Positions 1 through 64,000 of a stretch of 64,000 nt of DNA are shown here, piece by piece; position 1 is the first letter of the stretch; every line of letters begins with the position of its first letter. The position numbers and the translations under genes were made by a program. The notes beneath the pieces were generated by a model that was not told the DNA's origin, made no database searches, and saw only the letters and a program-made list of their open reading frames with translations. Origin of the DNA: Hydrogenoanaerobacterium saccharovorans (GTDB taxonomy: Bacteria > Bacillota > Clostridia > Oscillospirales > Ruminococcaceae); contig NZ_JACSNR010000001.1 in the NCBI RefSeq assembly GCF_016901815.1, forward strand, positions 62,001 through 126,000, read 5' to 3'.

Positions 1-1
1 C

Positions 2-1054
2 GACTACCCTGAGATTGTTTCAGCTCTCACCTCCCGCAATGCCCTGACCGTCCGGGATGGCATCGCCTCGGATGAACAGGGCCGTCCCACCGGTGAAATC
101 CTGCTGGAGGAAAAGGATATTGTCTCCGCCCAGGCCTCTGGCGACCGGGATACCAACACCATTTCCGTGCGGCTCTCCCTGACCGAGGACGGTCAGAGCA
201 AATTTGATGCCGCCGCTGCCCGGCTGGCTGAGGCCGGACGCAATATCTCCGTCTGGATGGACAACCAGCTCATCTCGGTGATCTACACCCGCAATGAACC
301 AGTGGAGCCGGTCATCACCGGGGAATTCACCGCTGATTCCGCCATCCGTCTGGCTGCGGAAATCAATGCCCGTTCCCTGCCCCTGTCCCTCACCGCTGAG
401 GACTTCTCGGTCATCTCCCCGGCCCAGGGCAGCCAGATGCTCACCACCCTCTGCCGCTCTGCCGGTCTGGGGCTGATCCTGCTGGCTGTGCTCATGCTCG
501 CACTCTACCGTCTGCCCGGCGCTGTGGGCTTGACGGCTCTGGTCATTCAGCTGGAACTCACCCTGGCTGCTTTCACCGGTCTTGTGCCGCTGGTGCAGCC
601 GGTTCAGCTCACCGTGTCGGGACTGCTCGGCATCCTGCTCACCATGGGCTTCGGAGTCAATACCAGCGTCAACACCGCCGAACACATCAAGGCGGAACTC
701 CTGGGCGGCAGGAATCTGGACTACGCAGTCAATCACGGATTCAAGCGCACCTATTCCACCCTGTTCGACGGACATACCACCCTGGTCTTTCTGCTGATCC
801 TGCTCCTGACTGCGGTGAGCGGATTTGTCACCGATCTCACCTGGCTGACCCCTGCCCAGACCCTGGCTGGTCTGCTCCAGGGACAGCAGACTGTGGCTGC
901 CCAGTCGCTGCACTCCTTCTTATATGCTGTGCTGGCTGGAATCGCCGCAAACTATATTTCCTGCAACTGGATCGCCCATTCCATGATGCGGTCCCTGACC
1001 AAATATCCGGCCCTGCGTGACCCGGTGCTGTATGGAGGTGTCCGCCATGATTGA
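2..1054 (+). CDS. secD: Protein translocase subunit SecD, 5' end cut by window edge
   Basis: Membrane subunit that, with SecF, uses the proton motive force to assist late steps of Sec-dependent export. The open frame runs in from base 2 with no start in the window; about 350 residues remain. The visible part has the end of the P1 periplasmic domain (a GEILLEE-like stretch, then a V-R-L-S-L-T strand), followed from about residue 155 by several hydrophobic helices of the RND-like SecD fold. The segment near base 640 (TMGFGVNTSVNTAEHIKAEL) corresponds to the conserved GFAVDANVLIFERIREEL-like TM4 motif. The usual acidic D-x-N is replaced by G-V-N-T, which is unusual. The stop overlaps the secF start by 8 bp, so the pair is translationally coupled. 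The family assignment is strong; proton coupling is uncertain. Confidence 0.85.
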   Translation, partial: DYPEIVSALTSRNALTVRDGIASDEQGRPTGEILLEEKDIVSAQASGDRDTNTISVRLSLTEDGQSKFDAAAARLAEAGRNISVWMDNQLISVIYTRNEPVEPVITGEFTADSAIRLAAEINARSLPLSLTAEDFSVISPAQGSQMLTTLCRSAGLGLILLAVLMLALYRLPGAVGLTALVIQLELTLAAFTGLVPLVQPVQLTVSGLLGILLTMGFGVNTSVNTAEHIKAELLGGRNLDYAVNHGFKRTYSTLFDGHTTLVFLLILLLTAVSGFVTDLTWLTPAQTLAGLLQGQQTVAAQSLHSFLYAVLAGIAANYISCNWIAHSMMRSLTKYPALRDPVLYGGVRHD

Positions 1055-2000
1055 TCTGACCCGGAATCGCCGGAAAATCTTTGCGTTCACCGGACTGTTC
1101 GTCCTGCTCCTGGCTGCGGTGCTGCTGCTCCTGCCGCCGGAGATCTCCCCGGCCCTGGGAGGCGGCGTGGGGCTGGAATACCGCATCCATGCCGTTTTCA
1201 ACGACGAGGAGGAGCAACAGCTTGCCGAGTCCTCACTGATCCAGACCGCTTCGGACACCCTGGGGCTCCCTGTGGAGGGTTCCCTGGTCCCGTCCTCGGC
1301 CCAGGAGAACCTGTGGCTGCTCCAGCTGCGGCTGGACCCCACCGACGAGATCCCATACGATGACTTCCAGGATCTGACCTATGCCCTGATCAACAGCTTC
1401 CCCGGCTGGACCTTCCAGACCACCGCCGGCATCTCCCAGAGCCTGGGTACCGCCGTGCGCTCCACAGTGGACTATCTGCTCTGCCTGATCGTCCTGCTGG
1501 GTATCTCGGCGCTGTATCTGCTTCTGCGCTGCCGCCGGCTCCAGAGCTCCCCTGCCGCCGCTGCCGGAATGCTCGGCATCCTGTTCAGCCTGCTGGGAAT
1601 GTGCGCGCTCTCTGCTCTGGTGGGTGTGGTATTCGACTTCAGCACCATTCTGGCAGCCCTCTCGCTGGTGGTCTTTGCGGTCTATGACATCACCGCTATC
1701 TTTGCCGCCATGGAACGGCATCCCGCTGATTCCGCCGCCGACTGGGCCATGGCTCTGCGGGCCGCCCAGCAGGAACGGGGCCGGGGTCTGATGGTCAACA
1801 CCCTGATGGTGAGCGCAGTCCTGCTGAGCATCACTGTCGGCGCCTATCACAGCGATATGACCGCCCTGACCGCCTTCTCCTTCCCGCTCACAGCGGGGCT
1901 GGCCTTTGCCCTCTATGCCGGGCTGGCTCTGGTGCCGCTGCTGTGGTACGAGTTCCGCTTCGGGCGTGAAATCCGGACAGAACCGGACTCCGCTGAATAG
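1047..2000 (+). CDS. secF: Protein translocase subunit SecF
   Basis: Partner of SecD in the accessory Sec export complex. The protein has 317 residues, within the usual SecF range. An N-terminal helix is followed by a short extracytoplasmic domain with a GLEYRIHAVFN-like strand (the counterpart of the GGT/G-IDFTGG region), then five hydrophobic helices from about residue 150. The ATG at 1047 is preferred because GGAGGTG sits 6 bp upstream; an in-frame TTG/ATG further upstream lacks such a site. It overlaps secD by 8 bp and is followed by a strong terminator. TM4 reads F-A-V-Y-D-I-T-A-I-F-A-A-M-E, keeping an acidic residue in the membrane that SecD seems to have lost. Confidence 0.85.
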   Translation: MIDLTRNRRKIFAFTGLFVLLLAAVLLLLPPEISPALGGGVGLEYRIHAVFNDEEEQQLAESSLIQTASDTLGLPVEGSLVPSSAQENLWLLQLRLDPTDEIPYDDFQDLTYALINSFPGWTFQTTAGISQSLGTAVRSTVDYLLCLIVLLGISALYLLLRCRRLQSSPAAAAGMLGILFSLLGMCALSALVGVVFDFSTILAALSLVVFAVYDITAIFAAMERHPADSAADWAMALRAAQQERGRGLMVNTLMVSAVLLSITVGAYHSDMTALTAFSFPLTAGLAFALYAGLALVPLLWYEFRFGREIRTEPDSAE

Positions 2001-2011
2001 CCTTTCTGCAA

Positions 2012-2040
2012 CAGACCTCCCTTTGGGGGTCTGTTTTTTA
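2012..2040 (+). terminator. Rho-independent terminator of secDF
   Basis: A 9-bp stem (one G-U pair) with a CTTT loop at 2012-2033 is followed by six T residues, 11 bp after the secF stop. The 330 bp after it (2041-2372) hold no gene that I can support. They are AT-rich with an imperfect inverted repeat GGTACAAAATGTTACC at 2339-2354, just upstream of the next promoter and possibly an operator. Confidence 0.9.
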
Positions 2041-2372
2041 TTGCCCTGGATTTGTTCAGTTTGCCGGAAATGATGCAGAATCTCCCTGAAAAAGCACCTT
2101 CCGGCCCGTATTTCATGCAGGAACGCACCTCTGACAATGGCTGCCATTCATAAAACTTATGGATACCCATTGATGGTCAGCATACCTTAAACATCTTATC
2201 AGACCGCATTCAATAGATGTTTATTTGAAGTTTTAATGATTTTCGCAAATAAAAGTTTTTGGTACATTTGGCTTGTTCTGCCATTTTTTCTACATTTTGC
2301 ACAAGCATTTTTAACTTTAGCGATGTAAATCGTGCGTAGGTACAAAATGTTACCAAAGTATGAAAAAAGATA

Positions 2373-2401
2373 GTGACAAACCCACGCTTTAGTGATATAG
2401 T
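2373..2401 (+). promoter_or_regulatory. Sigma-A promoter of the transporter gene
   Basis: GTGACA (2373-2378), a 17-bp spacer and TATAGT (2396-2401). It lies 33 bp before the ATG at 2434, which has an AAGGAGGT site at 2420-2427. Confidence 0.65.
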
Positions 2402-2433
2402 GTAAGAAAATCTTTTTTGAAGGAGGTTATGAG

Positions 2434-3657
2434 ATGGAAAACTTGTGGACACCACTTTTCTCCCTGACTGTGTTTCTGATTGTATTCGCAGTGGGAGACG
2501 TAGTCTCATACAAAACCAAAGGTCTGATATCTGGAATTATTATCGCGGCTGTCGTGTACATCGCAGGATATTGGACCGGCATCATTCCCACAGACTCGGT
2601 CGCGTCCACCGGGATGCCGACCATGCTGACAGCATTTATGATTCCGCTGCTGCTGGTTAACCTCGGTACATCGATCAGTATTTCCCAGTTGCTCTCGGAA
2701 TGGAAGACAGTGGCCATCGCTCTAATCGGTCTCGTTGGTCTGGCACTGATCTCCTTTACAGTGAGCAGCATGCTGTTCACAAGAGAGTACGCTCTTAGCG
2801 CCTCCTCTCCCATCGCCGGCGGTACCATCGCGGCGATCATCACCAATGAAGCGGCTGTCGCAGCCGGCAAGCCGGAATATGGCGCCTTCGCCATGCTGGT
2901 TGTATCCTTCCAGATGTTCATTGGTATGCCCGTTTCGTCCTTCATGCTCAAGAAGGAATCCGAGCGTCTGCTCAACAACAAGCACCTGCTTGCCATTGGT
3001 CCTTCCGATGTGATGATGGACACTGAAAAGAAAAAGAAGTTCAGCATCCATCTGATGGGTGATGGTCCGGTTCAGTACCAGACCACTGCTATCATCTGCA
3101 TGCGTGTTGCAATCATTGCAATCATTGCTTACTTCATCTCCAACCTGACCATTATCCCCGGTTCCAACCCCACCAACTACTACCTGAACCCCAATGTAGC
3201 TTACCTGCTGTTCGGTATCGTCTTTGGTGAAGTTGGCTTCCTGGTTAAGAACGGCCTCCAGAAGGCTGGTCTGTATGGCTTTACCATGCTGTGCCTCTAC
3301 TCGCTGACCCCCAACAGCTTCACTTCGGTTACTCCCGAATCCCTGCTGGACATGGTGATCCCGCTGGTAGGCACCCTGGTATTCGGTGCCATCGGTATTG
3401 CCATCTTCTCGGTAATTGCCGGTAAATTCCTGGGCTACTCGGTTTACATGTCGATCGCAATCGGTATGTGCGCTCTGATGGGCTATCCCGGTACCCAGAT
3501 CGTTACCGATGATGTAGTCAATGCTCTGAGTGCCTCTTCGGAGGAAAAGGCTGCTGTTTCCAATGTACTGCTCCCCAGAATGCTGGTTGGCGGCTTCACA
3601 ACAGTATCCATCGCTTCGGTAATATTCGCCGGCATCATCACTCCCCTTATCTTCTAA
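2434..3657 (+). CDS. Polytopic membrane protein, probable secondary transporter
   Basis: 407 residues, almost entirely hydrophobic, with roughly ten to twelve predicted membrane helices in two halves. Helix-loop-helix stretches rich in Gly and small residues, such as S-P-I-A-G-G-T-I-A-A-I near residue 125 and M-G-Y-P-G-T-Q-I-V near 353, resemble re-entrant loops of Na+/glutamate symporter-like (GltS) or related ion-coupled carriers. No signature proves a substrate. It is followed after 72 bp, across a terminator-like hairpin, by an amidohydrolase on the same strand, so the carrier may import that enzyme's substrate; this is inference from context. Start chosen from AAGGAGGT 6 bp upstream. It could equally be an uncharacterised transporter family. 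Confidence 0.7.
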   Translation: MENLWTPLFSLTVFLIVFAVGDVVSYKTKGLISGIIIAAVVYIAGYWTGIIPTDSVASTGMPTMLTAFMIPLLLVNLGTSISISQLLSEWKTVAIALIGLVGLALISFTVSSMLFTREYALSASSPIAGGTIAAIITNEAAVAAGKPEYGAFAMLVVSFQMFIGMPVSSFMLKKESERLLNNKHLLAIGPSDVMMDTEKKKKFSIHLMGDGPVQYQTTAIICMRVAIIAIIAYFISNLTIIPGSNPTNYYLNPNVAYLLFGIVFGEVGFLVKNGLQKAGLYGFTMLCLYSLTPNSFTSVTPESLLDMVIPLVGTLVFGAIGIAIFSVIAGKFLGYSVYMSIAIGMCALMGYPGTQIVTDDVVNALSASSEEKAAVSNVLLPRMLVGGFTTVSIASVIFAGIITPLIF

Positions 3658-3676
3658 AATTCAATACCACAAATTT

Positions 3677-3710
3677 CAGGGAAACTGCAGCTGTGCGGTT
3701 TCCCTGTTTT
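3677..3710 (+). terminator. Intercistronic terminator-like hairpin
   Basis: CAGGGAAAC (3677-3685) pairs perfectly with GTTTCCCTG (3698-3706) and is followed by TTTT. It sits 20 bp after the transporter stop and just before the RBS of the amidohydrolase. With only four T residues, partial read-through is likely, giving less enzyme than transporter. Confidence 0.7.
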
Positions 3711-3729
3711 GAAAAGGAGAATCCATATC

Positions 3730-4941
3730 ATGAAAAAAGTAATCAAATGCGGTCAGTTCTTCGATTCCAATACTGGTAAGGTTCTCAAGGACATTGCCGT
3801 TGTCATTGACGGAAACAAGATCACAGAAGTGGCTCCTGCTGCCGATGTATGCTGCAAGGACGCTGAAGTGATCGATCTCTCGGGCAAGTTTGTAATGCCT
3901 GGCCTGATCGATGCCCATGTGCACATCAACATGAACGGCGAGGCTTCCATGCAGTATGCTGTCACCAGCGACGCTACTGCAGCCATCAACTCCATGATCT
4001 ATGCCCAGCGTGACCTGATGGCTGGCTTCACCACCCTGCGTGATGAAGGCGCCCAGGGCTATTCTGATGTGGCTGTCCGGGATGCCATCAATGCCGGCAA
4101 GATCGTCGGTCCCCGCATCTCCTGCTCCGGTGAGGCCATCGGAGGCACCGGCGGTCATGCCGACTCCCACTTCCTGCCCTGCGTAACCGGCAAGCATGCC
4201 TTCGGTCAGATCATCGACGGCCCGGATGCCGGACGCAAGGCTGCCCGTACCGCTTTCAAGTATGGCGCTGACCAGATCAAGATCATGGCAACCGGCGGCG
4301 TAATGTCCTTCGGCGACGAGCCCGGCGCTCCCGAGCTGACCTATGAGGAGATGAAGGCTATCATTGATGTGGCTGCCTCCAAGGGCAAGATCACCTCTGC
4401 CCATGCCCATGGCGCTGAGGGCATCAAAATCGCTGTCCGGGCCGGCATCACCTCCATCGAGCACGGCATGCTCATGGACGAGGAGTGCATGGATATGATG
4501 GCAGAGCATGGCACCTACCTGATCCCCACCATTATTGCCGCCCACAACATCGTAGTCAACGGCGTTGCCTCCGGTATCCCCGCCTGGGCTGTGGAGAAGG
4601 CAGAGCGCTGCCTGGAAAACCACTACGAGAACCTGAAGAAGTGCATGGCAAAGGGCGTCAAGATCGGCTTCGGTACTGATACCGGTACTCCCTTCAACCG
4701 GCACGGCGAACAGGCCTTTGAATTCGAACTGATGAAGAAGGCCGGCTTCACCACCGAATACATTCTCCAGGCTGCCACCCGCATCAACGCTGAAATGATG
4801 AAGATGGATAAGCAGATCGGCACCATCGAAGCCGGCAAGCTGGCTGATATTGTTGCCTTTGATGCCTCTCCCATGGACGACATCAAGGTGATGGCAAACT
4901 GCTCCTTTGTTATGAAGGGTGGCGTAGTCTACAAGGGCTGA
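3730..4941 (+). CDS. Amidohydrolase, imidazolonepropionase/prolidase-like
   Basis: Metal-dependent hydrolase of the amidohydrolase superfamily, 403 residues, cytoplasmic. The landmarks appear in order: D-A-H-V-H metal ligands near residue 65; a Q-I-K-I-M-A-T-G-G strand whose Lys is the likely carboxylated metal bridge near 190; H in S-A-H-A-H-G near 225 and S-I-E-H-G near 245; and the catalytic Asp in F-G-T-D-T-G-T near 315. The layout matches the Xaa-Pro dipeptidase-like/imidazolonepropionase-related branch, but the histidine-utilisation neighbours of true HutI are absent. The substrate is unknown; a dipeptide or N-acyl amino acid brought in by the upstream transporter is a reasonable guess. 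ATG 3730 is chosen because AAGGAGA lies 9 bp upstream; a TTG 21 bp earlier has no site. Confidence 0.82.
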   Translation: MKKVIKCGQFFDSNTGKVLKDIAVVIDGNKITEVAPAADVCCKDAEVIDLSGKFVMPGLIDAHVHINMNGEASMQYAVTSDATAAINSMIYAQRDLMAGFTTLRDEGAQGYSDVAVRDAINAGKIVGPRISCSGEAIGGTGGHADSHFLPCVTGKHAFGQIIDGPDAGRKAARTAFKYGADQIKIMATGGVMSFGDEPGAPELTYEEMKAIIDVAASKGKITSAHAHGAEGIKIAVRAGITSIEHGMLMDEECMDMMAEHGTYLIPTIIAAHNIVVNGVASGIPAWAVEKAERCLENHYENLKKCMAKGVKIGFGTDTGTPFNRHGEQAFEFELMKKAGFTTEYILQAATRINAEMMKMDKQIGTIEAGKLADIVAFDASPMDDIKVMANCSFVMKGGVVYKG

Positions 4942-4972
4942 TCCCCATTCCGCTGACCCGGATTCCAGAAAC

Positions 4973-5004
4973 AAAAGTCCCGCTCCACGGCGGGACTTTT
5001 TCTT
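4973..5004 (+). terminator. Rho-independent terminator
   Basis: AAAAGTCCCG (4973-4982) pairs with CGGGACTTTT (4991-5000) and T residues follow. It closes the transporter/amidohydrolase unit. Confidence 0.92.
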
Positions 5005-5149
5005 TTGCAAAGCAAAAGGGTGATTTATGTATTATACGATTCCATATCTTTTTTCGGGCAGAAAACAAAATTCCCGCAATGTAAAGTAGTATCATAGCAA
5101 AATTTGCAATTCCTATTTCGTATATATATCCAAAATTCGCGAATATTTA

Positions 5150-5177
5150 TTGAATTTTTCATAAATAGTTCTATGAT
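5150..5177 (+). promoter_or_regulatory. Sigma-A promoter of APC permease, long leader
   Basis: TTGAAT (5150-5155), 16-bp spacer, TATGAT (5172-5177). The leader of about 105 nt before the ATG holds a short ACAGC/GCTGT hairpin followed by TTTT (about 5250-5270). It could act as a weak attenuator; no known riboswitch class was recognised in it. Confidence 0.5.
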
Positions 5178-5291
5178 GTCAGATAGTTAGAAATGCTAAA
5201 TCCTTCTATTCCTGTATTGTTCTTACAATCTGTGATTTTGCTGCTTCATACAGCTTTCGGGCTGTGTTTTATACTGAAGAAGGTTCTATGT

Positions 5292-6650
5292 ATGGAAAAG
5301 GAAGGTAAACAACTTGGCCTGTTTGACATCTTCTGTCTGGGCCTCGGAGGTGCCATCGGTTCTGGTACCTTCGTCATGATGGGCTCCGGTATTGCTGCTA
5401 CCGGTCGTTCCATCTTCATCTCTGTCGCCTTCGGCTGTCTGTTCATGCTCACGGCGTATTTCTTCCATGTGGTTATGAGCTCCATGTTCGTCCTCGAGGG
5501 CGGCGACTATGATATGAAGGCTATGCTCTTCAATCCCACCCTTACCGGTGTAAGCGCCATATTTACCATGATGGGCGGTATCGGCTTCGCCATGTACGGC
5601 GGCGCCATCTCGGACTACGCCTCCATGGTATTCCCGGTCATCGGCGAATACACCAAGCTGGTCGGTGTCGGCATCATCACCCTGTTCTTTGCCGCCACCA
5701 TCAAGGGCTCCAGCTTCGTTTCCAAGATCAACAATGTGATGACAGTCGTTCTGATCGCATCCATCGCCCTGTTCGTTATCATGGGCCTGCCCAAGGTTCA
5801 GCCCGGCTTCTTTGATCTGGACGGCATGTTCGCCGGCGGTGCTTCCGGCTTCATCGTATCCCTGTCCATCATGGCCTTCGCCTGCCAGGGTACTACCATG
5901 TCCCCCATCGCCATGATGTCGGTCACCAAGAACTCCAAGCGCACTATCCCGCTGGGCGTACTGCTCATCACAGTCTGCCTGGCTCTGATCTACGGTCTGA
6001 TGGCTGTGGTTGCTGCCGGTGTTCTCCCCATCGAACAGGTCGCAAACAAGAACCTGGCTCTGGTTGCCCAGGCCATCTTCCCCAACTGGCTCTATGTGAT
6101 CTTCATCATCGGCGGCGCGGTATTTACCATCGCCACCTCGCTGATCAGCGGTATCGCCATGATGCGTTACCCGGCAATGCGGGTTGCACAGGACGGCTGG
6201 CTGCCTGACTTCTTCAAAATGACCACCAAGAGCGGCTATCCCTGGGTGATTCAGCTCACCTTCTATCTGTTCTCCATTCTGCCGATCATCTTCGGATTCA
6301 GCCTGGATTCCATCGTCTCGCTGACCATGATCCCGTCGATGCTCATGTGCTTCGCACAGAATATCTCGCTGATCAAGATCGTCAAGAAGTTCCCCAAGCA
6401 GTGGAATGAAAGTGTCATCCATATGCCCACTCCCATCTTCAATGTGCTCTGCGTCATCGCTGGTATCTGCGACCTGATCGTTGCCTACAACCTGTTCGTT
6501 ACCATGGATCTGACCGGTATGCTGCTGGTTGTTGCCATGTGCGTTGTCTGCGTTGTAATCGCTCTGATCCGTCTGAAGTCCGGTGCCATCGACCTGCAGG
6601 CTCTGGAAAACAGAAAGCAGGCTGTTATGGACGAGGCTGCCAACTCCTGA
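5292..6650 (+). CDS. APC-superfamily amino acid permease
   Basis: Probable amino acid or amine transporter of the APC superfamily, 452 residues with about twelve membrane helices. The first helix has the family's unwound G[10 protein letters not shown] motif near residues 18-28. The C-terminal tail after residue 435 is hydrophilic. The ATG at 5292 follows GAAGAAGG by 8 bp; upstream in-frame codons lie in the leader and have no RBS. It is transcribed alone, between its own promoter and a strong terminator. Substrate cannot be told from sequence; proximity to two hydrolase genes suggests amino acid uptake or exchange. Confidence 0.85.
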
Positions 6651-6663
6651 TCCTCCCTTACTC

Positions 6664-6700
6664 AAAAAAGCGTCGGTATCTGCACCGGCGCTTTTTTATT
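6664..6700 (+). terminator. Rho-independent terminator
   Basis: AAAAAAGCGTCGG (6664-6676) pairs with CCGGCGCTTTTTT (6685-6697) with one G-U pair, an 8-nt loop and a T tract. Confidence 0.93.
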
Positions 6701-6787
6701 TTGGGTGATAAGCTGCTTTTCGGCATGAATGCCTTTCTCCCATCCGGAATAGAATGGAATGTGACTGTCTGGAAAGGAGGAACCATC

Positions 6788-7825
6788 ATGTTCTATTGCA
6801 ACAGGCACTGTCCTGACTGCCCGTACTGTGCCCCTCTGCACCCCTCCGGGCCATACAACGCTCCCACTGGTCCGACTGGCCCGACCGGACCCACTGGCCC
6901 CACTGGTCCACCGGGACCTGCAGGCAGGCTCGGATTCCCTGGCCCCACAGGCGCAACCGGGCCGACTGGAGCTGCCGGACTTACCGGCGCCACTGGTCCC
7001 ACAGGAGCAGCAGGTGTAACCGGCCCGGCTGGCCCTATCGGAGCGACCGGCCCCACCGGAGCTATTGGGCCCACAGGCATGGCAGGCCCCACTGGCCCAA
7101 CCGGTCCCACCGGCGTGACCGGGCCTCCGGGACCCGCCGGACGGCTGGGGCTCCCCGGGCCGACCGGGGCAACCGGCCCGACCGGAGCGACCGGCCTTGC
7201 TGGAGCTGCCGGGCCTGCGGGTGCGGCAGGGCCGACCGGTCCCACCGGGGCTGCGGGGGCCACTGGTCCCACGGGTGCAACCGGAGCAGCCGGACCCACC
7301 GGCCCTGCCGGGGCACCGGGAGCCACTGGCCCGACCGGTCCGGCAGGATCTTCAGGAGAACCCGGGGCTCCGGGCCCCACCGGGCCAACCGGGCCCTCGG
7401 TGGATGTCCCGGACAATGTATTTGCGTCCTTCCACAACGCCGAATACTCCCTGCAGCAGAATTCGCTGATTCCGCTGGTGCAGTCGGTTCCGGATACCAC
7501 CGGCAACATCACCTTGTCCGACCCGGAGCACATCGGGCTGGAGCCGGGCTACTACCTGATCTCCTACAAGGTATCCGGGCTGTTCTCCACGCCGAATTAT
7601 ATGCAGATCACACCCAGCTATAACGGAACGGCACACCTGGAAACCGGGGTGTATTTCGCGACCAACGCCGATGGTTCCAGTGCCTGCGGATCGTCCCATT
7701 TCATCATCCGCGCACCGGCTTCCACCATTCTTACGCTGAACTACTCCGGCTCCGCCGTCCGCTGTGACCCGGCAAAAAAGAGGACTCTCCCCATCCGGGG
7801 ACAGTCCTCTTTTTCTGTACAATGA
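6788..7825 (+). CDS. Collagen-like Gly-X-Thr repeat surface protein
   Basis: 345 residues. A Cys-rich head (Cys 4, 8, 11 and 14) is followed by 59 uninterrupted Gly-X-Y triplets (about residues 28-204, mostly GPT, GAT and GAA), then a globular tail of about 130 residues. The layout resembles BclA-type exosporium proteins, whose collagen stalk carries a C1q/TNF-like trimerising head. A block containing [10 protein letters not shown] occurs twice in the stalk, so part of it arose by internal duplication. Start: AAAGGAGG 7 bp upstream of ATG 6788. The last 17 codons run through a perfect terminator hairpin (7774-7815), so the original C-terminus may have been shorter. A spore or cell-surface location is inferred from the family; no signal peptide is visible. 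Confidence 0.85.
6869..7399 (+). repeat. Collagen triplet repeat region, 59 x 9 bp
   Basis: Fifty-nine consecutive 9-bp units encode Gly-X-Y with no interruption. The units are degenerate at third positions (GGT, GGC, GGA, GGG all used), which lowers slippage compared with a perfect repeat. Confidence 0.95.
7774..7815 (+). terminator. Terminator inside the 3' end of the collagen-like frame
   Basis: AAAAAGAGGACT (7775-7786) pairs with AGTCCTCTTTTT (7803-7814), and an inner TCCCC/GGGGA stem closes on an ATCC loop. It is a strong rho-independent hairpin, yet the collagen-like stop codon lies 8 bp after it. Confidence 0.92.
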
Positions 7826-7860
7826 AAAAATCCTGCTCCAACCAAAGTCAGAACAGGATT
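7825..7860 (-). terminator. Terminator of tRNA-Ala copy 1
   Basis: On the minus strand AATCCTG and CAGGATT (7829-7835 and 7854-7860) pair around an 18-nt loop, followed by T residues. It lies 4 bp downstream of the tRNA 3' end. Confidence 0.75.
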
Positions 7861-7864
7861 ATTG

Positions 7865-7940
<76 letters not shown>

Positions 7941-7970
7941 ACAGGTGATACACGAATCAAGTGCTTTATT

Positions 7971-7999
7971 ATAATACCAGACCTCCCGCTGTTTGTCAA
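7971..7999 (-). promoter_or_regulatory. Sigma-A promoter of tRNA-Ala copy 1
   Basis: On the minus strand TTGACA (7994-7999), 17-bp spacer, TATTAT (7971-7976), 30 bp upstream of the mature tRNA. The rest of 7941-8158 shows no other gene. Confidence 0.85.
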
Positions 8000-8158
8000 G
8001 GGTCATTTCTGCTTTTTTGAGAGATTTACAGAATGCGGTCTTTTTTCCTCTATTTTCTCAAAATATTAACCAGTTAACATACTTTTCTATGAAAATTTGC
8101 TAAATTCAAGGTGATTGATGGCATGATCCATATAGTTTTCGATCAAGGAGGCCGTATT

Positions 8159-9373
8159 ATGAAAACACTCTATACCCAGGTATTTGAATTCATCGACTCC
8201 CATCGCTCCGATATGCTTGCCATGTGGGAGGATTTTGTCAATACGCCCAGTCAGGCCCGGGACCGGGAAGCTGCAATGCGGATGGCAGAAAAACTCACCG
8301 CTGTCCTGGAGGAAACCGGCATGACTGTAACTGCCCATGATGTCGGGCCGGTCAACAGCTGTACCCTGGAAGCCGTCTGGGGTGCGGATCGTCCCGGTCA
8401 GCCGGTGCTGTTCGGCGGACATTATGACACGGTCAATTCCTCCCCAGTGGAAAATCCCGTCCCCGGCGCCGACAATGAATGGGACGGCACCCCGCATTTC
8501 CGGGTGGACAGCCAGGGAAAAGCCTATGGTCTGGGCTGTCTGGATATGAAGGGCGGTATTGTCATTGCCATCTGGGTAGTGAAGGCCCTCCAGGCATTGG
8601 GCTGGGCAGAACGCCCGGTGAAGTTTATCCTCGCCGGCGATGAGGACAAGGGCCATTTCGATGCCGATACCCCGCAGCTGCTGATCCGTCTGGCAAAAGG
8701 TGCTCTCTGCTGCTTCAATATGGAGACCGGACGGGTGAACAACGATATCTGCATCGGGCGCAAAGGCGGCGGCGAAGGCGAACTGACCGTCCGGGGAACC
8801 GCGGCGCATGCCGGAAACGACTTCCACAGCGGACGGAACGCCGTACTGGAGATGGCCTACAAGGAAATCGAGCTGGCAGAGCTCAACGATCTGGAGCTGG
8901 GCACCACCGTGACCCCGACTGTCATCAAGGGCGGCACGGTTCCCAATGGCATTCCCGATCACTGCCACCTCTATTTTGATGTGCGCTACCGCAAGTTCGA
9001 GGAGGCCCAGCGGGTCAAGGAGGCCTTTGAGCGCATTGCCGCCCACAGCCACATTGACGGCACGCACACAGACTGCATCTACAAGGAGTACCAGGTGCCC
9101 TTTGACGAAACACCGGACGGCACTGCTCTGGCAGACTTTGTGGCAGAGGTTTCCCGGGAACTCGGCATGGGGGACATGGGAAAAATCAATCTGGGCGGCG
9201 GCTCGGATGCCTGCTACTTTACCATTGCCGGGGTGCCGACCATCTGTGCCATGGGAGTCTGTGGACAGTTCAACCACTCCAGCAAGGAATATGCCCTGGT
9301 GGAAACACTCTACACCCGGGCCAAGCTGCTGACCTGCGCGGTGCTTGACCTGGAAAAGTTTGTACAGCGCTGA
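8159..9373 (+). CDS. M20-family metallopeptidase (CPG2/ArgE-like)
   Basis: Di-zinc amidohydrolase/peptidase of 404 residues acting on dipeptides or N-acyl amino acids. Metal and catalytic landmarks: G-G-H-Y-D-T-V near residue 92 (His ligand and catalytic Asp), G-L-G-C-L-D-M-K-G-G near 128 (bridging Asp), A-G-D-E-D-K-G near 163 (general base Glu plus acidic ligand), N-M-E-T-G-R near 190, and the C-terminal ligand in F-N-H-S-S-K-E-Y near 378. The lid/dimerisation domain lies between about 200 and 310 with R-G-x-A-A-H-A-G. ATG 8159 has AAGGAGG 7 bp upstream. It forms a two-gene unit with the acetyltransferase 16 bp downstream. The exact substrate is unknown. Confidence 0.88.
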   Translation: MKTLYTQVFEFIDSHRSDMLAMWEDFVNTPSQARDREAAMRMAEKLTAVLEETGMTVTAHDVGPVNSCTLEAVWGADRPGQPVLFGGHYDTVNSSPVENPVPGADNEWDGTPHFRVDSQGKAYGLGCLDMKGGIVIAIWVVKALQALGWAERPVKFILAGDEDKGHFDADTPQLLIRLAKGALCCFNMETGRVNNDICIGRKGGGEGELTVRGTAAHAGNDFHSGRNAVLEMAYKEIELAELNDLELGTTVTPTVIKGGTVPNGIPDHCHLYFDVRYRKFEEAQRVKEAFERIAAHSHIDGTHTDCIYKEYQVPFDETPDGTALADFVAEVSRELGMGDMGKINLGGGSDACYFTIAGVPTICAMGVCGQFNHSSKEYALVETLYTRAKLLTCAVLDLEKFVQR

Positions 9374-9389
9374 ACAGGAGGAATGAGAA

Positions 9390-9851
9390 ATGCGCTATCA
9401 GATCAATTCATTTGAGGAACTGGATACCCAGACGCTGTATGAGATCCTGTCCCACCGGTTCGAAGTATTCGTGCTGGAGCAGCGCTGCATCTACCACGAT
9501 TTTGATCCCTTTGACAAAACAGCCCTGCACATGACCGCCTGGGACGATGCGGGAAATCTGGTGGGCTATGTGCGCCTGCTCCCGGCCGAGCTGCATTATG
9601 ACGGCTATGAGGAGAACTCCTTCGGGCGGCTTTCAGTGAAGGCCTCTGCCCGGCACCAGGGAGTCGGCGGCGAACTGGTGCGCCGGGCCTGTGCCTGGCT
9701 CACTACCCATGGAAACTGCCCCGCTGTGCGGATCTCCGCCATGGCCTATCTGGAGAAATTCTATACTGACCTGGAATTTGTGCGCCAGTCGGATGTATTC
9801 GACAAGGAAGGCGTTCCCCATGTGACCATGCTCTATACCCTCCCCGAATAA
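9390..9851 (+). CDS. GNAT-family N-acetyltransferase, ElaA-like
   Basis: 153 residues with a GNAT fold. The family's R-F-E-V-F-V-L-E-Q-R-C-x-Y start near residues 23-35 is typical of the ElaA group, and the acetyl-CoA loop reads R-H-Q-G-V-G-G-E-L-V-R-R near 88-99. It starts 16 bp after the M20 peptidase stop behind AGGAGG, so the two are probably co-transcribed; an acetylation/deacetylation pair acting on small amines is possible but unproven. A shared bidirectional terminator follows. Confidence 0.85.
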   Translation: MRYQINSFEELDTQTLYEILSHRFEVFVLEQRCIYHDFDPFDKTALHMTAWDDAGNLVGYVRLLPAELHYDGYEENSFGRLSVKASARHQGVGGELVRRACAWLTTHGNCPAVRISAMAYLEKFYTDLEFVRQSDVFDKEGVPHVTMLYTLPE

Positions 9852-9863
9852 TATCCCTGCATA

Positions 9864-9908
9864 AAAATCACCCCGGCTCTGTACCCGAATGAGCCGGGGT
9901 GATTTTCT
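9864..9908. terminator. Bidirectional terminator between convergent genes
   Basis: AAAATCACCCCGGCTC (9864-9879) pairs perfectly with GAGCCGGGGTGATTTT (9891-9906). A and T flanks allow function on both strands. Confidence 0.93.
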
Positions 9909-9913
9909 ATGCG

Positions 9914-10621
9914 TCAGCAGTAATGGGGCGGGCAGAGCCCATAGGCCATCAGGTTCGCTGCCGAGATGGTATCGAATACCGGCAGACCCAGTGCCTCCGA
10001 CACCGCCCTGGAATAGGTGGCAAGGTTGCTGCACTCCAGCACCACTGCCCGAAGTCCCGGGATCTGTGCCTGCAGCTCCTGGGCAGCGGCAATCACTTCC
10101 GCTTCCATACGGGCAGGGTCCAGATTGCCCTCGCCCCGGATCACCACCTCAGAAAAATGCGGCTGGTTTTCCATGCCCTGGATCGCCAGCTCCATCTCCT
10201 CCCGCCAGCCGGAATGGCGGAGATGGCTCTCCCGCAGCAGCCCGGAATGCCCGGTGATGACCCCGATAACGCCGCTGTGTCCGATCATCTGCCAGATCAC
10301 CGGGATCTGACAGAGTGAGGAGCCCACAAACAAAAGCTCCTCCCCCAGCTCCCGCTGATAGAGGGAAACCAGGCCGCAATCCGCTACAACGCCCCGGATT
10401 CCCTCCTCCTGCAGCTGTTTGCAGGCCTGGCGGAGCTTTTCCAGCGTTTCACCGGAGCCCTCCACCAGATCCATAAAACCGCAGTCCACAATCTGATAGC
10501 GGACCGGATACCCGAAGGACCCCGCATGCCCGGCATCGCCCGGAATCCGCGGCGACTTGCCCCGGAACACCAGCACTCCTACCTCCTGTCCATAAAAACT
10601 GTGCCCTGATGGAATTTTCAT
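9914..10621 (-). CDS. Asp/Glu/hydantoin racemase-family protein
   Basis: 235 residues of the Asp/Glu racemase fold, which uses two cysteines, one per lobe. The two candidates are Cys in V-V-A-D-C-G near residue 82 and Cys in V-V-L-E-C-S-N near 197. Closest by feel to the clostridial aspartate/glutamate racemase-like or hydantoin racemase branch rather than MurI, because the MurI D-S-G-x-G-G start is missing. Upstream sequence AAAGGGGAAG supplies the RBS for ATG at 10621. It converges on the acetyltransferase. Region 10622-10780 upstream holds no gene that I can support. Confidence 0.75.
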   Translation of the reverse strand: MKIPSGHSFYGQEVGVLVFRGKSPRIPGDAGHAGSFGYPVRYQIVDCGFMDLVEGSGETLEKLRQACKQLQEEGIRGVVADCGLVSLYQRELGEELLFVGSSLCQIPVIWQMIGHSGVIGVITGHSGLLRESHLRHSGWREEMELAIQGMENQPHFSEVVIRGEGNLDPARMEAEVIAAAQELQAQIPGLRAVVLECSNLATYSRAVSEALGLPVFDTISAANLMAYGLCPPHYC

Positions 10622-10780
10622 ACCGATCTTCCCCTTTCAGACAAATCCGGACAGTCGCTGTCCGCTCTGCTTTTCACTCTACCATAGCAGCAGAGGCCCT
10701 GGCTGTTAGGCAGATTACAAAAGGCAAAAATCCACGGACGCCTCAGCGGACATCCGGGGTTCCAAGATCTTTCTATATCA

Positions 10781-10807
10781 GAAAAGGCACCCGGAACCGG
10801 ATGCCTT
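10781..10807 (-). terminator. Terminator after the antiporter remnant
   Basis: On the minus strand AAGGCATCCG and CGGGTGCCTT pair around a 4-nt loop and are followed by TTTTC. It lies 47 bp after the stop at 10854 and is evidently the original terminator of the broken gene. Confidence 0.8.
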
Positions 10808-10853
10808 CCTGTGATTTTCCCTGTGTGCCGGAGGAGTTTCCTCGGGGGACGGG

Positions 10854-11105
10854 CTACCGGGCATCCGCCGCCTCTGCTGATGCTGTATACTTCCCGGCCT
10901 GGCCCAGTTCACCGGCCCATTCAAAGCCCTTCTTTGCCATAAACACCGCAATGATCTCATTGATGACCGCCGCGGCTGCGATGGTGCCCTGAATCAGCGG
11001 CGCATACTCGGGAGCCGAGCCCTCCAGAACCGACACTGCGATCCCCGCAAACACCAGCGACACACCCGAGTGGGGCAGCAAAGTAAGCCCAAAACGCCCC
11101 TGGCG
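10854..11105 (-). pseudogene. C-terminal remnant of a cation/proton antiporter
   Basis: About 82 residues on the minus strand read like the end of a CPA-type Na+(K+)/H+ antiporter: L-L-P-H-S-G-V-S-L-V-F-A-G-I-A, then A-P-E-Y-A-P-L-I-Q-G-T-I-A-A-A-A-V-I-N-E-I-I-A-V-F, ending in a hydrophilic tail. A full antiporter has about 380-400 residues, so most of the gene is missing. The surviving part begins 9 bp beyond the tRNA-Ala terminator, so the 5' part was removed at or by the tRNA unit. No RBS or start of its own is visible. The frame remains open through the tRNA, which I regard as chance. Confidence 0.75.
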
Positions 11106-11113
11106 GATAAAAC

Positions 11114-11144
11114 AAAAAAGCACGACTGACGTCGTGCTTTTTTT
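11114..11144 (-). terminator. Terminator of tRNA-Ala copy 2
   Basis: AAAAAAGCACGAC and GTCGTGCTTTTTTT (11114-11144) form a perfect 7-bp GC-rich stem plus A-T extension around TGAC. It lies 3 bp beyond the tRNA 3' end and can work on either strand. Confidence 0.93.
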
Positions 11145-11146
11145 CC

Positions 11147-11222
<76 letters not shown>

Positions 11223-11235
11223 AAGGTACTTTAAT

Positions 11236-11264
11236 AGTATACCATAGGATTTTACAAATTGCAA
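11236..11264 (-). promoter_or_regulatory. Sigma-A promoter of tRNA-Ala copy 2
   Basis: On the minus strand TTGCAA (11259-11264), 17-bp spacer, TATACT (11236-11241), 13 bp before the mature tRNA. Confidence 0.82.
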
Positions 11265-11369
11265 GCAGTTTTTTCTTCTTTGCCAAAATTATCAAATGGC
11301 AAAATGCACAAATGAGTTGTTATTTTTTCGGCAATATTGAATATGATCTTGGTGACAGAAAAGTGACCC

Positions 11370-11385
11370 GATTTATGCATAAATC
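11370..11385. promoter_or_regulatory. Perfect 16-bp palindrome, operator candidate
   Basis: GATTTATGCATAAATC is a perfect palindrome in the 415-bp gap between the tRNA and the V-ATPase operon, about 40 bp upstream of a candidate promoter. The factor is unknown. Confidence 0.4.
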
Positions 11386-11425
11386 CCGCCATGCTTCCCG
11401 ATACTGCCACTCCAATCCCCTTTTT

Positions 11426-11454
11426 TTGACAGAGGAAATCCATCATTATTCAAT
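11426..11454 (+). promoter_or_regulatory. Candidate promoter of the V-ATPase operon
   Basis: TTGACA (11426-11431), 17-bp spacer, TTCAAT (11449-11454). The -10 is imperfect. A second weak candidate starts with TTGACT at 11504. The resulting leader would be about 175 nt. Confidence 0.4.
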
Positions 11455-11519
11455 TTGGAATATCACGGCGTCAATCCGCTTTCCATGGCGCTTCCCGCAG
11501 ATTTTGACTGTTTGATGAT

Positions 11520-11540
11520 ATGCTTAAACTTTCTAAGCAT
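11520..11540 (+). other. Leader stem-loop upstream of V-ATPase genes
   Basis: ATGCTTA (11520-11526) and TAAGCAT (11534-11540) form a perfect 7-bp inverted repeat with a 7-nt loop and no T tract, so it is not a terminator. Confidence 0.45.
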
Positions 11541-11596
11541 ACCCCTGATTTTTCATCAATTTGCCGATTGAATAATCCATATTAAAGGAGTAGAAT

Positions 11597-11617
11597 ATGT
11601 TGGTTAAATACCATTGA
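11597..11617 (+). other. Six-codon mini-ORF before V-ATPase genes
   Basis: ATG-TTG-GTT-AAA-TAC-CAT-TGA, preceded by AAAGGAG (11584-11590) with 6-bp spacing. It ends 20 bp before the first subunit ATG. It may be a translated leader or a chance arrangement. Confidence 0.3.
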
Positions 11618-11637
11618 TGTTAGGAGGAAGTGCGTCT

Positions 11638-11952
11638 ATGGATAATATCATTGACAAGCTGCTGGAAATCGACCGCAGCGCCCGCGAGATGGTAGAGAAT
11701 GCCTCGAAGCAGCGTGAATCGTCGATTGCCAATCTGGCAGCCGTCAAAAAAGAGATCGACATGACCGCTATGAATGAGGCCCGCGCCAAAGCGGAAGAAT
11801 ACCGCAAACAGGCCAAGGCTGATACCGAAAAACTCAAAAACGCCTATGCCGCTGAGTATGAAAAGAACCGGTCCGCTCTGGAGAGCACCTACAATGCCGG
11901 CTGCAGCAGCTGGGTGGATGCCATCGTGGAAAACTGCACTCGGGTAAACTGA
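11638..11952 (+). CDS. V/A-type ATPase G/H-like (peripheral stalk) subunit
   Basis: 104 residues; a charged, Ala/Lys/Glu-rich helix from about residue 10 to 85 predicts a long coiled coil, as in the peripheral-stalk subunit (AhaH, NtpF or G-like) that pairs with subunit E. The last 20 residues contain one Cys and Trp and are not coiled. It is the first gene of the operon, and its ATG at 11638 follows TAGGAGGAAG. Assignment rests on position and composition rather than on a motif. Confidence 0.75.
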   Translation: MDNIIDKLLEIDRSAREMVENASKQRESSIANLAAVKKEIDMTAMNEARAKAEEYRKQAKADTEKLKNAYAAEYEKNRSALESTYNAGCSSWVDAIVENCTRVN

Positions 11953-11992
11953 CCATACAGCTTCCCTATTTTAATAAGTAAAGGAGGGTATT

Positions 11993-13048
11993 ATGAGGAC
12001 AGATTTTTCCGAAAATGCCATTTCCGCCAAAGTCCATGCGTTGTATGGCCGTCGGATCGTCCGGAGTCAGTATGAAGAACTGTGCAGAAAGCACACCACC
12101 TCCGAAATCGCTGCATATCTGAAGGAGCGTACCCATCTCACCGAAGTGCTGAATACAGTACAGCCCGCTACCGTGCGCAGCGATCAGCTGGAAAGCATTC
12201 TGCACAAGGGCCGGTACAACAAGTACCTGGATCTGGTCAAGTACGCCACTCCCAAAACCCGGGAATTCTACCGCAGCTATGTACTGAACCTGGTGGAGAT
12301 CCAGCTGATCCTGCAGATGATCCGGCTCATCAACATCGGGCGTACCAGTGAATTCATCGTCAGCTATCCGGCCTTTGCTGAGAGCGATCTGCGCATTGGT
12401 CTGGGCAAGCTCTCCAAGGTGAAAACCTATGATGAACTCCTGGAGGCTCTGGAAGGCACTGAATACCATGATCCGCTGCTGCGCTACCGCAGTACGGATA
12501 AAAAGAACCCCATCATCAACTATGCCGGCTGTGAAATGGCTCTGATGAACTGCTATTATGAGAATCTCAAAGCCATTGTTTCCCGGACCTTCTCCGGTGA
12601 GACCCGCCGGGAAATTGATGACATCATGGCGACCAAAATCGCCCTGGAAAACGGCATCATCGGTTACCGTCTGAAGAAGTATTATCCGGATATGACTCCG
12701 GAGGATATCAAGGGCTATATGCTCGACTTCTGGCGGGAACCTCCCATGAAGCTGCTGGACACCGCACTGCGTGCCAAAACCGCGGAGGATTACCTCAATA
12801 CACTGAAAAACGGCCGGTACATCGCCGGCATCGGTGATGGGGAAATCCAGTCCATCGGACTTGGTTCCCAGGCAATCCGCAGTCTGCTCAGTCAGCGCTA
12901 TATGCGCCGTACCCAGCAGCCGGCTGTGGCATTTGTCTGCTATATGTTCCACAGCGAAATGGAGATCGACAACATTGTGCGTATCGTTGAAGCGGTACGC
13001 TATGGTATGGACCCCAGCGAAATCATGCAGCTTCTTGTCATTATTTAA
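11993..13048 (+). CDS. ntpC: V-type ATP synthase subunit C
   Basis: 351 residues, the usual length for the funnel-shaped central-stalk subunit (C, d-like) that couples the D/F shaft to the K ring. Mostly helical, with several conserved Arg/Tyr-rich helices and no enzymatic motif. Gap of 40 bp from the upstream gene; AAGGAGGG precedes ATG 11993. Placing C ahead of I differs from the ntpFIKECGABD order known from Enterococcus. Confidence 0.9.
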   Translation: MRTDFSENAISAKVHALYGRRIVRSQYEELCRKHTTSEIAAYLKERTHLTEVLNTVQPATVRSDQLESILHKGRYNKYLDLVKYATPKTREFYRSYVLNLVEIQLILQMIRLINIGRTSEFIVSYPAFAESDLRIGLGKLSKVKTYDELLEALEGTEYHDPLLRYRSTDKKNPIINYAGCEMALMNCYYENLKAIVSRTFSGETRREIDDIMATKIALENGIIGYRLKKYYPDMTPEDIKGYMLDFWREPPMKLLDTALRAKTAEDYLNTLKNGRYIAGIGDGEIQSIGLGSQAIRSLLSQRYMRRTQQPAVAFVCYMFHSEMEIDNIVRIVEAVRYGMDPSEIMQLLVII

Positions 13049-13081
13049 TATTTTACATAGTCAGGAGGTTTTGACTCAGAG

Positions 13082-15274
13082 ATGTCCATCGAAAAAATGA
13101 AGCTTGTGAAAGTCACAGGCAATCTGAACAAGATGAACGCGGCTCTTACCACCTGCTTTGAGGGCGGATTCTTCCACCCCGAACATGTTTCGGAAAAAGC
13201 AGGAGCCGATGGTTATCATCCGTTCGATGCTGTAAATCCCTATCTGCCGATCCTGTCCAAACTTGACCAGATCGCCAAAGACTGTGGGGTTGACTTTGCT
13301 CCCAAGCAGAAGATCGACCGGGAGAAAATGGAGATTGCGGCTACCCTGCTCCTGGGAATCGAGGGAAAATACCTCGAAACCCGGTTCGGTAAACTGCCCA
13401 CTGCACAGGTGGACCGTTTCCAGGAGATGAGCGGTTCCAAGTTCTTCTTTGTTCCCCTGATCGAAAAAGTGAACGACTGCTGGTGTATTTACAGTGCCAG
13501 CCGTCAGAGCATGGAGGAAGTGGATCACCTCTTTGCTGAAGCCGGGTTTGAAAAAGCCTGGGTACCCAATTTCTCCGAGGAGGACGGAACCGTTACCGAT
13601 TTCGCCTTCGAAGCAGAGATCCGTCAGCTCACCGAACAGAAGCAGCTCCTGCTGGCTGCCAAGGAACGCGGTTCCAGCGCCATTGAACAGCTTTCCCATA
13701 TGGAAAACCTCAGTGTCAGCCTGGACGACATCTTCGCCAGCAAATACCTGCAGGTACGGTTCGGACGGATTCCCTCGGACAGCTATCAGAAGCTCAAGTA
13801 TTATGACGACCGGCTCTTCTTCTTCCAGCCGCTGAGTGAGGATGGGGAATTTGTCTGGGGCTTCTGCTTCACCGACAAGATCCATGTGGCTGAAGTGGAT
13901 GAGATCCTCTCCTCGCTGTTCTTTGAGCGGGTATGGATTCCCGAATATGTGCACGGTGTTCCGGGACAGACCTTCGAACATCTGCGCAATGCCATTGAGG
14001 AGGCTGACCGGGAACTGGCTACCACCGATGAACTGATCCATGAAACCATCGATCAGAACTTCGATATGTGCAGCATTCTCTATGCCACTCTTCAGTACCT
14101 GAGCCGTTCGTTCGAGCTGCGCCGCCATGTGAGCATCCATGATGACAGCTTTATCCTGGTGGGCTTTGTCCCGGAAAAGGAAACTGCTGCCCTGGAGAAG
14201 AAGCTGCATGAGCTGGACCCCAACCTCACCGTTGAGATCACTGCCCATGACAGCGACAAGCGCTTCCAGGCGCCCACCAAGCTCAAGAACAACTTCATCG
14301 TCAAGCCCTTCGAGATGTTCGTGGATATGTACGGCACTCCGGGCTACAACGAAACCGACCCCACCTCCTTCCTGGCCTGGACTTATATCCTGCTGTTCGG
14401 CATCATGTTCGGCGACCTGGGACAGGGTCTGGTCATCGCCGCTCTGGGACTCTTCCTGGATCGGGTCAAGAAGATGAACTTCGGCAAGATCCTCGAGCGC
14501 ATCGGTATCTCCGCTGCCATCTTCGGCACCATCTATGGCTCGGTATTCGGCCTGGAACATGTGCTTGATCCCTTCTACACCGATGTGCTGGGTCTGCCCG
14601 GCAAGCCGGTGGAGGTCATGGACGGTGAAACCATCAACACCCTGCTGATGGCTGCCATTGCCCTGGGTGTTGCCATGATCGTTATGGCAATGCTCATCAA
14701 TGTGTTCACCGGCCTGCGCAACCGCGACTGGGAAAAGGCGCTGTTCTCCAACAACGGTGTGGCTGGTCTGGTCTTTTACGGCGCTGTGCTGGCTGGCATG
14801 GTTTCCATGCTCACCGGCGGCCCGAACCTGTTCACCCTGCCCTATATCCTGGGCCTGCTGGTACTGCCGATCCTGGTGATCTTCCTCAAGGAACCCCTGG
14901 GCCGGCTTGCCAAGGGCGAACATTTTGAACTGGAAGGCGGCGTCGGCTCCTTCATCATCGAGGGCTTCTTCGAGCTGTTCGATGTGGTGCTGAGCTTCGT
15001 CACCAACACCCTTTCGTTCATGCGTGTGGGCGGCTTCATCATCAGCCATGCCGGTATGATGTCGGTTGTGCTCACCCTCACTGAGATGTTCACCGGAGCC
15101 GGCAGCATCATCGTGCTGATCTTCGGCAACATCTTCGTTATGGCACTGGAAGGCTTCATCGTAGGCATTCAGTCGCTGCGTCTGGAGTTCTATGAACTGT
15201 TCAGCCGCTACTTTGACGGTCAGGGCGTTCCCTATGCCCCCGTTTCCATGGACGCTCAGGCAGCCGGCGAATAA
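13082..15274 (+). CDS. ntpI: V-type ATP synthase subunit I (a-like)
   Basis: Ion-channel stator subunit, 730 residues, longer than the roughly 640-660 typical for bacterial NtpI. The N-terminal half (to about residue 400) is a soluble stalk-binding arm with coiled-coil segments. The C-terminal half has about seven membrane helices, including G-I-M-F-G-D-L-G-Q-G near 440 and L-S-F-M-R-V-G-G-F near 645, whose Arg is the essential residue facing the K-ring carboxylate. RBS AGGAGGT about 10 bp upstream. Membrane location is certain from composition. Confidence 0.93.
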   Translation: MSIEKMKLVKVTGNLNKMNAALTTCFEGGFFHPEHVSEKAGADGYHPFDAVNPYLPILSKLDQIAKDCGVDFAPKQKIDREKMEIAATLLLGIEGKYLETRFGKLPTAQVDRFQEMSGSKFFFVPLIEKVNDCWCIYSASRQSMEEVDHLFAEAGFEKAWVPNFSEEDGTVTDFAFEAEIRQLTEQKQLLLAAKERGSSAIEQLSHMENLSVSLDDIFASKYLQVRFGRIPSDSYQKLKYYDDRLFFFQPLSEDGEFVWGFCFTDKIHVAEVDEILSSLFFERVWIPEYVHGVPGQTFEHLRNAIEEADRELATTDELIHETIDQNFDMCSILYATLQYLSRSFELRRHVSIHDDSFILVGFVPEKETAALEKKLHELDPNLTVEITAHDSDKRFQAPTKLKNNFIVKPFEMFVDMYGTPGYNETDPTSFLAWTYILLFGIMFGDLGQGLVIAALGLFLDRVKKMNFGKILERIGISAAIFGTIYGSVFGLEHVLDPFYTDVLGLPGKPVEVMDGETINTLLMAAIALGVAMIVMAMLINVFTGLRNRDWEKALFSNNGVAGLVFYGAVLAGMVSMLTGGPNLFTLPYILGLLVLPILVIFLKEPLGRLAKGEHFELEGGVGSFIIEGFFELFDVVLSFVTNTLSFMRVGGFIISHAGMMSVVLTLTEMFTGAGSIIVLIFGNIFVMALEGFIVGIQSLRLEFYELFSRYFDGQGVPYAPVSMDAQAAGE

Positions 15275-15333
15275 CCCCCTGCCCTGAACATAGATACAAT
15301 CTTTCTTGAATCTACTTTTTGGAGGAATTACTT

Positions 15334-15774
15334 ATGTCTATTCTCACACTGATCGTTCCCGCTATCGCCGTTCTGCTCATCGCTGCTCCCCTGGTAAGTG
15401 TTGCTCAGGGTAAGGTAACTGGCAAGTCCGCTATCCGCAACCGTTTCGCCCTGCACTTCGGTGCCTTCGCTCTGGCCTGCATCTGCGCTGTGGCAGTTCC
15501 CGCTTCGGGTGTTGCCTTCGCTGAAACTGCCGGCACTGTTGCCTCCATCATGGGCACCAATGCCCAGGGTATGGGCTTCCTGGCTGCCGCTCTGGTAACT
15601 GGTCTGGCTGCCATCGGCGCCGGTGTTGCCGTTGCTTCCGCTGCTCCCGCTGCCATCGGCGCTGTTTCCGAGGACCCCAAGGCCTTCGGTAAGGCAATCA
15701 TCTTCGTTGTACTCGGTGAAGGTATCGCGATCTATGGTCTGCTGATCTCCATCCTGATCATCAACAAGCTTTAA
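15334..15774 (+). CDS. ntpK: V-type ATP synthase subunit K (c-ring)
   Basis: 146 residues, four hydrophobic helices. Helices 3-4 form the ion-carrying hairpin, with G-A-G-V-A-V-A-S-A near residue 95, a polar loop ending S-E-D-P, and the carboxylate in V-V-L-G-E-G-I-A-I-Y-G near 129. The first hairpin lacks a matching carboxylate, as in other bacterial V-type K subunits. The Gln residues that hold Na+ in Enterococcus NtpK are not obvious, which favours proton coupling; this is an inference from a few positions. The start at 15334 has GGAGG 8 bp upstream. Confidence 0.93.
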   Translation: MSILTLIVPAIAVLLIAAPLVSVAQGKVTGKSAIRNRFALHFGAFALACICAVAVPASGVAFAETAGTVASIMGTNAQGMGFLAAALVTGLAAIGAGVAVASAAPAAIGAVSEDPKAFGKAIIFVVLGEGIAIYGLLISILIINKL

Positions 15775-15808
15775 TCCCCCTTTTGTCCTGAAAAAAGCAG
15801 GTGCAGAG

Positions 15809-16114
15809 ATGAAATTCTTTGTTCTGAGCGATAAGCCTGATGTGTATCTGGGCATGCGTCTGGCCGGTATGGACGGCGCTGTGGTCGAGAACCGCACCGA
15901 GGCTTTGGACAAGATCCGGGAAATCGTCGCCGCAAAAGAGGTGGGAATCCTGCTCATCACCGGTGAACTGATGGACCAGTGTGAGCCGGAACTCACCGCC
16001 ATCCGGCGGGATAACCGCCTGCCGGTCATGACCCGAATTTCCGACCGCAGCGGCGAAAGTGCCACCAAGGGACTGGAACGGTATGTCCATGAGTCCCTGG
16101 GCATCAACTTGTGA
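15809..16114 (+). CDS. ntpG: V-type ATP synthase subunit F
   Basis: 101 residues, the usual size of the small Rossmann-like central-shaft subunit (F, called NtpG in Enterococcus). Features: K-F-F-V-L-S-D-K-P-D start, a G-I-L-L-I-T-G-E-L near residue 50, and an arginine-rich end. It follows subunit K by 34 bp with a weak AGGTG site, and its stop lies 10 bp ahead of subunit E. Confidence 0.88.
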   Translation: MKFFVLSDKPDVYLGMRLAGMDGAVVENRTEALDKIREIVAAKEVGILLITGELMDQCEPELTAIRRDNRLPVMTRISDRSGESATKGLERYVHESLGINL

Positions 16115-16124
16115 GGTGAAATCT

Positions 16125-16730
16125 ATGGCAGAAGACAAGAACCTGCAGAAAAAGCTGGCAAAGTTCGCAGAAGAGATCATGAACATTGCCAGAAGCGAAT
16201 GCAGCACCATTGAAGAGGAGACCCAGAGCGATCTGGAAACACAGCGGGCCGGCCTGAAAGCTGCTGCCGATGCCGAAGCCGCCAAGTATTTCGAGGCAGA
16301 GCTCCGGGAAATCGACGGACAGTCCCGGGCTGCAGCCTTCAGTGAAAAGGATCGCCTGAGAAAAGAACTGTTTTCCATCCGTGAGAAATATATGTCCAAT
16401 GTATTTGCACAGGCTGCTGAGCGCCTTTCGGAATTTACTGCCGGCAGTGACTATGCAGCATTCCTGAACGCCAAGGCCGCAGAAGCTGCCGCCCAGGGTG
16501 ATTTTGCCGGCGGTACTCTCTATCTGCGCCAGGAGGATCTCTCCTATGCCGATGCGCTGACCAAGGCCCTGCCCGGCTGCACTGCCGCTGCTTCGCCCGA
16601 GATCCATCTGGGCGGCCTGATCGCAGTGAGCGCCGATGGACGCACCCGTCTGGACCTGAGTCTGGACGCCGCACTGGAAGGACAGAAGCAGTGGTTCTTC
16701 AGCAATTCCAAACTGGACATCACACTGTAA
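16125..16730 (+). CDS. ntpE: V-type ATP synthase subunit E
   Basis: 201 residues; the N-terminal 100 residues form a charged helix (peripheral stalk) and the C-terminal half a small alpha/beta head that binds the A3B3 crown. It probably pairs with the coiled-coil subunit at 11638. Start taken at ATG 16125 behind GAGGTG, since the upstream in-frame codons overlap the previous gene. Confidence 0.88.
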   Translation: MAEDKNLQKKLAKFAEEIMNIARSECSTIEEETQSDLETQRAGLKAAADAEAAKYFEAELREIDGQSRAAAFSEKDRLRKELFSIREKYMSNVFAQAAERLSEFTAGSDYAAFLNAKAAEAAAQGDFAGGTLYLRQEDLSYADALTKALPGCTAAASPEIHLGGLIAVSADGRTRLDLSLDAALEGQKQWFFSNSKLDITL

Positions 16731-16752
16731 AACTTTACGGAGGTGAAATCGT

Positions 16753-18504
16753 TTGAGCAGCAATCTGATCAATTCCATCAACGGACCGGTTGTGACCATC
16801 AAGGGCCCCACCGATCTGACGATGCAGGAGATGGTCTATGTGGGCTCCAAGAAGCTGATCGGTGAGGTAATCTCCATCAGCGCGGAACGCACTACCATCC
16901 AGGTATATGAAACTACTACCGGCCTGCGGGTCGGTGAGGAGATCATCGGTACCGGCGCTCCCCTGTCCGCGACCCTGGGCCCCGGTATTATCTCCAATAT
17001 TTTCGACGGTATCGAGCGTCCTCTGGAGGACATCGAAAAGACCGACGGCGCATTCATCGGCACCGGCAGCAGCATCCCCTCCCTCGACCCCGAGCGCAAG
17101 TGGGATGTCACCATCAAGGTATCGGTGGGCGATGAACTGAGGGGCGGCGACATCTATGCCACCTGCCCCGAAACCCCGCTCATCGAGCACCGCTGCATGG
17201 TGCCCCCGAACCTGAGCGGGCGGGTTTCCGCTGTTATGACCAACGGTCAGTACACCGTCAACGACTGTGTTGTGAAGCTGGTGGACAAGGACGGCGTCGA
17301 GCATGAGCTCACCCTGTGCCAGAAGTGGCCGATCCGAGTAGAGCGCCCGATCCTCAAGCGGATGCCCATTGAGCGTCCTCTGATCACCGGTCAGCGTGTC
17401 ATCGACACCATGTTCCCCATCGCCAAGGGCGGCACCGCTGCCATCCCCGGCGGTTTCGGTACCGGTAAGACCATGACCCAGCACCAGCTGGCTAAGTGGT
17501 GCGATGCCGATATTATCGTCTATGTGGGCTGCGGCGAACGCGGCAACGAGATGACCCAGGTACTGAAGGAGTTCTCTGAGCTGATCGACCCCAAGAGCGG
17601 TCAGAAGCTCACTGCCCGTACCGTGCTCATCGCCAATACATCCAATATGCCCGTAGCTGCCCGTGAGGCATCCATCTACACTGGCATCACCCTGGCGGAA
17701 TACTACCGCGATATGGGTTACCATGTCGCCATCATGGCAGACTCCACCTCCCGTTGGGCCGAGGCTCTGCGTGAGATCTCCGGCCGTCTGGAGGAAATGC
17801 CCGCTGAAGAGGGCTTCCCGGCTTATCTGCCCTCCCGTATTTCCCAGTTCTATGAGCGTGCCGGCTACACTGTGTCCCTGAACGGCGCTGAGGGTTCTGT
17901 CACCATCATCGGTGCGGTATCTCCCCAGGGTTCCGACTTCTCCGAGCCGGTTACCCAGAACACCAAGCGTTTTGTACGCTGCTTCTGGGCTCTGGACAAG
18001 AGCCTGGCCTATGCCCGTCACTATCCCGCCATCAACTGGAACACCAGTTACAGCGAATATGTGGACACCCTCAACCGCTGGTACAGCGCCAATGTGGGCC
18101 GGGAATTCATGGCAGACCGTCAGCGGATCGCCACCCTGCTCCATGAGGAAAATGACCTGATGGAGATCGTCAAGCTCATCGGTTCCGATGTACTGCCTGA
18201 CGACCAGAAGCTGGTCATTGAAACCGCCAAGGTAATCCGTGTGGGCTTCCTGCAGCAGAACGCCTACCATGCCGAGGATACCTATGTACCGCTGGAAAAG
18301 CAGCTGGGCATGATGAAGGTAATCCTGTATCTCTACGACCAGTGCGCCGCTATGATCAAGAAGGGTCATGCCATTTCCGCCATTCTGGAAACCGGCATCT
18401 TCGGCGAAGTGGTCAAGATCAAGTACGATGTACCCAACAGCAAGCTGGAAATGCTGGACGATTACTACACCAAGATCGACCAGGCTCTGGCTGCCGTCAT
18501 TTAA
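16753..18504 (+). CDS. ntpA: V-type ATP synthase catalytic subunit A
   Basis: Catalytic ATPase subunit, 583 residues. Walker A reads G-G-F-G-T-G-K-T near residue 234, with the A-subunit-specific non-homologous insert between about 110 and 200, E-R-G-N-E-M near 261 and D-S-T-S-R-W near 332. The start is a TTG at 16753, backed by GGAGGTG exactly 7 bp upstream; no ATG or GTG gives a complete N-terminal barrel. Gap of 22 bp from subunit E. Confidence 0.95.
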
Positions 18505-18525
18505 CAAGGGAGGAGCGAGTAAAGT

Positions 18526-19941
18526 ATGAGTCTGAAAATTGTGGGACTTAGCGAGATCAACGGCCCCCTTGTAGCACTGGACGGCATCCATGGCGCCGGT
18601 TATGAGGAAATGGTGGAACTGGAACTCCAGGACGGCACCACCCGTACCGGTCGTATCGTGCAGATGGACGGTGACCGCTGCATCATCCAGGTATTCGAAG
18701 GTACCCGCGGTCTCTCCCTGCAGAACACCACTACCACCATTCTGGGACATCCTGTGGAGATGAGCCTCTCCAAGGAGCTGCTGGGCCGTGTTCTGAACGG
18801 CTCCGGCCGTCCCATCGATGGCCTGGGCGAGATCTACTGGGAAAAGAAGGAGGACATCAACGGCAAGCCGCTGAATCCTGTTTCCCGTACCTATCCCCGG
18901 AACTACATCAACACCGGTATTTCCGCCATCGACTGTCTGATGACCCTGATCCGCGGTCAGAAGCTGCCCATCTTCTCCGGTTCCGGTATGCAGCACAACA
19001 AGCTGGCTGCCCAGATCGTAAAGCAGGCCAACATCGCTGCTGAAGAGGGGCAGGAATTCGGTATCGTCTTTGCCGCCATGGGCGTTACCAACGACGTAGC
19101 CGACTACTTCCGCCGCAGCTTTGAGGAAACCGGCGTTATGGACCGGGTTGTCATGTTCCTCAACCTGTCCAATGACCCCATCATCGAGCGTATCCTCACC
19201 CCCAAGTGTGCCCTGACCACTGCCGAATATCTGGCCTTTGAGAAGGATATGCACATTCTGGTAATCATGACCGACATCACTTCCTACTGTGAAGCGCTGC
19301 GTGAGTTCTCCTCTTCCAAGGGCGAGATCCCCGGTCGTAAGGGCTACCCGGGCTATCTGTATTCCGACCTGGCTTCGCTCTATGAGCGCGCCGGTGTCAT
19401 CGATACCGCCAAGGGTTCGGTTACCCAGATCCCCATCCTGACCATGCCCAACGATGATATTACCCACCCGGTTCCGGACCTCACCGGTTATATCACCGAG
19501 GGTCAGATCGTTCTGGACCGCTCGCTGGATCAGAACGGCATCTATCCGCCTATCTCGGTACTGCCCTCCCTGTCCCGTCTGATGAAGGACGGCATCGGTG
19601 AAGGCTATACCCGTGCCGACCACTCGGCAGTATCCAACCAGCTCTTTGCCTCCTACGCCAAGGTACAGGATGCCAAGGCTCTGGCTTCGGTTATCGGTGA
19701 AGAGGAGCTGTCCGCTTCGGATAAGCTCTACATGGACTTCGGCAAGGCCTTCGAGCACTACTTCCTCGACCAGGGCTTTGATACCGACCGCACCATCGAC
19801 GAAACCCTGGATCTGGGCTGGGATCTGCTTTCTATCCTGCCCCAGAGCGAGCTGGACCGTGTGGACAACAAACTGCTGGAGGAGAAATATCACCCGGAAC
19901 GGGGCGCCGCACTGCTTAAAGAGATGCGGGGTGAGGCATAA
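18526..19941 (+). CDS. ntpB: V-type ATP synthase regulatory subunit B
   Basis: Non-catalytic partner of A in the A3B3 crown, 471 residues. It has the ATPase fold without a usable Walker A (G-S-G-M-Q-H-N-K near residue 150), followed by [10 protein letters not shown] and the [13 protein letters not shown] motif near 265-280 typical for subunit B. ATG follows GGGAGGAG. Its TAA stop overlaps the subunit D start by one base (TAATG). Confidence 0.96.
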
Positions 19942-20612
19942 TGGCACAGCAGGTCTTTCCCACCAAAGGTAATCTGATCGCCACCAAAAAGACCCTGGCG
20001 CTCTCCACCATGGGCTATGACCTCATGGATAAGAAGCGCAATATCCTCATCCGGGAGATGATGGGTCTGGTGGATCAGGCTCAGAAGCTCCGCAACGAAG
20101 TGGATGAGATCTTCGATCAGGCCTATGCTGCCCTGCGCAACGCCAATATCACCCTGGGTATGATCAACGAGATCGCCGAAAGCGTTCCGCTGGACGACGG
20201 CATCACCATTGGTTACCGCAGTGTTATGGGCGTGGATATTCCCATCATCAAGTATGAGAAGAAGCCGGTGGTCCTCTCCTACGGCCTCTATGACAGCAAC
20301 TCCCAGCTGGACTATGCCTTCATGTGCTTCCAGCGGGTAAAGGAGATCTCCATCACCCTGTCGGAGATCGAAAATGCTGCTGCCGGACTGTCCGACGCCA
20401 TCGTCAAGACCCAGCGCCGGGCCAACGCCCTGAAGAATGTGGTGATCCCCAATCTGGAGAGTACGGTAAAGTTCATTTCCGACTCGCTGGATGAAAAGGA
20501 CCGGGAAGAGTTCTCCCGTCTGAAGGTCATCAAGGCACAGAAAACAGCCAAGGCCAAGCGTCTGGCTGCTGCCCAGGCTGAGGCTGCCAAAGCTGAAGCT
20601 GTCGGAGAATAA
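19941..20612 (+). CDS. ntpD: V-type ATP synthase subunit D
   Basis: Central rotor shaft, 223 residues; long N- and C-terminal helices forming an antiparallel coiled coil (P-T-K-G-N-L-I near residue 6 is conserved). The tail is Ala/Lys/Glu-rich. Translationally coupled to B by the TAATG overlap and closed by a strong terminator. It ends the operon. Confidence 0.95.
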   Translation: MAQQVFPTKGNLIATKKTLALSTMGYDLMDKKRNILIREMMGLVDQAQKLRNEVDEIFDQAYAALRNANITLGMINEIAESVPLDDGITIGYRSVMGVDIPIIKYEKKPVVLSYGLYDSNSQLDYAFMCFQRVKEISITLSEIENAAAGLSDAIVKTQRRANALKNVVIPNLESTVKFISDSLDEKDREEFSRLKVIKAQKTAKAKRLAAAQAEAAKAEAVGE

Positions 20613-20620
20613 CACAATAT

Positions 20621-20656
20621 AAAAAATCCCCTGTGAAAACTCACAGGGGATTTTTT
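20621..20656. terminator. Bidirectional terminator of V-ATPase and beta-helix genes
   Basis: AAAAAATCCCCTGTGA (20621-20636) and TCACAGGGGATTTTTT (20641-20656) pair perfectly around a 4-nt loop, between convergent genes. Confidence 0.96.
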
Positions 20657-20667
20657 ATTGTATCTAT

Positions 20668-22365
20668 TTACCGTCCGGTATTGGGGTTGGTCTTATTTTC
20701 ATCAGCAGGCTTGGAGGAATCCTCCTCATCGCCCGGAGTTTCGGTAAGCAGCTCGGTCTCGAGCTCCTCAAACTCATACCAGATCTTGTCGATGGAACCA
20801 ATCTCCAGGCCGTTGACCTTATAGGTCACGCCATTCTTGCGGATCTTGAGGGTGATGTCTCTTCCCTTCAGCTCACGGGCTACGCTCGCGGGGAAGTAGG
20901 GCAGGCCGGTGGCACTCATCTCAATGGTTTCACCGAATTCTTCGTCTTCGATCAGTTTGGCGATCTCTTTCTTCACTTCGTCCCACTTCTCGTTGCCGTA
21001 GTAATCGCCATACTCCTGGCTTTCGGTTGCTCCGGTGTCCGGAGTTTCCGGCACAGCTTCGCTGTATTTGTAGCTTGCGGATGCACTCTCCGATGTTACG
21101 GTTTGATAGCTTGCAACAACTTCAACAGAATAGGTGGTATATTCATCTGCAGTCAGCGTTGCACTGGTTTCACCGTCCAGCATTGTGCCGTTTTTGTACC
21201 ACTGATAAGTAAACACAGCTTCTGCCAGCGGATGGGAAGCATTGGCTGTAAGCACATTGCCGGAAGCAGTAATTTCTACCTCAGGAACAGCGATTCCTTC
21301 GGCAGGCAGATACTCACTGACATCATCGCCATTAAAATTACCGCCAGTAATCTGGATGCTGGGATTGGGATTGCCATAGCTGGGGACATTAATAGTACCG
21401 ACACTGATATCAAAGGTACCGCCAGAAATGTTGACAGCAGCCGTATCTTCTGCGTGAACGCCATATTTACCGGAAATGGTACCTCCGCTGATATTGATTG
21501 AAGATGTTTCACCGCCGGAAACCGCATAGCTTCCGCTGGTGGACAATTTACCGCCTTCAACATTGAGGACTGTATTTTCCTGAACCTGCACAGCATAGCT
21601 GGAGGATTCGATCTCTGCTGTACCTCCGATTGTAACGGTAGCACCCTTATAAAGCTGGATTGCACCGCTCGCACCGCCAGTATGGGTCAGTGTTCCACCG
21701 GTCATGGTAAACTGGATGGAGTCCGGATCTCCATAGTTGGAGATATACACACCTGTACGTCCATCACTCCGCATATCACCGTCTGTAATTTTAACCACTG
21801 TGCCGCTTCCGCGTACGCCAAGAACGTTGTCTTTAGTACTGATCAGAGAGCCTCCGGATATTTTGATGGTGGAATTCGTGGCTGAATCATAGATATCCAC
21901 TGTCTCCAGGGTGGTACGAATGGTGCCGCTCTTCAGTTCAAAAGAACTGCCGGAACCTTTGAGCTGAATTCCATATCCATAGGAGCCATCTGTGACATCA
22001 ATTTTGCCATTGCCCTTGGAATCCTCTATGGTCAGAGATCCCCCATTGATCACAAATATAAAGTGATTTAATCCTCCATAACTCTTGGTAATTGTACATC
22101 CATTCAGATCCAGCACGACATCTTCCCGGATGACAATGTCATATCTGCGATCCATGGTAATATCGCCGCCAAGCTTGACCTTACCGCCAGCTTCCAGCGC
22201 AGACTTCAGCCCGTCTGCATTTGTAACAGCAACCTCAGTATCACCGTTTTCCAATACAACAGCTGCAGAGCCGCTTCCATCAGTTCCATCCGCAAAAGCA
22301 ACTGTCAGTCCGGAAACACTCATCAGTGCTGCCAACACAAGCGCGAGTAACTTTTTCTTGTTCAT
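20668..22365 (-). CDS. Secreted right-handed beta-helix repeat protein
   Basis: 565 residues. Signal peptide M-N-K-K-K-L-L-A-L-V-L-A-A-L..A-F-A-D (cut near residue 24), then about 300 residues of short Gly/Ser/Thr-rich repeats with recurring I-S-G-G-T and T-I-G-G patterns, typical of a parallel beta-helix. An Ig-like module (T-Y-Q-W-Y-K-N-G) covers about 385-450, followed by an acidic region. The protein stops at N-P-N-T-G-R. That resembles an N-P-x-T-G sorting motif but lacks a membrane anchor after it. Start: GGAGG 9 bp upstream of ATG 22365; 18 upstream in-frame codons have no RBS. Its promoter contains a slippage-prone G tract. Role unknown; adhesion or polysaccharide binding would fit. 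Confidence 0.8.
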   Translation of the reverse strand: MNKKKLLALVLAALMSVSGLTVAFADGTDGSGSAAVVLENGDTEVAVTNADGLKSALEAGGKVKLGGDITMDRRYDIVIREDVVLDLNGCTITKSYGGLNHFIFVINGGSLTIEDSKGNGKIDVTDGSYGYGIQLKGSGSSFELKSGTIRTTLETVDIYDSATNSTIKISGGSLISTKDNVLGVRGSGTVVKITDGDMRSDGRTGVYISNYGDPDSIQFTMTGGTLTHTGGASGAIQLYKGATVTIGGTAEIESSSYAVQVQENTVLNVEGGKLSTSGSYAVSGGETSSINISGGTISGKYGVHAEDTAAVNISGGTFDISVGTINVPSYGNPNPSIQITGGNFNGDDVSEYLPAEGIAVPEVEITASGNVLTANASHPLAEAVFTYQWYKNGTMLDGETSATLTADEYTTYSVEVVASYQTVTSESASASYKYSEAVPETPDTGATESQEYGDYYGNEKWDEVKKEIAKLIEDEEFGETIEMSATGLPYFPASVARELKGRDITLKIRKNGVTYKVNGLEIGSIDKIWYEFEELETELLTETPGDEEDSSKPADENKTNPNTGR

Positions 22366-22436
22366 ACTTTTTCCTCCTTCAATTTTTGATAAATGCAGTC
22401 CGCAGGCCGCAAACTGCAAATACTTTATTTAATGTG

Positions 22437-22465
22437 ATTATACCCCCCCCCCGGCATTTTGTCAA
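22437..22465 (-). promoter_or_regulatory. Consensus promoter with homopolymer in the spacer
   Basis: On the minus strand TTGACA (22460-22465) and TATAAT (22437-22442), both perfect consensus, are separated by 17 bp of which 10 are G (complement of 22443-22452). The nearest downstream gene is the beta-helix protein. Confidence 0.88.
22443..22452. repeat. C10/G10 homopolymer tract
   Basis: Ten consecutive C on the plus strand, the longest G/C homopolymer noticed in the window, positioned between the -10 and -35 boxes of the beta-helix gene. Confidence 0.97.
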
Positions 22466-22524
22466 CTATGTGTATTCTGCAAGATTTCTATGCCAACCTG
22501 CACGCTTCTGCCCTGATTTGCAGA

Positions 22525-22553
22525 TTGACTTTCCGATCAAATTGCTGTATTAT
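22525..22553 (+). promoter_or_regulatory. Sigma-A promoter of the thiamine-uptake operon
   Basis: TTGACT (22525-22530), 17-bp spacer, TATTAT (22548-22553), placing the start of transcription about 15-20 bp before the TPP riboswitch. Confidence 0.85.
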
Positions 22554-22576
22554 ATTCCTGTTAACGACAAAACACA

Positions 22577-22689
22577 ATAGCCAGGGGCGCTGGGAGATCA
22601 TTCCCGGCTGTGATTGGCGCGAAACGCAGCGCCATGTCCCTTGGTGGGAAACCACCTGAACCTGATCCGGATAATGCCGGCGGAGGTAT
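22577..22689 (+). ncRNA. TPP riboswitch (THI element)
   Basis: The aptamer shows the class-defining blocks: AGGGGCGC at 22583-22590, GCTGTGA (variant of GCTGAGA, changed only at the flipped-out A position) near 22607, CCCTT, then ACCTGATCCGG-ATAATGCCGGCGGAGG at 22659-22686. P1 is short (ATAGCC/GGTAT with one bulge). It precedes an intrinsic terminator and a thiamine-type ABC operon, so ligand binding should favour termination. Confidence 0.93.
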
Positions 22690-22728
22690 GCGCTTTTGCT
22701 CCTTTGGGAGACAAAACACAAAATTCTT

Positions 22729-22758
22729 TCCGCTGCGGCAGTCCGCGGCGGATTTTTT
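22729..22758 (+). terminator. Riboswitch-controlled terminator
   Basis: TCCGCTGCGG (22729-22738) and CCGCGGCGGA (22743-22752) with one G-T pair and a CAGT loop, then TTTTTT. It lies 40 bp after the aptamer and 76 bp before the first gene, forming the expression platform. Confidence 0.93.
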
Positions 22759-22834
22759 ATTTGTCCCGGAACTGTCTGCGGAATACGGCCATGCGTGTCT
22801 GTCGGACAAAAATTTCAAAGGAGTTGTTTTAACA

Positions 22835-23131
22835 ATGAACGCAAGTCTCGCAATCCAGATCCTCCCCAAGGTACAGGGCGATGAAGAAGTATGCCGTGTT
22901 GTGGATGAAGTAATCGCTTACATCCAGTCCACCGGTCTGCACTGCTTTGTAGGCCCCTGTGAAACCGCTGTGGAAGGTGATTTCGACACCATTATGGAGA
23001 TCGCCAAGCAGTGCCATCTGGTGGCTATCAAGGCCGGCGCTCCCAGTGTCAGCTCGTATCTGAAGATCAGCTACCGTCCTGAAGGCGAGGTTCTCACCAT
23101 TGACAAGAAGACATCCAAGTATCACCAGTAA
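22835..23131 (+). CDS. Thiamine-binding-fold protein (MTH1187/YkoF family)
   Basis: 98 residues, ferredoxin-like fold of the thiamine-BP/DUF77 family, proposed to bind thiamine or its HMP precursor in the cytoplasm. Typical start N-A-S-L-A-I-Q-I-L-P and a C-F-V-G-P-C-E-T-A-V-E-G-D-F-D segment near residues 35-50. AAAGGAG lies 11 bp upstream. The 3' end overlaps the permease gene by 32 bp. The TPP riboswitch upstream fixes the pathway as thiamine uptake or salvage. Confidence 0.87.
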   Translation: MNASLAIQILPKVQGDEEVCRVVDEVIAYIQSTGLHCFVGPCETAVEGDFDTIMEIAKQCHLVAIKAGAPSVSSYLKISYRPEGEVLTIDKKTSKYHQ

Positions 23132-23876
23132 GCTGGCACCGGCTGTCCTCATTGCCGTATTGCTGGCAGTCTGGCAGCTCTGTTCCGATCTGGGAGTGGT
23201 GCCCAAATTCATGCTGCCCTCTCCCACGGATGTAGTAACCGCCTTTGTGGAGGATTTCCCTGCCCTTATGACCCATGCCCGGGTCTCGCTCTCTGAGGCC
23301 TTCCTGGGTCTGGGCACCGCTGTGATCCTCTCCTTTGTGGTAGCCTTCCTCATGGATCAGTTCCGGGTGGTACGGGAAGCCGTCTATCCCCTGCTGATCC
23401 TCACCCAGACTGTCCCCACTGTGGCAATCGCGCCGCTGCTGGTACTCTGGCTGGGCTATGGAATCCTGCCCAAGGTGGTACTCATTGTCATCACCTGCTT
23501 CTTCCCCATGACCATCGGTCTGCTCAGCGGCTTTGCCTCCGCTGACCCCGACTTTATCCACATGATGCGGGCTATGGGCGCTTCGAACTGGCAGATTTTC
23601 CGCTATGTGAAGCTCCCCTCCTCCGCGGAACAGTTCTTCTCGGGACTGCGCATCTCCGCCTCCTATTCGGTGGTGGGCGCTGTCATCTCGGAATGGCTGG
23701 GCGGCTTTGAAGGCCTGGGCGTCTATATGATGCGGGTGAAAAAATCCTATGCCTTTGACAAAATGTTCGCTGTGATCTTCCTGATCTCGGTGATCAGCCT
23801 GATCCTCATCAAGGCGGTGGACCTGCTCAAGAAAAAGTCCATGCCCTGGAACCTGATCCACTCCGGCGAACACTGA
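23100..23876 (+). CDS. ABC transporter permease, ThiX-like
   Basis: 258 residues, about six membrane helices, with the BPD-type EAA loop near residues 160-180 (M-R-A-M-G-A-S-N-W-Q-I-F-R-Y-V-K-L-P) that docks the ATPase. The start is a TTG at 23100 inside the previous gene; no better start preserves the first helix, so translation is probably coupled. NitT/TauT/SsuC permease family by sequence; the riboswitch and neighbours point to a thiamine precursor such as formylaminopyrimidine or HMP. Confidence 0.87.
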   Translation: MTRRHPSITSKLAPAVLIAVLLAVWQLCSDLGVVPKFMLPSPTDVVTAFVEDFPALMTHARVSLSEAFLGLGTAVILSFVVAFLMDQFRVVREAVYPLLILTQTVPTVAIAPLLVLWLGYGILPKVVLIVITCFFPMTIGLLSGFASADPDFIHMMRAMGASNWQIFRYVKLPSSAEQFFSGLRISASYSVVGAVISEWLGGFEGLGVYMMRVKKSYAFDKMFAVIFLISVISLILIKAVDLLKKKSMPWNLIHSGEH

Positions 23877-23903
23877 TCCTCACAATCAAGGAGATAGATT
23901 ATC

Positions 23904-24917
23904 ATGAAAAAAAGACTGCTTGCCCTGATGCTGGCAGCTGCCGCAGCTCTGTCGCTGTCCGGCTGCTCGGGTCAGGAGAATAATTCCTCCACTGCTGAAA
24001 ACAGCGGCAGTGAAGAACTCACCAAGGTGTCCATCGTTCTGGACTGGACCCCCAACACCAACCACACCGGCCTGTATGTGGCCCAGAAGATGGGTTACTA
24101 TGAGGAAGCCGGTCTGGAGGTGGAGATCCTGCCGGCTCCCGAGGGCGGTTCCTCGGCACTGGTTGCCGCTGGCGGCGCTGACTTCGGCATCGACGCACAG
24201 GATACCCTGGCTCCTGCCTTTGTAGGAGAGGATGCCCTGCCTGTAACCGCGGTTGCAGCCCTGATCCAGCACAATACCTCCGGTATCATCTCGCTGGCTT
24301 CGGACAACATCCAGTCCCCCAAGGATCTGGAAGGCAAGACCTATGCCACCTGGGAAAACCCTGTGGAACAGGCTGTCATCAAGAGCCTGATGGAGGCTGA
24401 CGGCGGTGACTTCTCCAAGCTGAACCTGGTTCCCAGCACTGTTTCGGATGTCATCACAGCACTCAACACCAACATTGACACCGTGTGGATCTTCTATGCG
24501 TGGGATGGCGTTGCCACTGAGCTCAAGGGCTATGACACCAACTTCATGGACTTTGCCAAGCTCAACACCACCTTTGACTACTACACCCCCATCATCATCG
24601 CCAACAATGATTTCCTGGCTGAGAACCCTGACACAGCCAAGGCATTCCTGGCTGCCACAGCCAAGGGCTATGAGTATGCCATCGAGAACCCCGACGCTGC
24701 CGCAGATATCCTGCTGGAAGCTGCTCCGGAGCTCGATCCTGAGATTGTCAAGGCTTCCCAGGAGTGGCTGGCAGACCAGTACATTGCCGACGCTGAAAAG
24801 TGGGGCTATATCGATCCGGCCCGCTGGGATGGCTTCTATACCTGGCTGACCGAAAACAACCTGGTGGATGGCGAACTCCCTGCCGGCACCGGTTACTCCA
24901 ATGACTATCTGGCATAA
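23904..24917 (+). CDS. ABC substrate-binding lipoprotein, ThiY/NMT1-like
   Basis: 337 residues. Lipoprotein signal with lipobox L-S-G-C (Cys 22), a Ser/Glu-rich linker, then the NMT1/THI5-like fold starting V-S-I-V-L-D-W-T-P-N-T-N-H-T-G-L-Y-V-A near residue 43, a stretch characteristic of pyrimidine-precursor binding proteins. Extracytoplasmic, membrane-anchored. AAGGAGA precedes ATG 23904. Operon position between permease and ATPase. Confidence 0.9.
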   Translation: MKKRLLALMLAAAAALSLSGCSGQENNSSTAENSGSEELTKVSIVLDWTPNTNHTGLYVAQKMGYYEEAGLEVEILPAPEGGSSALVAAGGADFGIDAQDTLAPAFVGEDALPVTAVAALIQHNTSGIISLASDNIQSPKDLEGKTYATWENPVEQAVIKSLMEADGGDFSKLNLVPSTVSDVITALNTNIDTVWIFYAWDGVATELKGYDTNFMDFAKLNTTFDYYTPIIIANNDFLAENPDTAKAFLAATAKGYEYAIENPDAAADILLEAAPELDPEIVKASQEWLADQYIADAEKWGYIDPARWDGFYTWLTENNLVDGELPAGTGYSNDYLA

Positions 24918-24932
24918 AGGCGGAACACTCGG

Positions 24933-25673
24933 ATGAAACTGGAAACCCGTGGGATCACCAAGAGCTTTGACGGCACACGCATCATTGAGGACATCAGCAT
25001 CACCCTGGGTGAAGGGGAGCTGGTGTGTCTGCTGGGCGTGAGCGGCGGCGGCAAAACCACCCTGTTCAACATCATTGCCGGCCTGTCCAAACCGGACAGC
25101 GGTCAGGTGCTGATCGACGACGAGGATGTCACCGGAAAGCCCGGTCATGTGAGCTATATGCTCCAGAAGGATCTGCTGCTGCCCTTCCGCAAGGTGGCGG
25201 ACAATGTGGCCCTGCCGCTGGAGCTTGCCGGCACCGACCGCAAAACAGCCCGGGCAGAAGCCATGCGCTACTTTGAACAGTTCGGCCTTCAGGGGACTGA
25301 GGACCGCTACCCGGCCCAGCTTTCGGGCGGTATGCGGCAGCGGGCTGCCCTGCTGCGCACCTATCTGTTCGGCAAGAGCGTCGCCCTGCTGGATGAGCCC
25401 TTCTCTGCCCTGGATACCATTACCAAATCGGCGATCCACCGGTGGTACCTGGATGTGATGGAACAGATCCATCTCTCGACCCTCTTCATCACCCATGATA
25501 TTGATGAGGCGATCCTGCTCTCGGACCGGATCTATATCCTGTCCGGGCGTCCGGGACATATCACCGATGAGATCCATATCAATGTACCCAAGCCCAGAGC
25601 CGGTGATTTTACCCTGACACCGGAATTTCTCGCGTACAAACGCCAGATCATTGAAGCTATGCATTTAAGCTAA
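24933..25673 (+). CDS. ABC transporter ATP-binding protein, ThiZ-like
   Basis: 246 residues. Walker A G-V-S-G-G-G-K-T-T near residues 36-44, Q-loop M-L-Q-K-D-L near 78, signature L-S-G-G-M-R-Q-R near 131, Walker B V-A-L-L-D-E-P near 152, H-loop I-T-H-D-I near 188. It energises the adjacent permease. Starts 15 bp after the binding protein behind AAGGCGG and is followed by a terminator. Confidence 0.92.
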   Translation: MKLETRGITKSFDGTRIIEDISITLGEGELVCLLGVSGGGKTTLFNIIAGLSKPDSGQVLIDDEDVTGKPGHVSYMLQKDLLLPFRKVADNVALPLELAGTDRKTARAEAMRYFEQFGLQGTEDRYPAQLSGGMRQRAALLRTYLFGKSVALLDEPFSALDTITKSAIHRWYLDVMEQIHLSTLFITHDIDEAILLSDRIYILSGRPGHITDEIHINVPKPRAGDFTLTPEFLAYKRQIIEAMHLS

Positions 25674-25684
25674 ATATCCTCCCG

Positions 25685-25724
25685 AAATCTCGTGCAGAAT
25701 CAGAATTTTGCACGAGATTTTATT
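25685..25724 (+). terminator. Terminator of the thiamine-uptake operon
   Basis: AAATCTCGTGCA (25685-25696) pairs with TGCACGAGATTT (25709-25720), with further A-T pairing toward the loop and a T-rich tail. Confidence 0.9.
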
Positions 25725-25730
25725 TTGCAC

Positions 25731-25759
25731 TGGACAAAAGTTCACTTTCATGATATGAT
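25731..25759 (+). promoter_or_regulatory. Sigma-A promoter of the lysine-responsive operon
   Basis: TGGACA (25731-25736), 17-bp spacer, TATGAT (25754-25759); transcription would start a few bases before the riboswitch P1. Confidence 0.82.
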
Positions 25760-25772
25760 TTCGTAAAAAGTT

Positions 25773-25934
25773 GATAGAGGCGCGGCCGCGATGAGTATCC
25801 GTGGGGAGAAGACATTCTGTGATCCCGGAGAAAGGCAGAGCCGCCGAAATGTATCAGCCGGTAAGCTGATATGTTGGGGTATGGAGAAAGACTTCATACA
25901 CTCCCGTCCTGGTATACAGGGCGGAGGCGCTATC
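25773..25934 (+). ncRNA. Lysine riboswitch (L box)
   Basis: P1 is GATAG (25773-25777) with CTATC (25930-25934). Inside are the family blocks AGAGGCGC at 25776-25783, ATGAGTATCC near 25791, GGAGAAAG..GCCGCCGAA at about 25829-25848 and GGGCGGAGGCGC before P1 3'. The order and spacing match known lysC-leader aptamers, with long P2 and P4 arms. A terminator follows after 22 bp, so lysine should switch the operon off. Confidence 0.92.
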
Positions 25935-25956
25935 GGTGGTAACTCTTTTGAGCTCG

Positions 25957-25988
25957 AAGGTTGCATCGATAGGATGCAACCTTTTTTT
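25957..25988 (+). terminator. Lysine-riboswitch terminator
   Basis: GGTTGCATC (25959-25967) and GATGCAACC (25973-25981) form a perfect stem followed by seven T. It ends 31 bp before the permease start. Confidence 0.93.
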
Positions 25989-26018
25989 ATTTGCAGCTCA
26001 AAGGAGAAATGTACTTTT

Positions 26019-27392
26019 ATGGCAACTCAGACAACTGGCCTCACTTCCGATGCCACTGAATTCAGCCGGGATGTCACCCTCTTCGGCGGCATCAGCATTC
26101 TCGCCGGCATCATGATCGGCTCTGGCGTCTTTTACCTCGGCTCCTATGTCCTGATCCGCAGCGGCATGAGCATGGGCCTTGCCCTGATCGTCTGGATCGT
26201 CGGCGGTCTGGTCACCCTGCTCAGCGGCCTCTGCTATGCGGAACTCGGTACCATGATGCCCAAGGCCGGCGGCGGCTATGTCTACCTCCGGGAAGCCTTC
26301 GGCGAACGGGTCGCCTATATGTCCGGTATGTCCACCTTCATCATCGGCTCCTCCGGTTCCATTGCCGGTCTGGCTATCGCGCTGCCCCAGGCACTCACCA
26401 GCATCTTCCCCATGACCGAACTGCAGTGCAAGCTCTTTGCCGTTCTCATGGTGGTGCTGCTCACCGCAGTCAACTACCGCGGCGTCAAGTTCGGCGCGGC
26501 AATCCAGAATGTCTTTATGATCGGCAAGCTGATCCCCCTGGTGCTCATCATTATCTGCGGCATCGCAATGGGTCAGCAGACCCCCGACCTCACTCCGGTG
26601 CCTGCCGGCGGTGCTTCCATCGGCGAGATCCTCTCCATGGTAGCCTTCGGCGTGGTAGCAACCCTCTGGGCTTTTGAGGGCTGGACCAACCTCAACACCA
26701 TCAGCGAGGAGATCCAGGAGCCCCGGAAGAATATCCCCCGGGCGATCATCATCTCCATTCTGGCAGTTACTGCCCTGTATGTGCTCTTCAACTTCTCCAT
26801 CTACCGGGTGCTGTCCTTTGAGGACATTTCGGCTCACATCGCTGCCGGCGACTACTTCCTCGGCACCGCTGCTGCCAACACCCTGTTCGGTCACTACGGC
26901 AAGATCTTCGTGGCAATCGCCATGGCAGTTGCCATCTTCGGCGCTCTCAACGGTTCGGTAATGGTATTCCCCCGCACCTACTACGCAATGGCCAAGGACG
27001 GAATGTTCTTCCCCTCCTTCACCAAGCTCCACCCCAAGTACCACACCCCCACCGGCGCCATCATCGCTTCGATGATCGTTTCCTGCCTGCTGATCTTCGC
27101 CAACAATCTGGACCAGATCACTTCCCTGGTGGTATTCAGCGGCATGATCTTCAAGTCCCTGACCTTTGCTTCGGTAATCGTCCTGCGTAAGAAGTACCCC
27201 GATATGAACCGTCCCTACAAGGTCTGGTTCTATCCCTTCTCGGTATATCTCATCGTCCTCATCATGATCGGCCTGTGCCTGAATACCCTGCTGGAGGACC
27301 CCCGTACCTCCCTCATTGGTCTGATCGTTCCGCTGTTCGGTCTGGCGGTCTATGAGTTCCAGCTCCGCCGGAAAAAGAAGGCGTCCCGATAA
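26019..27392 (+). CDS. APC-family amino acid transporter under lysine control
   Basis: 457 residues, about twelve membrane helices, APC superfamily, most like the LAT/SteT exchanger branch. TM1 motif A-G-I-M-I-G-S-G-V-F near residues 29-38, the helix 6 W-A-F-E-G-W stretch near 218 and the helix 8 region G-A-L-N-G-S-V-M near 308. Start ATG 26019 with AAGGAGA 11 bp upstream; the in-frame codons further upstream lie in the riboswitch and terminator. The lysine riboswitch makes lysine or a lysine-yielding compound the likely cargo. The next gene, an amidohydrolase 54 bp downstream, argues for a derivative or peptide. Confidence 0.87.
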   Translation: MATQTTGLTSDATEFSRDVTLFGGISILAGIMIGSGVFYLGSYVLIRSGMSMGLALIVWIVGGLVTLLSGLCYAELGTMMPKAGGGYVYLREAFGERVAYMSGMSTFIIGSSGSIAGLAIALPQALTSIFPMTELQCKLFAVLMVVLLTAVNYRGVKFGAAIQNVFMIGKLIPLVLIIICGIAMGQQTPDLTPVPAGGASIGEILSMVAFGVVATLWAFEGWTNLNTISEEIQEPRKNIPRAIIISILAVTALYVLFNFSIYRVLSFEDISAHIAAGDYFLGTAAANTLFGHYGKIFVAIAMAVAIFGALNGSVMVFPRTYYAMAKDGMFFPSFTKLHPKYHTPTGAIIASMIVSCLLIFANNLDQITSLVVFSGMIFKSLTFASVIVLRKKYPDMNRPYKVWFYPFSVYLIVLIMIGLCLNTLLEDPRTSLIGLIVPLFGLAVYEFQLRRKKKASR

Positions 27393-27446
27393 ACATAAGC
27401 GCATTAAATCCAGGTTTCATAAAAAGAAAGATTGGAGTGTATCAAT

Positions 27447-29051
27447 ATGTCAACCATTCTCGTAAACGCCAATATCTATGTAGAGCGCGGCAACTTCCAG
27501 GAGGCCATGCTCATTGAAAACGGCATCATCAAGGCTGTGGGCACCAATGCTGAAATCCGTGCCATGGCTCCTGCCGGCTGTGAGGAGATCGATGCCGAAG
27601 GCCGCACTGTTATCCCCGGCTTCAACGATTCCCACCAGCACCTCTACAATGTGGGCGAGAGCCTGCGCATGATCAAGCTGCATGAGGTTCCCTCCCTGGC
27701 TGAAATGATCGAGCGGGGCCGCCGCTTCATCGAGGAGAACCATGTGGCTCCCGGTGAAATCGTACTGGGCCGCGGCTGGAACCAGGACTTCTTCACCGAT
27801 ACCGACCGGATGCCCACCCGTGAGGATCTGGACAAGATCTCCACCGAGCATCCCATCATCTGCACCCGTGCCTGCGGTCATGTGGCTGTGTGCAACTCGA
27901 TGGCTCTGGAGAAGGCCGGCATCGACCGCAACACTCCTCAGCCTGCCGGCGCTTCCATCGACCTGGATGCCAACGGCGATCCCAATGGTATTGTCCGTGA
28001 GAGCGGCGCTCTGGCAATGGTGCTGTCCATCATTCCCCAGAAGACTGTTGCCGACTACGAGAAGAGCATCCGCACTGCCATGGACTATGCTGAGTCCATG
28101 GGCGTGACCTCGGTTCAGACCAACGACATCAAGGACAAGAACTATGCTGAGATGTGGCAGGCCTATGAGAATGTAACCCATGCAGGCCGCAGCGTCCGTG
28201 CTTATCATCAGTGCTGCTTCACCCAGATCGACAACTTCCGTGCCTTCCTGGCAGACGGCTACAAGACCGGTCACGGTGATGACCTGAACCGGGTCGGCCC
28301 GCTGAAGCTGTTTGTTGATGGTTCTCTGGGTGCCCGTACCGCCAAGCTGAATGCCCCCTATGCGGATGATCCCACCACCACCGGTATCACTGTTATGGAC
28401 CAGGCTTACCTGGATGAGATCTGCGGCATCGCTGCTGCAAACGGCATGAGTGTTGCCACCCACGCCATCGGCGACAAGGCTGCTGAGATGATCCTCGAGG
28501 CTTACGAAAAGAACATGACCGACAGCACCAACCCGCTGCGCAACGGTGTAATCCACTGCCAGATCACCACTCCCGAAACTCTGGAGCGGTTCAAGAAGAA
28601 CAACATTCTGGCTCAGGTACAGCCCATCTTCATCCACTACGACAAGAACATCGTCTATGATCGTGTGGGCGAGGAGCTGGCAAAGACCTCCTATGCCTTC
28701 AAGACCCTGGCTGACATGGGCGTGCATGTATCCTACGGCACTGACTCGCCGGTTGAGGATATGAACCCCTACAACAACCTCTACTGCGCTGTAACCCGTA
28801 TGTCGCTGACCGGCGAGGGTGAGCCCTATCTGCCGGAGCAGGGCGTGGACATCTACGACGCCGTGGACAACTACACCAAGGAGAGCGCCTTTGTTTCCTT
28901 TGATGAGAACAAGAAGGGCCGTCTGATGCCCGGCTATCTGGCTGACCTGGTGATCCTGGACCGGAACATCTTCGAAGTTCCCTCCATGGAGATCAAGGAT
29001 GTACGCCCGGTTGCCACAATGATCGGCGGCGAAATCGTATACCGCGCCTAA
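27447..29051 (+). CDS. YtcJ-like amidohydrolase, lysine-riboswitch operon
   Basis: 534 residues, typical of the YtcJ/N-acyl-amine hydrolase branch of the amidohydrolase superfamily, cytoplasmic. Metal site blocks: F-N-D-S-H-Q-H-L near residue 60, G-R-G-W-N-Q-D near 110, K-L-F-V-D-G-S-L-G-A-R-T near 291-302 with the candidate carboxylated Lys, A-T-H-A-I-G-D near 342, H-C-Q-I near 373 and S-Y-G-T-D-S-P-V-E near 432. GGAG 9 bp upstream of ATG 27447. Only 54 bp separate it from the permease and no terminator intervenes. Substrate unknown; release of lysine from an amide is suggested by regulation only. Confidence 0.85.
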   Translation: MSTILVNANIYVERGNFQEAMLIENGIIKAVGTNAEIRAMAPAGCEEIDAEGRTVIPGFNDSHQHLYNVGESLRMIKLHEVPSLAEMIERGRRFIEENHVAPGEIVLGRGWNQDFFTDTDRMPTREDLDKISTEHPIICTRACGHVAVCNSMALEKAGIDRNTPQPAGASIDLDANGDPNGIVRESGALAMVLSIIPQKTVADYEKSIRTAMDYAESMGVTSVQTNDIKDKNYAEMWQAYENVTHAGRSVRAYHQCCFTQIDNFRAFLADGYKTGHGDDLNRVGPLKLFVDGSLGARTAKLNAPYADDPTTTGITVMDQAYLDEICGIAAANGMSVATHAIGDKAAEMILEAYEKNMTDSTNPLRNGVIHCQITTPETLERFKKNNILAQVQPIFIHYDKNIVYDRVGEELAKTSYAFKTLADMGVHVSYGTDSPVEDMNPYNNLYCAVTRMSLTGEGEPYLPEQGVDIYDAVDNYTKESAFVSFDENKKGRLMPGYLADLVILDRNIFEVPSMEIKDVRPVATMIGGEIVYRA

Positions 29052-29101
29052 GAGAAATCTGCGCGTCTGAAATGCTTTCTCCGGGTTAACCCATTCTCCA
29101 C

Positions 29102-29134
29102 AAAAAGGACGGATCAGCCGATCCGTCCTTTTTT
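29102..29134 (+). terminator. Terminator of the lysine-responsive operon
   Basis: AAAAAGGACGGAT (29102-29114) and ATCCGTCCTTTTT (29121-29133) with a 6-nt loop. Confidence 0.94.
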
Positions 29135-29186
29135 CTGTGAAAATGGCGATGGAAAGTCCGGGTGCGCCGATGTAAAGCCGCCTTGG

Positions 29187-29215
29187 TGGACTTTCTCCCG
29201 GGGAGATGGTACAAT
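29187..29215 (+). promoter_or_regulatory. Promoter and operator-like repeats of XRE gene
   Basis: TGGACT (29187-29192), 17-bp spacer, TACAAT (29210-29215). The spacer holds an inverted repeat TCTCCC-G-GGGAGA (29194-29206), and AAAGTCC near 29153 mirrors GGACTTT at 29188-29194. Both are candidate sites for autoregulation. Confidence 0.7.
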
Positions 29216-29261
29216 AGGGCGCAGAAAAATACCGGCTCTGATGCCGAAACAGGAGGCCTCC

Positions 29262-29812
29262 ATGACATTCGGAGAAAAACTTCAGTACCTCAGAAAAGAA
29301 CAGAACTGGACCCAGGAACAGCTTGCCGATCAGATCGGGATCTCCCGGCAGTCCCTCTCCAAATGGAGCTGGGCGCCGCCACTCCCGATACCGAGCATGT
29401 GGTGCGGCTGAGCCGGCTCTTCGGCGTATCCACCGACACCCTGCTGCTGGACGATGCTCCCTTCCCGCCCTCTGCCGTCCAGGCCGCCGGCTCCCGCCGC
29501 CGCTGGGAACTCATCGGAGGCGGCCTGGCCTCCTCCCTGGCAGCCACCGGCCTGCTGATCCTCGGGATCTGTGCTTCCATCTTCCCGGCGGTCTATATCG
29601 AGGCTCCCATGGACAAGGAGTGGGTACGGGCCTATTCCGGGCTCTCCGGCTTCCTGATGACAAACAACCTCTGCTGGCTGTTCTGGCTCCTCTGCCTTAC
29701 TCTGGCAGGCGGTCTGGCGGCGCTGTTCCGCCCCAGGCTTCAGTCCCTGTTCGGACGGCTTCGCCATCGCCTTGCGCACAGACAGCCCTCCCAGCCCCCT
29801 GCGGAGGAATAA
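29262..29812 (+). pseudogene. XRE-family HTH membrane regulator, frameshifted
   Basis: ATG 29262 behind AGGAGG opens a helix-turn-helix reading M-T-F-G-E-K-L-Q-Y-L-R-K-E-Q..S-R-Q-S-L-S-K-W, then leaves frame near 29366. The other frame continues exactly as the family does: E-L-G-A-A-T-P-D-T-E-H-V-V-R-L-S-R-L-F-G-V-S-T-D-T-L-L. Restoring one G (TGG-GAG-CTG in place of TGG-AGC-TG) joins the two. The C-terminal part has two membrane helices (about residues 90-115 and 150-172 of the restored protein) of 183 residues in total. Either a real inactivation or a sequencing error. Confidence 0.85.
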
Positions 29813-29849
29813 AAAAAGCTCTGCCGAATCTGCTCGGCAGAGCTTTTTT
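29812..29849. terminator. Bidirectional terminator
   Basis: AAAAAAGCTCTGCCGA (29812-29827) and TCGGCAGAGCTTTTTT (29834-29849), perfect stem, between the XRE remnant and the convergent helicase gene. Confidence 0.96.
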
Positions 29850-29858
29850 ACTGCTTAT

Positions 29859-31691
29859 TTACCGCTCTCTGCGGGAATCCTGGCCCTTGCGGAAGTCCTT
29901 CTTGCCGCGGCGGGAAGAAGGCTTGCCCTCCCGGTGGTCGCCATGGGAGCGGCCTTCCCGGTTCTCCCAGCCGGACTTCTTCTTGCCGTTCTTCTGGAAG
30001 GTGTCGGTGCGGCGTCCATTGCCGTCCACCCGTCCATAGGGCTTGCCGCCCCGCTTGTCCGGACGGCGCTCCTCCCGGCGGCCTCCGGCATTCTTGCCCG
30101 CAAGATCTGCCTTAGTGAGCAGACGTACCTCGGTCTTGTGTCCGTTGATGCGGCAGGTCGCCATGGTCTCGGCGGTCAGGCGGGCATCCTCCGCACCGAG
30201 CTGTACCACAGTATAGTCGTCATAGATGTCGATCTTGCCCACCTGCTTGCCCGGAATACCGGTGGCATCAGCAATGGCCCCCAGAATGAAGTTCGGGGCA
30301 ATGCGCTGACGGCGTCCGATGCTCAGCACTACGCCGGTCTGCTTGCCGTCCCGGCTCTCGCCCCGGCGGGATACCACCTGCACCTCGGGCAAAGCCTTGC
30401 GCTGGCCTGCCAGCAGACGCTCCAGGGCAGCCTCCGCTACCTGCTCGGCAGTGAGGCCCATACCGGTCAGACGATGGAGCATGGCCTCTCCCTCGGGCAG
30501 AGGCTGGGCCAGGCTCTCCGCCAGGCTGGCGGCAAACTGGCTCAGACGGCTCTCATAGATCTCGCTGGCAGAGGGGATCTCCGCCTGGACGATCTTGGCA
30601 CCGGTGGATGCCATGATGTCCCGGAGCTGATAGAACTGCCGGCGTCCGCTGATGAGGGTGTAGGCCTTGCCCTCCTTGCCGGCCCGGGCGGTCCGTCCGA
30701 TGCGATGGACATAGAACTCTATATCCTGGGGAATATCAAAGTTAAAGACTGCGTCCACATTCTCCACATCGATGCCGCGGGCTGCCACATCGGTGGCGAT
30801 GAGGATGCGGGTGCGGTGGGACTTGAAGCTCGCCATCACCTGGGTACGGGCCGACTGGCGCATATCGCCGTGAATGCCCACGGCCTGATAGCCGGCATTG
30901 GTGAGATACTCCGAGAGCTCATCCACCATCTTCTTGGTGTTGCAGAACACCACCGAGAGCTTGGGATCATACTTTGCCAGCAGCAGGTTGAGCACATCCA
31001 TCTTCCGGCCCATGGGGCAGTCGAAGTAGAACTGCTCGATGTTCTCTGCGGTGCGGCTGCGCTCGCTGCCAATGGCGACCATCACCGGGTCCTTCTGATA
31101 CTCCCGGGTGATGTCCAGAATGGGCTGGGGCATGGTGGCGGAGAACAGCACAGTCTGCCGCTCCTCCGGCGCCTGGGCCAGGATGGTTTCAATGTCCTCC
31201 CGGAAGCCCATGTTGAGCATCTCGTCAGCCTCGTCCAGGATCACCATCCGCAGGCTGCCCAGACGCAGGGTGCGCCGGCGCAGATGGTCCATAATCCGGC
31301 CCGGAGTACCGATGACAAAGTTGGCGCCCTTCTTGAGCTGGAAGATCTGCTTCTCCATGGAAGCGCCGCCATAGACAGCCACGACCTTGACGCCCTTCTT
31401 GTACCGGGCGAACTTCTCCACCTCAGCGGCGGCCTGCATGGCCAGCTCCCGGGTGGGACAGAGCGCCAGCACCTGGACGCCCTCGAGGTCGGGATCGATC
31501 ATCTCAATGGCGGGCAGGCCAAAGGCTGCGGTCTTGCCGGTACCGGTATGGGAACGACCGATCACATCCTTCCCCTCCAGGATCAGCGGGATGCTCTGGG
31601 CCTGGATGGGGGTGGGCTCGGTGTAGCCGACTTCGGCTACGGCACGCTGGATGGCTTCGGACAGCGGAAAATCACGGAATGTAATGCTCAT
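29859..31691 (-). CDS. DEAD-box RNA helicase, CsdA/DbpA-like
   Basis: 610 residues. ATP-dependent RNA helicase, probably for ribosome assembly or cold-time RNA unwinding. Motifs in order: Q motif with P-T-P-I-Q near residue 25, G-T-G-K-T near 52, P-T-R-E-L near 81, T-P-G-R near 128, D-E-A-D near 151, S-A-T near 182, A-R-G-I-D near 297, H-R-I-G-R-T-A-R-A-G near 323-332. A DbpA-type RNA-binding domain (I-A-P-N-F-I-L-G-A-I near 450-520) and a basic Arg/Gly/Lys-rich tail follow. ATG 31691 lies behind AGAGGTAT. The leader contains a premature terminator, so expression is probably attenuated. Monocistronic. Confidence 0.93.
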   Translation of the reverse strand: MSITFRDFPLSEAIQRAVAEVGYTEPTPIQAQSIPLILEGKDVIGRSHTGTGKTAAFGLPAIEMIDPDLEGVQVLALCPTRELAMQAAAEVEKFARYKKGVKVVAVYGGASMEKQIFQLKKGANFVIGTPGRIMDHLRRRTLRLGSLRMVILDEADEMLNMGFREDIETILAQAPEERQTVLFSATMPQPILDITREYQKDPVMVAIGSERSRTAENIEQFYFDCPMGRKMDVLNLLLAKYDPKLSVVFCNTKKMVDELSEYLTNAGYQAVGIHGDMRQSARTQVMASFKSHRTRILIATDVAARGIDVENVDAVFNFDIPQDIEFYVHRIGRTARAGKEGKAYTLISGRRQFYQLRDIMASTGAKIVQAEIPSASEIYESRLSQFAASLAESLAQPLPEGEAMLHRLTGMGLTAEQVAEAALERLLAGQRKALPEVQVVSRRGESRDGKQTGVVLSIGRRQRIAPNFILGAIADATGIPGKQVGKIDIYDDYTVVQLGAEDARLTAETMATCRINGHKTEVRLLTKADLAGKNAGGRREERRPDKRGGKPYGRVDGNGRRTDTFQKNGKKKSGWENREGRSHGDHREGKPSSRRGKKDFRKGQDSRRER

Positions 31692-31777
31692 AATACCTCT
31701 TTCTGACTGTTCCGCACCGGGGGCCTCTGCCACAGAGCCTGCCCGCAGGCGGAAAACTTGGATCATTTCCGGGCTCT

Positions 31778-31812
31778 AAAAAAGTGAGGAGTCAATTTGT
31801 CGAACTCCTCAC
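31778..31812 (-). terminator. Premature terminator in helicase leader
   Basis: On the minus strand GTGAGGAGT (31804-31812) and ACTCCTCAC (31784-31792) pair perfectly, then TTTTTT. It lies about 20 nt after the predicted transcription start and 87 nt before the helicase ATG, with no gene between. Confidence 0.88.
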
Positions 31813-31839
31813 CTGATCGCACCCTTGTACTGAATGTCT

Positions 31840-31868
31840 ATTGTACCATGGATTGTATAAACTGTCAA
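31840..31868 (-). promoter_or_regulatory. Sigma-A promoter of DEAD-box helicase
   Basis: On the minus strand TTGACA (31863-31868), 17-bp spacer, TACAAT (31840-31845). Confidence 0.88.
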
Positions 31869-31902
31869 ATATTCTTCCATTCATTCATACTGACTGCACA
31901 AA

Positions 31903-32169
31903 TCACTGCCACTGAGCCGACCCATCCCGGGCTTTGAGGGCTTCGCAGACCTGTTCGATCCGCCACTGCTGTTCCTCGGGGCTGTGGGCAGCACGCACAT
32001 AGCCTGCCATCCGGTTCTGAAGCTGGGGGCTGAGCTGCGCAAAGAACTCCCAGCTCCCGGGAGTGGCCTGAATCCGGCTGAGCAGCGGCATGGGCATGCC
32101 AAAGCCCTCCATCCGGTCATGGACCCGGCTCTCCGGGCCATATTTTCCATAAAACTGCTGATAGTCCAT
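31903..32169 (-). CDS. Small hypothetical protein
   Basis: 88 residues, not recognised. It starts M-D-Y-Q-Q-F-Y-G-K-Y-G-P and contains a helical segment F-F-A-Q-L-S-P-Q-L-Q-N-R-M-A-G-Y near residues 40-55. No membrane segment. AGGAGGT 8 bp ahead of ATG 32169 supports translation. It is divergent from the Crp-like regulator, whose promoter lies in the 145-bp gap. Confidence 0.7.
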   Translation of the reverse strand: MDYQQFYGKYGPESRVHDRMEGFGMPMPLLSRIQATPGSWEFFAQLSPQLQNRMAGYVRAAHSPEEQQWRIEQVCEALKARDGSAQWQ

Positions 32170-32227
32170 GTTGTAACCTCCTGTCTGTTTCAGTCTGCCC
32201 GATTCGGACGAATTTATGTCCATTCCG

Positions 32228-32256
32228 TTGACAGACCCCAGGAAAAGAGGTATAAT
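32228..32256 (+). promoter_or_regulatory. Consensus promoter of Crp/Fnr-like regulator
   Basis: TTGACA (32228-32233), 17-bp spacer, TATAAT (32251-32256); both boxes are perfect. Confidence 0.9.
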
Positions 32257-32314
32257 GTGTATCATCTAAGACATAACGATAAAAAATTAACGATTTATGG
32301 AGGAGGAACAGCCC

Positions 32315-32971
32315 ATGCACACCGATGACCGCAGGACCGTAAGCGGCTGCTTTCTGTTTGCGGATCATGGGCTCACCGAAGCAGCGGAGGCCATTCTGGA
32401 CCGCTGCCCCATCCGGAGCTACCGGAAAGGAGAACTGATCTACTCCCGGGACTGCTTTGAACGGGCGGTGGGAGTGCTGCTCTCCGGGGAGGCGGAAGTG
32501 CTCAAGGGCCGGGGCGTGGTGCTCAACACCCTGTCCGCCGGGGACAGCTTCGGCGTTGCCGGGCTCTTCACCGAAAATGACCGCTATGTTTCAGATATAC
32601 GGGCGGTGCGTCCCTGCCGGGTGCTGCTGCTCAGCGCTCCGGCTCTGGAACAGCTCTTTGCGGCAGACAATGCCGCTGCCCTTGGCTATATCCGTTTTTT
32701 GTCCGGGCGCATCTGCTTCCTCAACCAGAAGCTGGACGCCTTTACCTCCTCCTCCGCGGAGGGGCGCATTGTGGTCTGGCTGCTGGAAAATATGGTCGAT
32801 TCCCGGGTGGTGATCCCCCGGGGCTATTCCGATCTCAGCCGTACCCTGGGCATTGGCAGGGCTTCGCTCTACCGGTGTCTGGACGGTCTGGAAGCCCAGG
32901 GCGCTCTGCGGCGCCAGGAGCGGGAGATCGAGATCCTGCGTCCGGAGCTATTGCAGAGCCGCATCGGCTGA
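32315..32971 (+). CDS. Crp/Fnr-family transcriptional regulator
   Basis: 218 residues. The N-terminal 120 residues form the cyclic-nucleotide-binding-type beta barrel (L-S-G-E-A-E-V-L-K-G near 60, A-G-D-S-F-G-V-A-G near 80). The C-terminal winged helix has Y-S-D-L-S-R-T-L-G-I-G-R-A-S-L-Y-R-C-L near 173-191. No Cys cluster for an Fe-S centre and no clear cAMP pocket Arg-Ser pair, so the ligand is unknown. GGAGGAGG precedes ATG 32315. It sits directly upstream of an ABC importer and is its likely regulator. Confidence 0.87.
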   Translation: MHTDDRRTVSGCFLFADHGLTEAAEAILDRCPIRSYRKGELIYSRDCFERAVGVLLSGEAEVLKGRGVVLNTLSAGDSFGVAGLFTENDRYVSDIRAVRPCRVLLLSAPALEQLFAADNAAALGYIRFLSGRICFLNQKLDAFTSSSAEGRIVVWLLENMVDSRVVIPRGYSDLSRTLGIGRASLYRCLDGLEAQGALRRQEREIEILRPELLQSRIG

Positions 32972-32977
32972 CCATCG

Positions 32978-33010
32978 TTTCAATCCCTGTATTTTACGGG
33001 TATATCCCGT
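32978..33010 (+). promoter_or_regulatory. ABC-operon promoter with palindrome over the -10
   Basis: TTTCAA (32978-32983), 17-bp spacer, TATATC (33001-33006). The inverted repeat ACGGG-TATAT-CCCGT (32996-33010) is centred on the -10 box, an arrangement expected for repression by a dimeric regulator. Confidence 0.6.
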
Positions 33011-33051
33011 GAAAGATATATTCAAAAAGTCTGCAAAGGAGTAATTTACCA

Positions 33052-34074
33052 ATGAAGCGTCTGCTTGCACTTGCAATGTCCGCTGTGATGGCGCTGTCCC
33101 TGACAGCCTGCACCAGCGGTACCGACAACAGTTCTTCCGTACCGGAACAGTCCTCCTCGGTGGCTGAGGAGCGTGCTACCATCCGGGTGGGCGGTCTGAA
33201 GGGCCCAACCGCCATGGGTATGGTCAAGCTCATGGAAGATGACGCCGCCGGCACCACCGCCAATGACTATGAGTTCACTCTGGCTGGCTCGGCAGATGAG
33301 ATCAATCCCCTGCTCATCAAGGGCGAACTGGATATCGCTGCTGTTCCCACCAATGTGGCTTCGGTTCTCTACAACAAGACCGAGGGTCAGGTGGAGATCC
33401 TGGCACTCAACACCCTGGGCGTACTGTATGTTGTAGAAAACGGTGACTCCATCCAGTCCATCGAAGACCTCCGGGGCAAGACCGTTTACTCCACCGGTCA
33501 GGGTGCTACTCCCGAATATGCCCTCAACTATATTCTCAGTGAGAACGGCATGACTGTCGGCACCGATGTCACTGTGGAATACAAGAGTGAACACAGCGAG
33601 CTGGCTGCCCTGCTGGCTGCCGGTCAGGCTGACATCGCTGTACTGCCTCAGCCCTTTGTTACCAGCGTACTGACCCAGAACCCCGATGTGCGCATCGCTC
33701 TGGATCTGACCGAGGAATGGGACAAGGTAACTGAGGACGGCAGCAAGCTCACCATGGGCGCGCTGGTTGTACGCAAGGACTTTGCTGAGTCCAATCCTGA
33801 GGCTGTGGAGGCCTTCCTCAAGGAGTACCAGGCTTCCACCGAGTATGTAACCGATGAGGCCAACCTGGACGATGCTGCTGCCCTGATTGAAAAGTACGGC
33901 ATCATCGCTGCAAATGTGGCAAAGCAGGCTCTTCCCTACTGCAACATCGTCTGCATCACCGGTGAGGAGATGAAGACCGCAGCAGAAGGCTTCCTCTCCA
34001 TTCTGGCTGAGGCCAATCCCAGCTCGGTAGGCGGCGCTCTGCCCGCTGAGGACTTCTACTACCTCGGTGCGTAA
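33052..34074 (+). CDS. NitT/TauT-type ABC substrate-binding lipoprotein
   Basis: 340 residues. Lipoprotein signal with L-T-A-C lipobox (Cys 20), Ser-rich linker, then a type-II periplasmic-binding fold starting T-I-R-V-G-G-L-K-G-P-T-A-M-G-M. This G-x-x-G-P-x-x-M-G pattern is common in clostridial NitT/TauT-like binding proteins whose ligand is not known. AAAGGAG precedes ATG 33052. The stop overlaps the permease start by 8 bp. Confidence 0.87.
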   Translation: MKRLLALAMSAVMALSLTACTSGTDNSSSVPEQSSSVAEERATIRVGGLKGPTAMGMVKLMEDDAAGTTANDYEFTLAGSADEINPLLIKGELDIAAVPTNVASVLYNKTEGQVEILALNTLGVLYVVENGDSIQSIEDLRGKTVYSTGQGATPEYALNYILSENGMTVGTDVTVEYKSEHSELAALLAAGQADIAVLPQPFVTSVLTQNPDVRIALDLTEEWDKVTEDGSKLTMGALVVRKDFAESNPEAVEAFLKEYQASTEYVTDEANLDDAAALIEKYGIIAANVAKQALPYCNIVCITGEEMKTAAEGFLSILAEANPSSVGGALPAEDFYYLGA

Positions 34075-34834
34075 CCGCAAGGGAATCTTCATATCGCTGG
34101 CTGTATGCGCCGTCTGGCTCTCTGTGTGGCAGGCGGCGCATATGCTGGTTTATGCCGGAATGGGGACCAGTCTGCTGCTGCCCTCCCCGGCTGAAACCTT
34201 CCTGCGCCTGCGGCAGCTGCTGGGCGACCCCTCATTCTATTCTATCATCGGTCACACCTTCCTGCGCATTTTCAGCGGCTTCCTGCTGGGTACAGCGGCA
34301 GGGTGCATCCTGGGCGGACTCACTGCCTTTTCCCCGCTGCTCTACCGGTTCTTTGCCCTGCCCATGAACGCCATCAAATCCACACCGGTGGCCTCCTTTG
34401 TGATCCTGGCGCTGGTGTGGATCAAAGGGGAGAACCTCTCCACCTTCATTGCCTTCCTGATGGTGCTGCCGGTGATCTGGCAGAGCGTCCACACCGGCCT
34501 GGGAAGCGCCGACCCGGAACTGCTGGAAATGGCACGGGTCTACCGGTTCTCCCGGGGAAAGAAACTGCGGTACCTCTACCTGCCCGCGGCCCTGCCCTAT
34601 CTCATCTCCGCCATGCGGGTGGGACTGGGCTTCAGCTGGAAATCGGGCATCGCCGGGGAAGTGATCGCCATTCCCTCCCAGGCCATCGGTACCCAGCTCT
34701 ACAACGCCAAGATCTATCTGGATATGCCCGGGCTGTTTGCCTGGACCATTGTGATTATCCTGCTGTCGGCAGCTATTGAACAGGTGGTCCTGTTCCTGCT
34801 GCCTGACCCCAAGGGAGGTGACCTGGATGCCTGA
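34067..34834 (+). CDS. NitT/TauT-type ABC permease
   Basis: 255 residues, six predicted membrane helices and the EAA-type loop L-L-E-M-A-R-V-Y-R-F-S-R-G-K-K-L-R-Y-L near residues 150-170. The start is GTG at 34067, overlapping the previous stop by 8 bp; the only upstream purine block is GAGG 16 bp away, so it probably depends on coupling. The stop overlaps the ATPase ATG by 8 bp. Confidence 0.87.
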   Translation: MRNRKGIFISLAVCAVWLSVWQAAHMLVYAGMGTSLLLPSPAETFLRLRQLLGDPSFYSIIGHTFLRIFSGFLLGTAAGCILGGLTAFSPLLYRFFALPMNAIKSTPVASFVILALVWIKGENLSTFIAFLMVLPVIWQSVHTGLGSADPELLEMARVYRFSRGKKLRYLYLPAALPYLISAMRVGLGFSWKSGIAGEVIAIPSQAIGTQLYNAKIYLDMPGLFAWTIVIILLSAAIEQVVLFLLPDPKGGDLDA

Positions 34835-35429
34835 GATCCAAAATCTTTCCTTCTCCTATGATGGGACACCGGTCTTTTCCGGGCTCTGTCTCTCGCTGCC
34901 GGACGGCAGCCGTACCGCCCTGCTGGCGCCCTCGGGCTTCGGCAAAACCACCCTGCTCCGGCTGCTCTGCGGCAGTCTCACCCCCCAGGGCGGCAGCATC
35001 ACCGGGCTTCCGGCGGAGGGGATCGCCATGGTATTCCAGGAGGACCGTCTGCTGCCCGCCTGCACGGTGCTGGAAAACCTGCGGCTGGTGGCTCCGGAGC
35101 GGCCGGACACAGAGCTCACTGCCCTGCTGGGAGAACTGGGACTGTCCGGCTGGGAAAATGCCCGCCCCGGAAAGCTCTCGGGCGGAATGCGCCGCCGGGC
35201 AGCCATTGCCCGGGCGCTGGTATTCCACAGCCCGCTGGTCATCATGGACGAGCCGTTCAAGGGACTGGACGAAGCCACCCTGGCAGCAACCCTCGCCTGT
35301 GTGGACCGCTGGCTGGGGGACCGCACCTTCCTGCTGGTGACCCACAGTCCTCAGGAGGCGGAACGCCTGGGCTGCCGGATCACCCGTCTGGACGAGCTCA
35401 CCCGAACCGGCTCTGAAAAGCAGAACTAA
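34827..35429 (+). CDS. Compact ABC ATPase of NitT/TauT type
   Basis: 200 residues, some 40 shorter than usual for this family, yet all catalytic parts are present: Walker A A-P-S-G-F-G-K-T-T near residue 32, Q-loop V-F-Q-E-D near 71, signature L-S-G-G-M-R-R-R near 116, Walker B L-V-I-M-D-E-P near 136, H-loop V-T-H-S-P near 172. The missing part is the C-terminal extension. GGGAGGTG lies upstream of ATG 34827. Confidence 0.88.
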   Translation: MPEIQNLSFSYDGTPVFSGLCLSLPDGSRTALLAPSGFGKTTLLRLLCGSLTPQGGSITGLPAEGIAMVFQEDRLLPACTVLENLRLVAPERPDTELTALLGELGLSGWENARPGKLSGGMRRRAAIARALVFHSPLVIMDEPFKGLDEATLAATLACVDRWLGDRTFLLVTHSPQEAERLGCRITRLDELTRTGSEKQN

Positions 35430-35469
35430 AAAACCTCTCCTGCCCCGCAAAGGGACAGGAGAGGTTTTT
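35428..35469. terminator. Bidirectional terminator
   Basis: AAAACCTCTCCTG and CAGGAGAGGTTTTT pair around a partly paired 14-nt centre. It separates the ABC operon from the convergent ArsR gene. Confidence 0.92.
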
Positions 35470-35488
35470 GCTTTATAGAAGAGGAAAT

Positions 35489-35770
35489 TCACGGTTCCAG
35501 ACCGGCGTCCTCCAGGAAACAGCGCACCATAGCGCCCCGATGGGGATTGATGCTGTAAAAGATCCAGTTTCCCTCCCGCCGGGCCTGGACCAGACCGCAG
35601 TCGGTGAGAATGCGGATATGATAGGAAAGGGTGGGCTGTGTAATGGCAAAATCCTTCAGCAGGGCTGCCGCACACATCTCCTTCTGACAGAGCTTTATCA
35701 CAATACGCAGACGGGTCTCATCGGACAAAGCCTTGAACACCGATACATAATCGGAACAACTGAACCTCAT
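35489..35770 (-). CDS. ArsR-family winged-helix regulator
   Basis: 93 residues: F-K-A-L-S-D-E-T-R-L-R-I-V near residue 12, recognition helix I-T-Q-P-T-L-S-Y-H-I-R-I-L near 43-55, wing R-R-E-G-N-W-I-F-Y-S near 64-73. Cysteines at 5, 28, 33, 58 and 84 could bind metal, but the ArsR E-L-C-V-C-D-L motif is absent; the corresponding stretch reads E-M-C-A-A-A-L. The Shine-Dalgarno AAGGAG is about 15 nt from the ATG, longer than usual. Target unknown. Confidence 0.87.
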   Translation of the reverse strand: MRFSCSDYVSVFKALSDETRLRIVIKLCQKEMCAAALLKDFAITQPTLSYHIRILTDCGLVQARREGNWIFYSINPHRGAMVRCFLEDAGLEP

Positions 35771-35814
35771 CTTGTCTTCTCACAACTCCTTGGGTTTGTA
35801 ATCACGCATGGACT

Positions 35815-35844
35815 ATTATAAGACCCGGTCCATGGCTTTGTCAA
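35815..35844 (-). promoter_or_regulatory. Promoter of ArsR gene
   Basis: On the minus strand TTGACA (35839-35844), 18-bp spacer, TATAAT (35815-35820). The -35 overlaps the stop codon of the upstream gene at 35841-36473. Confidence 0.82.
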
Positions 35845-36473
35845 TCATCGCAGCGGTTTCCTGCCGCCACTTCCAGCAGTGTTTCCCGGTGCTCCTGAAG
35901 ATATTCCAGCAACAGGGCGATCTCACACTCGCTCAGGCCGAACAGCTGTGCCAGGCTCCACTGGGCCAGGGCATCTGCCATACCGCAGCCAGCCTGTTTG
36001 CGGCTGCAGCTCCGGTCGGTGAGCCACAGGCTCAGGGATGCGCCGGGACAGGGCTCCCCATCCGCTGTGCAGTCCAGAAAGACCTGGAGCGGATTCTCTG
36101 CCGGAAGCTGATCTGCCACCACCCGCACCGAAAGGGCCCGGGTTTCGCCTGGAGCCAGCCGTGCCAGATCCAGAACCGGCACCGGCAGCCGCCGGCAGCA
36201 GGGACAGTTCTTCCCTTCCGGGAGCAGCCGCAGTCCCTCAGGCAGACGGAACTCCAGATGGAGATCCTCCACCGGCTCACAGCCGCTGTTGTGGATTACG
36301 CCGCAGAGCAATACCGGCTCCCCGGCGCCTGCCAGGGTCTTGTCAGCGCTGCAGCAGAGCTCCAGCTGCCGGTGATTCTCCCGGGCTGTGAGCTCCTCGA
36401 TCTGTGTATCCAGAAACGCCCGCAGCTCCTGAAGCTGCCGCAGGCGATCGGTTTGTTTTCTTGATTCGGTCAT
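35841..36473 (-). CDS. Hypothetical protein with DUF11-like domain
   Basis: 210 residues, function not recognised. A charged N-terminal helix (to about residue 40) is followed by a beta-rich segment G-V-I-H-N-S-G-C-E-P-V-E-D-L-H-L-E-F-R-L-P-E-G near 58-80 and L-A-P-G-E-T-R-A-L-S-V-R-V near 108-120, which resembles DUF11/CARDB-type modules of surface proteins. There is no signal peptide, so it is probably cytoplasmic. Eight or more Cys, including C-P-C-C. Start uncertain: ATG 36473 is used; a GTG 9 bp upstream is possible. Confidence 0.65.
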   Translation of the reverse strand: MTESRKQTDRLRQLQELRAFLDTQIEELTARENHRQLELCCSADKTLAGAGEPVLLCGVIHNSGCEPVEDLHLEFRLPEGLRLLPEGKNCPCCRRLPVPVLDLARLAPGETRALSVRVVADQLPAENPLQVFLDCTADGEPCPGASLSLWLTDRSCSRKQAGCGMADALAQWSLAQLFGLSECEIALLLEYLQEHRETLLEVAAGNRCDD

Positions 36474-36480
36474 GACCTGC

Positions 36481-36532
36481 ACCGTCCTCTCCGGTTTCGA
36501 AAGGCTTACCGGGGTTCGAATCCCCCGACGGT
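36481..36532. other. tRNA-like acceptor/T-arm structure
   Basis: On the plus strand ACCGTC (36481-36486) pairs with GACGGT (36527-36532), and directly inside it lies GGGG-TTCGAAT-CCCC (36511-36525), a canonical T-arm. The 23 nt where D- and anticodon arms would be contain TTTCGAAA. No CCA follows. It could be a tRNA remnant, a tRNA-mimic or the leader hairpin of the minus-strand gene. Confidence 0.35.
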
Positions 36533-36547
36533 ACAGTGTATGCCCGG

Positions 36548-37504
36548 TCAGTCCGGAAGGTTCCCGGCAGGGTCAATCCCCACCCGGGACAGCAGAGCTT
36601 CGACCTCCTCCCGGGACGGCGCATGGGTGCCATAGTGCAGACAGGCCGCGCTCCCTGCCGCCACAGCCCGGCGCAGAGCCTCCTCCCGGGGCAGGCCGGT
36701 GAGCAGTGCCGCTGTGAACCACGCCAGCATGGCATCGCCGGCGCCCACCGAGCTGCGCACCTCCACCTCCGGGGCACGGGCCAGAAGCAGCCCCTCCCGG
36801 TCCAGCAGGAAGGCGCCGTCCCGGTCCAGGCTCACCAGCACCCGCTCCGCTCCATGCCGGAGCAGCAGCCGGGCCGCTGCCACACAGTCCTCCAGGCGCT
36901 CCACCGGCAGACCGGTGATCTCTCCCAGCTCCAGGCGGTTGGGCTTCATCACCAGCGGACGGATGCGCTCCACCTGGGCCGGACGCACCGCCGCCGTATC
37001 CAGAGTGACTTCCGCCCCCAGCGAGTGGATCAGCTCACACAGCGCCGCCAGATCGTCCGCTGTGATGCCCTCGGGCAGCTTGCCGCCCACCAGCACTGTA
37101 TCGCCGGGGCACAGCCGCTCCCGTAGCACCATTTCCAGCCGCCCCAGCGCCCGATGGTCTGCCCGGAACCCCTGCCGCATGACCCGGTACTGTCCCTGGG
37201 GTGTTTCCAGCGAGAGGTTCTCCCGGATACGCCCGGGCAGCGGGATGGGGATACAGCGCACTCCAGCGGCGTCCAGCAGCCGCAGGAACAGCCCTGCGTT
37301 CTCCTCCCCCATCAGACAGATGCAGGCACAGTCCAGCCCCAGAGCGGTCAGTGCAGCGGCTGTGTTGGCGCCCTTGCCGCCCGCTTCACTGTGCTCCCGC
37401 TGAGCCGGCAGTTCCCGCACCGGTTCCATTCCCTCCAGATACAGGGTGGTGTCGATGGCGGGAAACAGGGACAGGGTATAGATTTTTCCACTGGGCCGGG
37501 TCAT
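36548..37504 (-). CDS. PfkB-family kinase, 1-phosphofructokinase-like
   Basis: 318 residues of the ribokinase/PfkB fold, close to the FruK/LacC branch that phosphorylates fructose 1-phosphate or tagatose 6-phosphate. Start Y-T-L-S-L-F-P-A-I-D-T-T, substrate loop G-G-K-G-A-N near residue 43, P-loop-like K-P-N-R-L-E-L near 187, anion hole/catalytic V-G-A-G-D-A-M near 253 with Asp as base. GGAGGTGA precedes ATG 37504. It follows the ftsZ terminator by 22 bp and is not accompanied by PTS or fru genes, so the substrate is open. Confidence 0.85.
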   Translation of the reverse strand: MTRPSGKIYTLSLFPAIDTTLYLEGMEPVRELPAQREHSEAGGKGANTAAALTALGLDCACICLMGEENAGLFLRLLDAAGVRCIPIPLPGRIRENLSLETPQGQYRVMRQGFRADHRALGRLEMVLRERLCPGDTVLVGGKLPEGITADDLAALCELIHSLGAEVTLDTAAVRPAQVERIRPLVMKPNRLELGEITGLPVERLEDCVAAARLLLRHGAERVLVSLDRDGAFLLDREGLLLARAPEVEVRSSVGAGDAMLAWFTAALLTGLPREEALRRAVAAGSAACLHYGTHAPSREEVEALLSRVGIDPAGNLPD

Positions 37505-37525
37505 GTCCGATCACCTCCACGGTTG

Positions 37526-37570
37526 AAAAAACGCCCCTGCCAGTGGCAATGCCTGGGCAGAGGCGTTTTT
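37526..37570 (-). terminator. Terminator of ftsZ
   Basis: On the minus strand AAAAACGCCTCTGCC and GGCAGGGGCGTTTTTT pair across a loop of about 14 nt, with minor mismatches. Confidence 0.88.
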
Positions 37571-37589
37571 GAAGTTACTCAGTAAAAAG

Positions 37590-38750
37590 TCAGCGCTTGG
37601 TGTTGAAGATGTTGAGAATCTGGAAGAAGTCCTCATCGTCCTCGTCATCTTCTCCAGCAGCGGTTCCCTCGGCAGATGCAGTGCCGGCATTCTCAGCAGA
37701 GGCATTGTTTTCAGCAGCTGCGCCGGTCACCTTCTGGGAAGGCTCGCTCTTGAACTTGTAGTTGGGGATCTCAAAGTCCTCCGGGTCCTTTTCAAAGCCG
37801 GTGGCAATGACGGTGATGTGGATCTCGTCCTCCAGGTTCTCGTCGCAGGATACACCCCAGATGATGTTCGCATCGGGATGGGCTGCGTCATGGACGATCT
37901 GGGAAGCCAGATCCACTTCCTCCAGGCTCATATCCACCGAACCGGTGATGTTGATGATAACGCCCTTGGCGCCGTCAATGGAAGTTTCCAGTAAAGGCGA
38001 GGAAATCGCCATCTTGGCTGCCACTTCTGCCTTATCCTTGCCGGTGGCGGAGCCGGTGCCCATGTGAGCCAGGCCAGCGCCCTTCATAATGGAAACAACA
38101 TCGGCAAAGTCCAGGTTGATGATGCCGGGGATATTGATCAGGTCAGAGATGCTCTGTACACCCTTCTTCAGCACCAGGTCAGCCTGGGAGAAGGCATTGA
38201 GCAGGGTGATCTTCTCTTCGGAGATGAGCTTCAGACGCTCGTTGGGGATCACCAGCAGGGCATCCACATTCTCACGGAGAGCCGCGATACCCAGTTCTGC
38301 CTGGCTCATACGCCGGGCGCCCTCGAACAGGAACGGCTTGGTGACGATACCCACGGTGAGAATGCCCATATCGTGCGCCACTTCCGCTACGACGGGAGCC
38401 GCACCGGTACCGGTACCGCCGCCCATACCGGCAGTGATGAATACCATATCGGTGCCCTTGAGTGCCGCGGCGATCTCGTCACGGTTCTCCTCGGCAGCAC
38501 GCTGGCCCTTTTCGGGAATACCGCCCGCACCCTGACCACGGGTGAGCTTTACGCCGATATGGATCTTCTGGGAAGCCAGAGAGCGCTTGAGCGCCTGATT
38601 ATCGGTATTGATGGCGATGAATTCCGCACTCTGCACGCCTTCGCTGACCATGCGGTTCACTGCGTTTCCGCCGCCGCCGCCGACACCCACGACCTTGATA
38701 TTGGTTTCTTTCTCGAAGTCATTGTTGTCGATGTTGAAATTCATCTGCAT
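37590..38750 (-). CDS. ftsZ: Cell division protein FtsZ
   Basis: Tubulin-like GTPase that forms the Z ring; 386 residues. N-terminal G-V-G-G-G-G-N-A-V-N-R-M near residue 24, N-T-D-N-Q-A-L near 49, tubulin signature G-G-G-T-G-T-G-A-A near 114, T7-like N-L-D-F-A-D-V near 218. A Ser/Ala/Glu-rich linker follows from about 325, ending in a short conserved tail F-F-Q-I-L-N-I-F-N-T-K-R. Own promoter at 38873-38901. Separated by 268 bp from ftsQ with no ftsA between. Confidence 0.97.
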   Translation of the reverse strand: MQMNFNIDNNDFEKETNIKVVGVGGGGGNAVNRMVSEGVQSAEFIAINTDNQALKRSLASQKIHIGVKLTRGQGAGGIPEKGQRAAEENRDEIAAALKGTDMVFITAGMGGGTGTGAAPVVAEVAHDMGILTVGIVTKPFLFEGARRMSQAELGIAALRENVDALLVIPNERLKLISEEKITLLNAFSQADLVLKKGVQSISDLINIPGIINLDFADVVSIMKGAGLAHMGTGSATGKDKAEVAAKMAISSPLLETSIDGAKGVIINITGSVDMSLEEVDLASQIVHDAAHPDANIIWGVSCDENLEDEIHITVIATGFEKDPEDFEIPNYKFKSEPSQKVTGAAAENNASAENAGTASAEGTAAGEDDEDDEDFFQILNIFNTKR

Positions 38751-38872
38751 AATGCTCGTAACCCCTTTTTATACTTCTCGAATATTTTAAGGCCAAGGCC
38801 TGAAACTGTCCTGCCCGAATTACCAGAATCCTCCACTGATTTCCAGGGGGCTTTCGATAATACACCAAACTT

Positions 38873-38901
38873 AGTTTATCAGAAAACAGCGCTTTTCGCA
38901 A
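38873..38901 (-). promoter_or_regulatory. Promoter of ftsZ
   Basis: On the minus strand TTGCGA (38896-38901), 17-bp spacer, TAAACT (38873-38878), about 120 bp before the ATG. Nothing else recognised in 38751-39018. Confidence 0.65.
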
Positions 38902-39018
38902 CTGTTTTTATCCCAAATATTGTAGATGTCCCATAAAAACCACAGGATTTTCCGTAACTTCGATTCACTCTTTCATCATAATCCGCAGGGACTGCGGAAG
39001 ATGGCGAAATACCGCCGG

Positions 39019-40032
39019 TCAGCTGTTTTCTTCCGGCTGGGAAGCTCCCTCCTCCGAAGACGCTGTCTCTCCGCCGTCCGCCTCTGCTCCGGTCTGCTCG
39101 GATTCCTCTCCGTCCGCAGTTTCCTCGCCGTCCGCGGTCTCCTCGCCGTCCGCGGTCTCCTCGCCGTCGGTTTCCTCTCCCTCTTCCGGATCGGTCTCCA
39201 CCAGCTCTCCATGGTAGCCCGGCTCGTGGATCTCTGCCGGAAGAATGCTGATCTTCTTGACCATGGTGGCATCCATGATCCCTTCAAAATCGGCCCGGAC
39301 ATTGTTATCCAGGGCGTATTTCGCAAAGTCCAGCTTGTCAGGCAGCTGGTTCTCACTGCCCAGCTCGATCTTCACCCGGTCCTCATAGACAATATACATA
39401 TTCAGACGGTCGGACAGGTCGATCTTGGTGATGTTCTCAAATCCTGTGGCATTGATCGCCTCCACCAGATACCGCAGCATTCCCAGGGATTCATTGTTCT
39501 CCTCCGGGATATTCTTGCAGAGCTGCGCATCCTCGATGGTGACGCCGTTCACCACCAGAATCCCGGACGGCGGTGTCCCGCTGCCCAGCTCCAGCACACG
39601 CCCCTTGTCACTGACCACCACATAGCTGCCATCCTCCTGTAAGAAGGTACCCAGCGGCTGGGCTTCGGTGATTTTGAGGGTCAGTTTGGAGGGGAGATTC
39701 CGGCGCAGCTGCACCGACTCGATATAGGGATATGTATCGGTGAGCGCCTGGGATACTTTCCGGTCATCCACCCGGAACAGATTATCCTCCAGCTGGATTC
39801 CGGTGGTCTGGATGACCTCCTCCGGCGTATAGTGGGTCAGTCCTTCGGCTTCGATGGTTTCGATCTTGAAAAACACCGTCAGTGACAGGATCAGCCCCAC
39901 TGCCACGGCAATCATGGTGAACATGATGTAATAGAGCAGATTTCTCCCCCGACGCCGGCGTTTTTTACGCACCGGCACCTTCTTCTGAGGTGGTCGGCTG
40001 TTCGGTTTGGGTTTCCTCTGCTTCTGTTTCAT
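39019..40032 (-). CDS. ftsQ: Division protein FtsQ/DivIB with POTRA domain
   Basis: 337 residues. A very basic cytoplasmic start (K-K-R-R-R-R-G-R near residues 24-31), one membrane helix near 33-55, a POTRA domain beginning F-K-I-E-T-I-E-A-E-G near 57, and a beta domain to about 270. The acidic tail contains three copies of E-E-T-A-D-G. It connects septal PBP and FtsL in the divisome. ATG 40032 is behind AAGGAGCG. Its first 68 bp overlap the end of murA, in another frame. Confidence 0.88.
   Translation of the reverse strand: MKQKQRKPKPNSRPPQKKVPVRKKRRRRGRNLLYYIMFTMIAVAVGLILSLTVFFKIETIEAEGLTHYTPEEVIQTTGIQLEDNLFRVDDRKVSQALTDTYPYIESVQLRRNLPSKLTLKITEAQPLGTFLQEDGSYVVVSDKGRVLELGSGTPPSGILVVNGVTIEDAQLCKNIPEENNESLGMLRYLVEAINATGFENITKIDLSDRLNMYIVYEDRVKIELGSENQLPDKLDFAKYALDNNVRADFEGIMDATMVKKISILPAEIHEPGYHGELVETDPEEGEETDGEETADGEETADGEETADGEESEQTGAEADGGETASSEEGASQPEENS
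39104..39175 (-). repeat. 18-bp tandem repeats in ftsQ tail
   Basis: Four consecutive 18-bp units (39104-39121, 39122-39139, 39140-39157, 39158-39175); the middle two are identical. Because 18 is a multiple of three, copy-number change would leave the frame intact and alter only the acidic tail length. Confidence 0.9.
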
Positions 40033-41290
40033 GGTCGCTCCTTGTGATATTCGCCCCCAGCTGACGGAGGCTTTCGTCCAGGTGTTCATACCCGCGTTCA
40101 ATATGATGGATCTCGGCGATCACACTCTGTCCTTCGGCGGCCAATGCCGCCGCACACAGCGCCGCTCCGCCCCGGAGATCGGTACAGCGCACCGATGCCC
40201 CATGCAGCCGGGGCACTCCGGTGACGATTGCCACCTTGCCCTCGGTGCGGACACGGGCGCCCATCCGGACCATCTCGCTCACATGGCGATAACGGTTCTG
40301 GAAAATCGTTTCGGTAAAAACGGTGGTGCCGTCTGCTTTCAGGGCCGCCGCCATCAATGGGGCCTGGGCATCGGTGGGAAAACCGGGGTACGGCATGGTG
40401 CGCACCCAGCCCAGTGACCCCAGACGCTCCGGCACAGTGATGGCAACCGCGTCCCGCCAGGTACGCACCCGGCAGCCGGCCTGTTCCAGCGGCGGAAGCA
40501 CCGCTGCCAGATGGGCGGGCACACAGCCCTCCACGGTGATGCTGCCCCCTGCCGCCGCAGCACAGCACAGATAGGTGGCTGCGGCAATGCGGTCAGGGAT
40601 CACCCGGTGACGCACCGCATGAAGCGAATCCACCCCGTCCACGATCAGCGTTCCGGCAAAGTCCTGCCGGATTCTGGCGCCGGCTCCGTTCAGAAAGCGG
40701 ATCAGATCATCGATCTCCGGCTCCTGGGCCGCGCCCCGCAAAATGGTGCGTCCCTCTGCCAGCACCGCCGCAATGAGGACATTCTGGGTCGCCCCCACCG
40801 ACGGGAAACTGAGCACAATCTCAGCTCCGTGCAGCCGTCCCATGGGGACAGTGCAGTCCAGGGCGCCATGGTCCTCCCGGATCACCGCACCCATGCGCTC
40901 CAGCGCGGCCAGATGCAGATCAATGGGCCGGGGCCCCAGCTCACAGCCGCCGGGGAAGGATACCCTGGCCCGTCCGTACCGGGTCAGGATCGCCCCGAGA
41001 AAAATGATGGAAGAACGCATCTCCCGCATACAGCTTTCGGGAATTTCCCAGCCCTGGGCTGAGCGGGAATCCACCTGTACAGTACCGTCCGGCTGCTGCT
41101 CCACCCGACAGCCCAGCGACCGCAGGATATTCATTGCCGCCGCGGTATCGCTCAGCCGGGGACAGCCTTCGATCTCGCTCTCCGGCGGGAGCAGTGCTGC
41201 TGCCAGCACCGGAAGAGCCGCGTTTTTCGCGCCATGCACCCGGATATTCCCGTGCAGGGGCGTACTTCCCTCGATTATGTAAACTGCCAT
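39965..41290 (-). CDS. murA: UDP-GlcNAc enolpyruvyl transferase MurA
   Basis: First committed enzyme of peptidoglycan precursor synthesis, 441 residues against a usual 418-425. N-terminal G-A-K-N-A-A-L-P near residue 20 (catalytic Lys and Asn), active-site loop F-P-G-G-C-E-L-G-P-R-P-I-D with the fosfomycin-target Cys near 115, P-Y-P-G-F-P-T-D near 303. The last 20 residues (T-E-A-E-E-T-Q-T-E and so on) are an acidic extension that overlaps ftsQ by 68 bp. Located in the dcw cluster between murG and ftsQ, where murC or murB usually sits. Confidence 0.95.
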   Translation of the reverse strand: MAVYIIEGSTPLHGNIRVHGAKNAALPVLAAALLPPESEIEGCPRLSDTAAAMNILRSLGCRVEQQPDGTVQVDSRSAQGWEIPESCMREMRSSIIFLGAILTRYGRARVSFPGGCELGPRPIDLHLAALERMGAVIREDHGALDCTVPMGRLHGAEIVLSFPSVGATQNVLIAAVLAEGRTILRGAAQEPEIDDLIRFLNGAGARIRQDFAGTLIVDGVDSLHAVRHRVIPDRIAAATYLCCAAAAGGSITVEGCVPAHLAAVLPPLEQAGCRVRTWRDAVAITVPERLGSLGWVRTMPYPGFPTDAQAPLMAAALKADGTTVFTETIFQNRYRHVSEMVRMGARVRTEGKVAIVTGVPRLHGASVRCTDLRGGAALCAAALAAEGQSVIAEIHHIERGYEHLDESLRQLGANITRSDHETEAEETQTEQPTTSEEGAGA

Positions 41291-41324
41291 GAAATGGTCC
41301 CACCCTCCTGATTTGATGCGGTTT

Positions 41325-41338
41325 GGAAAGCGCTTTTA
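41325..41338. promoter_or_regulatory. cre-like palindrome upstream of murA
   Basis: GGAAAGCGCTTTTA matches the CcpA-site consensus TGAAARCGYTTTCA at 12 of 14 positions, with a perfect AAAGCGCTTT core. It lies in the 94-bp murG-murA gap, 35 bp before the murA ATG. Confidence 0.45.
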
Positions 41339-41384
41339 GTCTATCCTATGCAATCCATACAAAAGGGTGCAGGTTTTTTCATCT

Positions 41385-42518
41385 TCAGGCCTTTGCCGGC
41401 TCCTGTGCCAGCTCGAGAATCTCCCGGCTGATGCGCTCATTGGCGTCCAGTCGGGCCAGGGAGGCCGCCTTCTTCCCCAGCTCGGTCAGACGGGCCGGGT
41501 CGGAAAGCAGCTCCTCAATGGTCTGGCAGAGCCGTTCGCCGGTGAGATCCTTTTCTTCGATCACCACCGCCGCTCCGTGTTCCGCCAGCACCATGGCATT
41601 GTGGTACTGATGGTTCTCCGCCACATTGGGCGAGGGAATCAGGATGGATGCCCGTCCGGCTGCCTCCAGCTCGGTGAGGGTCATGGCGCCCGACCGGCAG
41701 ATCACCAGATCCGCCGCCGCCAGACAGTCCGCCATATCCCGGATATATTCCCGGATATCCATGTGGGGATCACCGGTGATGTCCGCCCCCAGCTCCCGCA
41801 GGCACTCAGGGAACAGCTCGGTGCCATAGGCGCCGGTGGCATGGATGTGATGGGTGCGCCCGGTGGGTGCAAAGTGCGCCACCACCTCTGCCATGGCCCG
41901 GTTGATGCGCTCGGCTCCCAGGCTGCCGCCAAAGGAGAGAATGCACACCCGGTCCCCGACGCCCAGCTTTTCCCGGGCAGCGGCACGGTCGGCAAAGAGG
42001 ATCTCCTCCCGCACCGGACTGCCGGTGACAATGGGTTCCCGGCGGCACTCCAGATGAGCCGCGGCCTCCGGCACTGCCAGGAGCACCTTGTCGGCGGTTT
42101 TGGCAATGAGCCGGGTGGTCATGCCGGGATAGGCATTGGATTCATGGGTGACCGTCTTAAATCCCATCCGGGCTGCCTGCCGCAGGACCGGCCCGCTGAC
42201 ATAGCCGCCGGTTCCCACCACCACATCGGGCTGGAACTGACGCAGAATGCGGCGGATCTTGCCCCAGCAGGTGCAGAGCAGCTCCATGGACGAGAGATTA
42301 TAGCAGAAATTGTGCCAGGAGAGCCGGCGCTGGATTCCCTTGAGCTCCACCGGAGCAAAGTCATAGCCGGCTTCCGGGACCAGACGGGCCTCCATTCCCT
42401 TGGGGCTGCCGATAAACAGCACCTGAGTATCAGGATAACGGCTTCGGATATAGTTGGCGGTTGCCAGTGCCGGGTTGATATGTCCGGCTGTACCGCCGCA
42501 GGCAAAGAGAATTTTCAT
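41385..42518 (-). CDS. murG: UDP-GlcNAc transferase MurG
   Basis: Adds GlcNAc to lipid I to make lipid II at the inner membrane face; 377 residues, GT28 fold. N-terminal glycine loop G-G-T-A-G-H-I-N-P near residue 9, second loop near F-G-G-S-L-G-A near 192, donor-site R-S-G-A-M-T-L-T-E near 270-278. Starts 3 bp after the ftsW stop, so the two are tightly coupled. Confidence 0.95.
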   Translation of the reverse strand: MKILFACGGTAGHINPALATANYIRSRYPDTQVLFIGSPKGMEARLVPEAGYDFAPVELKGIQRRLSWHNFCYNLSSMELLCTCWGKIRRILRQFQPDVVVGTGGYVSGPVLRQAARMGFKTVTHESNAYPGMTTRLIAKTADKVLLAVPEAAAHLECRREPIVTGSPVREEILFADRAAAREKLGVGDRVCILSFGGSLGAERINRAMAEVVAHFAPTGRTHHIHATGAYGTELFPECLRELGADITGDPHMDIREYIRDMADCLAAADLVICRSGAMTLTELEAAGRASILIPSPNVAENHQYHNAMVLAEHGAAVVIEEKDLTGERLCQTIEELLSDPARLTELGKKAASLARLDANERISREILELAQEPAKA

Positions 42519-42521
42519 GGA

Positions 42522-43667
42522 TCATTCGTCCTCCGGCTTGGTTTGACGGGACACGGAAAGGATTACGCCCACCTGTCCCAGCAGCATCATCAGCGAGGTT
42601 CCTCCATAGGAGAAGAACGGCAGACCGATGCCGGTATTCGGGAAACTGTTGGTTGCCACAGCGATGTTGAGCAGCACCTGCAGTGCCAGCTGGGCAGTCA
42701 GACCCAGGGCAATGAAGCTGCCGAACCGGTCCCGGGCCCGGACCCCGATGACAAAGCCCCGCCAGATCAGCAAGGCAAAGAGCAGCAGGATCAGGGTGGC
42801 GCCGATAAAGCCCAGCTCCTCACAGACAATGGCAAAGATAAAGTCGTTCTGAGGCTCCGGCAGGAACAGATACTTCTGCCGGGAATTGCCGATGCCGGTG
42901 CCCATCAGGCCGCCGGAACCGATGGAATAGAGCGACTGCAGTGTCTGCCAGCCATCGCCCCGGGCATCTGCCTCGGGGTTCCACCACACCTGGAGCCGTC
43001 CCATCAGACGGTCCCATTTACCCATGACAAAGATCGCCAGCAATCCCAGCGGCACACCGCCTACCACAGTGGCTCCCAGCAGACGCAGGTTGAGTCCGCC
43101 GAGGATCAGCATGATGAGCGCCATGCCCACCACAATTACCATGGCGGACAGATGCGGCTCGGCGATGAGCAGCAGGATGATCACGCCCAGTACACAGCCA
43201 TAGGGAATGAGTCCCTCGATCCGCCGGACAGAACCGGGATTGATGGACATCCAGTGGGCATAGAGGATTACAAGGGAGAACTTGGCGATCTCCGAGGGCT
43301 GGAAGTTGATGAGGTCACCGATGAAGATCCACCGGTGGGCATTGTTGAGTGCCGGCATGAAGAATACGATCACCAGCATCACCAGGGAGGCCGCCATCAG
43401 CGGATAGGCAAGCCGATGGAAGATATGGTAATCGATCCGGGAGATCACATACATGGCAATCACACCCGGCACAGCAAAGAGCAGCTGACGGCTGATATAA
43501 TGGAAGCTGTTGCCCAGCAGATAATAGGCATTGGCATAACTGGCAGAAAACAGCATAATAAGCCCGATCACCAAAAGCAGTATGGTGATCAGGAAAAAGA
43601 CCATATCCATCTGTCCCGGCACAGGCCGGAACAGCTTCCGTCTTGGGGAATCGGACATTTTAGCCAA
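42522..43667 (-). CDS. ftsW: Septal SEDS glycosyltransferase FtsW
   Basis: 381 residues, about ten membrane helices, the SEDS polymerase that works with the class B PBP of this cluster. Signature blocks: Q-P-S-E-I-A-K near residue 120, G-I-G-N-S-R-Q-K near 250, L-P-E-P-Q-N-D-F-I-F-A near 262, and the C-terminal N-T-G-I-G-L-P-F-F-S-Y-G-G-T-S near 340. The start is ambiguous. TTG at 43667 has GGAGGG 8 bp upstream and is used here; ATG 43658 is 9 bp later with the same site 17 bp away. Confidence 0.92.
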   Translation of the reverse strand: MAKMSDSPRRKLFRPVPGQMDMVFFLITILLLVIGLIMLFSASYANAYYLLGNSFHYISRQLLFAVPGVIAMYVISRIDYHIFHRLAYPLMAASLVMLVIVFFMPALNNAHRWIFIGDLINFQPSEIAKFSLVILYAHWMSINPGSVRRIEGLIPYGCVLGVIILLLIAEPHLSAMVIVVGMALIMLILGGLNLRLLGATVVGGVPLGLLAIFVMGKWDRLMGRLQVWWNPEADARGDGWQTLQSLYSIGSGGLMGTGIGNSRQKYLFLPEPQNDFIFAIVCEELGFIGATLILLLFALLIWRGFVIGVRARDRFGSFIALGLTAQLALQVLLNIAVATNSFPNTGIGLPFFSYGGTSLMMLLGQVGVILSVSRQTKPEDE

Positions 43668-43697
43668 ATCAGCTTCCCTCCGTTTGCATTCCAAAAA

Positions 43698-44705
43698 TCA
43701 GATAAAGCGCACTGCCAGCACAGCCAGGACAGCGCCCACCGCGGTGACAGCAGAAAAAGCAAAGTCGATCTTCACTTCACTCAGCCCGCACATCTCAAAG
43801 TGATGATGGATAGGGCTCATTTTGAAGATCCGCTTGCCGGTGGTCTTGAAGGAGACGACCTGCAGCACCACCGACATGGATTCACAGATATAGATGATCC
43901 CCAGGAAGGCGAGGATCAGGGGCATGCCCACACCGAAGGCCAGACCGGTGACCATACCGCCCAGGAACATGGAACCGGTATCGCCCATGAACACCTTGGC
44001 GGGATAGAAGTTCCAGACCAGGAAGCCCAGGCAGGCAGCAGCCAGCGCTGTGGACAGCAGGTTGATGCCTCCGAAGCCCATGGCTGCGGACACCATCATG
44101 AAGCCCAGTGCCGATACACAGGTCACCGAACCGCACAGACCATCCAGGCCATCGGTGAGGTTGACCGAGTTGGTGATATAGACGATGCCCACCACACACA
44201 GCGGGAAGTAGACAAGTCCCAGGTCGAGCTGACCCAGGAAGGGAATGATCAGCACGGTGGAAGTATCCCCGGCGGTGTAGAGGATCAGCATATACAGTCC
44301 TGCCGCCACAAACTGCATAATGAGCTTCTGGATGGCAGTCAGACCGAGATTGCGTTTTTTCACTACCTTAATATAGTCGTCAACAAAGCCGATTATACCA
44401 AAAGATACCGCCAGCAGGATGGTGCCCCAGTACCGGGCGATCTCCACCTGTGTGCCATGCCAGAGGTCATTTTCCCCCTGGCTCAGCATGAAGTATCCCA
44501 CCACCGACGCGATGAGAATGGCAAAAATGAATATGAAGCCGCCCATGGTGGGGGTGCCCTGCTTATTCTTGTGCCAGCTGGGGCCGATGTCCAGAATGGT
44601 CTGTCCAAAGTGCAGCTTGTGCAGATAGGGAATCAGAAAATATCCGCTGACTGCCGACACCGCAAAGCCAATGGCTGCCACAGCCAGTATTGCTGTTGTA
44701 TTCAT
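43698..44705 (-). CDS. mraY: Phospho-MurNAc-pentapeptide transferase MraY
   Basis: Makes lipid I from UDP-MurNAc-pentapeptide and undecaprenyl phosphate; 335 residues, ten membrane helices. Conserved acidic sites: F-V-D-D-Y-I-K near residue 107, N-L-T-D-G-L-D-G-L near 183, F-M-G-D-T-G-S near 240, and the H-H-H-F-E motif near 305. AGGAGAG about 10 bp before ATG 44705. Confidence 0.97.
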   Translation of the reverse strand: MNTTAILAVAAIGFAVSAVSGYFLIPYLHKLHFGQTILDIGPSWHKNKQGTPTMGGFIFIFAILIASVVGYFMLSQGENDLWHGTQVEIARYWGTILLAVSFGIIGFVDDYIKVVKKRNLGLTAIQKLIMQFVAAGLYMLILYTAGDTSTVLIIPFLGQLDLGLVYFPLCVVGIVYITNSVNLTDGLDGLCGSVTCVSALGFMMVSAAMGFGGINLLSTALAAACLGFLVWNFYPAKVFMGDTGSMFLGGMVTGLAFGVGMPLILAFLGIIYICESMSVVLQVVSFKTTGKRIFKMSPIHHHFEMCGLSEVKIDFAFSAVTAVGAVLAVLAVRFI

Positions 44706-44750
44706 CGAAGAAACTCTCCTGTAATTTTGGTTTTATCCTGGCTGCAGGGC

Positions 44751-46124
44751 CTATTCCGCATCGGGAAAGACAGCCCGCAGTACCTCCTCCAGATTCATGA
44801 GCAGACTGCCCTTGAACCAGACAATATCCCCGGGACGGACTGCTTCCCGCACCGCCTGAGTCAGAGCCGGACGGTCGGGGTATTCCCGGGCATCCGAAAG
44901 ACCGGCGGCATTGGCTCCCTCCACATAGAGATGGGACTGGGGGCCATAGACCAGCAGCTTGTCCGCCACCCGGGCCGCATGCTGTCCGATGGCCCGATGG
45001 GACTCATCCGACGCGCTTCCCAGCTCCCGCATATCCGCAAAGACACAGATCTTCCGGCCTTCGCATTCCATGCCGGACAGCGTATCCAGAGCGGCATTCA
45101 TCGAATCCGGGGCGGCGTTGTAGCAGTCCTCCACCACCTTGATGCCGTTCCAGAGCCGCACCCGCTGGCGCATTCCCGAAATGGCATACCCGGACAGGGC
45201 CTCAGCGGCCTCCTCGGGAGTCATGCCGGCTTCGATTCCCACCAGGAACCCAGCCAGGGCATTCATGGCATTGTGCCGGCCCATGGCAGGAATCCGGGCA
45301 GGATAGCGTCCGTCCTTCCAGACGATGACAAAGCGGGTCTCCCCTTCGCCGGTGACGATTTCCTCAGCCCGGGCATCCAGCTCCGGTGCCTCTATGCCGT
45401 AGCGCAGCACCCGGAGCCGGGGGATCTCCACAGTGGAGAGCAGGTCGTTGTCCCCGCAGAGGATCAGCGGGCTGCCGTCTGCCATGCCCTCGGTGATCTC
45501 CAGCTTGGCTGCCAGGATATTCTCCCGGGTGCCCAGCCGTTCCAGATGGGATACACCCACATTGGTGATGACGCCGATGTCCGGTTTTACCACCGCAGTC
45601 AGGCGGCTGATGTCCCCACGGGCGTCCATACCCATCTCAAACACACCGGCCTGATAGCTGGGGTCCAGCTCAAAGACTGTGACCGGCAGGCCGAACTCAT
45701 TGTTGTGATTGCCCTGGGATTTGAGGGTCTTGTACCGGGCAGACAGCACCGCCGCGATAAAGTCCTTGGTGGTGGTTTTGCCCACGCTGCCGGTGACACC
45801 CACCGTCAGCAGGGAATAGCGCCTGCGATAGGCTGCCGCAATCGCCAGCGGCGCATAGAAGGTGTTCTCCACCCGCAGCAGACGGCTCTCCTCCTCGGGA
45901 GCGAGGCCCTCCACCGGCTTCTGTACCGCTGCCAGACGGGCACCGCCGCGCAGTGCTGCCGCCACATAACGGTGACCATCGGTGCGCTCGCCCTCCAGTG
46001 CCACAAACAGACAGTTCCCCGAGAGATCCCGGGAATCGGTGGAGATGTGGTCGATTGCCACATCTTCCCCATGATATTCTGCATTCAGTGCCTTTGCGAT
46101 TTCATAGGCTGACATCTGTTCCAT
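44751..46124 (-). CDS. murF: UDP-MurNAc-tripeptide:D-Ala-D-Ala ligase MurF
   Basis: Adds D-Ala-D-Ala to the UDP-MurNAc-tripeptide; 457 residues. Three Mur-ligase domains: N-terminal substrate domain with S-T-D-S-R near residue 29, central P-loop G-S-V-G-K-T-T-T-K near 111, H-N-N-E-F-G-L-P near 141, and C-terminal domain with D-x-Y-N-A-A-P-D-S-M near 335. ATG 46124 with GGAGAAG upstream; the gap to murE is only 7 bp. Confidence 0.95.
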   Translation of the reverse strand: MEQMSAYEIAKALNAEYHGEDVAIDHISTDSRDLSGNCLFVALEGERTDGHRYVAAALRGGARLAAVQKPVEGLAPEEESRLLRVENTFYAPLAIAAAYRRRYSLLTVGVTGSVGKTTTKDFIAAVLSARYKTLKSQGNHNNEFGLPVTVFELDPSYQAGVFEMGMDARGDISRLTAVVKPDIGVITNVGVSHLERLGTRENILAAKLEITEGMADGSPLILCGDNDLLSTVEIPRLRVLRYGIEAPELDARAEEIVTGEGETRFVIVWKDGRYPARIPAMGRHNAMNALAGFLVGIEAGMTPEEAAEALSGYAISGMRQRVRLWNGIKVVEDCYNAAPDSMNAALDTLSGMECEGRKICVFADMRELGSASDESHRAIGQHAARVADKLLVYGPQSHLYVEGANAAGLSDAREYPDRPALTQAVREAVRPGDIVWFKGSLLMNLEEVLRAVFPDAE

Positions 46125-46131
46125 AACTGTA

Positions 46132-47595
46132 TTACTTCTCCGATCCTTCGGTTCTCTGCCGGGCAATCTTACGGGAAAGCTCCCCTACAATTTCTTTTTC
46201 ATTGAAATAGTTCGCTCCGCTTGCCAGAACCTGGTAGTCCTCATGGCCTTTGCCCAGCAATAAGAGTATATCACCTTCCCCGCAGGTTTCAAGCGCATAT
46301 TCGATGGCTTCGTACCGGTCGGAGATAATTTTGTACGGTTTGCCGCTGGCAGTGAGACCGGGAAGGGCATCATTGATGATTTTCTCCTCCGGCTCCTCCC
46401 GGGGGTTATCCGAGGTGAGGATCACAAAGTCGGCATACTTTGCCACTGCTGCCGCCATGGCAGGGCGCTTGGAGCTGTCCCGGAGCCCCGGGCAGCCGAA
46501 CAGCACCACCATGCGGTCATCGGTGATGCCCCGGACGGTGGACAGCACATTGTCAATGCCGTCAGGGGTGTGGGCATAGTCCCGGATCACAGTAAAGCCC
46601 AGGGCGTTGGGCACGACCTCGAACCGTCCCGGCACACCGGCGCAGTCCGCCAGGTCTGCCGCCGCCTGCGCCATGGGGACGCCTGCCTCGGTCACTGCCG
46701 CCAGGGCTCCCAGTGCATTGTGGATGGAGAAGTCCCCCGGAGTGGAGATATTTACCTTCTCCAGCTCGCCGCCGTGCAGCACCACAAAGCTGCTGCCGTC
46801 CGAACGGATGCGGATATTCCCCGCCAGATAGTCGGCGGTGTCGTCCTTGTCCGAGATGGTCACAGTGCGGCAGGAGAGCTCCTCTGCCAGGATGCGTCCA
46901 TGCTCGTCATCGATATTCAGCACGGCTGTGTCACACCGGTCAAAGAGCTTGCGCTTGGCGGCGAAATACTCCTCCATGGTGTGGTGATAGTCCAGATGGT
47001 CCAGGGTCAGGTTGGTGAACACCGCCACATCAAAGTGGATACCATCCGCCCGGTGCTGATCCAGCGCATGGGAGGATACCTCCATCGCCACATATTCACA
47101 GCCGGCTGCCCGCATCTTCGCCAGCATCGACTGGAGCTGATAGGGGTCCGGTGTGGTGAACTTTGCCGGCAGTACCAGGTCGCCGATCTCATTCTGTACC
47201 GTGCCGATCAGTCCGGTGCGGTGCCCCGCCGCAGTGAGCAGGTGCTTGATGAGAAAGACGCTGGTGGTCTTGCCGTTGGTGCCGGTGACGCCGATCATCT
47301 TCATGGAATCTGCCGGGCGTCCGAAGAAGTTGGCACAGAGCAGCGGATAGGCCGCATGGGTATCCTCCACCCGGATCTGCCGTGGAAGTCCCAGGTCCCG
47401 GTCCACTACCACAGCGGCTGCACCCAGTTCCAGTGCCTTTGCGGCAAAGTCGTGGCCGTCGAACCGCTGTCCCTTCTGACAGACATAGACCCAACCCGGT
47501 TCCAGCTGACGGGAGTCCGCAGTCAGACCGACAATTTCACATTCCGGGGCTTCCCCTTCCCAGGTGATCCCCTCCAGCAGTTTTGTAAGAAGCAT
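46132..47595 (-). CDS. murE: UDP-MurNAc-Ala-Glu ligase MurE, meso-DAP type
   Basis: Adds the third stem-peptide residue; 487 residues. P-loop G-T-N-G-K-T-T-S near residue 105, H-x-L-D-Y-H near 207 and the specificity motif D-N-P-R near 401, which in known enzymes selects meso-diaminopimelate over lysine. The block that is normally G-C-G-G-D-R-D-x-x-K-R-P reads G-C-P-G-L-R-D-S-S-K-R-P, an unusual variant. Follows the PBP gene by 30 bp. Confidence 0.94.
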   Translation of the reverse strand: MLLTKLLEGITWEGEAPECEIVGLTADSRQLEPGWVYVCQKGQRFDGHDFAAKALELGAAAVVVDRDLGLPRQIRVEDTHAAYPLLCANFFGRPADSMKMIGVTGTNGKTTSVFLIKHLLTAAGHRTGLIGTVQNEIGDLVLPAKFTTPDPYQLQSMLAKMRAAGCEYVAMEVSSHALDQHRADGIHFDVAVFTNLTLDHLDYHHTMEEYFAAKRKLFDRCDTAVLNIDDEHGRILAEELSCRTVTISDKDDTADYLAGNIRIRSDGSSFVVLHGGELEKVNISTPGDFSIHNALGALAAVTEAGVPMAQAAADLADCAGVPGRFEVVPNALGFTVIRDYAHTPDGIDNVLSTVRGITDDRMVVLFGCPGLRDSSKRPAMAAAVAKYADFVILTSDNPREEPEEKIINDALPGLTASGKPYKIISDRYEAIEYALETCGEGDILLLLGKGHEDYQVLASGANYFNEKEIVGELSRKIARQRTEGSEK

Positions 47596-47625
47596 GATAG
47601 ACCCTCCCGGTCCTTGTAGCGTTTT

Positions 47626-49875
47626 TTAATCCGGCAGGGCATTTCCCTGCACTTCAAAGGTGACGGTGATGACGGTGCCGATCTCGGCATTTTCGCCTGC
47701 CTCAATGGACTGGCTCACTGCCACACAGCCCTCGTGCTCGATGCTCTCGCCCTCGATCTTGATATTGAAGCCGGCATTGAGGATCATACGGTTGGCCTCA
47801 TTGCCCGACTTGCCGATGACATAGGGCACCGCGGCCGTCTGTCTTTCGGTTTCCTCCGTGTAGAGCACAACGGTGCCGCCGCCGGGGATGGGCATTGCCG
47901 CACCCGGGGTCTGGTCCACAACTGTGGTGCCGTTGCCCACTACCCGGTACTGCAGACCAGCCTGCACCAGATTGGTCTGGGCCTCCTGGAGGCCATAGTT
48001 GATCAGATAGGGTGTTGCCATATCAGCCGAGGAGAGCTGCTCCTCGGTGTAGTTGGGCTCGAAGCCCAGATAGGGCAGAATATCCGCCAGAATATTGCCC
48101 ACAACCGGCGCGGCGATAACCGAACCGTACTGGTTGTTCTTCTGAGGCTCATCCAGCATGACCAGCACAGCGATCTCAGGATCGTCTGCCGGGGCAAAGC
48201 CATAGAAGGAAAGGATGATGTCATCGCCTTCCTGGTCCAGCTTCTGGGAGGTACCGGTCTTACCACCGATGCGGTAGCCGGGCACAGCAGCACGGGCACC
48301 CGAACCGCCCTCGCCGCTGACAACCTGCTCCGCATAGGAGGCGATGAGAGCCGAGGTCTCTTCGGAGATGACCTGGCGCACCACCACCGGCTCGGTATTG
48401 GAAACCACATTGCCGTCGCTGTCCAGCACCTGGGAAACGATATAGGGCTGCATCAGGTAGCCGCCGTTGACCGAGGCATTGACCGCCGTCATCAGCTGCA
48501 GGGCAGTGACCTTGAAGGTCTGACCGAAGGATGCCGACGAAAGGGACGCCATGTTTTCATTCATCATGGTCTCCCGGCTGTGCATGATGCTGGTGGCCTC
48601 GCCGGGGAGGTCCACGCCGGTGATGTCATAGAGGCCGAACTTATCCAGGTACTCCATGAACAGTTCCGCGCCCAGGGCCTGACCGGTCATGATAAAGGCC
48701 GGGTTGCAGGAACCCTTGATAGCGCCTACAAAGTCGATGGCACCGTGACCGCCGATCTTCCAGCAGGAGATCCGGTTGCCCGCTACCTCGATATAGCCCG
48801 GGCAGTAGAACGGGGTGGAACCGGTGACTGTGCCGGTCTCCAGCGCCGCCGACGCGGTGATCAGCTTGAATACCGATCCCGGTTCATAGGGGTCGGAAAT
48901 GGCCTTGTTCCGCCACTGGGCCATCTGGGCTTCACCCAGGGCTGTATAGTATTCGTCCAGTTTCTCCTCGTCGTCGCCGGCTTCCTCTTTCATTTCGTCC
49001 AGCTCCGCCTTGGTATTGGTATCGTAAATCTCACTGGGGTTGTTGGGGTCAAAGTCCGGCTTGGTGGACATGCCCAGAATCTCGCCGGTCTTGACATTCA
49101 TCACAATGCCCACAGCACGGTTCTGCACCTCATGCTCCTGTACGGCATTTTCCAGGTGCTTTTCCAGATAGTGCTGCACTGTTTCATCGATGGTCAGCAC
49201 CAGGCTCTGTCCGTCCTCCGCATCGTAGATCTGCTGCTCACTGAAGGGCATGGCAGTTCCCTTGGCGTTGCGCACCGAGGCGATGACGCCGTTGGTACCG
49301 GACAGGGTCTTGTTGTAATAGGCTTCCAGGCCATAGGCGCCGGTGCCGTCATTGCCGGTAAAGCCCAGCACAGTGGACGCCAGGTTGCCATAGGGATAAT
49401 AGCGCATGGTATCTTCGCTGAGATAGATGCCCTTGATGTCATTTTCCTTGATGAAGGCTGTCACTTCATCGGCGGTGTCATTGTCCACCTTCTTCTTGAT
49501 GGTCTCATTATACCGCCAGGTCTTGAGCGATTTTTCATAGACCATGTCGTAATCCACATCGAGGATCTCCGAAAGGCCCGAGGCCACCAGCTCCCGCTGG
49601 TCCTCCTCCATCTCCGCCGGCGAAATGAATACCGTCCAGACGGTGACGCTCTTGGCAAGTGTTTTCATATTGCGGTCATAGATATTGCCGCGGTTGGCGG
49701 AAATGGATGTGGAATACATCTGCTGACTGCTGGCTTTTTCCTTCCACATATCCGCCTGGACCACCTGCAAATAAAACAGACGGATTATAAGAATGGCAAA
49801 GCCTGCGCCCAGCGTCATGATAATCAGCCGTGTGCGCGACCCGAACAGTCTTGAACCCATGCCTTTCTGCTCCAA
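47626..49875 (-). CDS. Class B penicillin-binding protein with PASTA domains (FtsI/SpoVD-like)
   Basis: 749 residues. N-terminal membrane anchor near residues 18-40, a dimerisation domain with S-A-N-R-G-N-I-Y-D-R-N near 62-72, and the transpeptidase domain: S-x-x-K as P-G-S-V-F-K near 336, S-C-N near 389, K-T-G-T-S near 553. Two PASTA modules complete the protein (about 615-745). It is the septal transpeptidase partner of FtsW, or its sporulation version SpoVD; the PASTA tail and the endospore context fit either. TTG 49875 has GGGAGG 7 bp upstream; ATG 49860 is an alternative. Confidence 0.92.
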   Translation of the reverse strand: MEQKGMGSRLFGSRTRLIIMTLGAGFAILIIRLFYLQVVQADMWKEKASSQQMYSTSISANRGNIYDRNMKTLAKSVTVWTVFISPAEMEEDQRELVASGLSEILDVDYDMVYEKSLKTWRYNETIKKKVDNDTADEVTAFIKENDIKGIYLSEDTMRYYPYGNLASTVLGFTGNDGTGAYGLEAYYNKTLSGTNGVIASVRNAKGTAMPFSEQQIYDAEDGQSLVLTIDETVQHYLEKHLENAVQEHEVQNRAVGIVMNVKTGEILGMSTKPDFDPNNPSEIYDTNTKAELDEMKEEAGDDEEKLDEYYTALGEAQMAQWRNKAISDPYEPGSVFKLITASAALETGTVTGSTPFYCPGYIEVAGNRISCWKIGGHGAIDFVGAIKGSCNPAFIMTGQALGAELFMEYLDKFGLYDITGVDLPGEATSIMHSRETMMNENMASLSSASFGQTFKVTALQLMTAVNASVNGGYLMQPYIVSQVLDSDGNVVSNTEPVVVRQVISEETSALIASYAEQVVSGEGGSGARAAVPGYRIGGKTGTSQKLDQEGDDIILSFYGFAPADDPEIAVLVMLDEPQKNNQYGSVIAAPVVGNILADILPYLGFEPNYTEEQLSSADMATPYLINYGLQEAQTNLVQAGLQYRVVGNGTTVVDQTPGAAMPIPGGGTVVLYTEETERQTAAVPYVIGKSGNEANRMILNAGFNIKIEGESIEHEGCVAVSQSIEAGENAEIGTVITVTFEVQGNALPD

Positions 49876-49932
49876 TGCGCTGCCTCCCTGCAAATTGTGA
49901 TAAAATCCGAAATTTCCCGTGAAAAGAAATCA

Positions 49933-49963
49933 AGAGTTAAGGACAGACACGGTTCTTAACTCT
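49933..49963 (-). other. Intercistronic stem-loop between ftsL and PBP
   Basis: AGAGTTAAG (49933-49941) and CTTAACTCT (49955-49963) form a perfect 9-bp inverted repeat with a 13-nt loop in the 97-bp gap. The following minus-strand sequence TTGATTTCTTTT is only weakly T-rich, so it may be a processing or stability element or a leaky terminator. Confidence 0.65.
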
Positions 49964-49972
49964 CAATTCAAC

Positions 49973-50473
49973 TTAATTTTTATTGAAACTGATCCTCAGA
50001 TATTCCAAAGCGGAACCGATCGTATCTGTAATTTCCTCCAGGATCGAAGCTCCTGACGGTGTGCTTTCGTTGGTCACGATCTTATCGCCGCCGCAGCGGT
50101 TGACATAGGTGACCTGATACGGCTCCAGCTCGGAGAGCCCCAGCTCGTTTTTAGCAATGTCCTCAATGTTCCGCAGCGACATCCGGCTTTCGATGGAGGT
50201 CTGCAGACGCTCATTCTCTGCCAGAAGCATCTGGTGCTTTTCCTGGGCCTCTGCCACCTGATCGCTGAGCTCGGTCAGCACTGCGTTGCTGTACAGCAGC
50301 ATACACAGGGATACGGTCAGCAGAACCACCAGACCCACTGCCTTTGCCAGCATCTTGGGCCGGGCCAGTTCCTCCTGACTGTGCTGCGCTACTACCCGTA
50401 CCTTCGGCGACTGTTCTGCCTGTCGTTTGGGCTTGGGCTCGTATATTGAAAGATCGTATGCTGCGCTCTGCAT
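49973..50473 (-). CDS. ftsL: Cell division protein FtsL-like
   Basis: 166 residues: basic cytoplasmic segment, one membrane helix near residues 42-63, then a coiled coil (L-S-D-Q-V-A-E-A-Q-E-K-H-Q-M-L-L-A-E-N-E-R-L near 68-92) and N-E-L-G-L-S near 108, the pattern of FtsL/septum-initiation proteins. Position right after rsmH supports the call. The C-terminal 50 residues are longer than in many FtsL. GGGAGTGAG precedes ATG 50473. Confidence 0.85.
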   Translation of the reverse strand: MQSAAYDLSIYEPKPKRQAEQSPKVRVVAQHSQEELARPKMLAKAVGLVVLLTVSLCMLLYSNAVLTELSDQVAEAQEKHQMLLAENERLQTSIESRMSLRNIEDIAKNELGLSELEPYQVTYVNRCGGDKIVTNESTPSGASILEEITDTIGSALEYLRISFNKN

Positions 50474-50526
50474 GGCGGCTCACTCCCTTGTATCGTAAGA
50501 CCGGTTTTTTCTCCGGCCTTGATGTC

Positions 50527-51453
50527 CTATATTCGTTCACATACCCGCAGCTTGGCGCTGTGGCTCCGGTTATTTTCTGCCAGTTCCTCCTCCGAGGGAA
50601 GAATCGGCTTGCGGGTAATCAGTCTGGCCTGCGGGGTACGCCCGCATACGCACACCGGAAAGTCCGGCGGACAGATGCACCCCTTTGCCAAGTCGGCAAA
50701 TTTCTGCTTGACCATGCGGTCCTCCAGCGAATGGAAGGTGATGATGGCAAAGCGTCCGCCCGGTGCCAGACAGTCAAACGCACGGTCCAGACACTGGGAC
50801 AGATGATCCAGCTCGCTGTTCACCGCAATGCGGATGGCCTGGAAAGTCCGTTTTGCCGGATGACCGCCCTCCCGCCGGGCCGGAGCCGGGATCGACTCCT
50901 TGATGATCTCCACCAGCTGGAAGGTGGTTTCGATGGGGGCCTGTTCCCGGTGCTTCTCAATGTTCCGGGCTATCTTATAGGCAAACCGCTCCTCCCCATA
51001 TTCCCGAAGGATGCGGGTCAGCTCGTCCACACTGTAAGTGTTCACAATGTCCCGGGCGGAAAGTCCGCTCTGGCTCATGCGCATATCCAGCGGCGCGTCC
51101 ACATTGTAGGAAAATCCCCGTTCGCCCCGGTCCAGCTGATGGGAGGATACTCCCAGATCCAACAGGATTCCATTGACCTGAGGGATCTCCAGCTCCGCCA
51201 GGATGCGATCCATATCGGCGAAGTCCCCCTGCACCACCTGAGCACAGGGATAGGGCGCCAGCCGCTCGGTGGCAGCCGCGATGGCATCCGGGTCCTTGTC
51301 AATGGCGATGAGGCGTCCGGTGGTCAGGCGTTTGGCGATCTCCCGGGAATGTCCGGCGCCGCCGGCTGTGCCGTCCACATAGATGCCGTCAGGAGCGATA
51401 TTCAGCGCCTCAACGCACTCATTGAGCAGCACTGAGTAATGACTAAATTCCAT
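50527..51453 (-). CDS. rsmH: 16S rRNA m4C1402 methyltransferase RsmH
   Basis: 308 residues; N4-methylates C1402 of 16S rRNA using SAM. SAM-binding block V-D-G-T-A-G-G-A-G-H-S near residue 26, followed by D-L-G-V-S-S-H-Q-L-D near 98-107 and the C-terminal F-H-S-L-E-D-R-M-V-K near 237. AGGAGGAA upstream of ATG 51453. Second gene of the dcw cluster. Confidence 0.97.
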   Translation of the reverse strand: MEFSHYSVLLNECVEALNIAPDGIYVDGTAGGAGHSREIAKRLTTGRLIAIDKDPDAIAAATERLAPYPCAQVVQGDFADMDRILAELEIPQVNGILLDLGVSSHQLDRGERGFSYNVDAPLDMRMSQSGLSARDIVNTYSVDELTRILREYGEERFAYKIARNIEKHREQAPIETTFQLVEIIKESIPAPARREGGHPAKRTFQAIRIAVNSELDHLSQCLDRAFDCLAPGGRFAIITFHSLEDRMVKQKFADLAKGCICPPDFPVCVCGRTPQARLITRKPILPSEEELAENNRSHSAKLRVCERI

Positions 51454-51471
51454 GTCTTTGTTCCTCCTGCG

Positions 51472-51891
51472 TCAGAATCCCAGTTCGTCCATGGCAGCAG
51501 CCACATCGTCTGCCGAAACCTCGCTGCACAGGGCCTGATACTGGGCTGTATCCCAGATCTCCGCCCGCACCGAGGCACCTACTACGGTGACATCCTTGTC
51601 CAGATGGGCATATTCCCGCAGGTTGGCGGGAATGAGGATGCGTCCCTGCTTATCCGGTTCCACTTCCACCGCACCGGCAAAGAAGAACCGCTGCAGGGTC
51701 CGGGAACGGCTCATGGGCAGAGCCTTGATCTTGGCCTCCAGTTCCGCCCATTCACTGAGCGAATAGACAAACAGACAGTTGTCCAGGCCCTTGGTGACAA
51801 TGAACTTGTCCCCGAGATCTTCCCGCAGGCGCGCCGGAAAGTGAAGGCGGCCCTTGAGGTCTATACTGGGATTGTATTCCCCGATCAGCAT
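51472..51891 (-). CDS. mraZ: Transcriptional regulator MraZ
   Basis: 139 residues, two tandem AbrB-like MraZ domains (D-L-K-G-R-L-H-F-P-A near residue 12 and D-K-Q-G-R-I-L-I-P near 83). MraZ binds repeats in its own promoter and represses the dcw operon in bacteria studied. ATG 51891 follows AGGGGGTGAAGG; longer in-frame versions run into the promoter and repeats. First gene of the cluster. Confidence 0.96.
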   Translation of the reverse strand: MLIGEYNPSIDLKGRLHFPARLREDLGDKFIVTKGLDNCLFVYSLSEWAELEAKIKALPMSRSRTLQRFFFAGAVEVEPDKQGRILIPANLREYAHLDKDVTVVGASVRAEIWDTAQYQALCSEVSADDVAAAMDELGF

Positions 51892-51922
51892 CGCCTTCAC
51901 CCCCTTTTTGGTGAGAAGAACA

Positions 51923-51948
51923 CCACTTCTCCCCACTTTTACCCACTT
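51923..51948 (-). promoter_or_regulatory. Three MraZ boxes
   Basis: On the minus strand AAGTGGG, AAGTGGG and AAGTGG recur with exactly 10-bp periodicity (51942-51948, 51932-51938, 51923-51928), just downstream of the -10. This agrees with the known TGGG direct-repeat sites of MraZ, one per helical turn. Confidence 0.85.
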
Positions 51949-51958
51949 ACTTAAGTTA

Positions 51959-51987
51959 ATTATACTCATGCTTGGGTTAAATTGCAA
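51959..51987 (-). promoter_or_regulatory. Promoter of the dcw cluster
   Basis: On the minus strand TTGCAA (51982-51987), 17-bp spacer, TATAAT (51959-51964). Confidence 0.88.
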
Positions 51988-52102
51988 GACTCTTTTACCA
52001 ATTCATGAAAGTTTTTTGAATGGAAAATTATGTGCAAAAAGCGGACGAAACCTCAGAAAAATACACTTTGCCTTGTAATATATTCCAAAAAGAACATATA
52101 TT

Positions 52103-52140
52103 CGCATTCCCTCTTTCCTGGATGCGGTGTTTTTATTTTT
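52103..52140 (+). terminator. Orphan terminator-like hairpin
   Basis: CGCATTCC and GGATGCG (one bulged T) pair around a 9-nt loop, followed by a T-rich run on the plus strand. No plus-strand gene precedes it within 2 kb. Region 51988-52269 has otherwise no recognised feature. Confidence 0.45.
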
Positions 52141-52269
52141 CCAGTTATGGTAAAATATGTAATATATCAAACCACAATATATAGTGGCGCAATGAACCTC
52201 TTCCGGCTCGAAAAAGACCTCTTTCCACCACATTCGACTGATTTCTGCATGAAATATGTCACAGGACGC

Positions 52270-52302
52270 AAAAAACCGGCCCTCCATACGGAGAGCCGGT
52301 TC
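52270..52302 (-). terminator. Terminator of yitT-like gene
   Basis: On the minus strand GAACCGGCTCTCC and GGAGGGCCGGTTTTTT pair with one mismatch and a short loop, 57 bp after the stop. Confidence 0.9.
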
Positions 52303-52359
52303 ATGGATATGCCATAAAGGCCGGTGCAATATTTCCAGCCGGAATTGGGCCGGATGGGA

Positions 52360-53232
52360 TCAGTTTCCGCCCCGGAAGCCCTTGCCGATCACCTGGCTGG
52401 TGTTGGTAATAACCACAAAGGCATGGGGATCGGCTTCCCGGATCACACGCTGAAGCCGGCTGCCCTGCTGACGGCCCATGGTGGTCATGATGACGGTGTG
52501 GTCCTGGTGGGTATAGATGCCCTCTGCCCGGTAGGTGGAGGCCGAACGGTTCAGATCTTCCACAATGAACCGGCAGATGGGATCGGGATTATCGGTGATG
52601 ATGGTGAAGGACTTGCTCAGGTTCATGTTCTCCATCACGAAGTTGACGGTCAGGCTCTTGGTACCCAGACCCAGCAGGGAGAACAGTCCGGTGGTGGCGC
52701 CGAAGGCCGGGAAGGCAGCGGCGGCGATGAAGAAGTCCGCCAGGAACAGGGCGCTGCCGATGTCGGCGCTGGTGTACTTCTTGAGGATCATGGCGATGAT
52801 GTCGGTGCCGCCGGTGGAAGCGCCCACATTGAACAGTACTGCCGCACCCACCGAGGGCAGCAGCACGCCGAAGATCAGTTCCAGCAGGGGCTGATCGGTC
52901 AGGGGTTGGCTCATGGGGAACAGGACCTCAAACAGGCTGAGGAAAGCGGACATGGACACGGTGACATAGGCGGTGCTGACACCGAAGCTCTTGCCGAGCA
53001 TCACAGCGCCCAGGACAAGCAGGGCCAGGTTGAGCACCCAGTTGATGCCGCCCAGCGAAAGCTCGGGGAAGTAATGGCCCAGCACAACGGTGATACCGCT
53101 GACGCCGCCAAAGGAGAAGTGGTTGGGGTATTTGAAGAAGTAAGCGCCCACTGCAGTGATGAACGCTCCCACATTCCAGATCAGAAATGTTTTGAGATTT
53201 TCTCGGCTGAAAAGCTTCTGCATTGATTTCAT
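52360..53232 (-). CDS. YitT-family membrane protein
   Basis: 290 residues: five or six membrane helices (to about residue 195) and a C-terminal DUF2179 domain (T-I-I-T-D-N-P near 205 onward). Conserved G-G-V-S-G-I near 38 and G-A-S-T-G-G-T-D-I-I-A near 136 are typical of YitT proteins. Function is not established for the family; an ion or small-molecule transport role is often assumed. GAGGTG precedes ATG 53232. Monocistronic. Confidence 0.9.
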   Translation of the reverse strand: MKSMQKLFSRENLKTFLIWNVGAFITAVGAYFFKYPNHFSFGGVSGITVVLGHYFPELSLGGINWVLNLALLVLGAVMLGKSFGVSTAYVTVSMSAFLSLFEVLFPMSQPLTDQPLLELIFGVLLPSVGAAVLFNVGASTGGTDIIAMILKKYTSADIGSALFLADFFIAAAAFPAFGATTGLFSLLGLGTKSLTVNFVMENMNLSKSFTIITDNPDPICRFIVEDLNRSASTYRAEGIYTHQDHTVIMTTMGRQQGSRLQRVIREADPHAFVVITNTSQVIGKGFRGGN

Positions 53233-53282
53233 GTGACACCTCAAAGATTCACTTGCTGTTTGCTATTTTGGAAAACAGTATG

Positions 53283-53310
53283 ATTATACACATTTCCCCG
53301 GCAACTGCAA
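53283..53310 (-). promoter_or_regulatory. Promoter of yitT-like gene
   Basis: On the minus strand TTGCAG (53305-53310), 16-bp spacer, TATAAT (53283-53288). The remaining part of 53311-53489 shows nothing recognisable. Confidence 0.7.
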
Positions 53311-53489
53311 GTACTTTCGCAGCACTTCTTCGATTTTTGCAGGAAAACAGTCATTTTAGATAAAACATCCCCCTTCCCGCCCCGGGGAATCACCGTTCTG
53401 CGCATCAGCTTTGCAGCCTGATAAAGTCACAGCTATACGGGTTTCCGGCAATTTCCGGTAATTGCAGGATTTCCGTCATTTCAGAGCAG

Positions 53490-53517
53490 AAAAACAGGAG
53501 AGCCAACGCTCTCCTGT
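53490..53517 (-). terminator. Terminator of the U32 peptidase unit
   Basis: On the minus strand ACAGGAGAGC and GCTCTCCTG pair around a 4-nt loop followed by TTTTT. Confidence 0.92.
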
Positions 53518-53523
53518 CCTGGG

Positions 53524-54750
53524 TCAATCAGTTTTTTTCTTGCGGATGATGGTTCCCTGGGTGAAGGAGCCCTCGGGACAGGGCATGGAGAAGGCCATCA
53601 TGGCATGGGGTGCCGCGGGAACCGACTCCCCTTCCCCATTGCGGATCTCCGCCACTGTCAGCTTGTAAGGGGGCTGACCGGGCTCGAGGATCTCCACCTC
53701 GTCCCCCACAGCGAACCGGTTGCGCTGGGTACCATAGAGCCAGCCATCGGCACAGTGATCCACCACAGCCACAATATCGCATTCCCGTACATAGCCGCCG
53801 GACAGATAGCACTGATCCGGGCGTCCGTAATAGAAGCCGGTGCAGTACTCCCGGTGGCTGACCTTGTAGACTTCCTCTGCCAGCCAGCCCGCCAGGTGGT
53901 AATTCTCAGGATCAGCCACATACTGATCCACTGCCTGCCGGTAGGCATTGGTCACCACCGACACATAGTAGGCACTCTTGGCCCGGCCCTCGATCTTCAG
54001 CGAGGTGATGCCGGCATCCACCAGGTCATCGATATGGTCGATCATCGACATATCCTTGGCATTGAGAATATAGGAGCCATGCTCGTCCTCAAAGATGGGG
54101 AAATACTGTCCCGGACGCTTCTCCTCCATGAGATAGTAGCTCCAGCGGCAGGGCTGGGCACATTCGCCCCGGTTGGCGTCCCGTCCGGTGAGGTAGTTGG
54201 AGAGCAGGCACCGTCCCGAGAAGGACATGCACATGGCGCCATGCACAAAGCATTCGATCTCCAGGTCCGCAGGGGTGCGCCGGCGGATCTCCCGGATGGT
54301 CTCCAGCGGCAGTTCCCGGGCCAGTACCACCCGCTTGGCGCCGAGCTTGTAGAGCTCATTGGCGGTGAGGTAGTTCACCACACCGGTCTGGGTGGAGATG
54401 TGAATGTCGATCTGCGGCACCAGACGGCGGGCCATCATCAGAATGCCCACATCTGCCACGATCAGCGCATCCACTCCGGCATCCGCTGCCCGTAGCAGGA
54501 ACTCCTCCAGCTGGTCTGCCTCCTCATTGGTGGGCAGGATATTGCAGGTGAGGTACACCCGCACCCCATGCTCATGGGCAAACTTGACGCCGGCCCGGAG
54601 CTCCTCTTCGTTGAAGTTGCCGGCATTGGCACGCATCCCGAAGCTGGTCGCTCCCAGATAGACCGCGTCCGCACCGTATTTGACCGCAGCCTGCAGCCGC
54701 TCAAAATCGCCGGCTGGCGCCAGCACCTCCGGTTTGATCCGATTGCTCAT
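53524..54750 (-). CDS. U32-family peptidase/hydroxylase
   Basis: 408 residues. U32 signature E-C-F-V-H-G-A-M-C-M-S-F-S-G-R-C near residues 163-178, preceded by Y-L-G-A-T-S-F-G-M-R-A near 31 and followed by N-R-G-E-C-A-Q-P-C-R-W-S-Y near 188 with further Cys that in relatives hold an Fe-S cluster. Members include collagenase-like peptidases and RNA or ubiquinone hydroxylases (RlhA, TrhP, UbiU). The length and the single-copy position near mltG suggest the RNA-hydroxylating (TrhP/YegQ-like) type, but this is not certain. AGGAGGG upstream of ATG 54750. Confidence 0.87.
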   Translation of the reverse strand: MSNRIKPEVLAPAGDFERLQAAVKYGADAVYLGATSFGMRANAGNFNEEELRAGVKFAHEHGVRVYLTCNILPTNEEADQLEEFLLRAADAGVDALIVADVGILMMARRLVPQIDIHISTQTGVVNYLTANELYKLGAKRVVLARELPLETIREIRRRTPADLEIECFVHGAMCMSFSGRCLLSNYLTGRDANRGECAQPCRWSYYLMEEKRPGQYFPIFEDEHGSYILNAKDMSMIDHIDDLVDAGITSLKIEGRAKSAYYVSVVTNAYRQAVDQYVADPENYHLAGWLAEEVYKVSHREYCTGFYYGRPDQCYLSGGYVRECDIVAVVDHCADGWLYGTQRNRFAVGDEVEILEPGQPPYKLTVAEIRNGEGESVPAAPHAMMAFSMPCPEGSFTQGTIIRKKKTD

Positions 54751-54776
54751 TCTGATGCTTTCCCTCCTGTTTTCAG

Positions 54777-55862
54777 TCAGATCCCCGCATCCCGGATATT
54801 GGCCTCATGCTCTGCCAGTGTCTGGGCATACAGGAAATTGCCGTCCTTATCGGTAATGAAGTAATAGTAGTCATGCTCTGCCGGGTAGAGCGCTGCCTTC
54901 AGCGCGTCTTCACCCGGGCTGCAGATCGGCCCCACTGGCAGTCCGTTGTGGACATAGGTATTGTAGAGCTGATCATAAAAGTCCTCGGTATCGCTGCCGG
55001 CATAGGGCAGGATCTCGTCCCGGATATAAAAGACTGTCACATCCGACTGGAGCTTGGGATAGTTTGCCGGGTCATTCAGACGGTTATGGAATACCCCCGA
55101 CACATTCGCCATCTCAGACGGATAGGAACACTCGGCCTGGATCACCGAAGCCAGGGTCACCACCTCATCGATGGTCATGCCCATTTCCTCGGCACGGTCC
55201 CGGATCTCCTGATCCACGATCTGCTCGAATCGGTCCAGGAACCGGGCCGCAACACTGGCAGGCGCTTCCCCGAGATAGAAATCATAGGTATCCGGGAAGA
55301 TATAGCCCTCCAGACGGTGATAGCGGTCATCGTCCGGCAGTTCCGCCACAAAGTCGTACTGACTCAGGTCGGCAGTATCCAGATAGTCCAGGAACTCATC
55401 TGCCGGGCAGACACCCTTTTCCTCCAGCAGATCCGCGATCTCCCGCAGGGAGAGACCCTCCGGGAAGGTGACCCGTGCCACATCTTCCCGCTCGCTGCCG
55501 GCAGACAGGGCCTCGACGATCTCGGCATAGCTCATATCCGAACGCAGCACATAGCTGCCCGGCTTGAGCCCCACTCCGGCACCGGTCATACGCATATAAT
55601 AATAGAATACCGTCTTATGGCTGATAATGCCGTCTTCAGCCAGCTGAGCGGCGATCTGTCTGCCGGAACTGCCGGATGGGATCTTGACTGTCACCTCTGC
55701 GCTGCTCTGGAAGCTGCCGCTGTAATCCGCCCAGATATGGACGCCATAGACAGCGCCTGCCAGCACCAGTGCCGCCAGACAAATCGCCAGTATTCTGCCT
55801 TTCTTCTTTTTGACCGGACGCTCCCGCCGTCTTGTGCGGCGGCGCTGATTTTCTTCGTTCAT
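54777..55862 (-). CDS. mltG: Endolytic transglycosylase MltG
   Basis: 361 residues: basic cytoplasmic N-terminus, membrane helix near 23-45, LysM-like segment near 55-100, then the YceG domain with catalytic Glu in L-A-S-V-I-Q-A-E near residue 243, N-V-S-G-V-F-H-N-R-L near 253 and Q-S-D-V-T-V-F-Y near 271. It cuts nascent glycan strands. AAGGAGAA precedes ATG 55862. It lies between the U32 gene and the cyclo-ligase gene in one minus-strand run. Confidence 0.94.
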   Translation of the reverse strand: MNEENQRRRTRRRERPVKKKKGRILAICLAALVLAGAVYGVHIWADYSGSFQSSAEVTVKIPSGSSGRQIAAQLAEDGIISHKTVFYYYMRMTGAGVGLKPGSYVLRSDMSYAEIVEALSAGSEREDVARVTFPEGLSLREIADLLEEKGVCPADEFLDYLDTADLSQYDFVAELPDDDRYHRLEGYIFPDTYDFYLGEAPASVAARFLDRFEQIVDQEIRDRAEEMGMTIDEVVTLASVIQAECSYPSEMANVSGVFHNRLNDPANYPKLQSDVTVFYIRDEILPYAGSDTEDFYDQLYNTYVHNGLPVGPICSPGEDALKAALYPAEHDYYYFITDKDGNFLYAQTLAEHEANIRDAGI

Positions 55863-55902
55863 TTCATTCTCCTTGGATCATGGGTAGTTCTTCCGGCGGG
55901 AC

Positions 55903-56511
55903 TCAGTCCCGGCCATGGAGCCGGCTGCGGTCGGTGAGCCGGAAAAAGCTCTCGGTTACGATCATATCCACCGGAATATCATACCGTCCATAGTGCAGGA
56001 ACCGCAGGATATTGCGCCGGTAGGTAATGCCGATCTTATAGCCGTCATAGCCGGACAGGAAACGGTCATAATACCCGCCGCCATATCCCAGCCGGTAGCC
56101 CTTGAGATCATACATCAGTGCCGGAACAATGCACAGGCTCCCGGTAAAATCGGTGAGTTTCTCACACCCCGGCACCTTGGGCTCCAATACGCCGAAGGTA
56201 CGCTTTTCCAGGTCATCCAGACTGTGAATCCGATAGAATTCCATCTGCCGGGTGCCTTCCACACACCGGGGACAGGCCACCTGTTTGCCATCTGCCAGAG
56301 CCCGCTGAATCAGTGGAATGGTATCCACTTCGATGGGCTTGGAAACATAGCACAGCAGAGTCTGCGCCTCCCGGTACTGGTACAGCGAACAGATCCGGTC
56401 GGTGATCTGCCGGTCCATCTGTGCCTTCTCCTCCGGGTCCATGCCCCGCCGCATGGCTTTGGCCTTGTCCCGCAGCGAATTCTTATAAGCACGGATATCC
56501 ACTTTGCGCAT
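55903..56511 (-). CDS. 5-formyltetrahydrofolate cyclo-ligase
   Basis: 202 residues; converts 5-formyl-THF to 5,10-methenyl-THF with ATP. N-terminal R-x-Y-K-N-S-L-R-D near residue 7 and the C-terminal substrate/ATP loop R-L-G-Y-G-G-G-Y-Y-D-R-F-L near 141-153 are diagnostic. ATG 56511 is preferred, with AGGGGTG 6 bp upstream; a GTG 9 bp earlier is within that site. The folate link fits the nearby ThyX. Confidence 0.93.
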   Translation of the reverse strand: MRKVDIRAYKNSLRDKAKAMRRGMDPEEKAQMDRQITDRICSLYQYREAQTLLCYVSKPIEVDTIPLIQRALADGKQVACPRCVEGTRQMEFYRIHSLDDLEKRTFGVLEPKVPGCEKLTDFTGSLCIVPALMYDLKGYRLGYGGGYYDRFLSGYDGYKIGITYRRNILRFLHYGRYDIPVDMIVTESFFRLTDRSRLHGRD

Positions 56512-56606
56512 CGGTTTCACCCCTTTTTTTGCATTCTCTCCTGGCAGTTTGCCTTGATTTTGTTACCAGTATACTATACCGGCTGCTTTTTTGTCTACAC
56601 CATGGG

Positions 56607-57317
56607 TCAAAATCCGTCCGATTCTGCCGGATGCTGGCAGCTTAGCCAGGCCTCCGCTTCCGCCAGCACGGCCTGGTGAATCTGCTCCGGCGGATAGGGA
56701 TCGCTGCCGTCACAGCAGCGGATCACCTTCCAGCCCCAGTGCTCCGCCGCATAGAGCGCCGCGCCCCGGCAGGAGAGCAGATAGAACAGGTTGGCCTCGT
56801 GCAGATCCTTCCGGCTCTCGTCCCCGCCATACCGCTTTTCCAGCAGCCGCCGGGAGGTGTTCGGGTCCATATCCAGATAGATCACCAGTCCCGGTTCTGG
56901 CAGCCCCATGCGGGTGTATTCCAGATCCGCCAGCCAGTCCAGATAGCCATCCCACTCCTTCTGAGGGAGCTTGACCATCTGATGGCAGGCATTGGAGGTG
57001 GTGTACCGGTCCGCCAGAATCAGCCGGCCTTCCTTACAGTCCCGGCTCCAGTCGGTCTGGTAGGAGATATACCGGTCGATGCTGTAAAAGGTGGAGGCCG
57101 CATAGACATTGACCTCCTCCAGGCTGCCGATTTCCCCGTTCAGATACATCTGCACCGGAATGGAGGATTTGTGGGCATAGTCCGGGAAGGAGATGCGCCG
57201 CACCGGCGTTCCGGCGGCGGTGAGGCTCTCCGCCAGCAGACCGGCCTGGGTGGCCTTGCCGCTGCCGTCCAGCCCCTCGATGACGATCAGTCGGCTTGTA
57301 TTACTGCTCTTCGGCAT
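56607..57317 (-). CDS. Thymidylate kinase-like protein
   Basis: 236 residues with P-loop G-L-D-G-S-G-K-A-T-Q near residues 15-24, DR-x-x-x-S equivalent D-R-Y-T-T-S-N near 103 and a lid region R-Y-G-G-D-E-S-R near 162. Tmk proteins normally have T or S before T-Q; Ala here is less usual. Length exceeds the typical 205-215. It overlaps the thyX 3' end by 17 bp, so the pair forms a dUMP to dTDP module. Confidence 0.85.
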   Translation of the reverse strand: MPKSSNTSRLIVIEGLDGSGKATQAGLLAESLTAAGTPVRRISFPDYAHKSSIPVQMYLNGEIGSLEEVNVYAASTFYSIDRYISYQTDWSRDCKEGRLILADRYTTSNACHQMVKLPQKEWDGYLDWLADLEYTRMGLPEPGLVIYLDMDPNTSRRLLEKRYGGDESRKDLHEANLFYLLSCRGAALYAAEHWGWKVIRCCDGSDPYPPEQIHQAVLAEAEAWLSCQHPAESDGF

Positions 57318-58092
57318 GGCGAATCCTCTCCCTCAGCTGACGGTATTCCTCCCGGACATCTGCCATTTTGCCGCAGCTCATCTTTCCCTCGGGACAGGGG
57401 CCGCTCACACAGCTCGGACCGGCGTTCACAAACAGGGTGGGCGCCACCTCCGATACCTGCCGCAGCATTTCCTTTGCCACCGCCCGGATCTCCCACTGGG
57501 CACGGTTGCAGCAGCGGTGCCGGAAGAAGTGCAGCAGCTCCCGGGCATTCATGGTCATGATCATGTTGGTGTCGGCGGCATTGGGCAGTACGAACCGGGC
57601 ATCTTCAATGGCCATCTTCTCAGCCTGACGCCGGGCAGCCTTCTCCTCCATGCCCTCTGCCATCAGCTCGGCAGTGTGCCGCTCCTTGAGCCGGTCTGCC
57701 AGAGCGTCATAGGACTGGATGGCATTCTGCATGGCCTGGTTGTAGATTGCCAGGGTCTCGGGGTCCTTTTCGATCTCCGGCGGTGTGACAAAGGAGAACT
57801 GCTTCTCCCGGACATACCGCTGGCTCTGGACACTGAAGGACGCGATACGGTGCCGGGTGATCTGTGCCAGCAGCGACCGGGAAACCCCTTCAATGCCGAA
57901 GGTGAAGCTCACGTGCTCAATGGGGCTCTCGTGTCCCATCGAGGCGAGCATCTCCACAAACTCTGCCGCCTTTTCATCGGTGAGCTTGTCCAGCAGGGTA
58001 TCCACGCCGGACGCGCTGTAACAGAGCTTGGCTGCCGCGGCAATATACCGCTCGGGATCGGGTGTGTGAGTGAGAAGTGTTACCTTTGCCAT
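57301..58092 (-). CDS. thyX: FAD-dependent thymidylate synthase ThyX
   Basis: 263 residues. The ThyX motif R-H-R-x-x-S-x-x-x-x-S-x-R is present as R-H-R-I-A-S-F-S-V-Q-S-Q-R near residues 80-92; a second conserved block is R-H-R-C-C-N-R-A-Q-W-E-I near 189. Makes dTMP from dUMP with methylene-THF and FAD. The Cys-rich C-terminal extension (C-V-S-G-P-C-P-E-G-K-M-S-C near 230) is seen in clostridial versions. AGGAGGA upstream of ATG 58092. Confidence 0.95.
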   Translation of the reverse strand: MAKVTLLTHTPDPERYIAAAAKLCYSASGVDTLLDKLTDEKAAEFVEMLASMGHESPIEHVSFTFGIEGVSRSLLAQITRHRIASFSVQSQRYVREKQFSFVTPPEIEKDPETLAIYNQAMQNAIQSYDALADRLKERHTAELMAEGMEEKAARRQAEKMAIEDARFVLPNAADTNMIMTMNARELLHFFRHRCCNRAQWEIRAVAKEMLRQVSEVAPTLFVNAGPSCVSGPCPEGKMSCGKMADVREEYRQLRERIRHAEEQ

Positions 58093-58114
58093 GCTTGTCC
58101 TCCTTGGGTTCCAG

Positions 58115-58141
58115 GAAAAGGGAGCCCTTTCCGGGCCCCCG
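58115..58141 (-). terminator. Terminator of the Cys-rich coat-like gene
   Basis: On the minus strand GGGGGCCC and GGGCTCCC pair with one G-T and a 5-nt loop, then TTTTCC, between that gene and thyX. Confidence 0.75.
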
Positions 58142-58184
58142 TTTTCCAGTGATGGTGTGTATGGATATTTGGGAATCCTTCCCG

Positions 58185-59078
58185 TTACCGGTCGCAGCCG
58201 CAGGACTTCTCCTGACTGATCTCCGATGCGTTGGGCGGGAAGAAGGAATCGGTGGGGAACTTGATCTTCTTGAACAGCTCGCAGGGATCGCCGGTGGTGG
58301 GAGCTTCCGGTTCCTTGGTGGGAATGCAGAAGTCGTAGGCCGGCATGAGCATCTGTACCCGGCGCTCCATCTGGACAATGATGAAGATACCGATGGTGAT
58401 CAGAACCTGCCGCTGCGAACCGCAGGAATTACAGGAATTATTGCAGCCGCACGAAGTATTGCAGCCACAGTCGGTCTGGCAGTCACAGGGGTTGCAGGAA
58501 GTACTGCAGCCGCAGGGATTGCAGGAGTTGCAGGAATTGCACGGGTTGCAGCAGCCGCAGTTATTGCCACAGCCGGTATTGCAGTCCACGATCCGGCAGC
58601 CCAGAGCCACCGGCGCGCTGACCTGCAGGCAGACCTTGGGCATACCGCCGTTCTGGTTGGTACCGTTCTGGTCGCTGCAGAATACCTTGACATTGCCTTC
58701 ACTGCCGTACAGGATCATCTTGCGGGTGAAGGTGGTGACACCGGTGATGGTCACACAGGACATACCCGGCATCTGGGCCTCGAAGGTGGCCTGGAAGAAG
58801 AAGGTGATGTCCACGGTATAGAAGCCCTTGTTGAAGGGGATGGGCTCCACATCCATGTAGACATTCTCCACTTCCACTTCCTTGAGCTTGAGGGAGCAGC
58901 AGTTATTCACAATGGACTGTACATCATCCGGAAAGGTGACCTGCAGGTCCTCCAGGCAGTTCTTGTCGCTGACGCTGTCATAGACACGGTTGGTATCGAT
59001 GCAGACTGCTTCCTTGAAGTTTGCACCGGGACGCACGCTGGGAACACGGCCGCAGGCGCCCTGATATGTATTAGCCAT
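58185..59078 (-). CDS. Cys-rich spore-coat-like protein
   Basis: 297 residues. A conserved globular part (to about residue 165) with Y-D-S-V-S-D-K-N-C-L-E-D-L near 33-45 leads into a remarkable stretch of C-N-P-C-N-S-C-N-S-C-N-P-C type repeats (about residues 166-222, over 25 Cys). A mostly hydrophobic strand follows (R-Q-V-L-I-T-I-G near 224), then an acidic tail ending C-G-C-D-R. Similar architecture is found in uncharacterised clostridial proteins thought to be spore coat components; I infer, not prove, a coat role. AGGAGG precedes ATG 59078. No signal peptide. Confidence 0.75.
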   Translation of the reverse strand: MANTYQGACGRVPSVRPGANFKEAVCIDTNRVYDSVSDKNCLEDLQVTFPDDVQSIVNNCCSLKLKEVEVENVYMDVEPIPFNKGFYTVDITFFFQATFEAQMPGMSCVTITGVTTFTRKMILYGSEGNVKVFCSDQNGTNQNGGMPKVCLQVSAPVALGCRIVDCNTGCGNNCGCCNPCNSCNSCNPCGCSTSCNPCDCQTDCGCNTSCGCNNSCNSCGSQRQVLITIGIFIIVQMERRVQMLMPAYDFCIPTKEPEAPTTGDPCELFKKIKFPTDSFFPPNASEISQEKSCGCDR

Positions 59079-59110
59079 ACAAAAGATCCTCCTGTCAAAA
59101 TGATGAATTT

Positions 59111-59124
59111 GGAAAGCGTTTTTT
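59111..59124. promoter_or_regulatory. cre-like sequence upstream of the coat-like gene
   Basis: GGAAAGCGTTTTTT, 33 bp before the ATG at 59078, shares TTTGGAAAGCG with the site upstream of murA (41322-41332). About 20 bp further upstream ATAGAATG (minus strand, 59146-59153) could be part of a sporulation-sigma -10. Confidence 0.3.
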
Positions 59125-59238
59125 GTTTTCCGCCTTGCTTATTATCATTCTATGGAGAGGACCAAAATGTGTGCAGAAAAGAGCCTGACCTTTTTCAGAG
59201 GAATTTCCGGGCCCACTGCCCGGTGGGAAATACCCGGT

Positions 59239-59424
59239 TCAGGAGTCGGAGTGCCGGCTGTCCAGCAGGGCGCCGAGGACAATGCCCCCGAGCATGCCCA
59301 GTCCGGCGCCCATGGAGATGGAGAAGGTCCAACCGGTGAAGAGATCGACCAGCACGCCGGCGGCAGTCCCGGCGATGAGGCCAAGGGCAATGCCCAGACT
59401 GAGAAAACGGTTCTTCTGTTCCAT
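59239..59424 (-). CDS. Small glycine-rich membrane protein
   Basis: 61 residues: M-E-Q-K-N-R-F start, then two hydrophobic glycine-zipper helices (about 8-27 and 34-54). Not assigned to a family. AGGAGG 7 bp upstream of ATG 59424 and 24 bp from the pcrA stop make it a likely second gene of the pcrA unit. Confidence 0.7.
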   Translation of the reverse strand: MEQKNRFLSLGIALGLIAGTAAGVLVDLFTGWTFSISMGAGLGMLGGIVLGALLDSRHSDS

Positions 59425-59448
59425 GGCAGACCTCCTGACAGACCGGGA

Positions 59449-61818
59449 TCAGAGTTTCTTGAGACGGGCGAAGTTGGACATGATCTTCTTGGAGCCGACC
59501 GAATCGAAGGCCACCTCCAGCAGATGGTCGTTGCCCATGGGGGTGACGCTGATGACCATTCCCTCGCCGAATACCTTATGGCGCACCCGGTCGCCCGGAG
59601 CAAAGCTCTCGGTGGGAAGATCGGCGCCCGGCGCGCCCGAGAAACCGCGGTCGGTGGTCTTTTTCCGGGCGTTGGCAGCGGCATAGGCCTTGGAAACCGC
59701 CTGGTCCCGGAAGCGGTTCACCGTCTCATCGGTGACCTCGGTGAGCTCTCCGGGGATCTCGCTCAGGAAACGGCTGGGCATATTGCGCCCGGTCTTGCCG
59801 AAGAGCATACGGGTGGCGGCATTGGTGAGATAGAGCTGCTTCTTGGCCCGGGTGATGCCCACATAGCACAGCCGGCGCTCCTCTTCCACCTCATCGGGGT
59901 AGTACATCACCTGGCTGCCCGGGAAGATGCCCTCCTCCATACCCGCTATGAATACATAGGGGTATTCCAGGCCCTTGGCGGAATGCAGCGTCATCATCAC
60001 AACACTGTCGTCCTGCTCATCGTAGCTGTCCAGGTCGGTGTAGAGCGCCACTTCCTCCAGGAATCCCGAAAGGCTCGGTTCCTCGGCGGCGTCCACATAG
60101 GCCATGATGTTGGACTTGAGCTCCCGGACATTCTCGATGCGGGGCTGGCTCTCGGGGAGCTGGCTTTCAAGCATCTGCATATAGCCGGTCCGGGACAGTA
60201 CCTCGTCAAAGAGAATATCCAGGTCGTTCTGCTCTGCCAGCTCGCTGAGGGAATCCATCATCTCGGCAAAGGCCATCAGCGGCTTGGACTTCTTGGAGAG
60301 GGGGGCATACTCATCGGCAGTGCGCATCACTTCCAGCATGGAGATGCCCAGCCCGTCGCTGATCTCCCGGCAGGCAGCCACGGTGGCATCGCCGATGCCC
60401 CGCTTGGGCTCGTTGATGATCCGAGCAAGGCGCACGGCATCGTTGGGATTGTTCAGGACGCTCAGATAGGACATCACATCCTTGATTTCCTTGCGCTCAT
60501 AGAACTTGACGCCGCTGATGACCCGGTAGGGCACACTGGCCCGGAGCAGCGCCTTTTCAATGGAGTTGGACTGGGCGTTCATACGGTAGAGGATGGCATG
60601 GTCCGAGAACTTCGCTCCCTTCGCCACATTCTCCATAATGGTATTGGCAATGAACATGGCCTCGCCGTTTTCGTCCGCCGCCCGGAATACCCGCACCGGG
60701 CTGCCCTCGTCATTTTCGGTCCACAGGGTCTTGCCCTTGCGCTGGGTATTGTGCTCGATCACCTCATTGGCGGCATCCAGGATCTTTTTGGTGCAGCGGT
60801 AGTTCTGCTCCAGACGGATCACCATGGCGCCCGGGAACTGCTTTTCAAAGTTCATGATGTTCTCGATATTGGCACCGCGGAACTTGTAGATACTCTGGTC
60901 GTCATCACCCACCACGCAGATATTGCGGTACTTCTCCGCCAGCAGGCTCACCAGACGGTACTGGGCATGGTTGGTATCCTGGTACTCGTCCACCATGATA
61001 TAGGAGAACCGGTTCTGGTACTTCTCCAGCACATCGGGATTCTCCTCAAAGAGCCGCACCGTGAGCACGATAATGTCGTCAAAGTCCACGGCATTGGCGC
61101 TTTTGAGCAGCTTCTGGTACTCCTCATAGACCCGGGCACCCACTTCATTGCGGAAGTTGCCCGGCTCGGCTGCCAGCATCTGGGTGGGATTCATCAGCTT
61201 ATCCTTGGCCCGGCTGATCTGGGTGAGCAGACTGCGGGGGGTGAAGTTCTTCTCATCGATCCGCAGGGTCTTGCAGGCCTCCTTGATGAGCCGCAGGGAA
61301 TCATCGGTATCATAGATGGTGAAGTTGGATTCATAGCCCACCCGGGTGATCTCCCGGCGGAGAATGCGCACACAGGCCGAATGGAAGGTTGCAGCCTGAA
61401 TATCCTGTGCCTCGTCCCCGAGGGTGGCTTCCAGACGGCTCTTGAGCTCTCCGGCAGCCTTATTGGTAAAGGTGATGGCCAGAATCCGCCAGGGCTGTAC
61501 CGGATCGACGGCACAGCAGTCCCGGAGCAGGTCAATGCCCACCTCTTCCCCCGCCAGGTACCGCTCCAGACAGTCGGCGTGCTCCTCAGTGAGATAGGAC
61601 GGCACAAAGTCGCTGTCATGCCCATGTCCGAAGGCCACCATATTGGCGATCCGGTTGATGATCACGGTGGTTTTTCCGCTGCCCGCTCCGGCAAGGATCA
61701 GCACCGGTCCCCGGGTCTGGAAAACTGCCTGCCGCTGCATGGGATTGATGCGGGAGAAATATTTCTCGATGGCTCTCCGTCGGAGCCCGGCATAATACTG
61801 GTTGAAATCTCTGTCCAT
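59449..61818 (-). CDS. pcrA: ATP-dependent DNA helicase PcrA
   Basis: UvrD/PcrA superfamily 1A helicase, 789 residues. Motifs: A-G-A-G-S-G-K-T-T near residue 44, I-T-F-T-N-K-A-A near 118, D-E-Y-Q-D-T-N near 280, G-D-D-D-Q-S-I-Y near 307, L-E-Q-N-Y-R-C near 343, T-L-H-S-A-K-G-L-E near 623, Y-V-G-I-T-R-A-K near 673. The C-terminal Tudor-like RNA-polymerase-binding module starts near F-A-P-G-D-R-V-R-H near 738. An insert of about 50 residues separates motif I from Ia. ATG 61818 is used; an upstream in-frame start adds 13 residues without RBS. Confidence 0.95.
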   Translation of the reverse strand: MDRDFNQYYAGLRRRAIEKYFSRINPMQRQAVFQTRGPVLILAGAGSGKTTVIINRIANMVAFGHGHDSDFVPSYLTEEHADCLERYLAGEEVGIDLLRDCCAVDPVQPWRILAITFTNKAAGELKSRLEATLGDEAQDIQAATFHSACVRILRREITRVGYESNFTIYDTDDSLRLIKEACKTLRIDEKNFTPRSLLTQISRAKDKLMNPTQMLAAEPGNFRNEVGARVYEEYQKLLKSANAVDFDDIIVLTVRLFEENPDVLEKYQNRFSYIMVDEYQDTNHAQYRLVSLLAEKYRNICVVGDDDQSIYKFRGANIENIMNFEKQFPGAMVIRLEQNYRCTKKILDAANEVIEHNTQRKGKTLWTENDEGSPVRVFRAADENGEAMFIANTIMENVAKGAKFSDHAILYRMNAQSNSIEKALLRASVPYRVISGVKFYERKEIKDVMSYLSVLNNPNDAVRLARIINEPKRGIGDATVAACREISDGLGISMLEVMRTADEYAPLSKKSKPLMAFAEMMDSLSELAEQNDLDILFDEVLSRTGYMQMLESQLPESQPRIENVRELKSNIMAYVDAAEEPSLSGFLEEVALYTDLDSYDEQDDSVVMMTLHSAKGLEYPYVFIAGMEEGIFPGSQVMYYPDEVEEERRLCYVGITRAKKQLYLTNAATRMLFGKTGRNMPSRFLSEIPGELTEVTDETVNRFRDQAVSKAYAAANARKKTTDRGFSGAPGADLPTESFAPGDRVRHKVFGEGMVISVTPMGNDHLLEVAFDSVGSKKIMSNFARLKKL

Positions 61819-61956
61819 ATACTCTGCTGCCTCTCTGTATAAAACCGGGAAAAGCACTGAGCTTTCGCTCCGGTCGTTCTGAAATCACGATTTTTCCCGC
61901 CGCACAGCCTGTTTTGCCACTCCTTGGGAAACAGACTGTACAGAAGGACCCACAGT

Positions 61957-61986
61957 ATTATACCATTGCACAGCGTCCCATGGCAA
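61957..61986 (-). promoter_or_regulatory. Promoter of pcrA
   Basis: On the minus strand TTGCCA (61981-61986), 18-bp spacer, TATAAT (61957-61962). Confidence 0.75.
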
Positions 61987-62000
61987 GGGCAAGAGACGCC

Positions 62001-62029
62001 TTGTCAACTTTGGTCGGGAATGGTACAAT
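62001..62029 (+). promoter_or_regulatory. Promoter of the mscS-like gene
   Basis: TTGTCA (62001-62006), 17-bp spacer, TACAAT (62024-62029). Its -35 is only 14 bp from the divergent pcrA -35. Confidence 0.82.
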
Positions 62030-62063
62030 AACAGGGAATCCACCCGATTGGAGGTCTGATTTT

Positions 62064-62873
62064 ATGGGTTCGTTTGTTTCACTGGGCGCCTATACCTGGC
62101 TTTCCAGCCTGCTGCTCACAGTGGTAAATGCCGCGCTGGTCGGCGTTGTGGGCTGGTTACTGATCAAGTTCCTGCTGGGCTTCATCGCCAAATTCCTCAA
62201 GAAAACCAAAATTGATCCGCTGCTCCATACAGTGATCCTGTCGGTCACCAAGATCGCCCTGCTGGTCCTGCTGGCAATCTCTGTCCTGGATAAACTGGGC
62301 ATTCCCACCACTTCCATCATCACTTCGCTGGGTGCTGTGGGTCTGGCAATCTCCCTGGCAGTCAAGGATTCCATTGCCACCCTGGCAGGCGGCGTTGTGA
62401 TCCTCGTGCTCAAGCCCTTCAACCTGGGCGACTATGTGGAGATCGATGGTCTCGGCGGTACAGTCCGGGAGATCACCATGTTCAACACTGTCCTCAACAC
62501 CCCGGACAATAAGCGCATTTCCCTCCCCAATGACTCGGTGTACAAGGCCAAGGTTGTCAACTACTCCGCCGAGCCCAACCGCCGGCTGGATCTGGTGTTC
62601 ACCATCGGCTACAACGATGACTACGACAAGGCCAAGGCTCTCATCGAAAAGGTGATCCGGGATTGTCCGCTGGCTCTGGATGATCCGGCGCCGGTGGTAC
62701 GGATGTCCGGTCATGGCGCCAGCGCCATCGAGATCACCACCCGGGTCTGGGTCAAGAATTCCGACTACTTTGAGCTGCAGTTCCGGATGTATGAGGATGT
62801 GAAGAAGATCTTCGATCAGAATGGCATCTCCATTCCCTTTAACCAGCTGGATGTACATATCACCCAGAACTGA
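62064..62873 (+). CDS. Small-conductance mechanosensitive channel MscS
   Basis: 269 residues. Three membrane helices; TM3 with S-L-G-A-V-G-L-A-I-S-L-A-V-K-D near residue 90-104 lines the pore. Beta domain follows: P-F-N-L-G-D-Y-V-E-I-D-G near 127, G-T-V-R-E-I near 141, L-P-N-D-S near 162. Releases solutes under hypo-osmotic shock. The GGAGG site 9 bp before ATG 62064 sets the start; upstream in-frame codons cross the promoter. Confidence 0.93.
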   Translation: MGSFVSLGAYTWLSSLLLTVVNAALVGVVGWLLIKFLLGFIAKFLKKTKIDPLLHTVILSVTKIALLVLLAISVLDKLGIPTTSIITSLGAVGLAISLAVKDSIATLAGGVVILVLKPFNLGDYVEIDGLGGTVREITMFNTVLNTPDNKRISLPNDSVYKAKVVNYSAEPNRRLDLVFTIGYNDDYDKAKALIEKVIRDCPLALDDPAPVVRMSGHGASAIEITTRVWVKNSDYFELQFRMYEDVKKIFDQNGISIPFNQLDVHITQN

Positions 62874-62891
62874 TCCGCTCCCCCCAAAGAT

Positions 62892-62930
62892 AAAAAACAC
62901 CGGAGTCCCCAGGGACCCCGGTATTTTTTT
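62892..62930. terminator. Bidirectional terminator
   Basis: A-tract plus ACCGG..GTCCC (62892-62909) pairs with GGGAC..CCGGT and a T-tract (62912-62929) with two small mismatches, between the convergent mscS-like and MBL genes. Confidence 0.9.
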
Positions 62931-62932
62931 CG

Positions 62933-63601
62933 CTATTCTGCCAGGAAGCCGGTCCACTTTCCCATGCAGATCCGGCAGGGCAGGGTGGGATGGGGCTCTC
63001 CGGAGAGTTTTCCGTCCCGCAGAGCGAGGGCGTCCTCCAGCACCCGGCTGAGATAGGCCGGCTCAATGGGACACTCCCCGTGACTTGGCAGAATCTGCCG
63101 GATCTCCCCCTCCAGAGGCTGCAGCTCCCGCAGGCTCTCCAGGTACCGCTCCAGGTTCCGTCTGGGGCCGAACATATAGATCGTGCCCTCCTTCTGAATG
63201 GAATCCCCGGGCAGCAGCAGGCCGTGTTCCCGGTCCAGCAGGGCGATGCTTCCCGGCGTATGGCCCGGAATGTGCAGCACCTCGAACCGGTAGCCGCCGC
63301 ATTCCAGGGTATCCCCCTCCCGGAGCGGCTGCCAACGGATCTCCGGCGGGAGCATATCGGCGTCCTCCGGATGGACCAGACAGGAACCGAATGCCCCAAG
63401 GCCTCCGGCGTGGTCATGGTCACCATGGGTGAGCACCACCCGCACCGGCAGGCTGGTGATCTGCCGCACTGCCTCCGCCACATGGCTCTCCTCCACACCG
63501 GTATCGATGAGCAGGGCTTCCTCCTCCCCGACAATCAGAAACTGACGCACCCAATCGTCCAGAATATAGAACTGCTTCATAAACTCCCGGATCTCCGGCA
63601 T
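62933..63601 (-). CDS. MBL-fold metallo-hydrolase, glyoxalase II-like
   Basis: 222 residues of the metallo-beta-lactamase fold: L-T-H-G-D-H-D-H-A-G-G near residue 58, H-I-P-G-H-T-P-G-S near 110, P-G-D-S near 132 and a distal P-S-H-G near 172. In the zinc motif H-x-H-x-D-H the second position is Asp (H-G-D-H-D-H), so the metal site may be altered. Cys in C-R-I-C near 210. GGAGGTG 7 bp upstream of ATG 63601. Substrate unknown. Confidence 0.87.
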   Translation of the reverse strand: MPEIREFMKQFYILDDWVRQFLIVGEEEALLIDTGVEESHVAEAVRQITSLPVRVVLTHGDHDHAGGLGAFGSCLVHPEDADMLPPEIRWQPLREGDTLECGGYRFEVLHIPGHTPGSIALLDREHGLLLPGDSIQKEGTIYMFGPRRNLERYLESLRELQPLEGEIRQILPSHGECPIEPAYLSRVLEDALALRDGKLSGEPHPTLPCRICMGKWTGFLAE

Positions 63602-63636
63602 TTGCAAACACCTCCGCATAATCGGTCTTTTTCTTT

Positions 63637-63666
63637 ATTGTAGCACAGCGGCAAAGAATTCTTCAA
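63637..63666 (-). promoter_or_regulatory. Promoter of the MBL gene
   Basis: On the minus strand TTGAAG (63661-63666), 18-bp spacer, TACAAT (63637-63642). Confidence 0.65.
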
Positions 63667-63667
63667 A

Positions 63668-63713
63668 CAAAAAAACACAGGCCCGCCCCATTGAGAGCAG
63701 AGCCTGTGTTTTT
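63668..63713 (-). terminator. Terminator of the FAD reductase gene
   Basis: On the minus strand AAAAACACAGGCTC and GGGCCTGTGTTTTTTT pair across a 16-nt loop. Confidence 0.85.
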
Positions 63714-63758
63714 CATTGGGGAGAATCCCCGGGGTTCAAGAGAGCGTAGATATGGCAG

Positions 63759-64000
63759 TTATGCCTCGAGAGCATACTCTGCGGCGCTGCCGCCAGCCAG
63801 ACGACCCCATACCAGACAGCCGGTATTGCCGACGCCGCCGATGGTGGTGCGACCGAAGGCATTTGCCATGCCGACAATTTCACCGGCCTGATACAGACCA
63901 GGAATTGCCTCGCCATTTGCGTTGACTACCTGGCCCTTATCGTTCATATCCGGGCCGCCGGCAGTGATCATGATGTAAGGAGTGGTCTCGAAGATGTAGT
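63759..64000 (-). CDS. FAD-dependent fumarate reductase-like protein, C-terminal part
   Basis: The frame runs in from the right window edge and ends at 63759; 80 residues are visible. They match the C-terminus of flavocytochrome c/fumarate-reductase-like or ketosteroid-dehydrogenase-like FAD proteins: I-T-A-G-G-P-D-M-N, then A-I-P-G-L-Y-Q-A-G-E-I-V-G near residues 33-45 (the FAD-binding end of the fold), and G-G-V-G-N-T-G-C-L-V-W-G-R-L-A-G. The substrate is unknown without the rest. Confidence 0.85.
   Translation of the reverse strand, partial: YIFETTPYIMITAGGPDMNDKGQVVNANGEAIPGLYQAGEIVGMANAFGRTTIGGVGNTGCLVWGRLAGGSAAEYALEA

Follow-up and report, generated by a model that had tools for sequence, protein, structure and literature searches.

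The promoter and its surroundings

The stretch of DNA analysed here (the window, 64,000 nucleotides of Hydrogenoanaerobacterium saccharovorans) carries on its minus strand a gene for an exported surface-type protein of 565 amino acids (20671..22365, with the stop codon at 20668-20670), which begins with the signal peptide MNKKKLLALVLAALMSVSGLTVAFA. A GGAGG ribosome site lies just 5' of the ATG at 22365, and about 70 bp 5' of this start codon is a promoter (22465..22437, minus strand) that reads TTGACA AAATGCC GGGGGGGGGG TATAAT. Its -35 box (TTGACA, 22465-22460) and its -10 box (TATAAT, 22442-22437) match the consensus at 12 of 12 positions, and the 17-bp spacer between them is formed by AAATGCC and a homopolymer of ten G (22443..22452, minus strand; C10 on the plus strand), the proposed slippage switch, which directly abuts the -10 box. 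The two perfect boxes, the 17-bp spacer and the G10 tract had been described in an earlier, sequence-only reading of this DNA and are confirmed, with the addition of the minus strand, which that reading had left unstated. The gene is followed on its 3' side by a hairpin of 18 pairs with a U tail (20619..20658, minus strand) that resembles an intrinsic terminator and is terminator-like on both strands.

The intergenic region is common to this promoter and to the divergent promoter of a thiamine transport operon (TTGACT-N17-TATTAT, 22525..22553, plus strand), which has no G tract. A TPP riboswitch-like element (22634..22705, plus strand; 39.8 bits against an Rfam gathering score of 54.3) lies 5' of the gene for a thiamine-binding protein (22835-23131) and of ABC transporter genes; this element is a neighbour of the proposed G-tract switch and lies outside it. 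Further along the window (25767-25940), a lysine riboswitch (99 bits) was observed 5' of an APC-type amino-acid permease.

The claim that the gene encodes an exported protein with a beta-helix is supported by the signal peptide, by a right-handed beta-helix core predicted at about residues 44-300 (pLDDT of approximately 75-95 over residues 41-280), and by weak Foldseek matches to beta-helix proteins (AlgE epimerases, tailspikes and the SRRP of L. reuteri). The C-terminal module (residues ~438-565) is common to paralogues and ends in NPNTGR (window 20671-20688). Searches of Pfam and NCBIfam gave no convincing family for this protein or for the family-B proteins described below, and plasmid sequences searched with the window region gave no match.

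At the scale of the window, the G run alone is unremarkable: shuffled sequences contain on average 2.7 G9 matches, and the observed 2 were reached in 65 of 100 shuffles. Perfect promoter pairs number three, versus 0.03 expected. Since the G run is not significant at this level, genome-wide tests were used.

A genome-wide set of G-tract promoters

The source genome (G000) has 2.35 Mb in 65 contigs, C1, C2, C13 and C64 among them. On its two strands there are six runs of at least nine G, and each of them immediately precedes the TATAAT of a promoter whose -35 box is TTGACA or TTGACG; the six genes behind them all encode signal-peptide proteins. Spacers of perfect promoters make up approximately 2.5e-4 of genome positions, which puts the chance of finding six of six tracts there at about 1e-22, or about 1e-16 when ten times more promoters are allowed. 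The pattern GGGGGGGTATAAT occurs nine times in this genome, and a search with GGGGGTATAAT also returned nine sites, with tracts of G7 to G11; the latter search found no G5 or G6 forms, all sites having at least seven G. A pattern with spare bases between the G tract and TATAAT had no match, because the tract abuts the -10 box.

The nine promoters combine different tracts and spacers. The window promoter (C1:84k) has G10 and 17 bp; the other four on contig C1 have G10 and 19 bp (C1:281k), G7 and 14 bp (both C1:349k and C1:356k), and G9 and 15 bp (C1:445k). Those on C2 have G10 and 16 bp (C2:231k), G9 and 18 bp (C2:255k), and G11 and 18 bp (C2:272k), and the one on C13 (C13:198k) has G7 and 11 bp. 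Eight of them precede signal-peptide proteins, which belong to two families, and the ninth, C13:198k, precedes an amino-acid permease. The sequence-only reading had proposed a phase-variable promoter at the window locus: its logic stands and is strengthened by paralogue promoters that differ mainly in tract length, but its scope was too narrow, the window promoter being one of nine in this genome.

Sister species and wider distribution

The layout recurs in both sister species of the genus, in a comparison of one genome per species with near relatives outside the scans. Candidatus Avimicrobium faecavium (G001) has nine such promoters, including one G6 (at C65), and the third species (G002) has eight, which gives 26 G-tract promoters over the genus; the GTDB 220 loci L089 and L109 belong to the G001 and G002 assemblies, respectively. 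The tracts of at least nine G in the three genomes are all at a -10 box except three, all of them in G002. In this last genome, two G9 runs were observed at C17:276 and C20:15471 (L259 and L260) within a near-palindrome, TATAC-G9-TATA, that has no -35 box; these runs are possibly coding or assembly-related.

This recurrence bears on the notion that the tracts are artefacts, with homopolymer length distorted by assembly or sequencing, or that a G run arose by chance. The assemblies are drafts (65, 160 and 50 contigs) and homopolymer length is error-prone; sequencing problems with poly-G have been reported (PMC9187656), and the tract lengths given by the assemblies may be miscalled or truncated. 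Nevertheless, independent assemblies of three species place the tracts at the same promoter position, where every tract of at least nine G in the source genome and G001, and the majority in G002, is found, and an artefact could touch the exact length of a tract only, not its presence. We consider this explanation extremely improbable.

Beyond the genus, GGGGGGGTATAAT was found in 13 of 295 further genomes of the family, with one to three sites each, and the same pattern read backwards, as a control, occurred once among 298 genomes of the family. A wide scan of 85,000 named genomes with TTGACA-N4..10-G8-TATAAT, which is a sample and not a census, yielded at least 119 stretches. Among the matches listed, metagenome-assembled genomes (MAGs) of gut Clostridia and Bacilli are the majority, and Streptococcus, Blautia, Saccharibacteria, Treponema, Helicobacter and Streptobacillus are also represented. 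The viral collection IMG/VR contained one unrelated promoter of this kind (L087:2319-2344, TTGACA-ATA-G11-TATAAT), before a small membrane-type protein, so that promoters of this type may also be present in phages or prophages. The earlier statement that such a switch is rarely described in gut Clostridia agrees with our searches of the open literature, in which no report of promoter-spacer G tracts in Clostridia was found and the nearest gut example was Bifidobacterium breve (PMC9187656); the architecture itself is common in sequences of gut Clostridia and Bacilli.

Genes behind the tracts

Most G-tract promoters of the genus serve two gene families. Family A, which includes the window gene, joins varied N-terminal modules to a common C-terminal region; the N-termini comprise the beta-helix of the window protein, an internalin-like LRR (C1:281k) and FIVAR (in G002). 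Family B is formed by proteins of 330-605 amino acids with NPDTGR or IPDTGR at the C-terminus, for which structure prediction was of low confidence (pTM 0.46) and gave no clear fold match. In most complete proteins of both families (the window protein, L025-L083, L256 and L258), the very C-terminus was observed to be [NI]P[DNS]TGR, with no membrane anchor after it; this motif resembles a signal for sorting or attachment. The gene behind the ninth promoter encodes an AA_permease_2 transporter, whose G001 orthologue has a promoter with G9 and a spacer of 16 bp, versus G7 and 11 bp here.

Two further observations concern these families. The source genome has a fourth family-A paralogue (L266:1200-2100, on C64) with the promoter TTGACG-N16-TATAAT and no G tract, and its reading frame appears to be broken by a frameshift near L266:1895. 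The family-B promoters (L025-L083) are followed by a common 5' UTR with a GC-rich hairpin-like stretch, GGAGAGC...GCCC, 20-60 bases 3' of the tract, a possible conserved leader RNA.

The association with exported proteins extends across the wide sample. Among the matches listed, 65 of 97 readable genes behind G-tract promoters encode a protein whose N-terminus is signal-like and that has no more than two membrane spans, versus 4 of 20 genes behind perfect promoters without a tract (p = 1e-4) and 15 of 73 behind near-perfect ones (p = 2e-9) at the same loci; signals were detected with a simple rule based on hydrophobicity, equal for all promoter sets.

These data allow the proposal to be weighed that the tracts are neutral relics of one G-rich promoter that was copied along with duplicating surface genes and has no switching function. 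Families A and B are indeed paralogous sets, and their promoters can be aligned within each family. Against this, the layout also precedes unrelated genes, families A and B and the permease being three unrelated gene families with the same promoter layout, and in other Clostridia, Bacilli, Streptococcus, Saccharibacteria and Treponema it stands before varied surface-type proteins; moreover, the tracts are uninterrupted despite diverged flanks, and across taxa they are strongly associated with exported proteins. A neutral relic thus seems most unlikely, if slightly less so than an artefact.

Spacer length and tract-length differences

The usual optimum of promoter spacing is 17 bp. This spacing is present in 5 of the 26 G-tract promoters of the genus, versus 36 of the 61 other perfect promoters of the source genome (Fisher p = 0.0009), although the 26 sites represent fewer independent events, because paralogous promoters have common ancestry; in the source genome alone, one of nine G-tract promoters is at 17 bp (p = 0.01). 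The G-tract spacers of the genus range from 11 to 19 bp, versus 16-18 bp in 54 of the 61 other perfect promoters, and tract lengths range from 6 to 11 among otherwise alike promoters. From this range of spacers, transcription is likely to depend on tract length. In the wide sample (matches listed, lineages pooled), 53 spacers are of 18 bp, 28 of 16 bp and 14 of 17 bp, and the optimum for a G-rich spacer may be 18 rather than 17 bp.

Closely related copies differ in the tract. In G001, the promoters of C50 and C96 align over 225 bp with 21 substitutions and no indel, and have G8 versus G10 and spacers of 15 versus 17 bp. In the source genome, C1:445k and C2:272k have four substitutions in 99 upstream bp, G9 versus G11, and one extra C before the tract. 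A rabbit-gut Bacilli MAG (L130) and L169 are 95% identical over 209 bp and have G9 versus G8. In G002, C21 and C25 are 99% identical and their tracts are equal in length (both G9). In addition, each of the three species has one family-B gene with a perfect promoter whose spacer is non-repetitive and exactly 17 bp (C2:203k in the source genome); the three genes are not reciprocal best hits, so strict orthology is not claimed. Such genes indicate that the family does not need a G tract for transcription.

A different interpretation treats the G tract as a fixed part of the promoters of a surface-protein regulon, for instance a rigid spacer or a regulator site, whose length is held by selection without any switching. 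Several features agree with it: in every case the non-template strand carries the G's and the tract touches the -10 box, a search for C-tract spacers in the genus found none, the flanking AAAGTGC(C) is conserved throughout family B, and tract lengths cluster at G9 among the wide-scan matches listed. The predominance of G8 and G9 among those matches means, in fact, that some tracts may be stable. However, a fixed element fits poorly with tracts of 6-11 G among otherwise alike promoters, since the resulting 11-19-bp spacers are expected to include very weak promoters, with the members of the same family that have a non-G 17-bp spacer, and with near-identical promoter copies that differ mainly in tract length. 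We regard it as unlikely, though it is the strongest of the alternatives considered.

Comparison with known systems

Homopolymer tracts in promoters have been described in several bacteria. In Neisseria meningitidis, porA has a poly-G tract between the -35 and -10 boxes and its transcript level tracks the number of G (PMC3899988). The promoters described here share with it the poly-G spacer and the surface protein, but porA is a single gene of a Gram-negative bacterium, whereas the clostridial anaerobe studied here has nine such promoters, in three gene families, and their tracts directly adjoin a perfect -10 box; the likeness is one of sequence anatomy and gene type, the tract-length differences seen here being between paralogous copies and between species. 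Each vlp gene of Mycoplasma hyorhinis has a poly-A tract in its promoter, and expression is combinatorially ON or OFF (PMC10502178). Both systems are multigene surface families with a promoter tract for each member, but the vlp tracts are poly-A and serve lipoproteins of a wall-less host, while those found here are poly-G and serve non-lipoprotein exported proteins of two families and a permease. As in the porA and vlp class, a homopolymer lies between the -35 and -10 boxes and surface or contingency genes lie downstream (signal peptide, beta-helix, LRR and FIVAR, with signal enrichment).

In Treponema pallidum, variable poly-G promoter tracts of the tpr/tprL surface-protein family alter promoter activity, and short tracts, of 8 G or fewer, allow transcription of tprE/G/J (PMC7864442); poly-G promoter tracts and a surface-protein family are common to both cases, and here the tract fills the spacer. 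In Bordetella, a C-stretch in each promoter of the surface-subunit genes fim2, fim3 and fimX affects transcription, and the model proposed is based on the distance that separates the -10 box from the region bound by an activator (PMC1891110); several surface genes with a homopolymer in each promoter are again found, but in fim the tract is poly-C and an activator site takes part, whereas no such site was identified in the present promoters. Among gut commensals, G-tract slippage in sortase-pilus genes of B. breve has been measured by deep sequencing; the tracts studied lie in coding sequence, where they cause frameshifts, and other tracts in promoter spacers are remarked on (PMC9187656). The likeness is in the commensal habit and the surface genes, but the B. 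breve tracts are in coding sequence and the phylum is another. For Clostridioides difficile, a recent review describes phase variation by promoter inversion (PMC11868660); the anatomy of the window promoter gave no hint of an invertible promoter, in which inverted repeats flank the promoter and a recombinase is close by.

Proposed mechanism

The promoter anatomy, its recurrence, the enrichment of surface genes, the broadened spacers and the length differences between near-identical copies, all directly observed, point to phase variation of surface proteins by slipped-strand changes in promoter spacing as the best explanation, to which we assign a probability of roughly 80%. Slipped-strand mispairing during replication would add or remove G's in the tract, a changed number of G would alter the distance between the -35 and -10 boxes, and the altered distance would modify the strength of the sigma-A promoter. 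We infer that slippage takes place within one strain and affects transcription in this manner. With nine loci, each with its own tract, variation would be independent, so that a clonal population would hold many combinations of surface proteins, along with one amino-acid permease, at any time; judging from its promoters, the bacterium probably varies its cell surface at random. Considering spacing only, the window gene (17 bp) would be ON, C2:231k (16 bp) and C2:272k (18 bp) would be expressed at intermediate to high levels, and a low or OFF state would be expected of C1:445k, C1:349k, C1:356k and the permease. The benefit would be evasion of phages or antibodies, or niche evasion. Loss of mismatch repair was considered as a cause of raised slippage and rejected: the genome carries an intact mutS, which does not suggest a general mutator state.

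Implications for gut bacteria

Phase variation in gut bacteria has been studied mostly as DNA inversion. The present case is a known type of mechanism in a new host group, in unusually systematic use. The broader proposal is that poly-G spacers at the -10 box serve widely, in a manner not described until now, to diversify sets of surface proteins in gut Clostridia and Bacilli and in some Saccharibacteria and spirochaetes, with nine independent switches in this genome, and that uncultured commensals are as phase-variable as the classic mucosal pathogens; we give it an even chance of being correct. If the proposal is true, clonal gut populations hold a hidden surface diversity, which short-read assemblies collapse to one consensus length, and a promoter set based on slippage could be relevant to phage resistance, to IgA targeting and to differences between strains.
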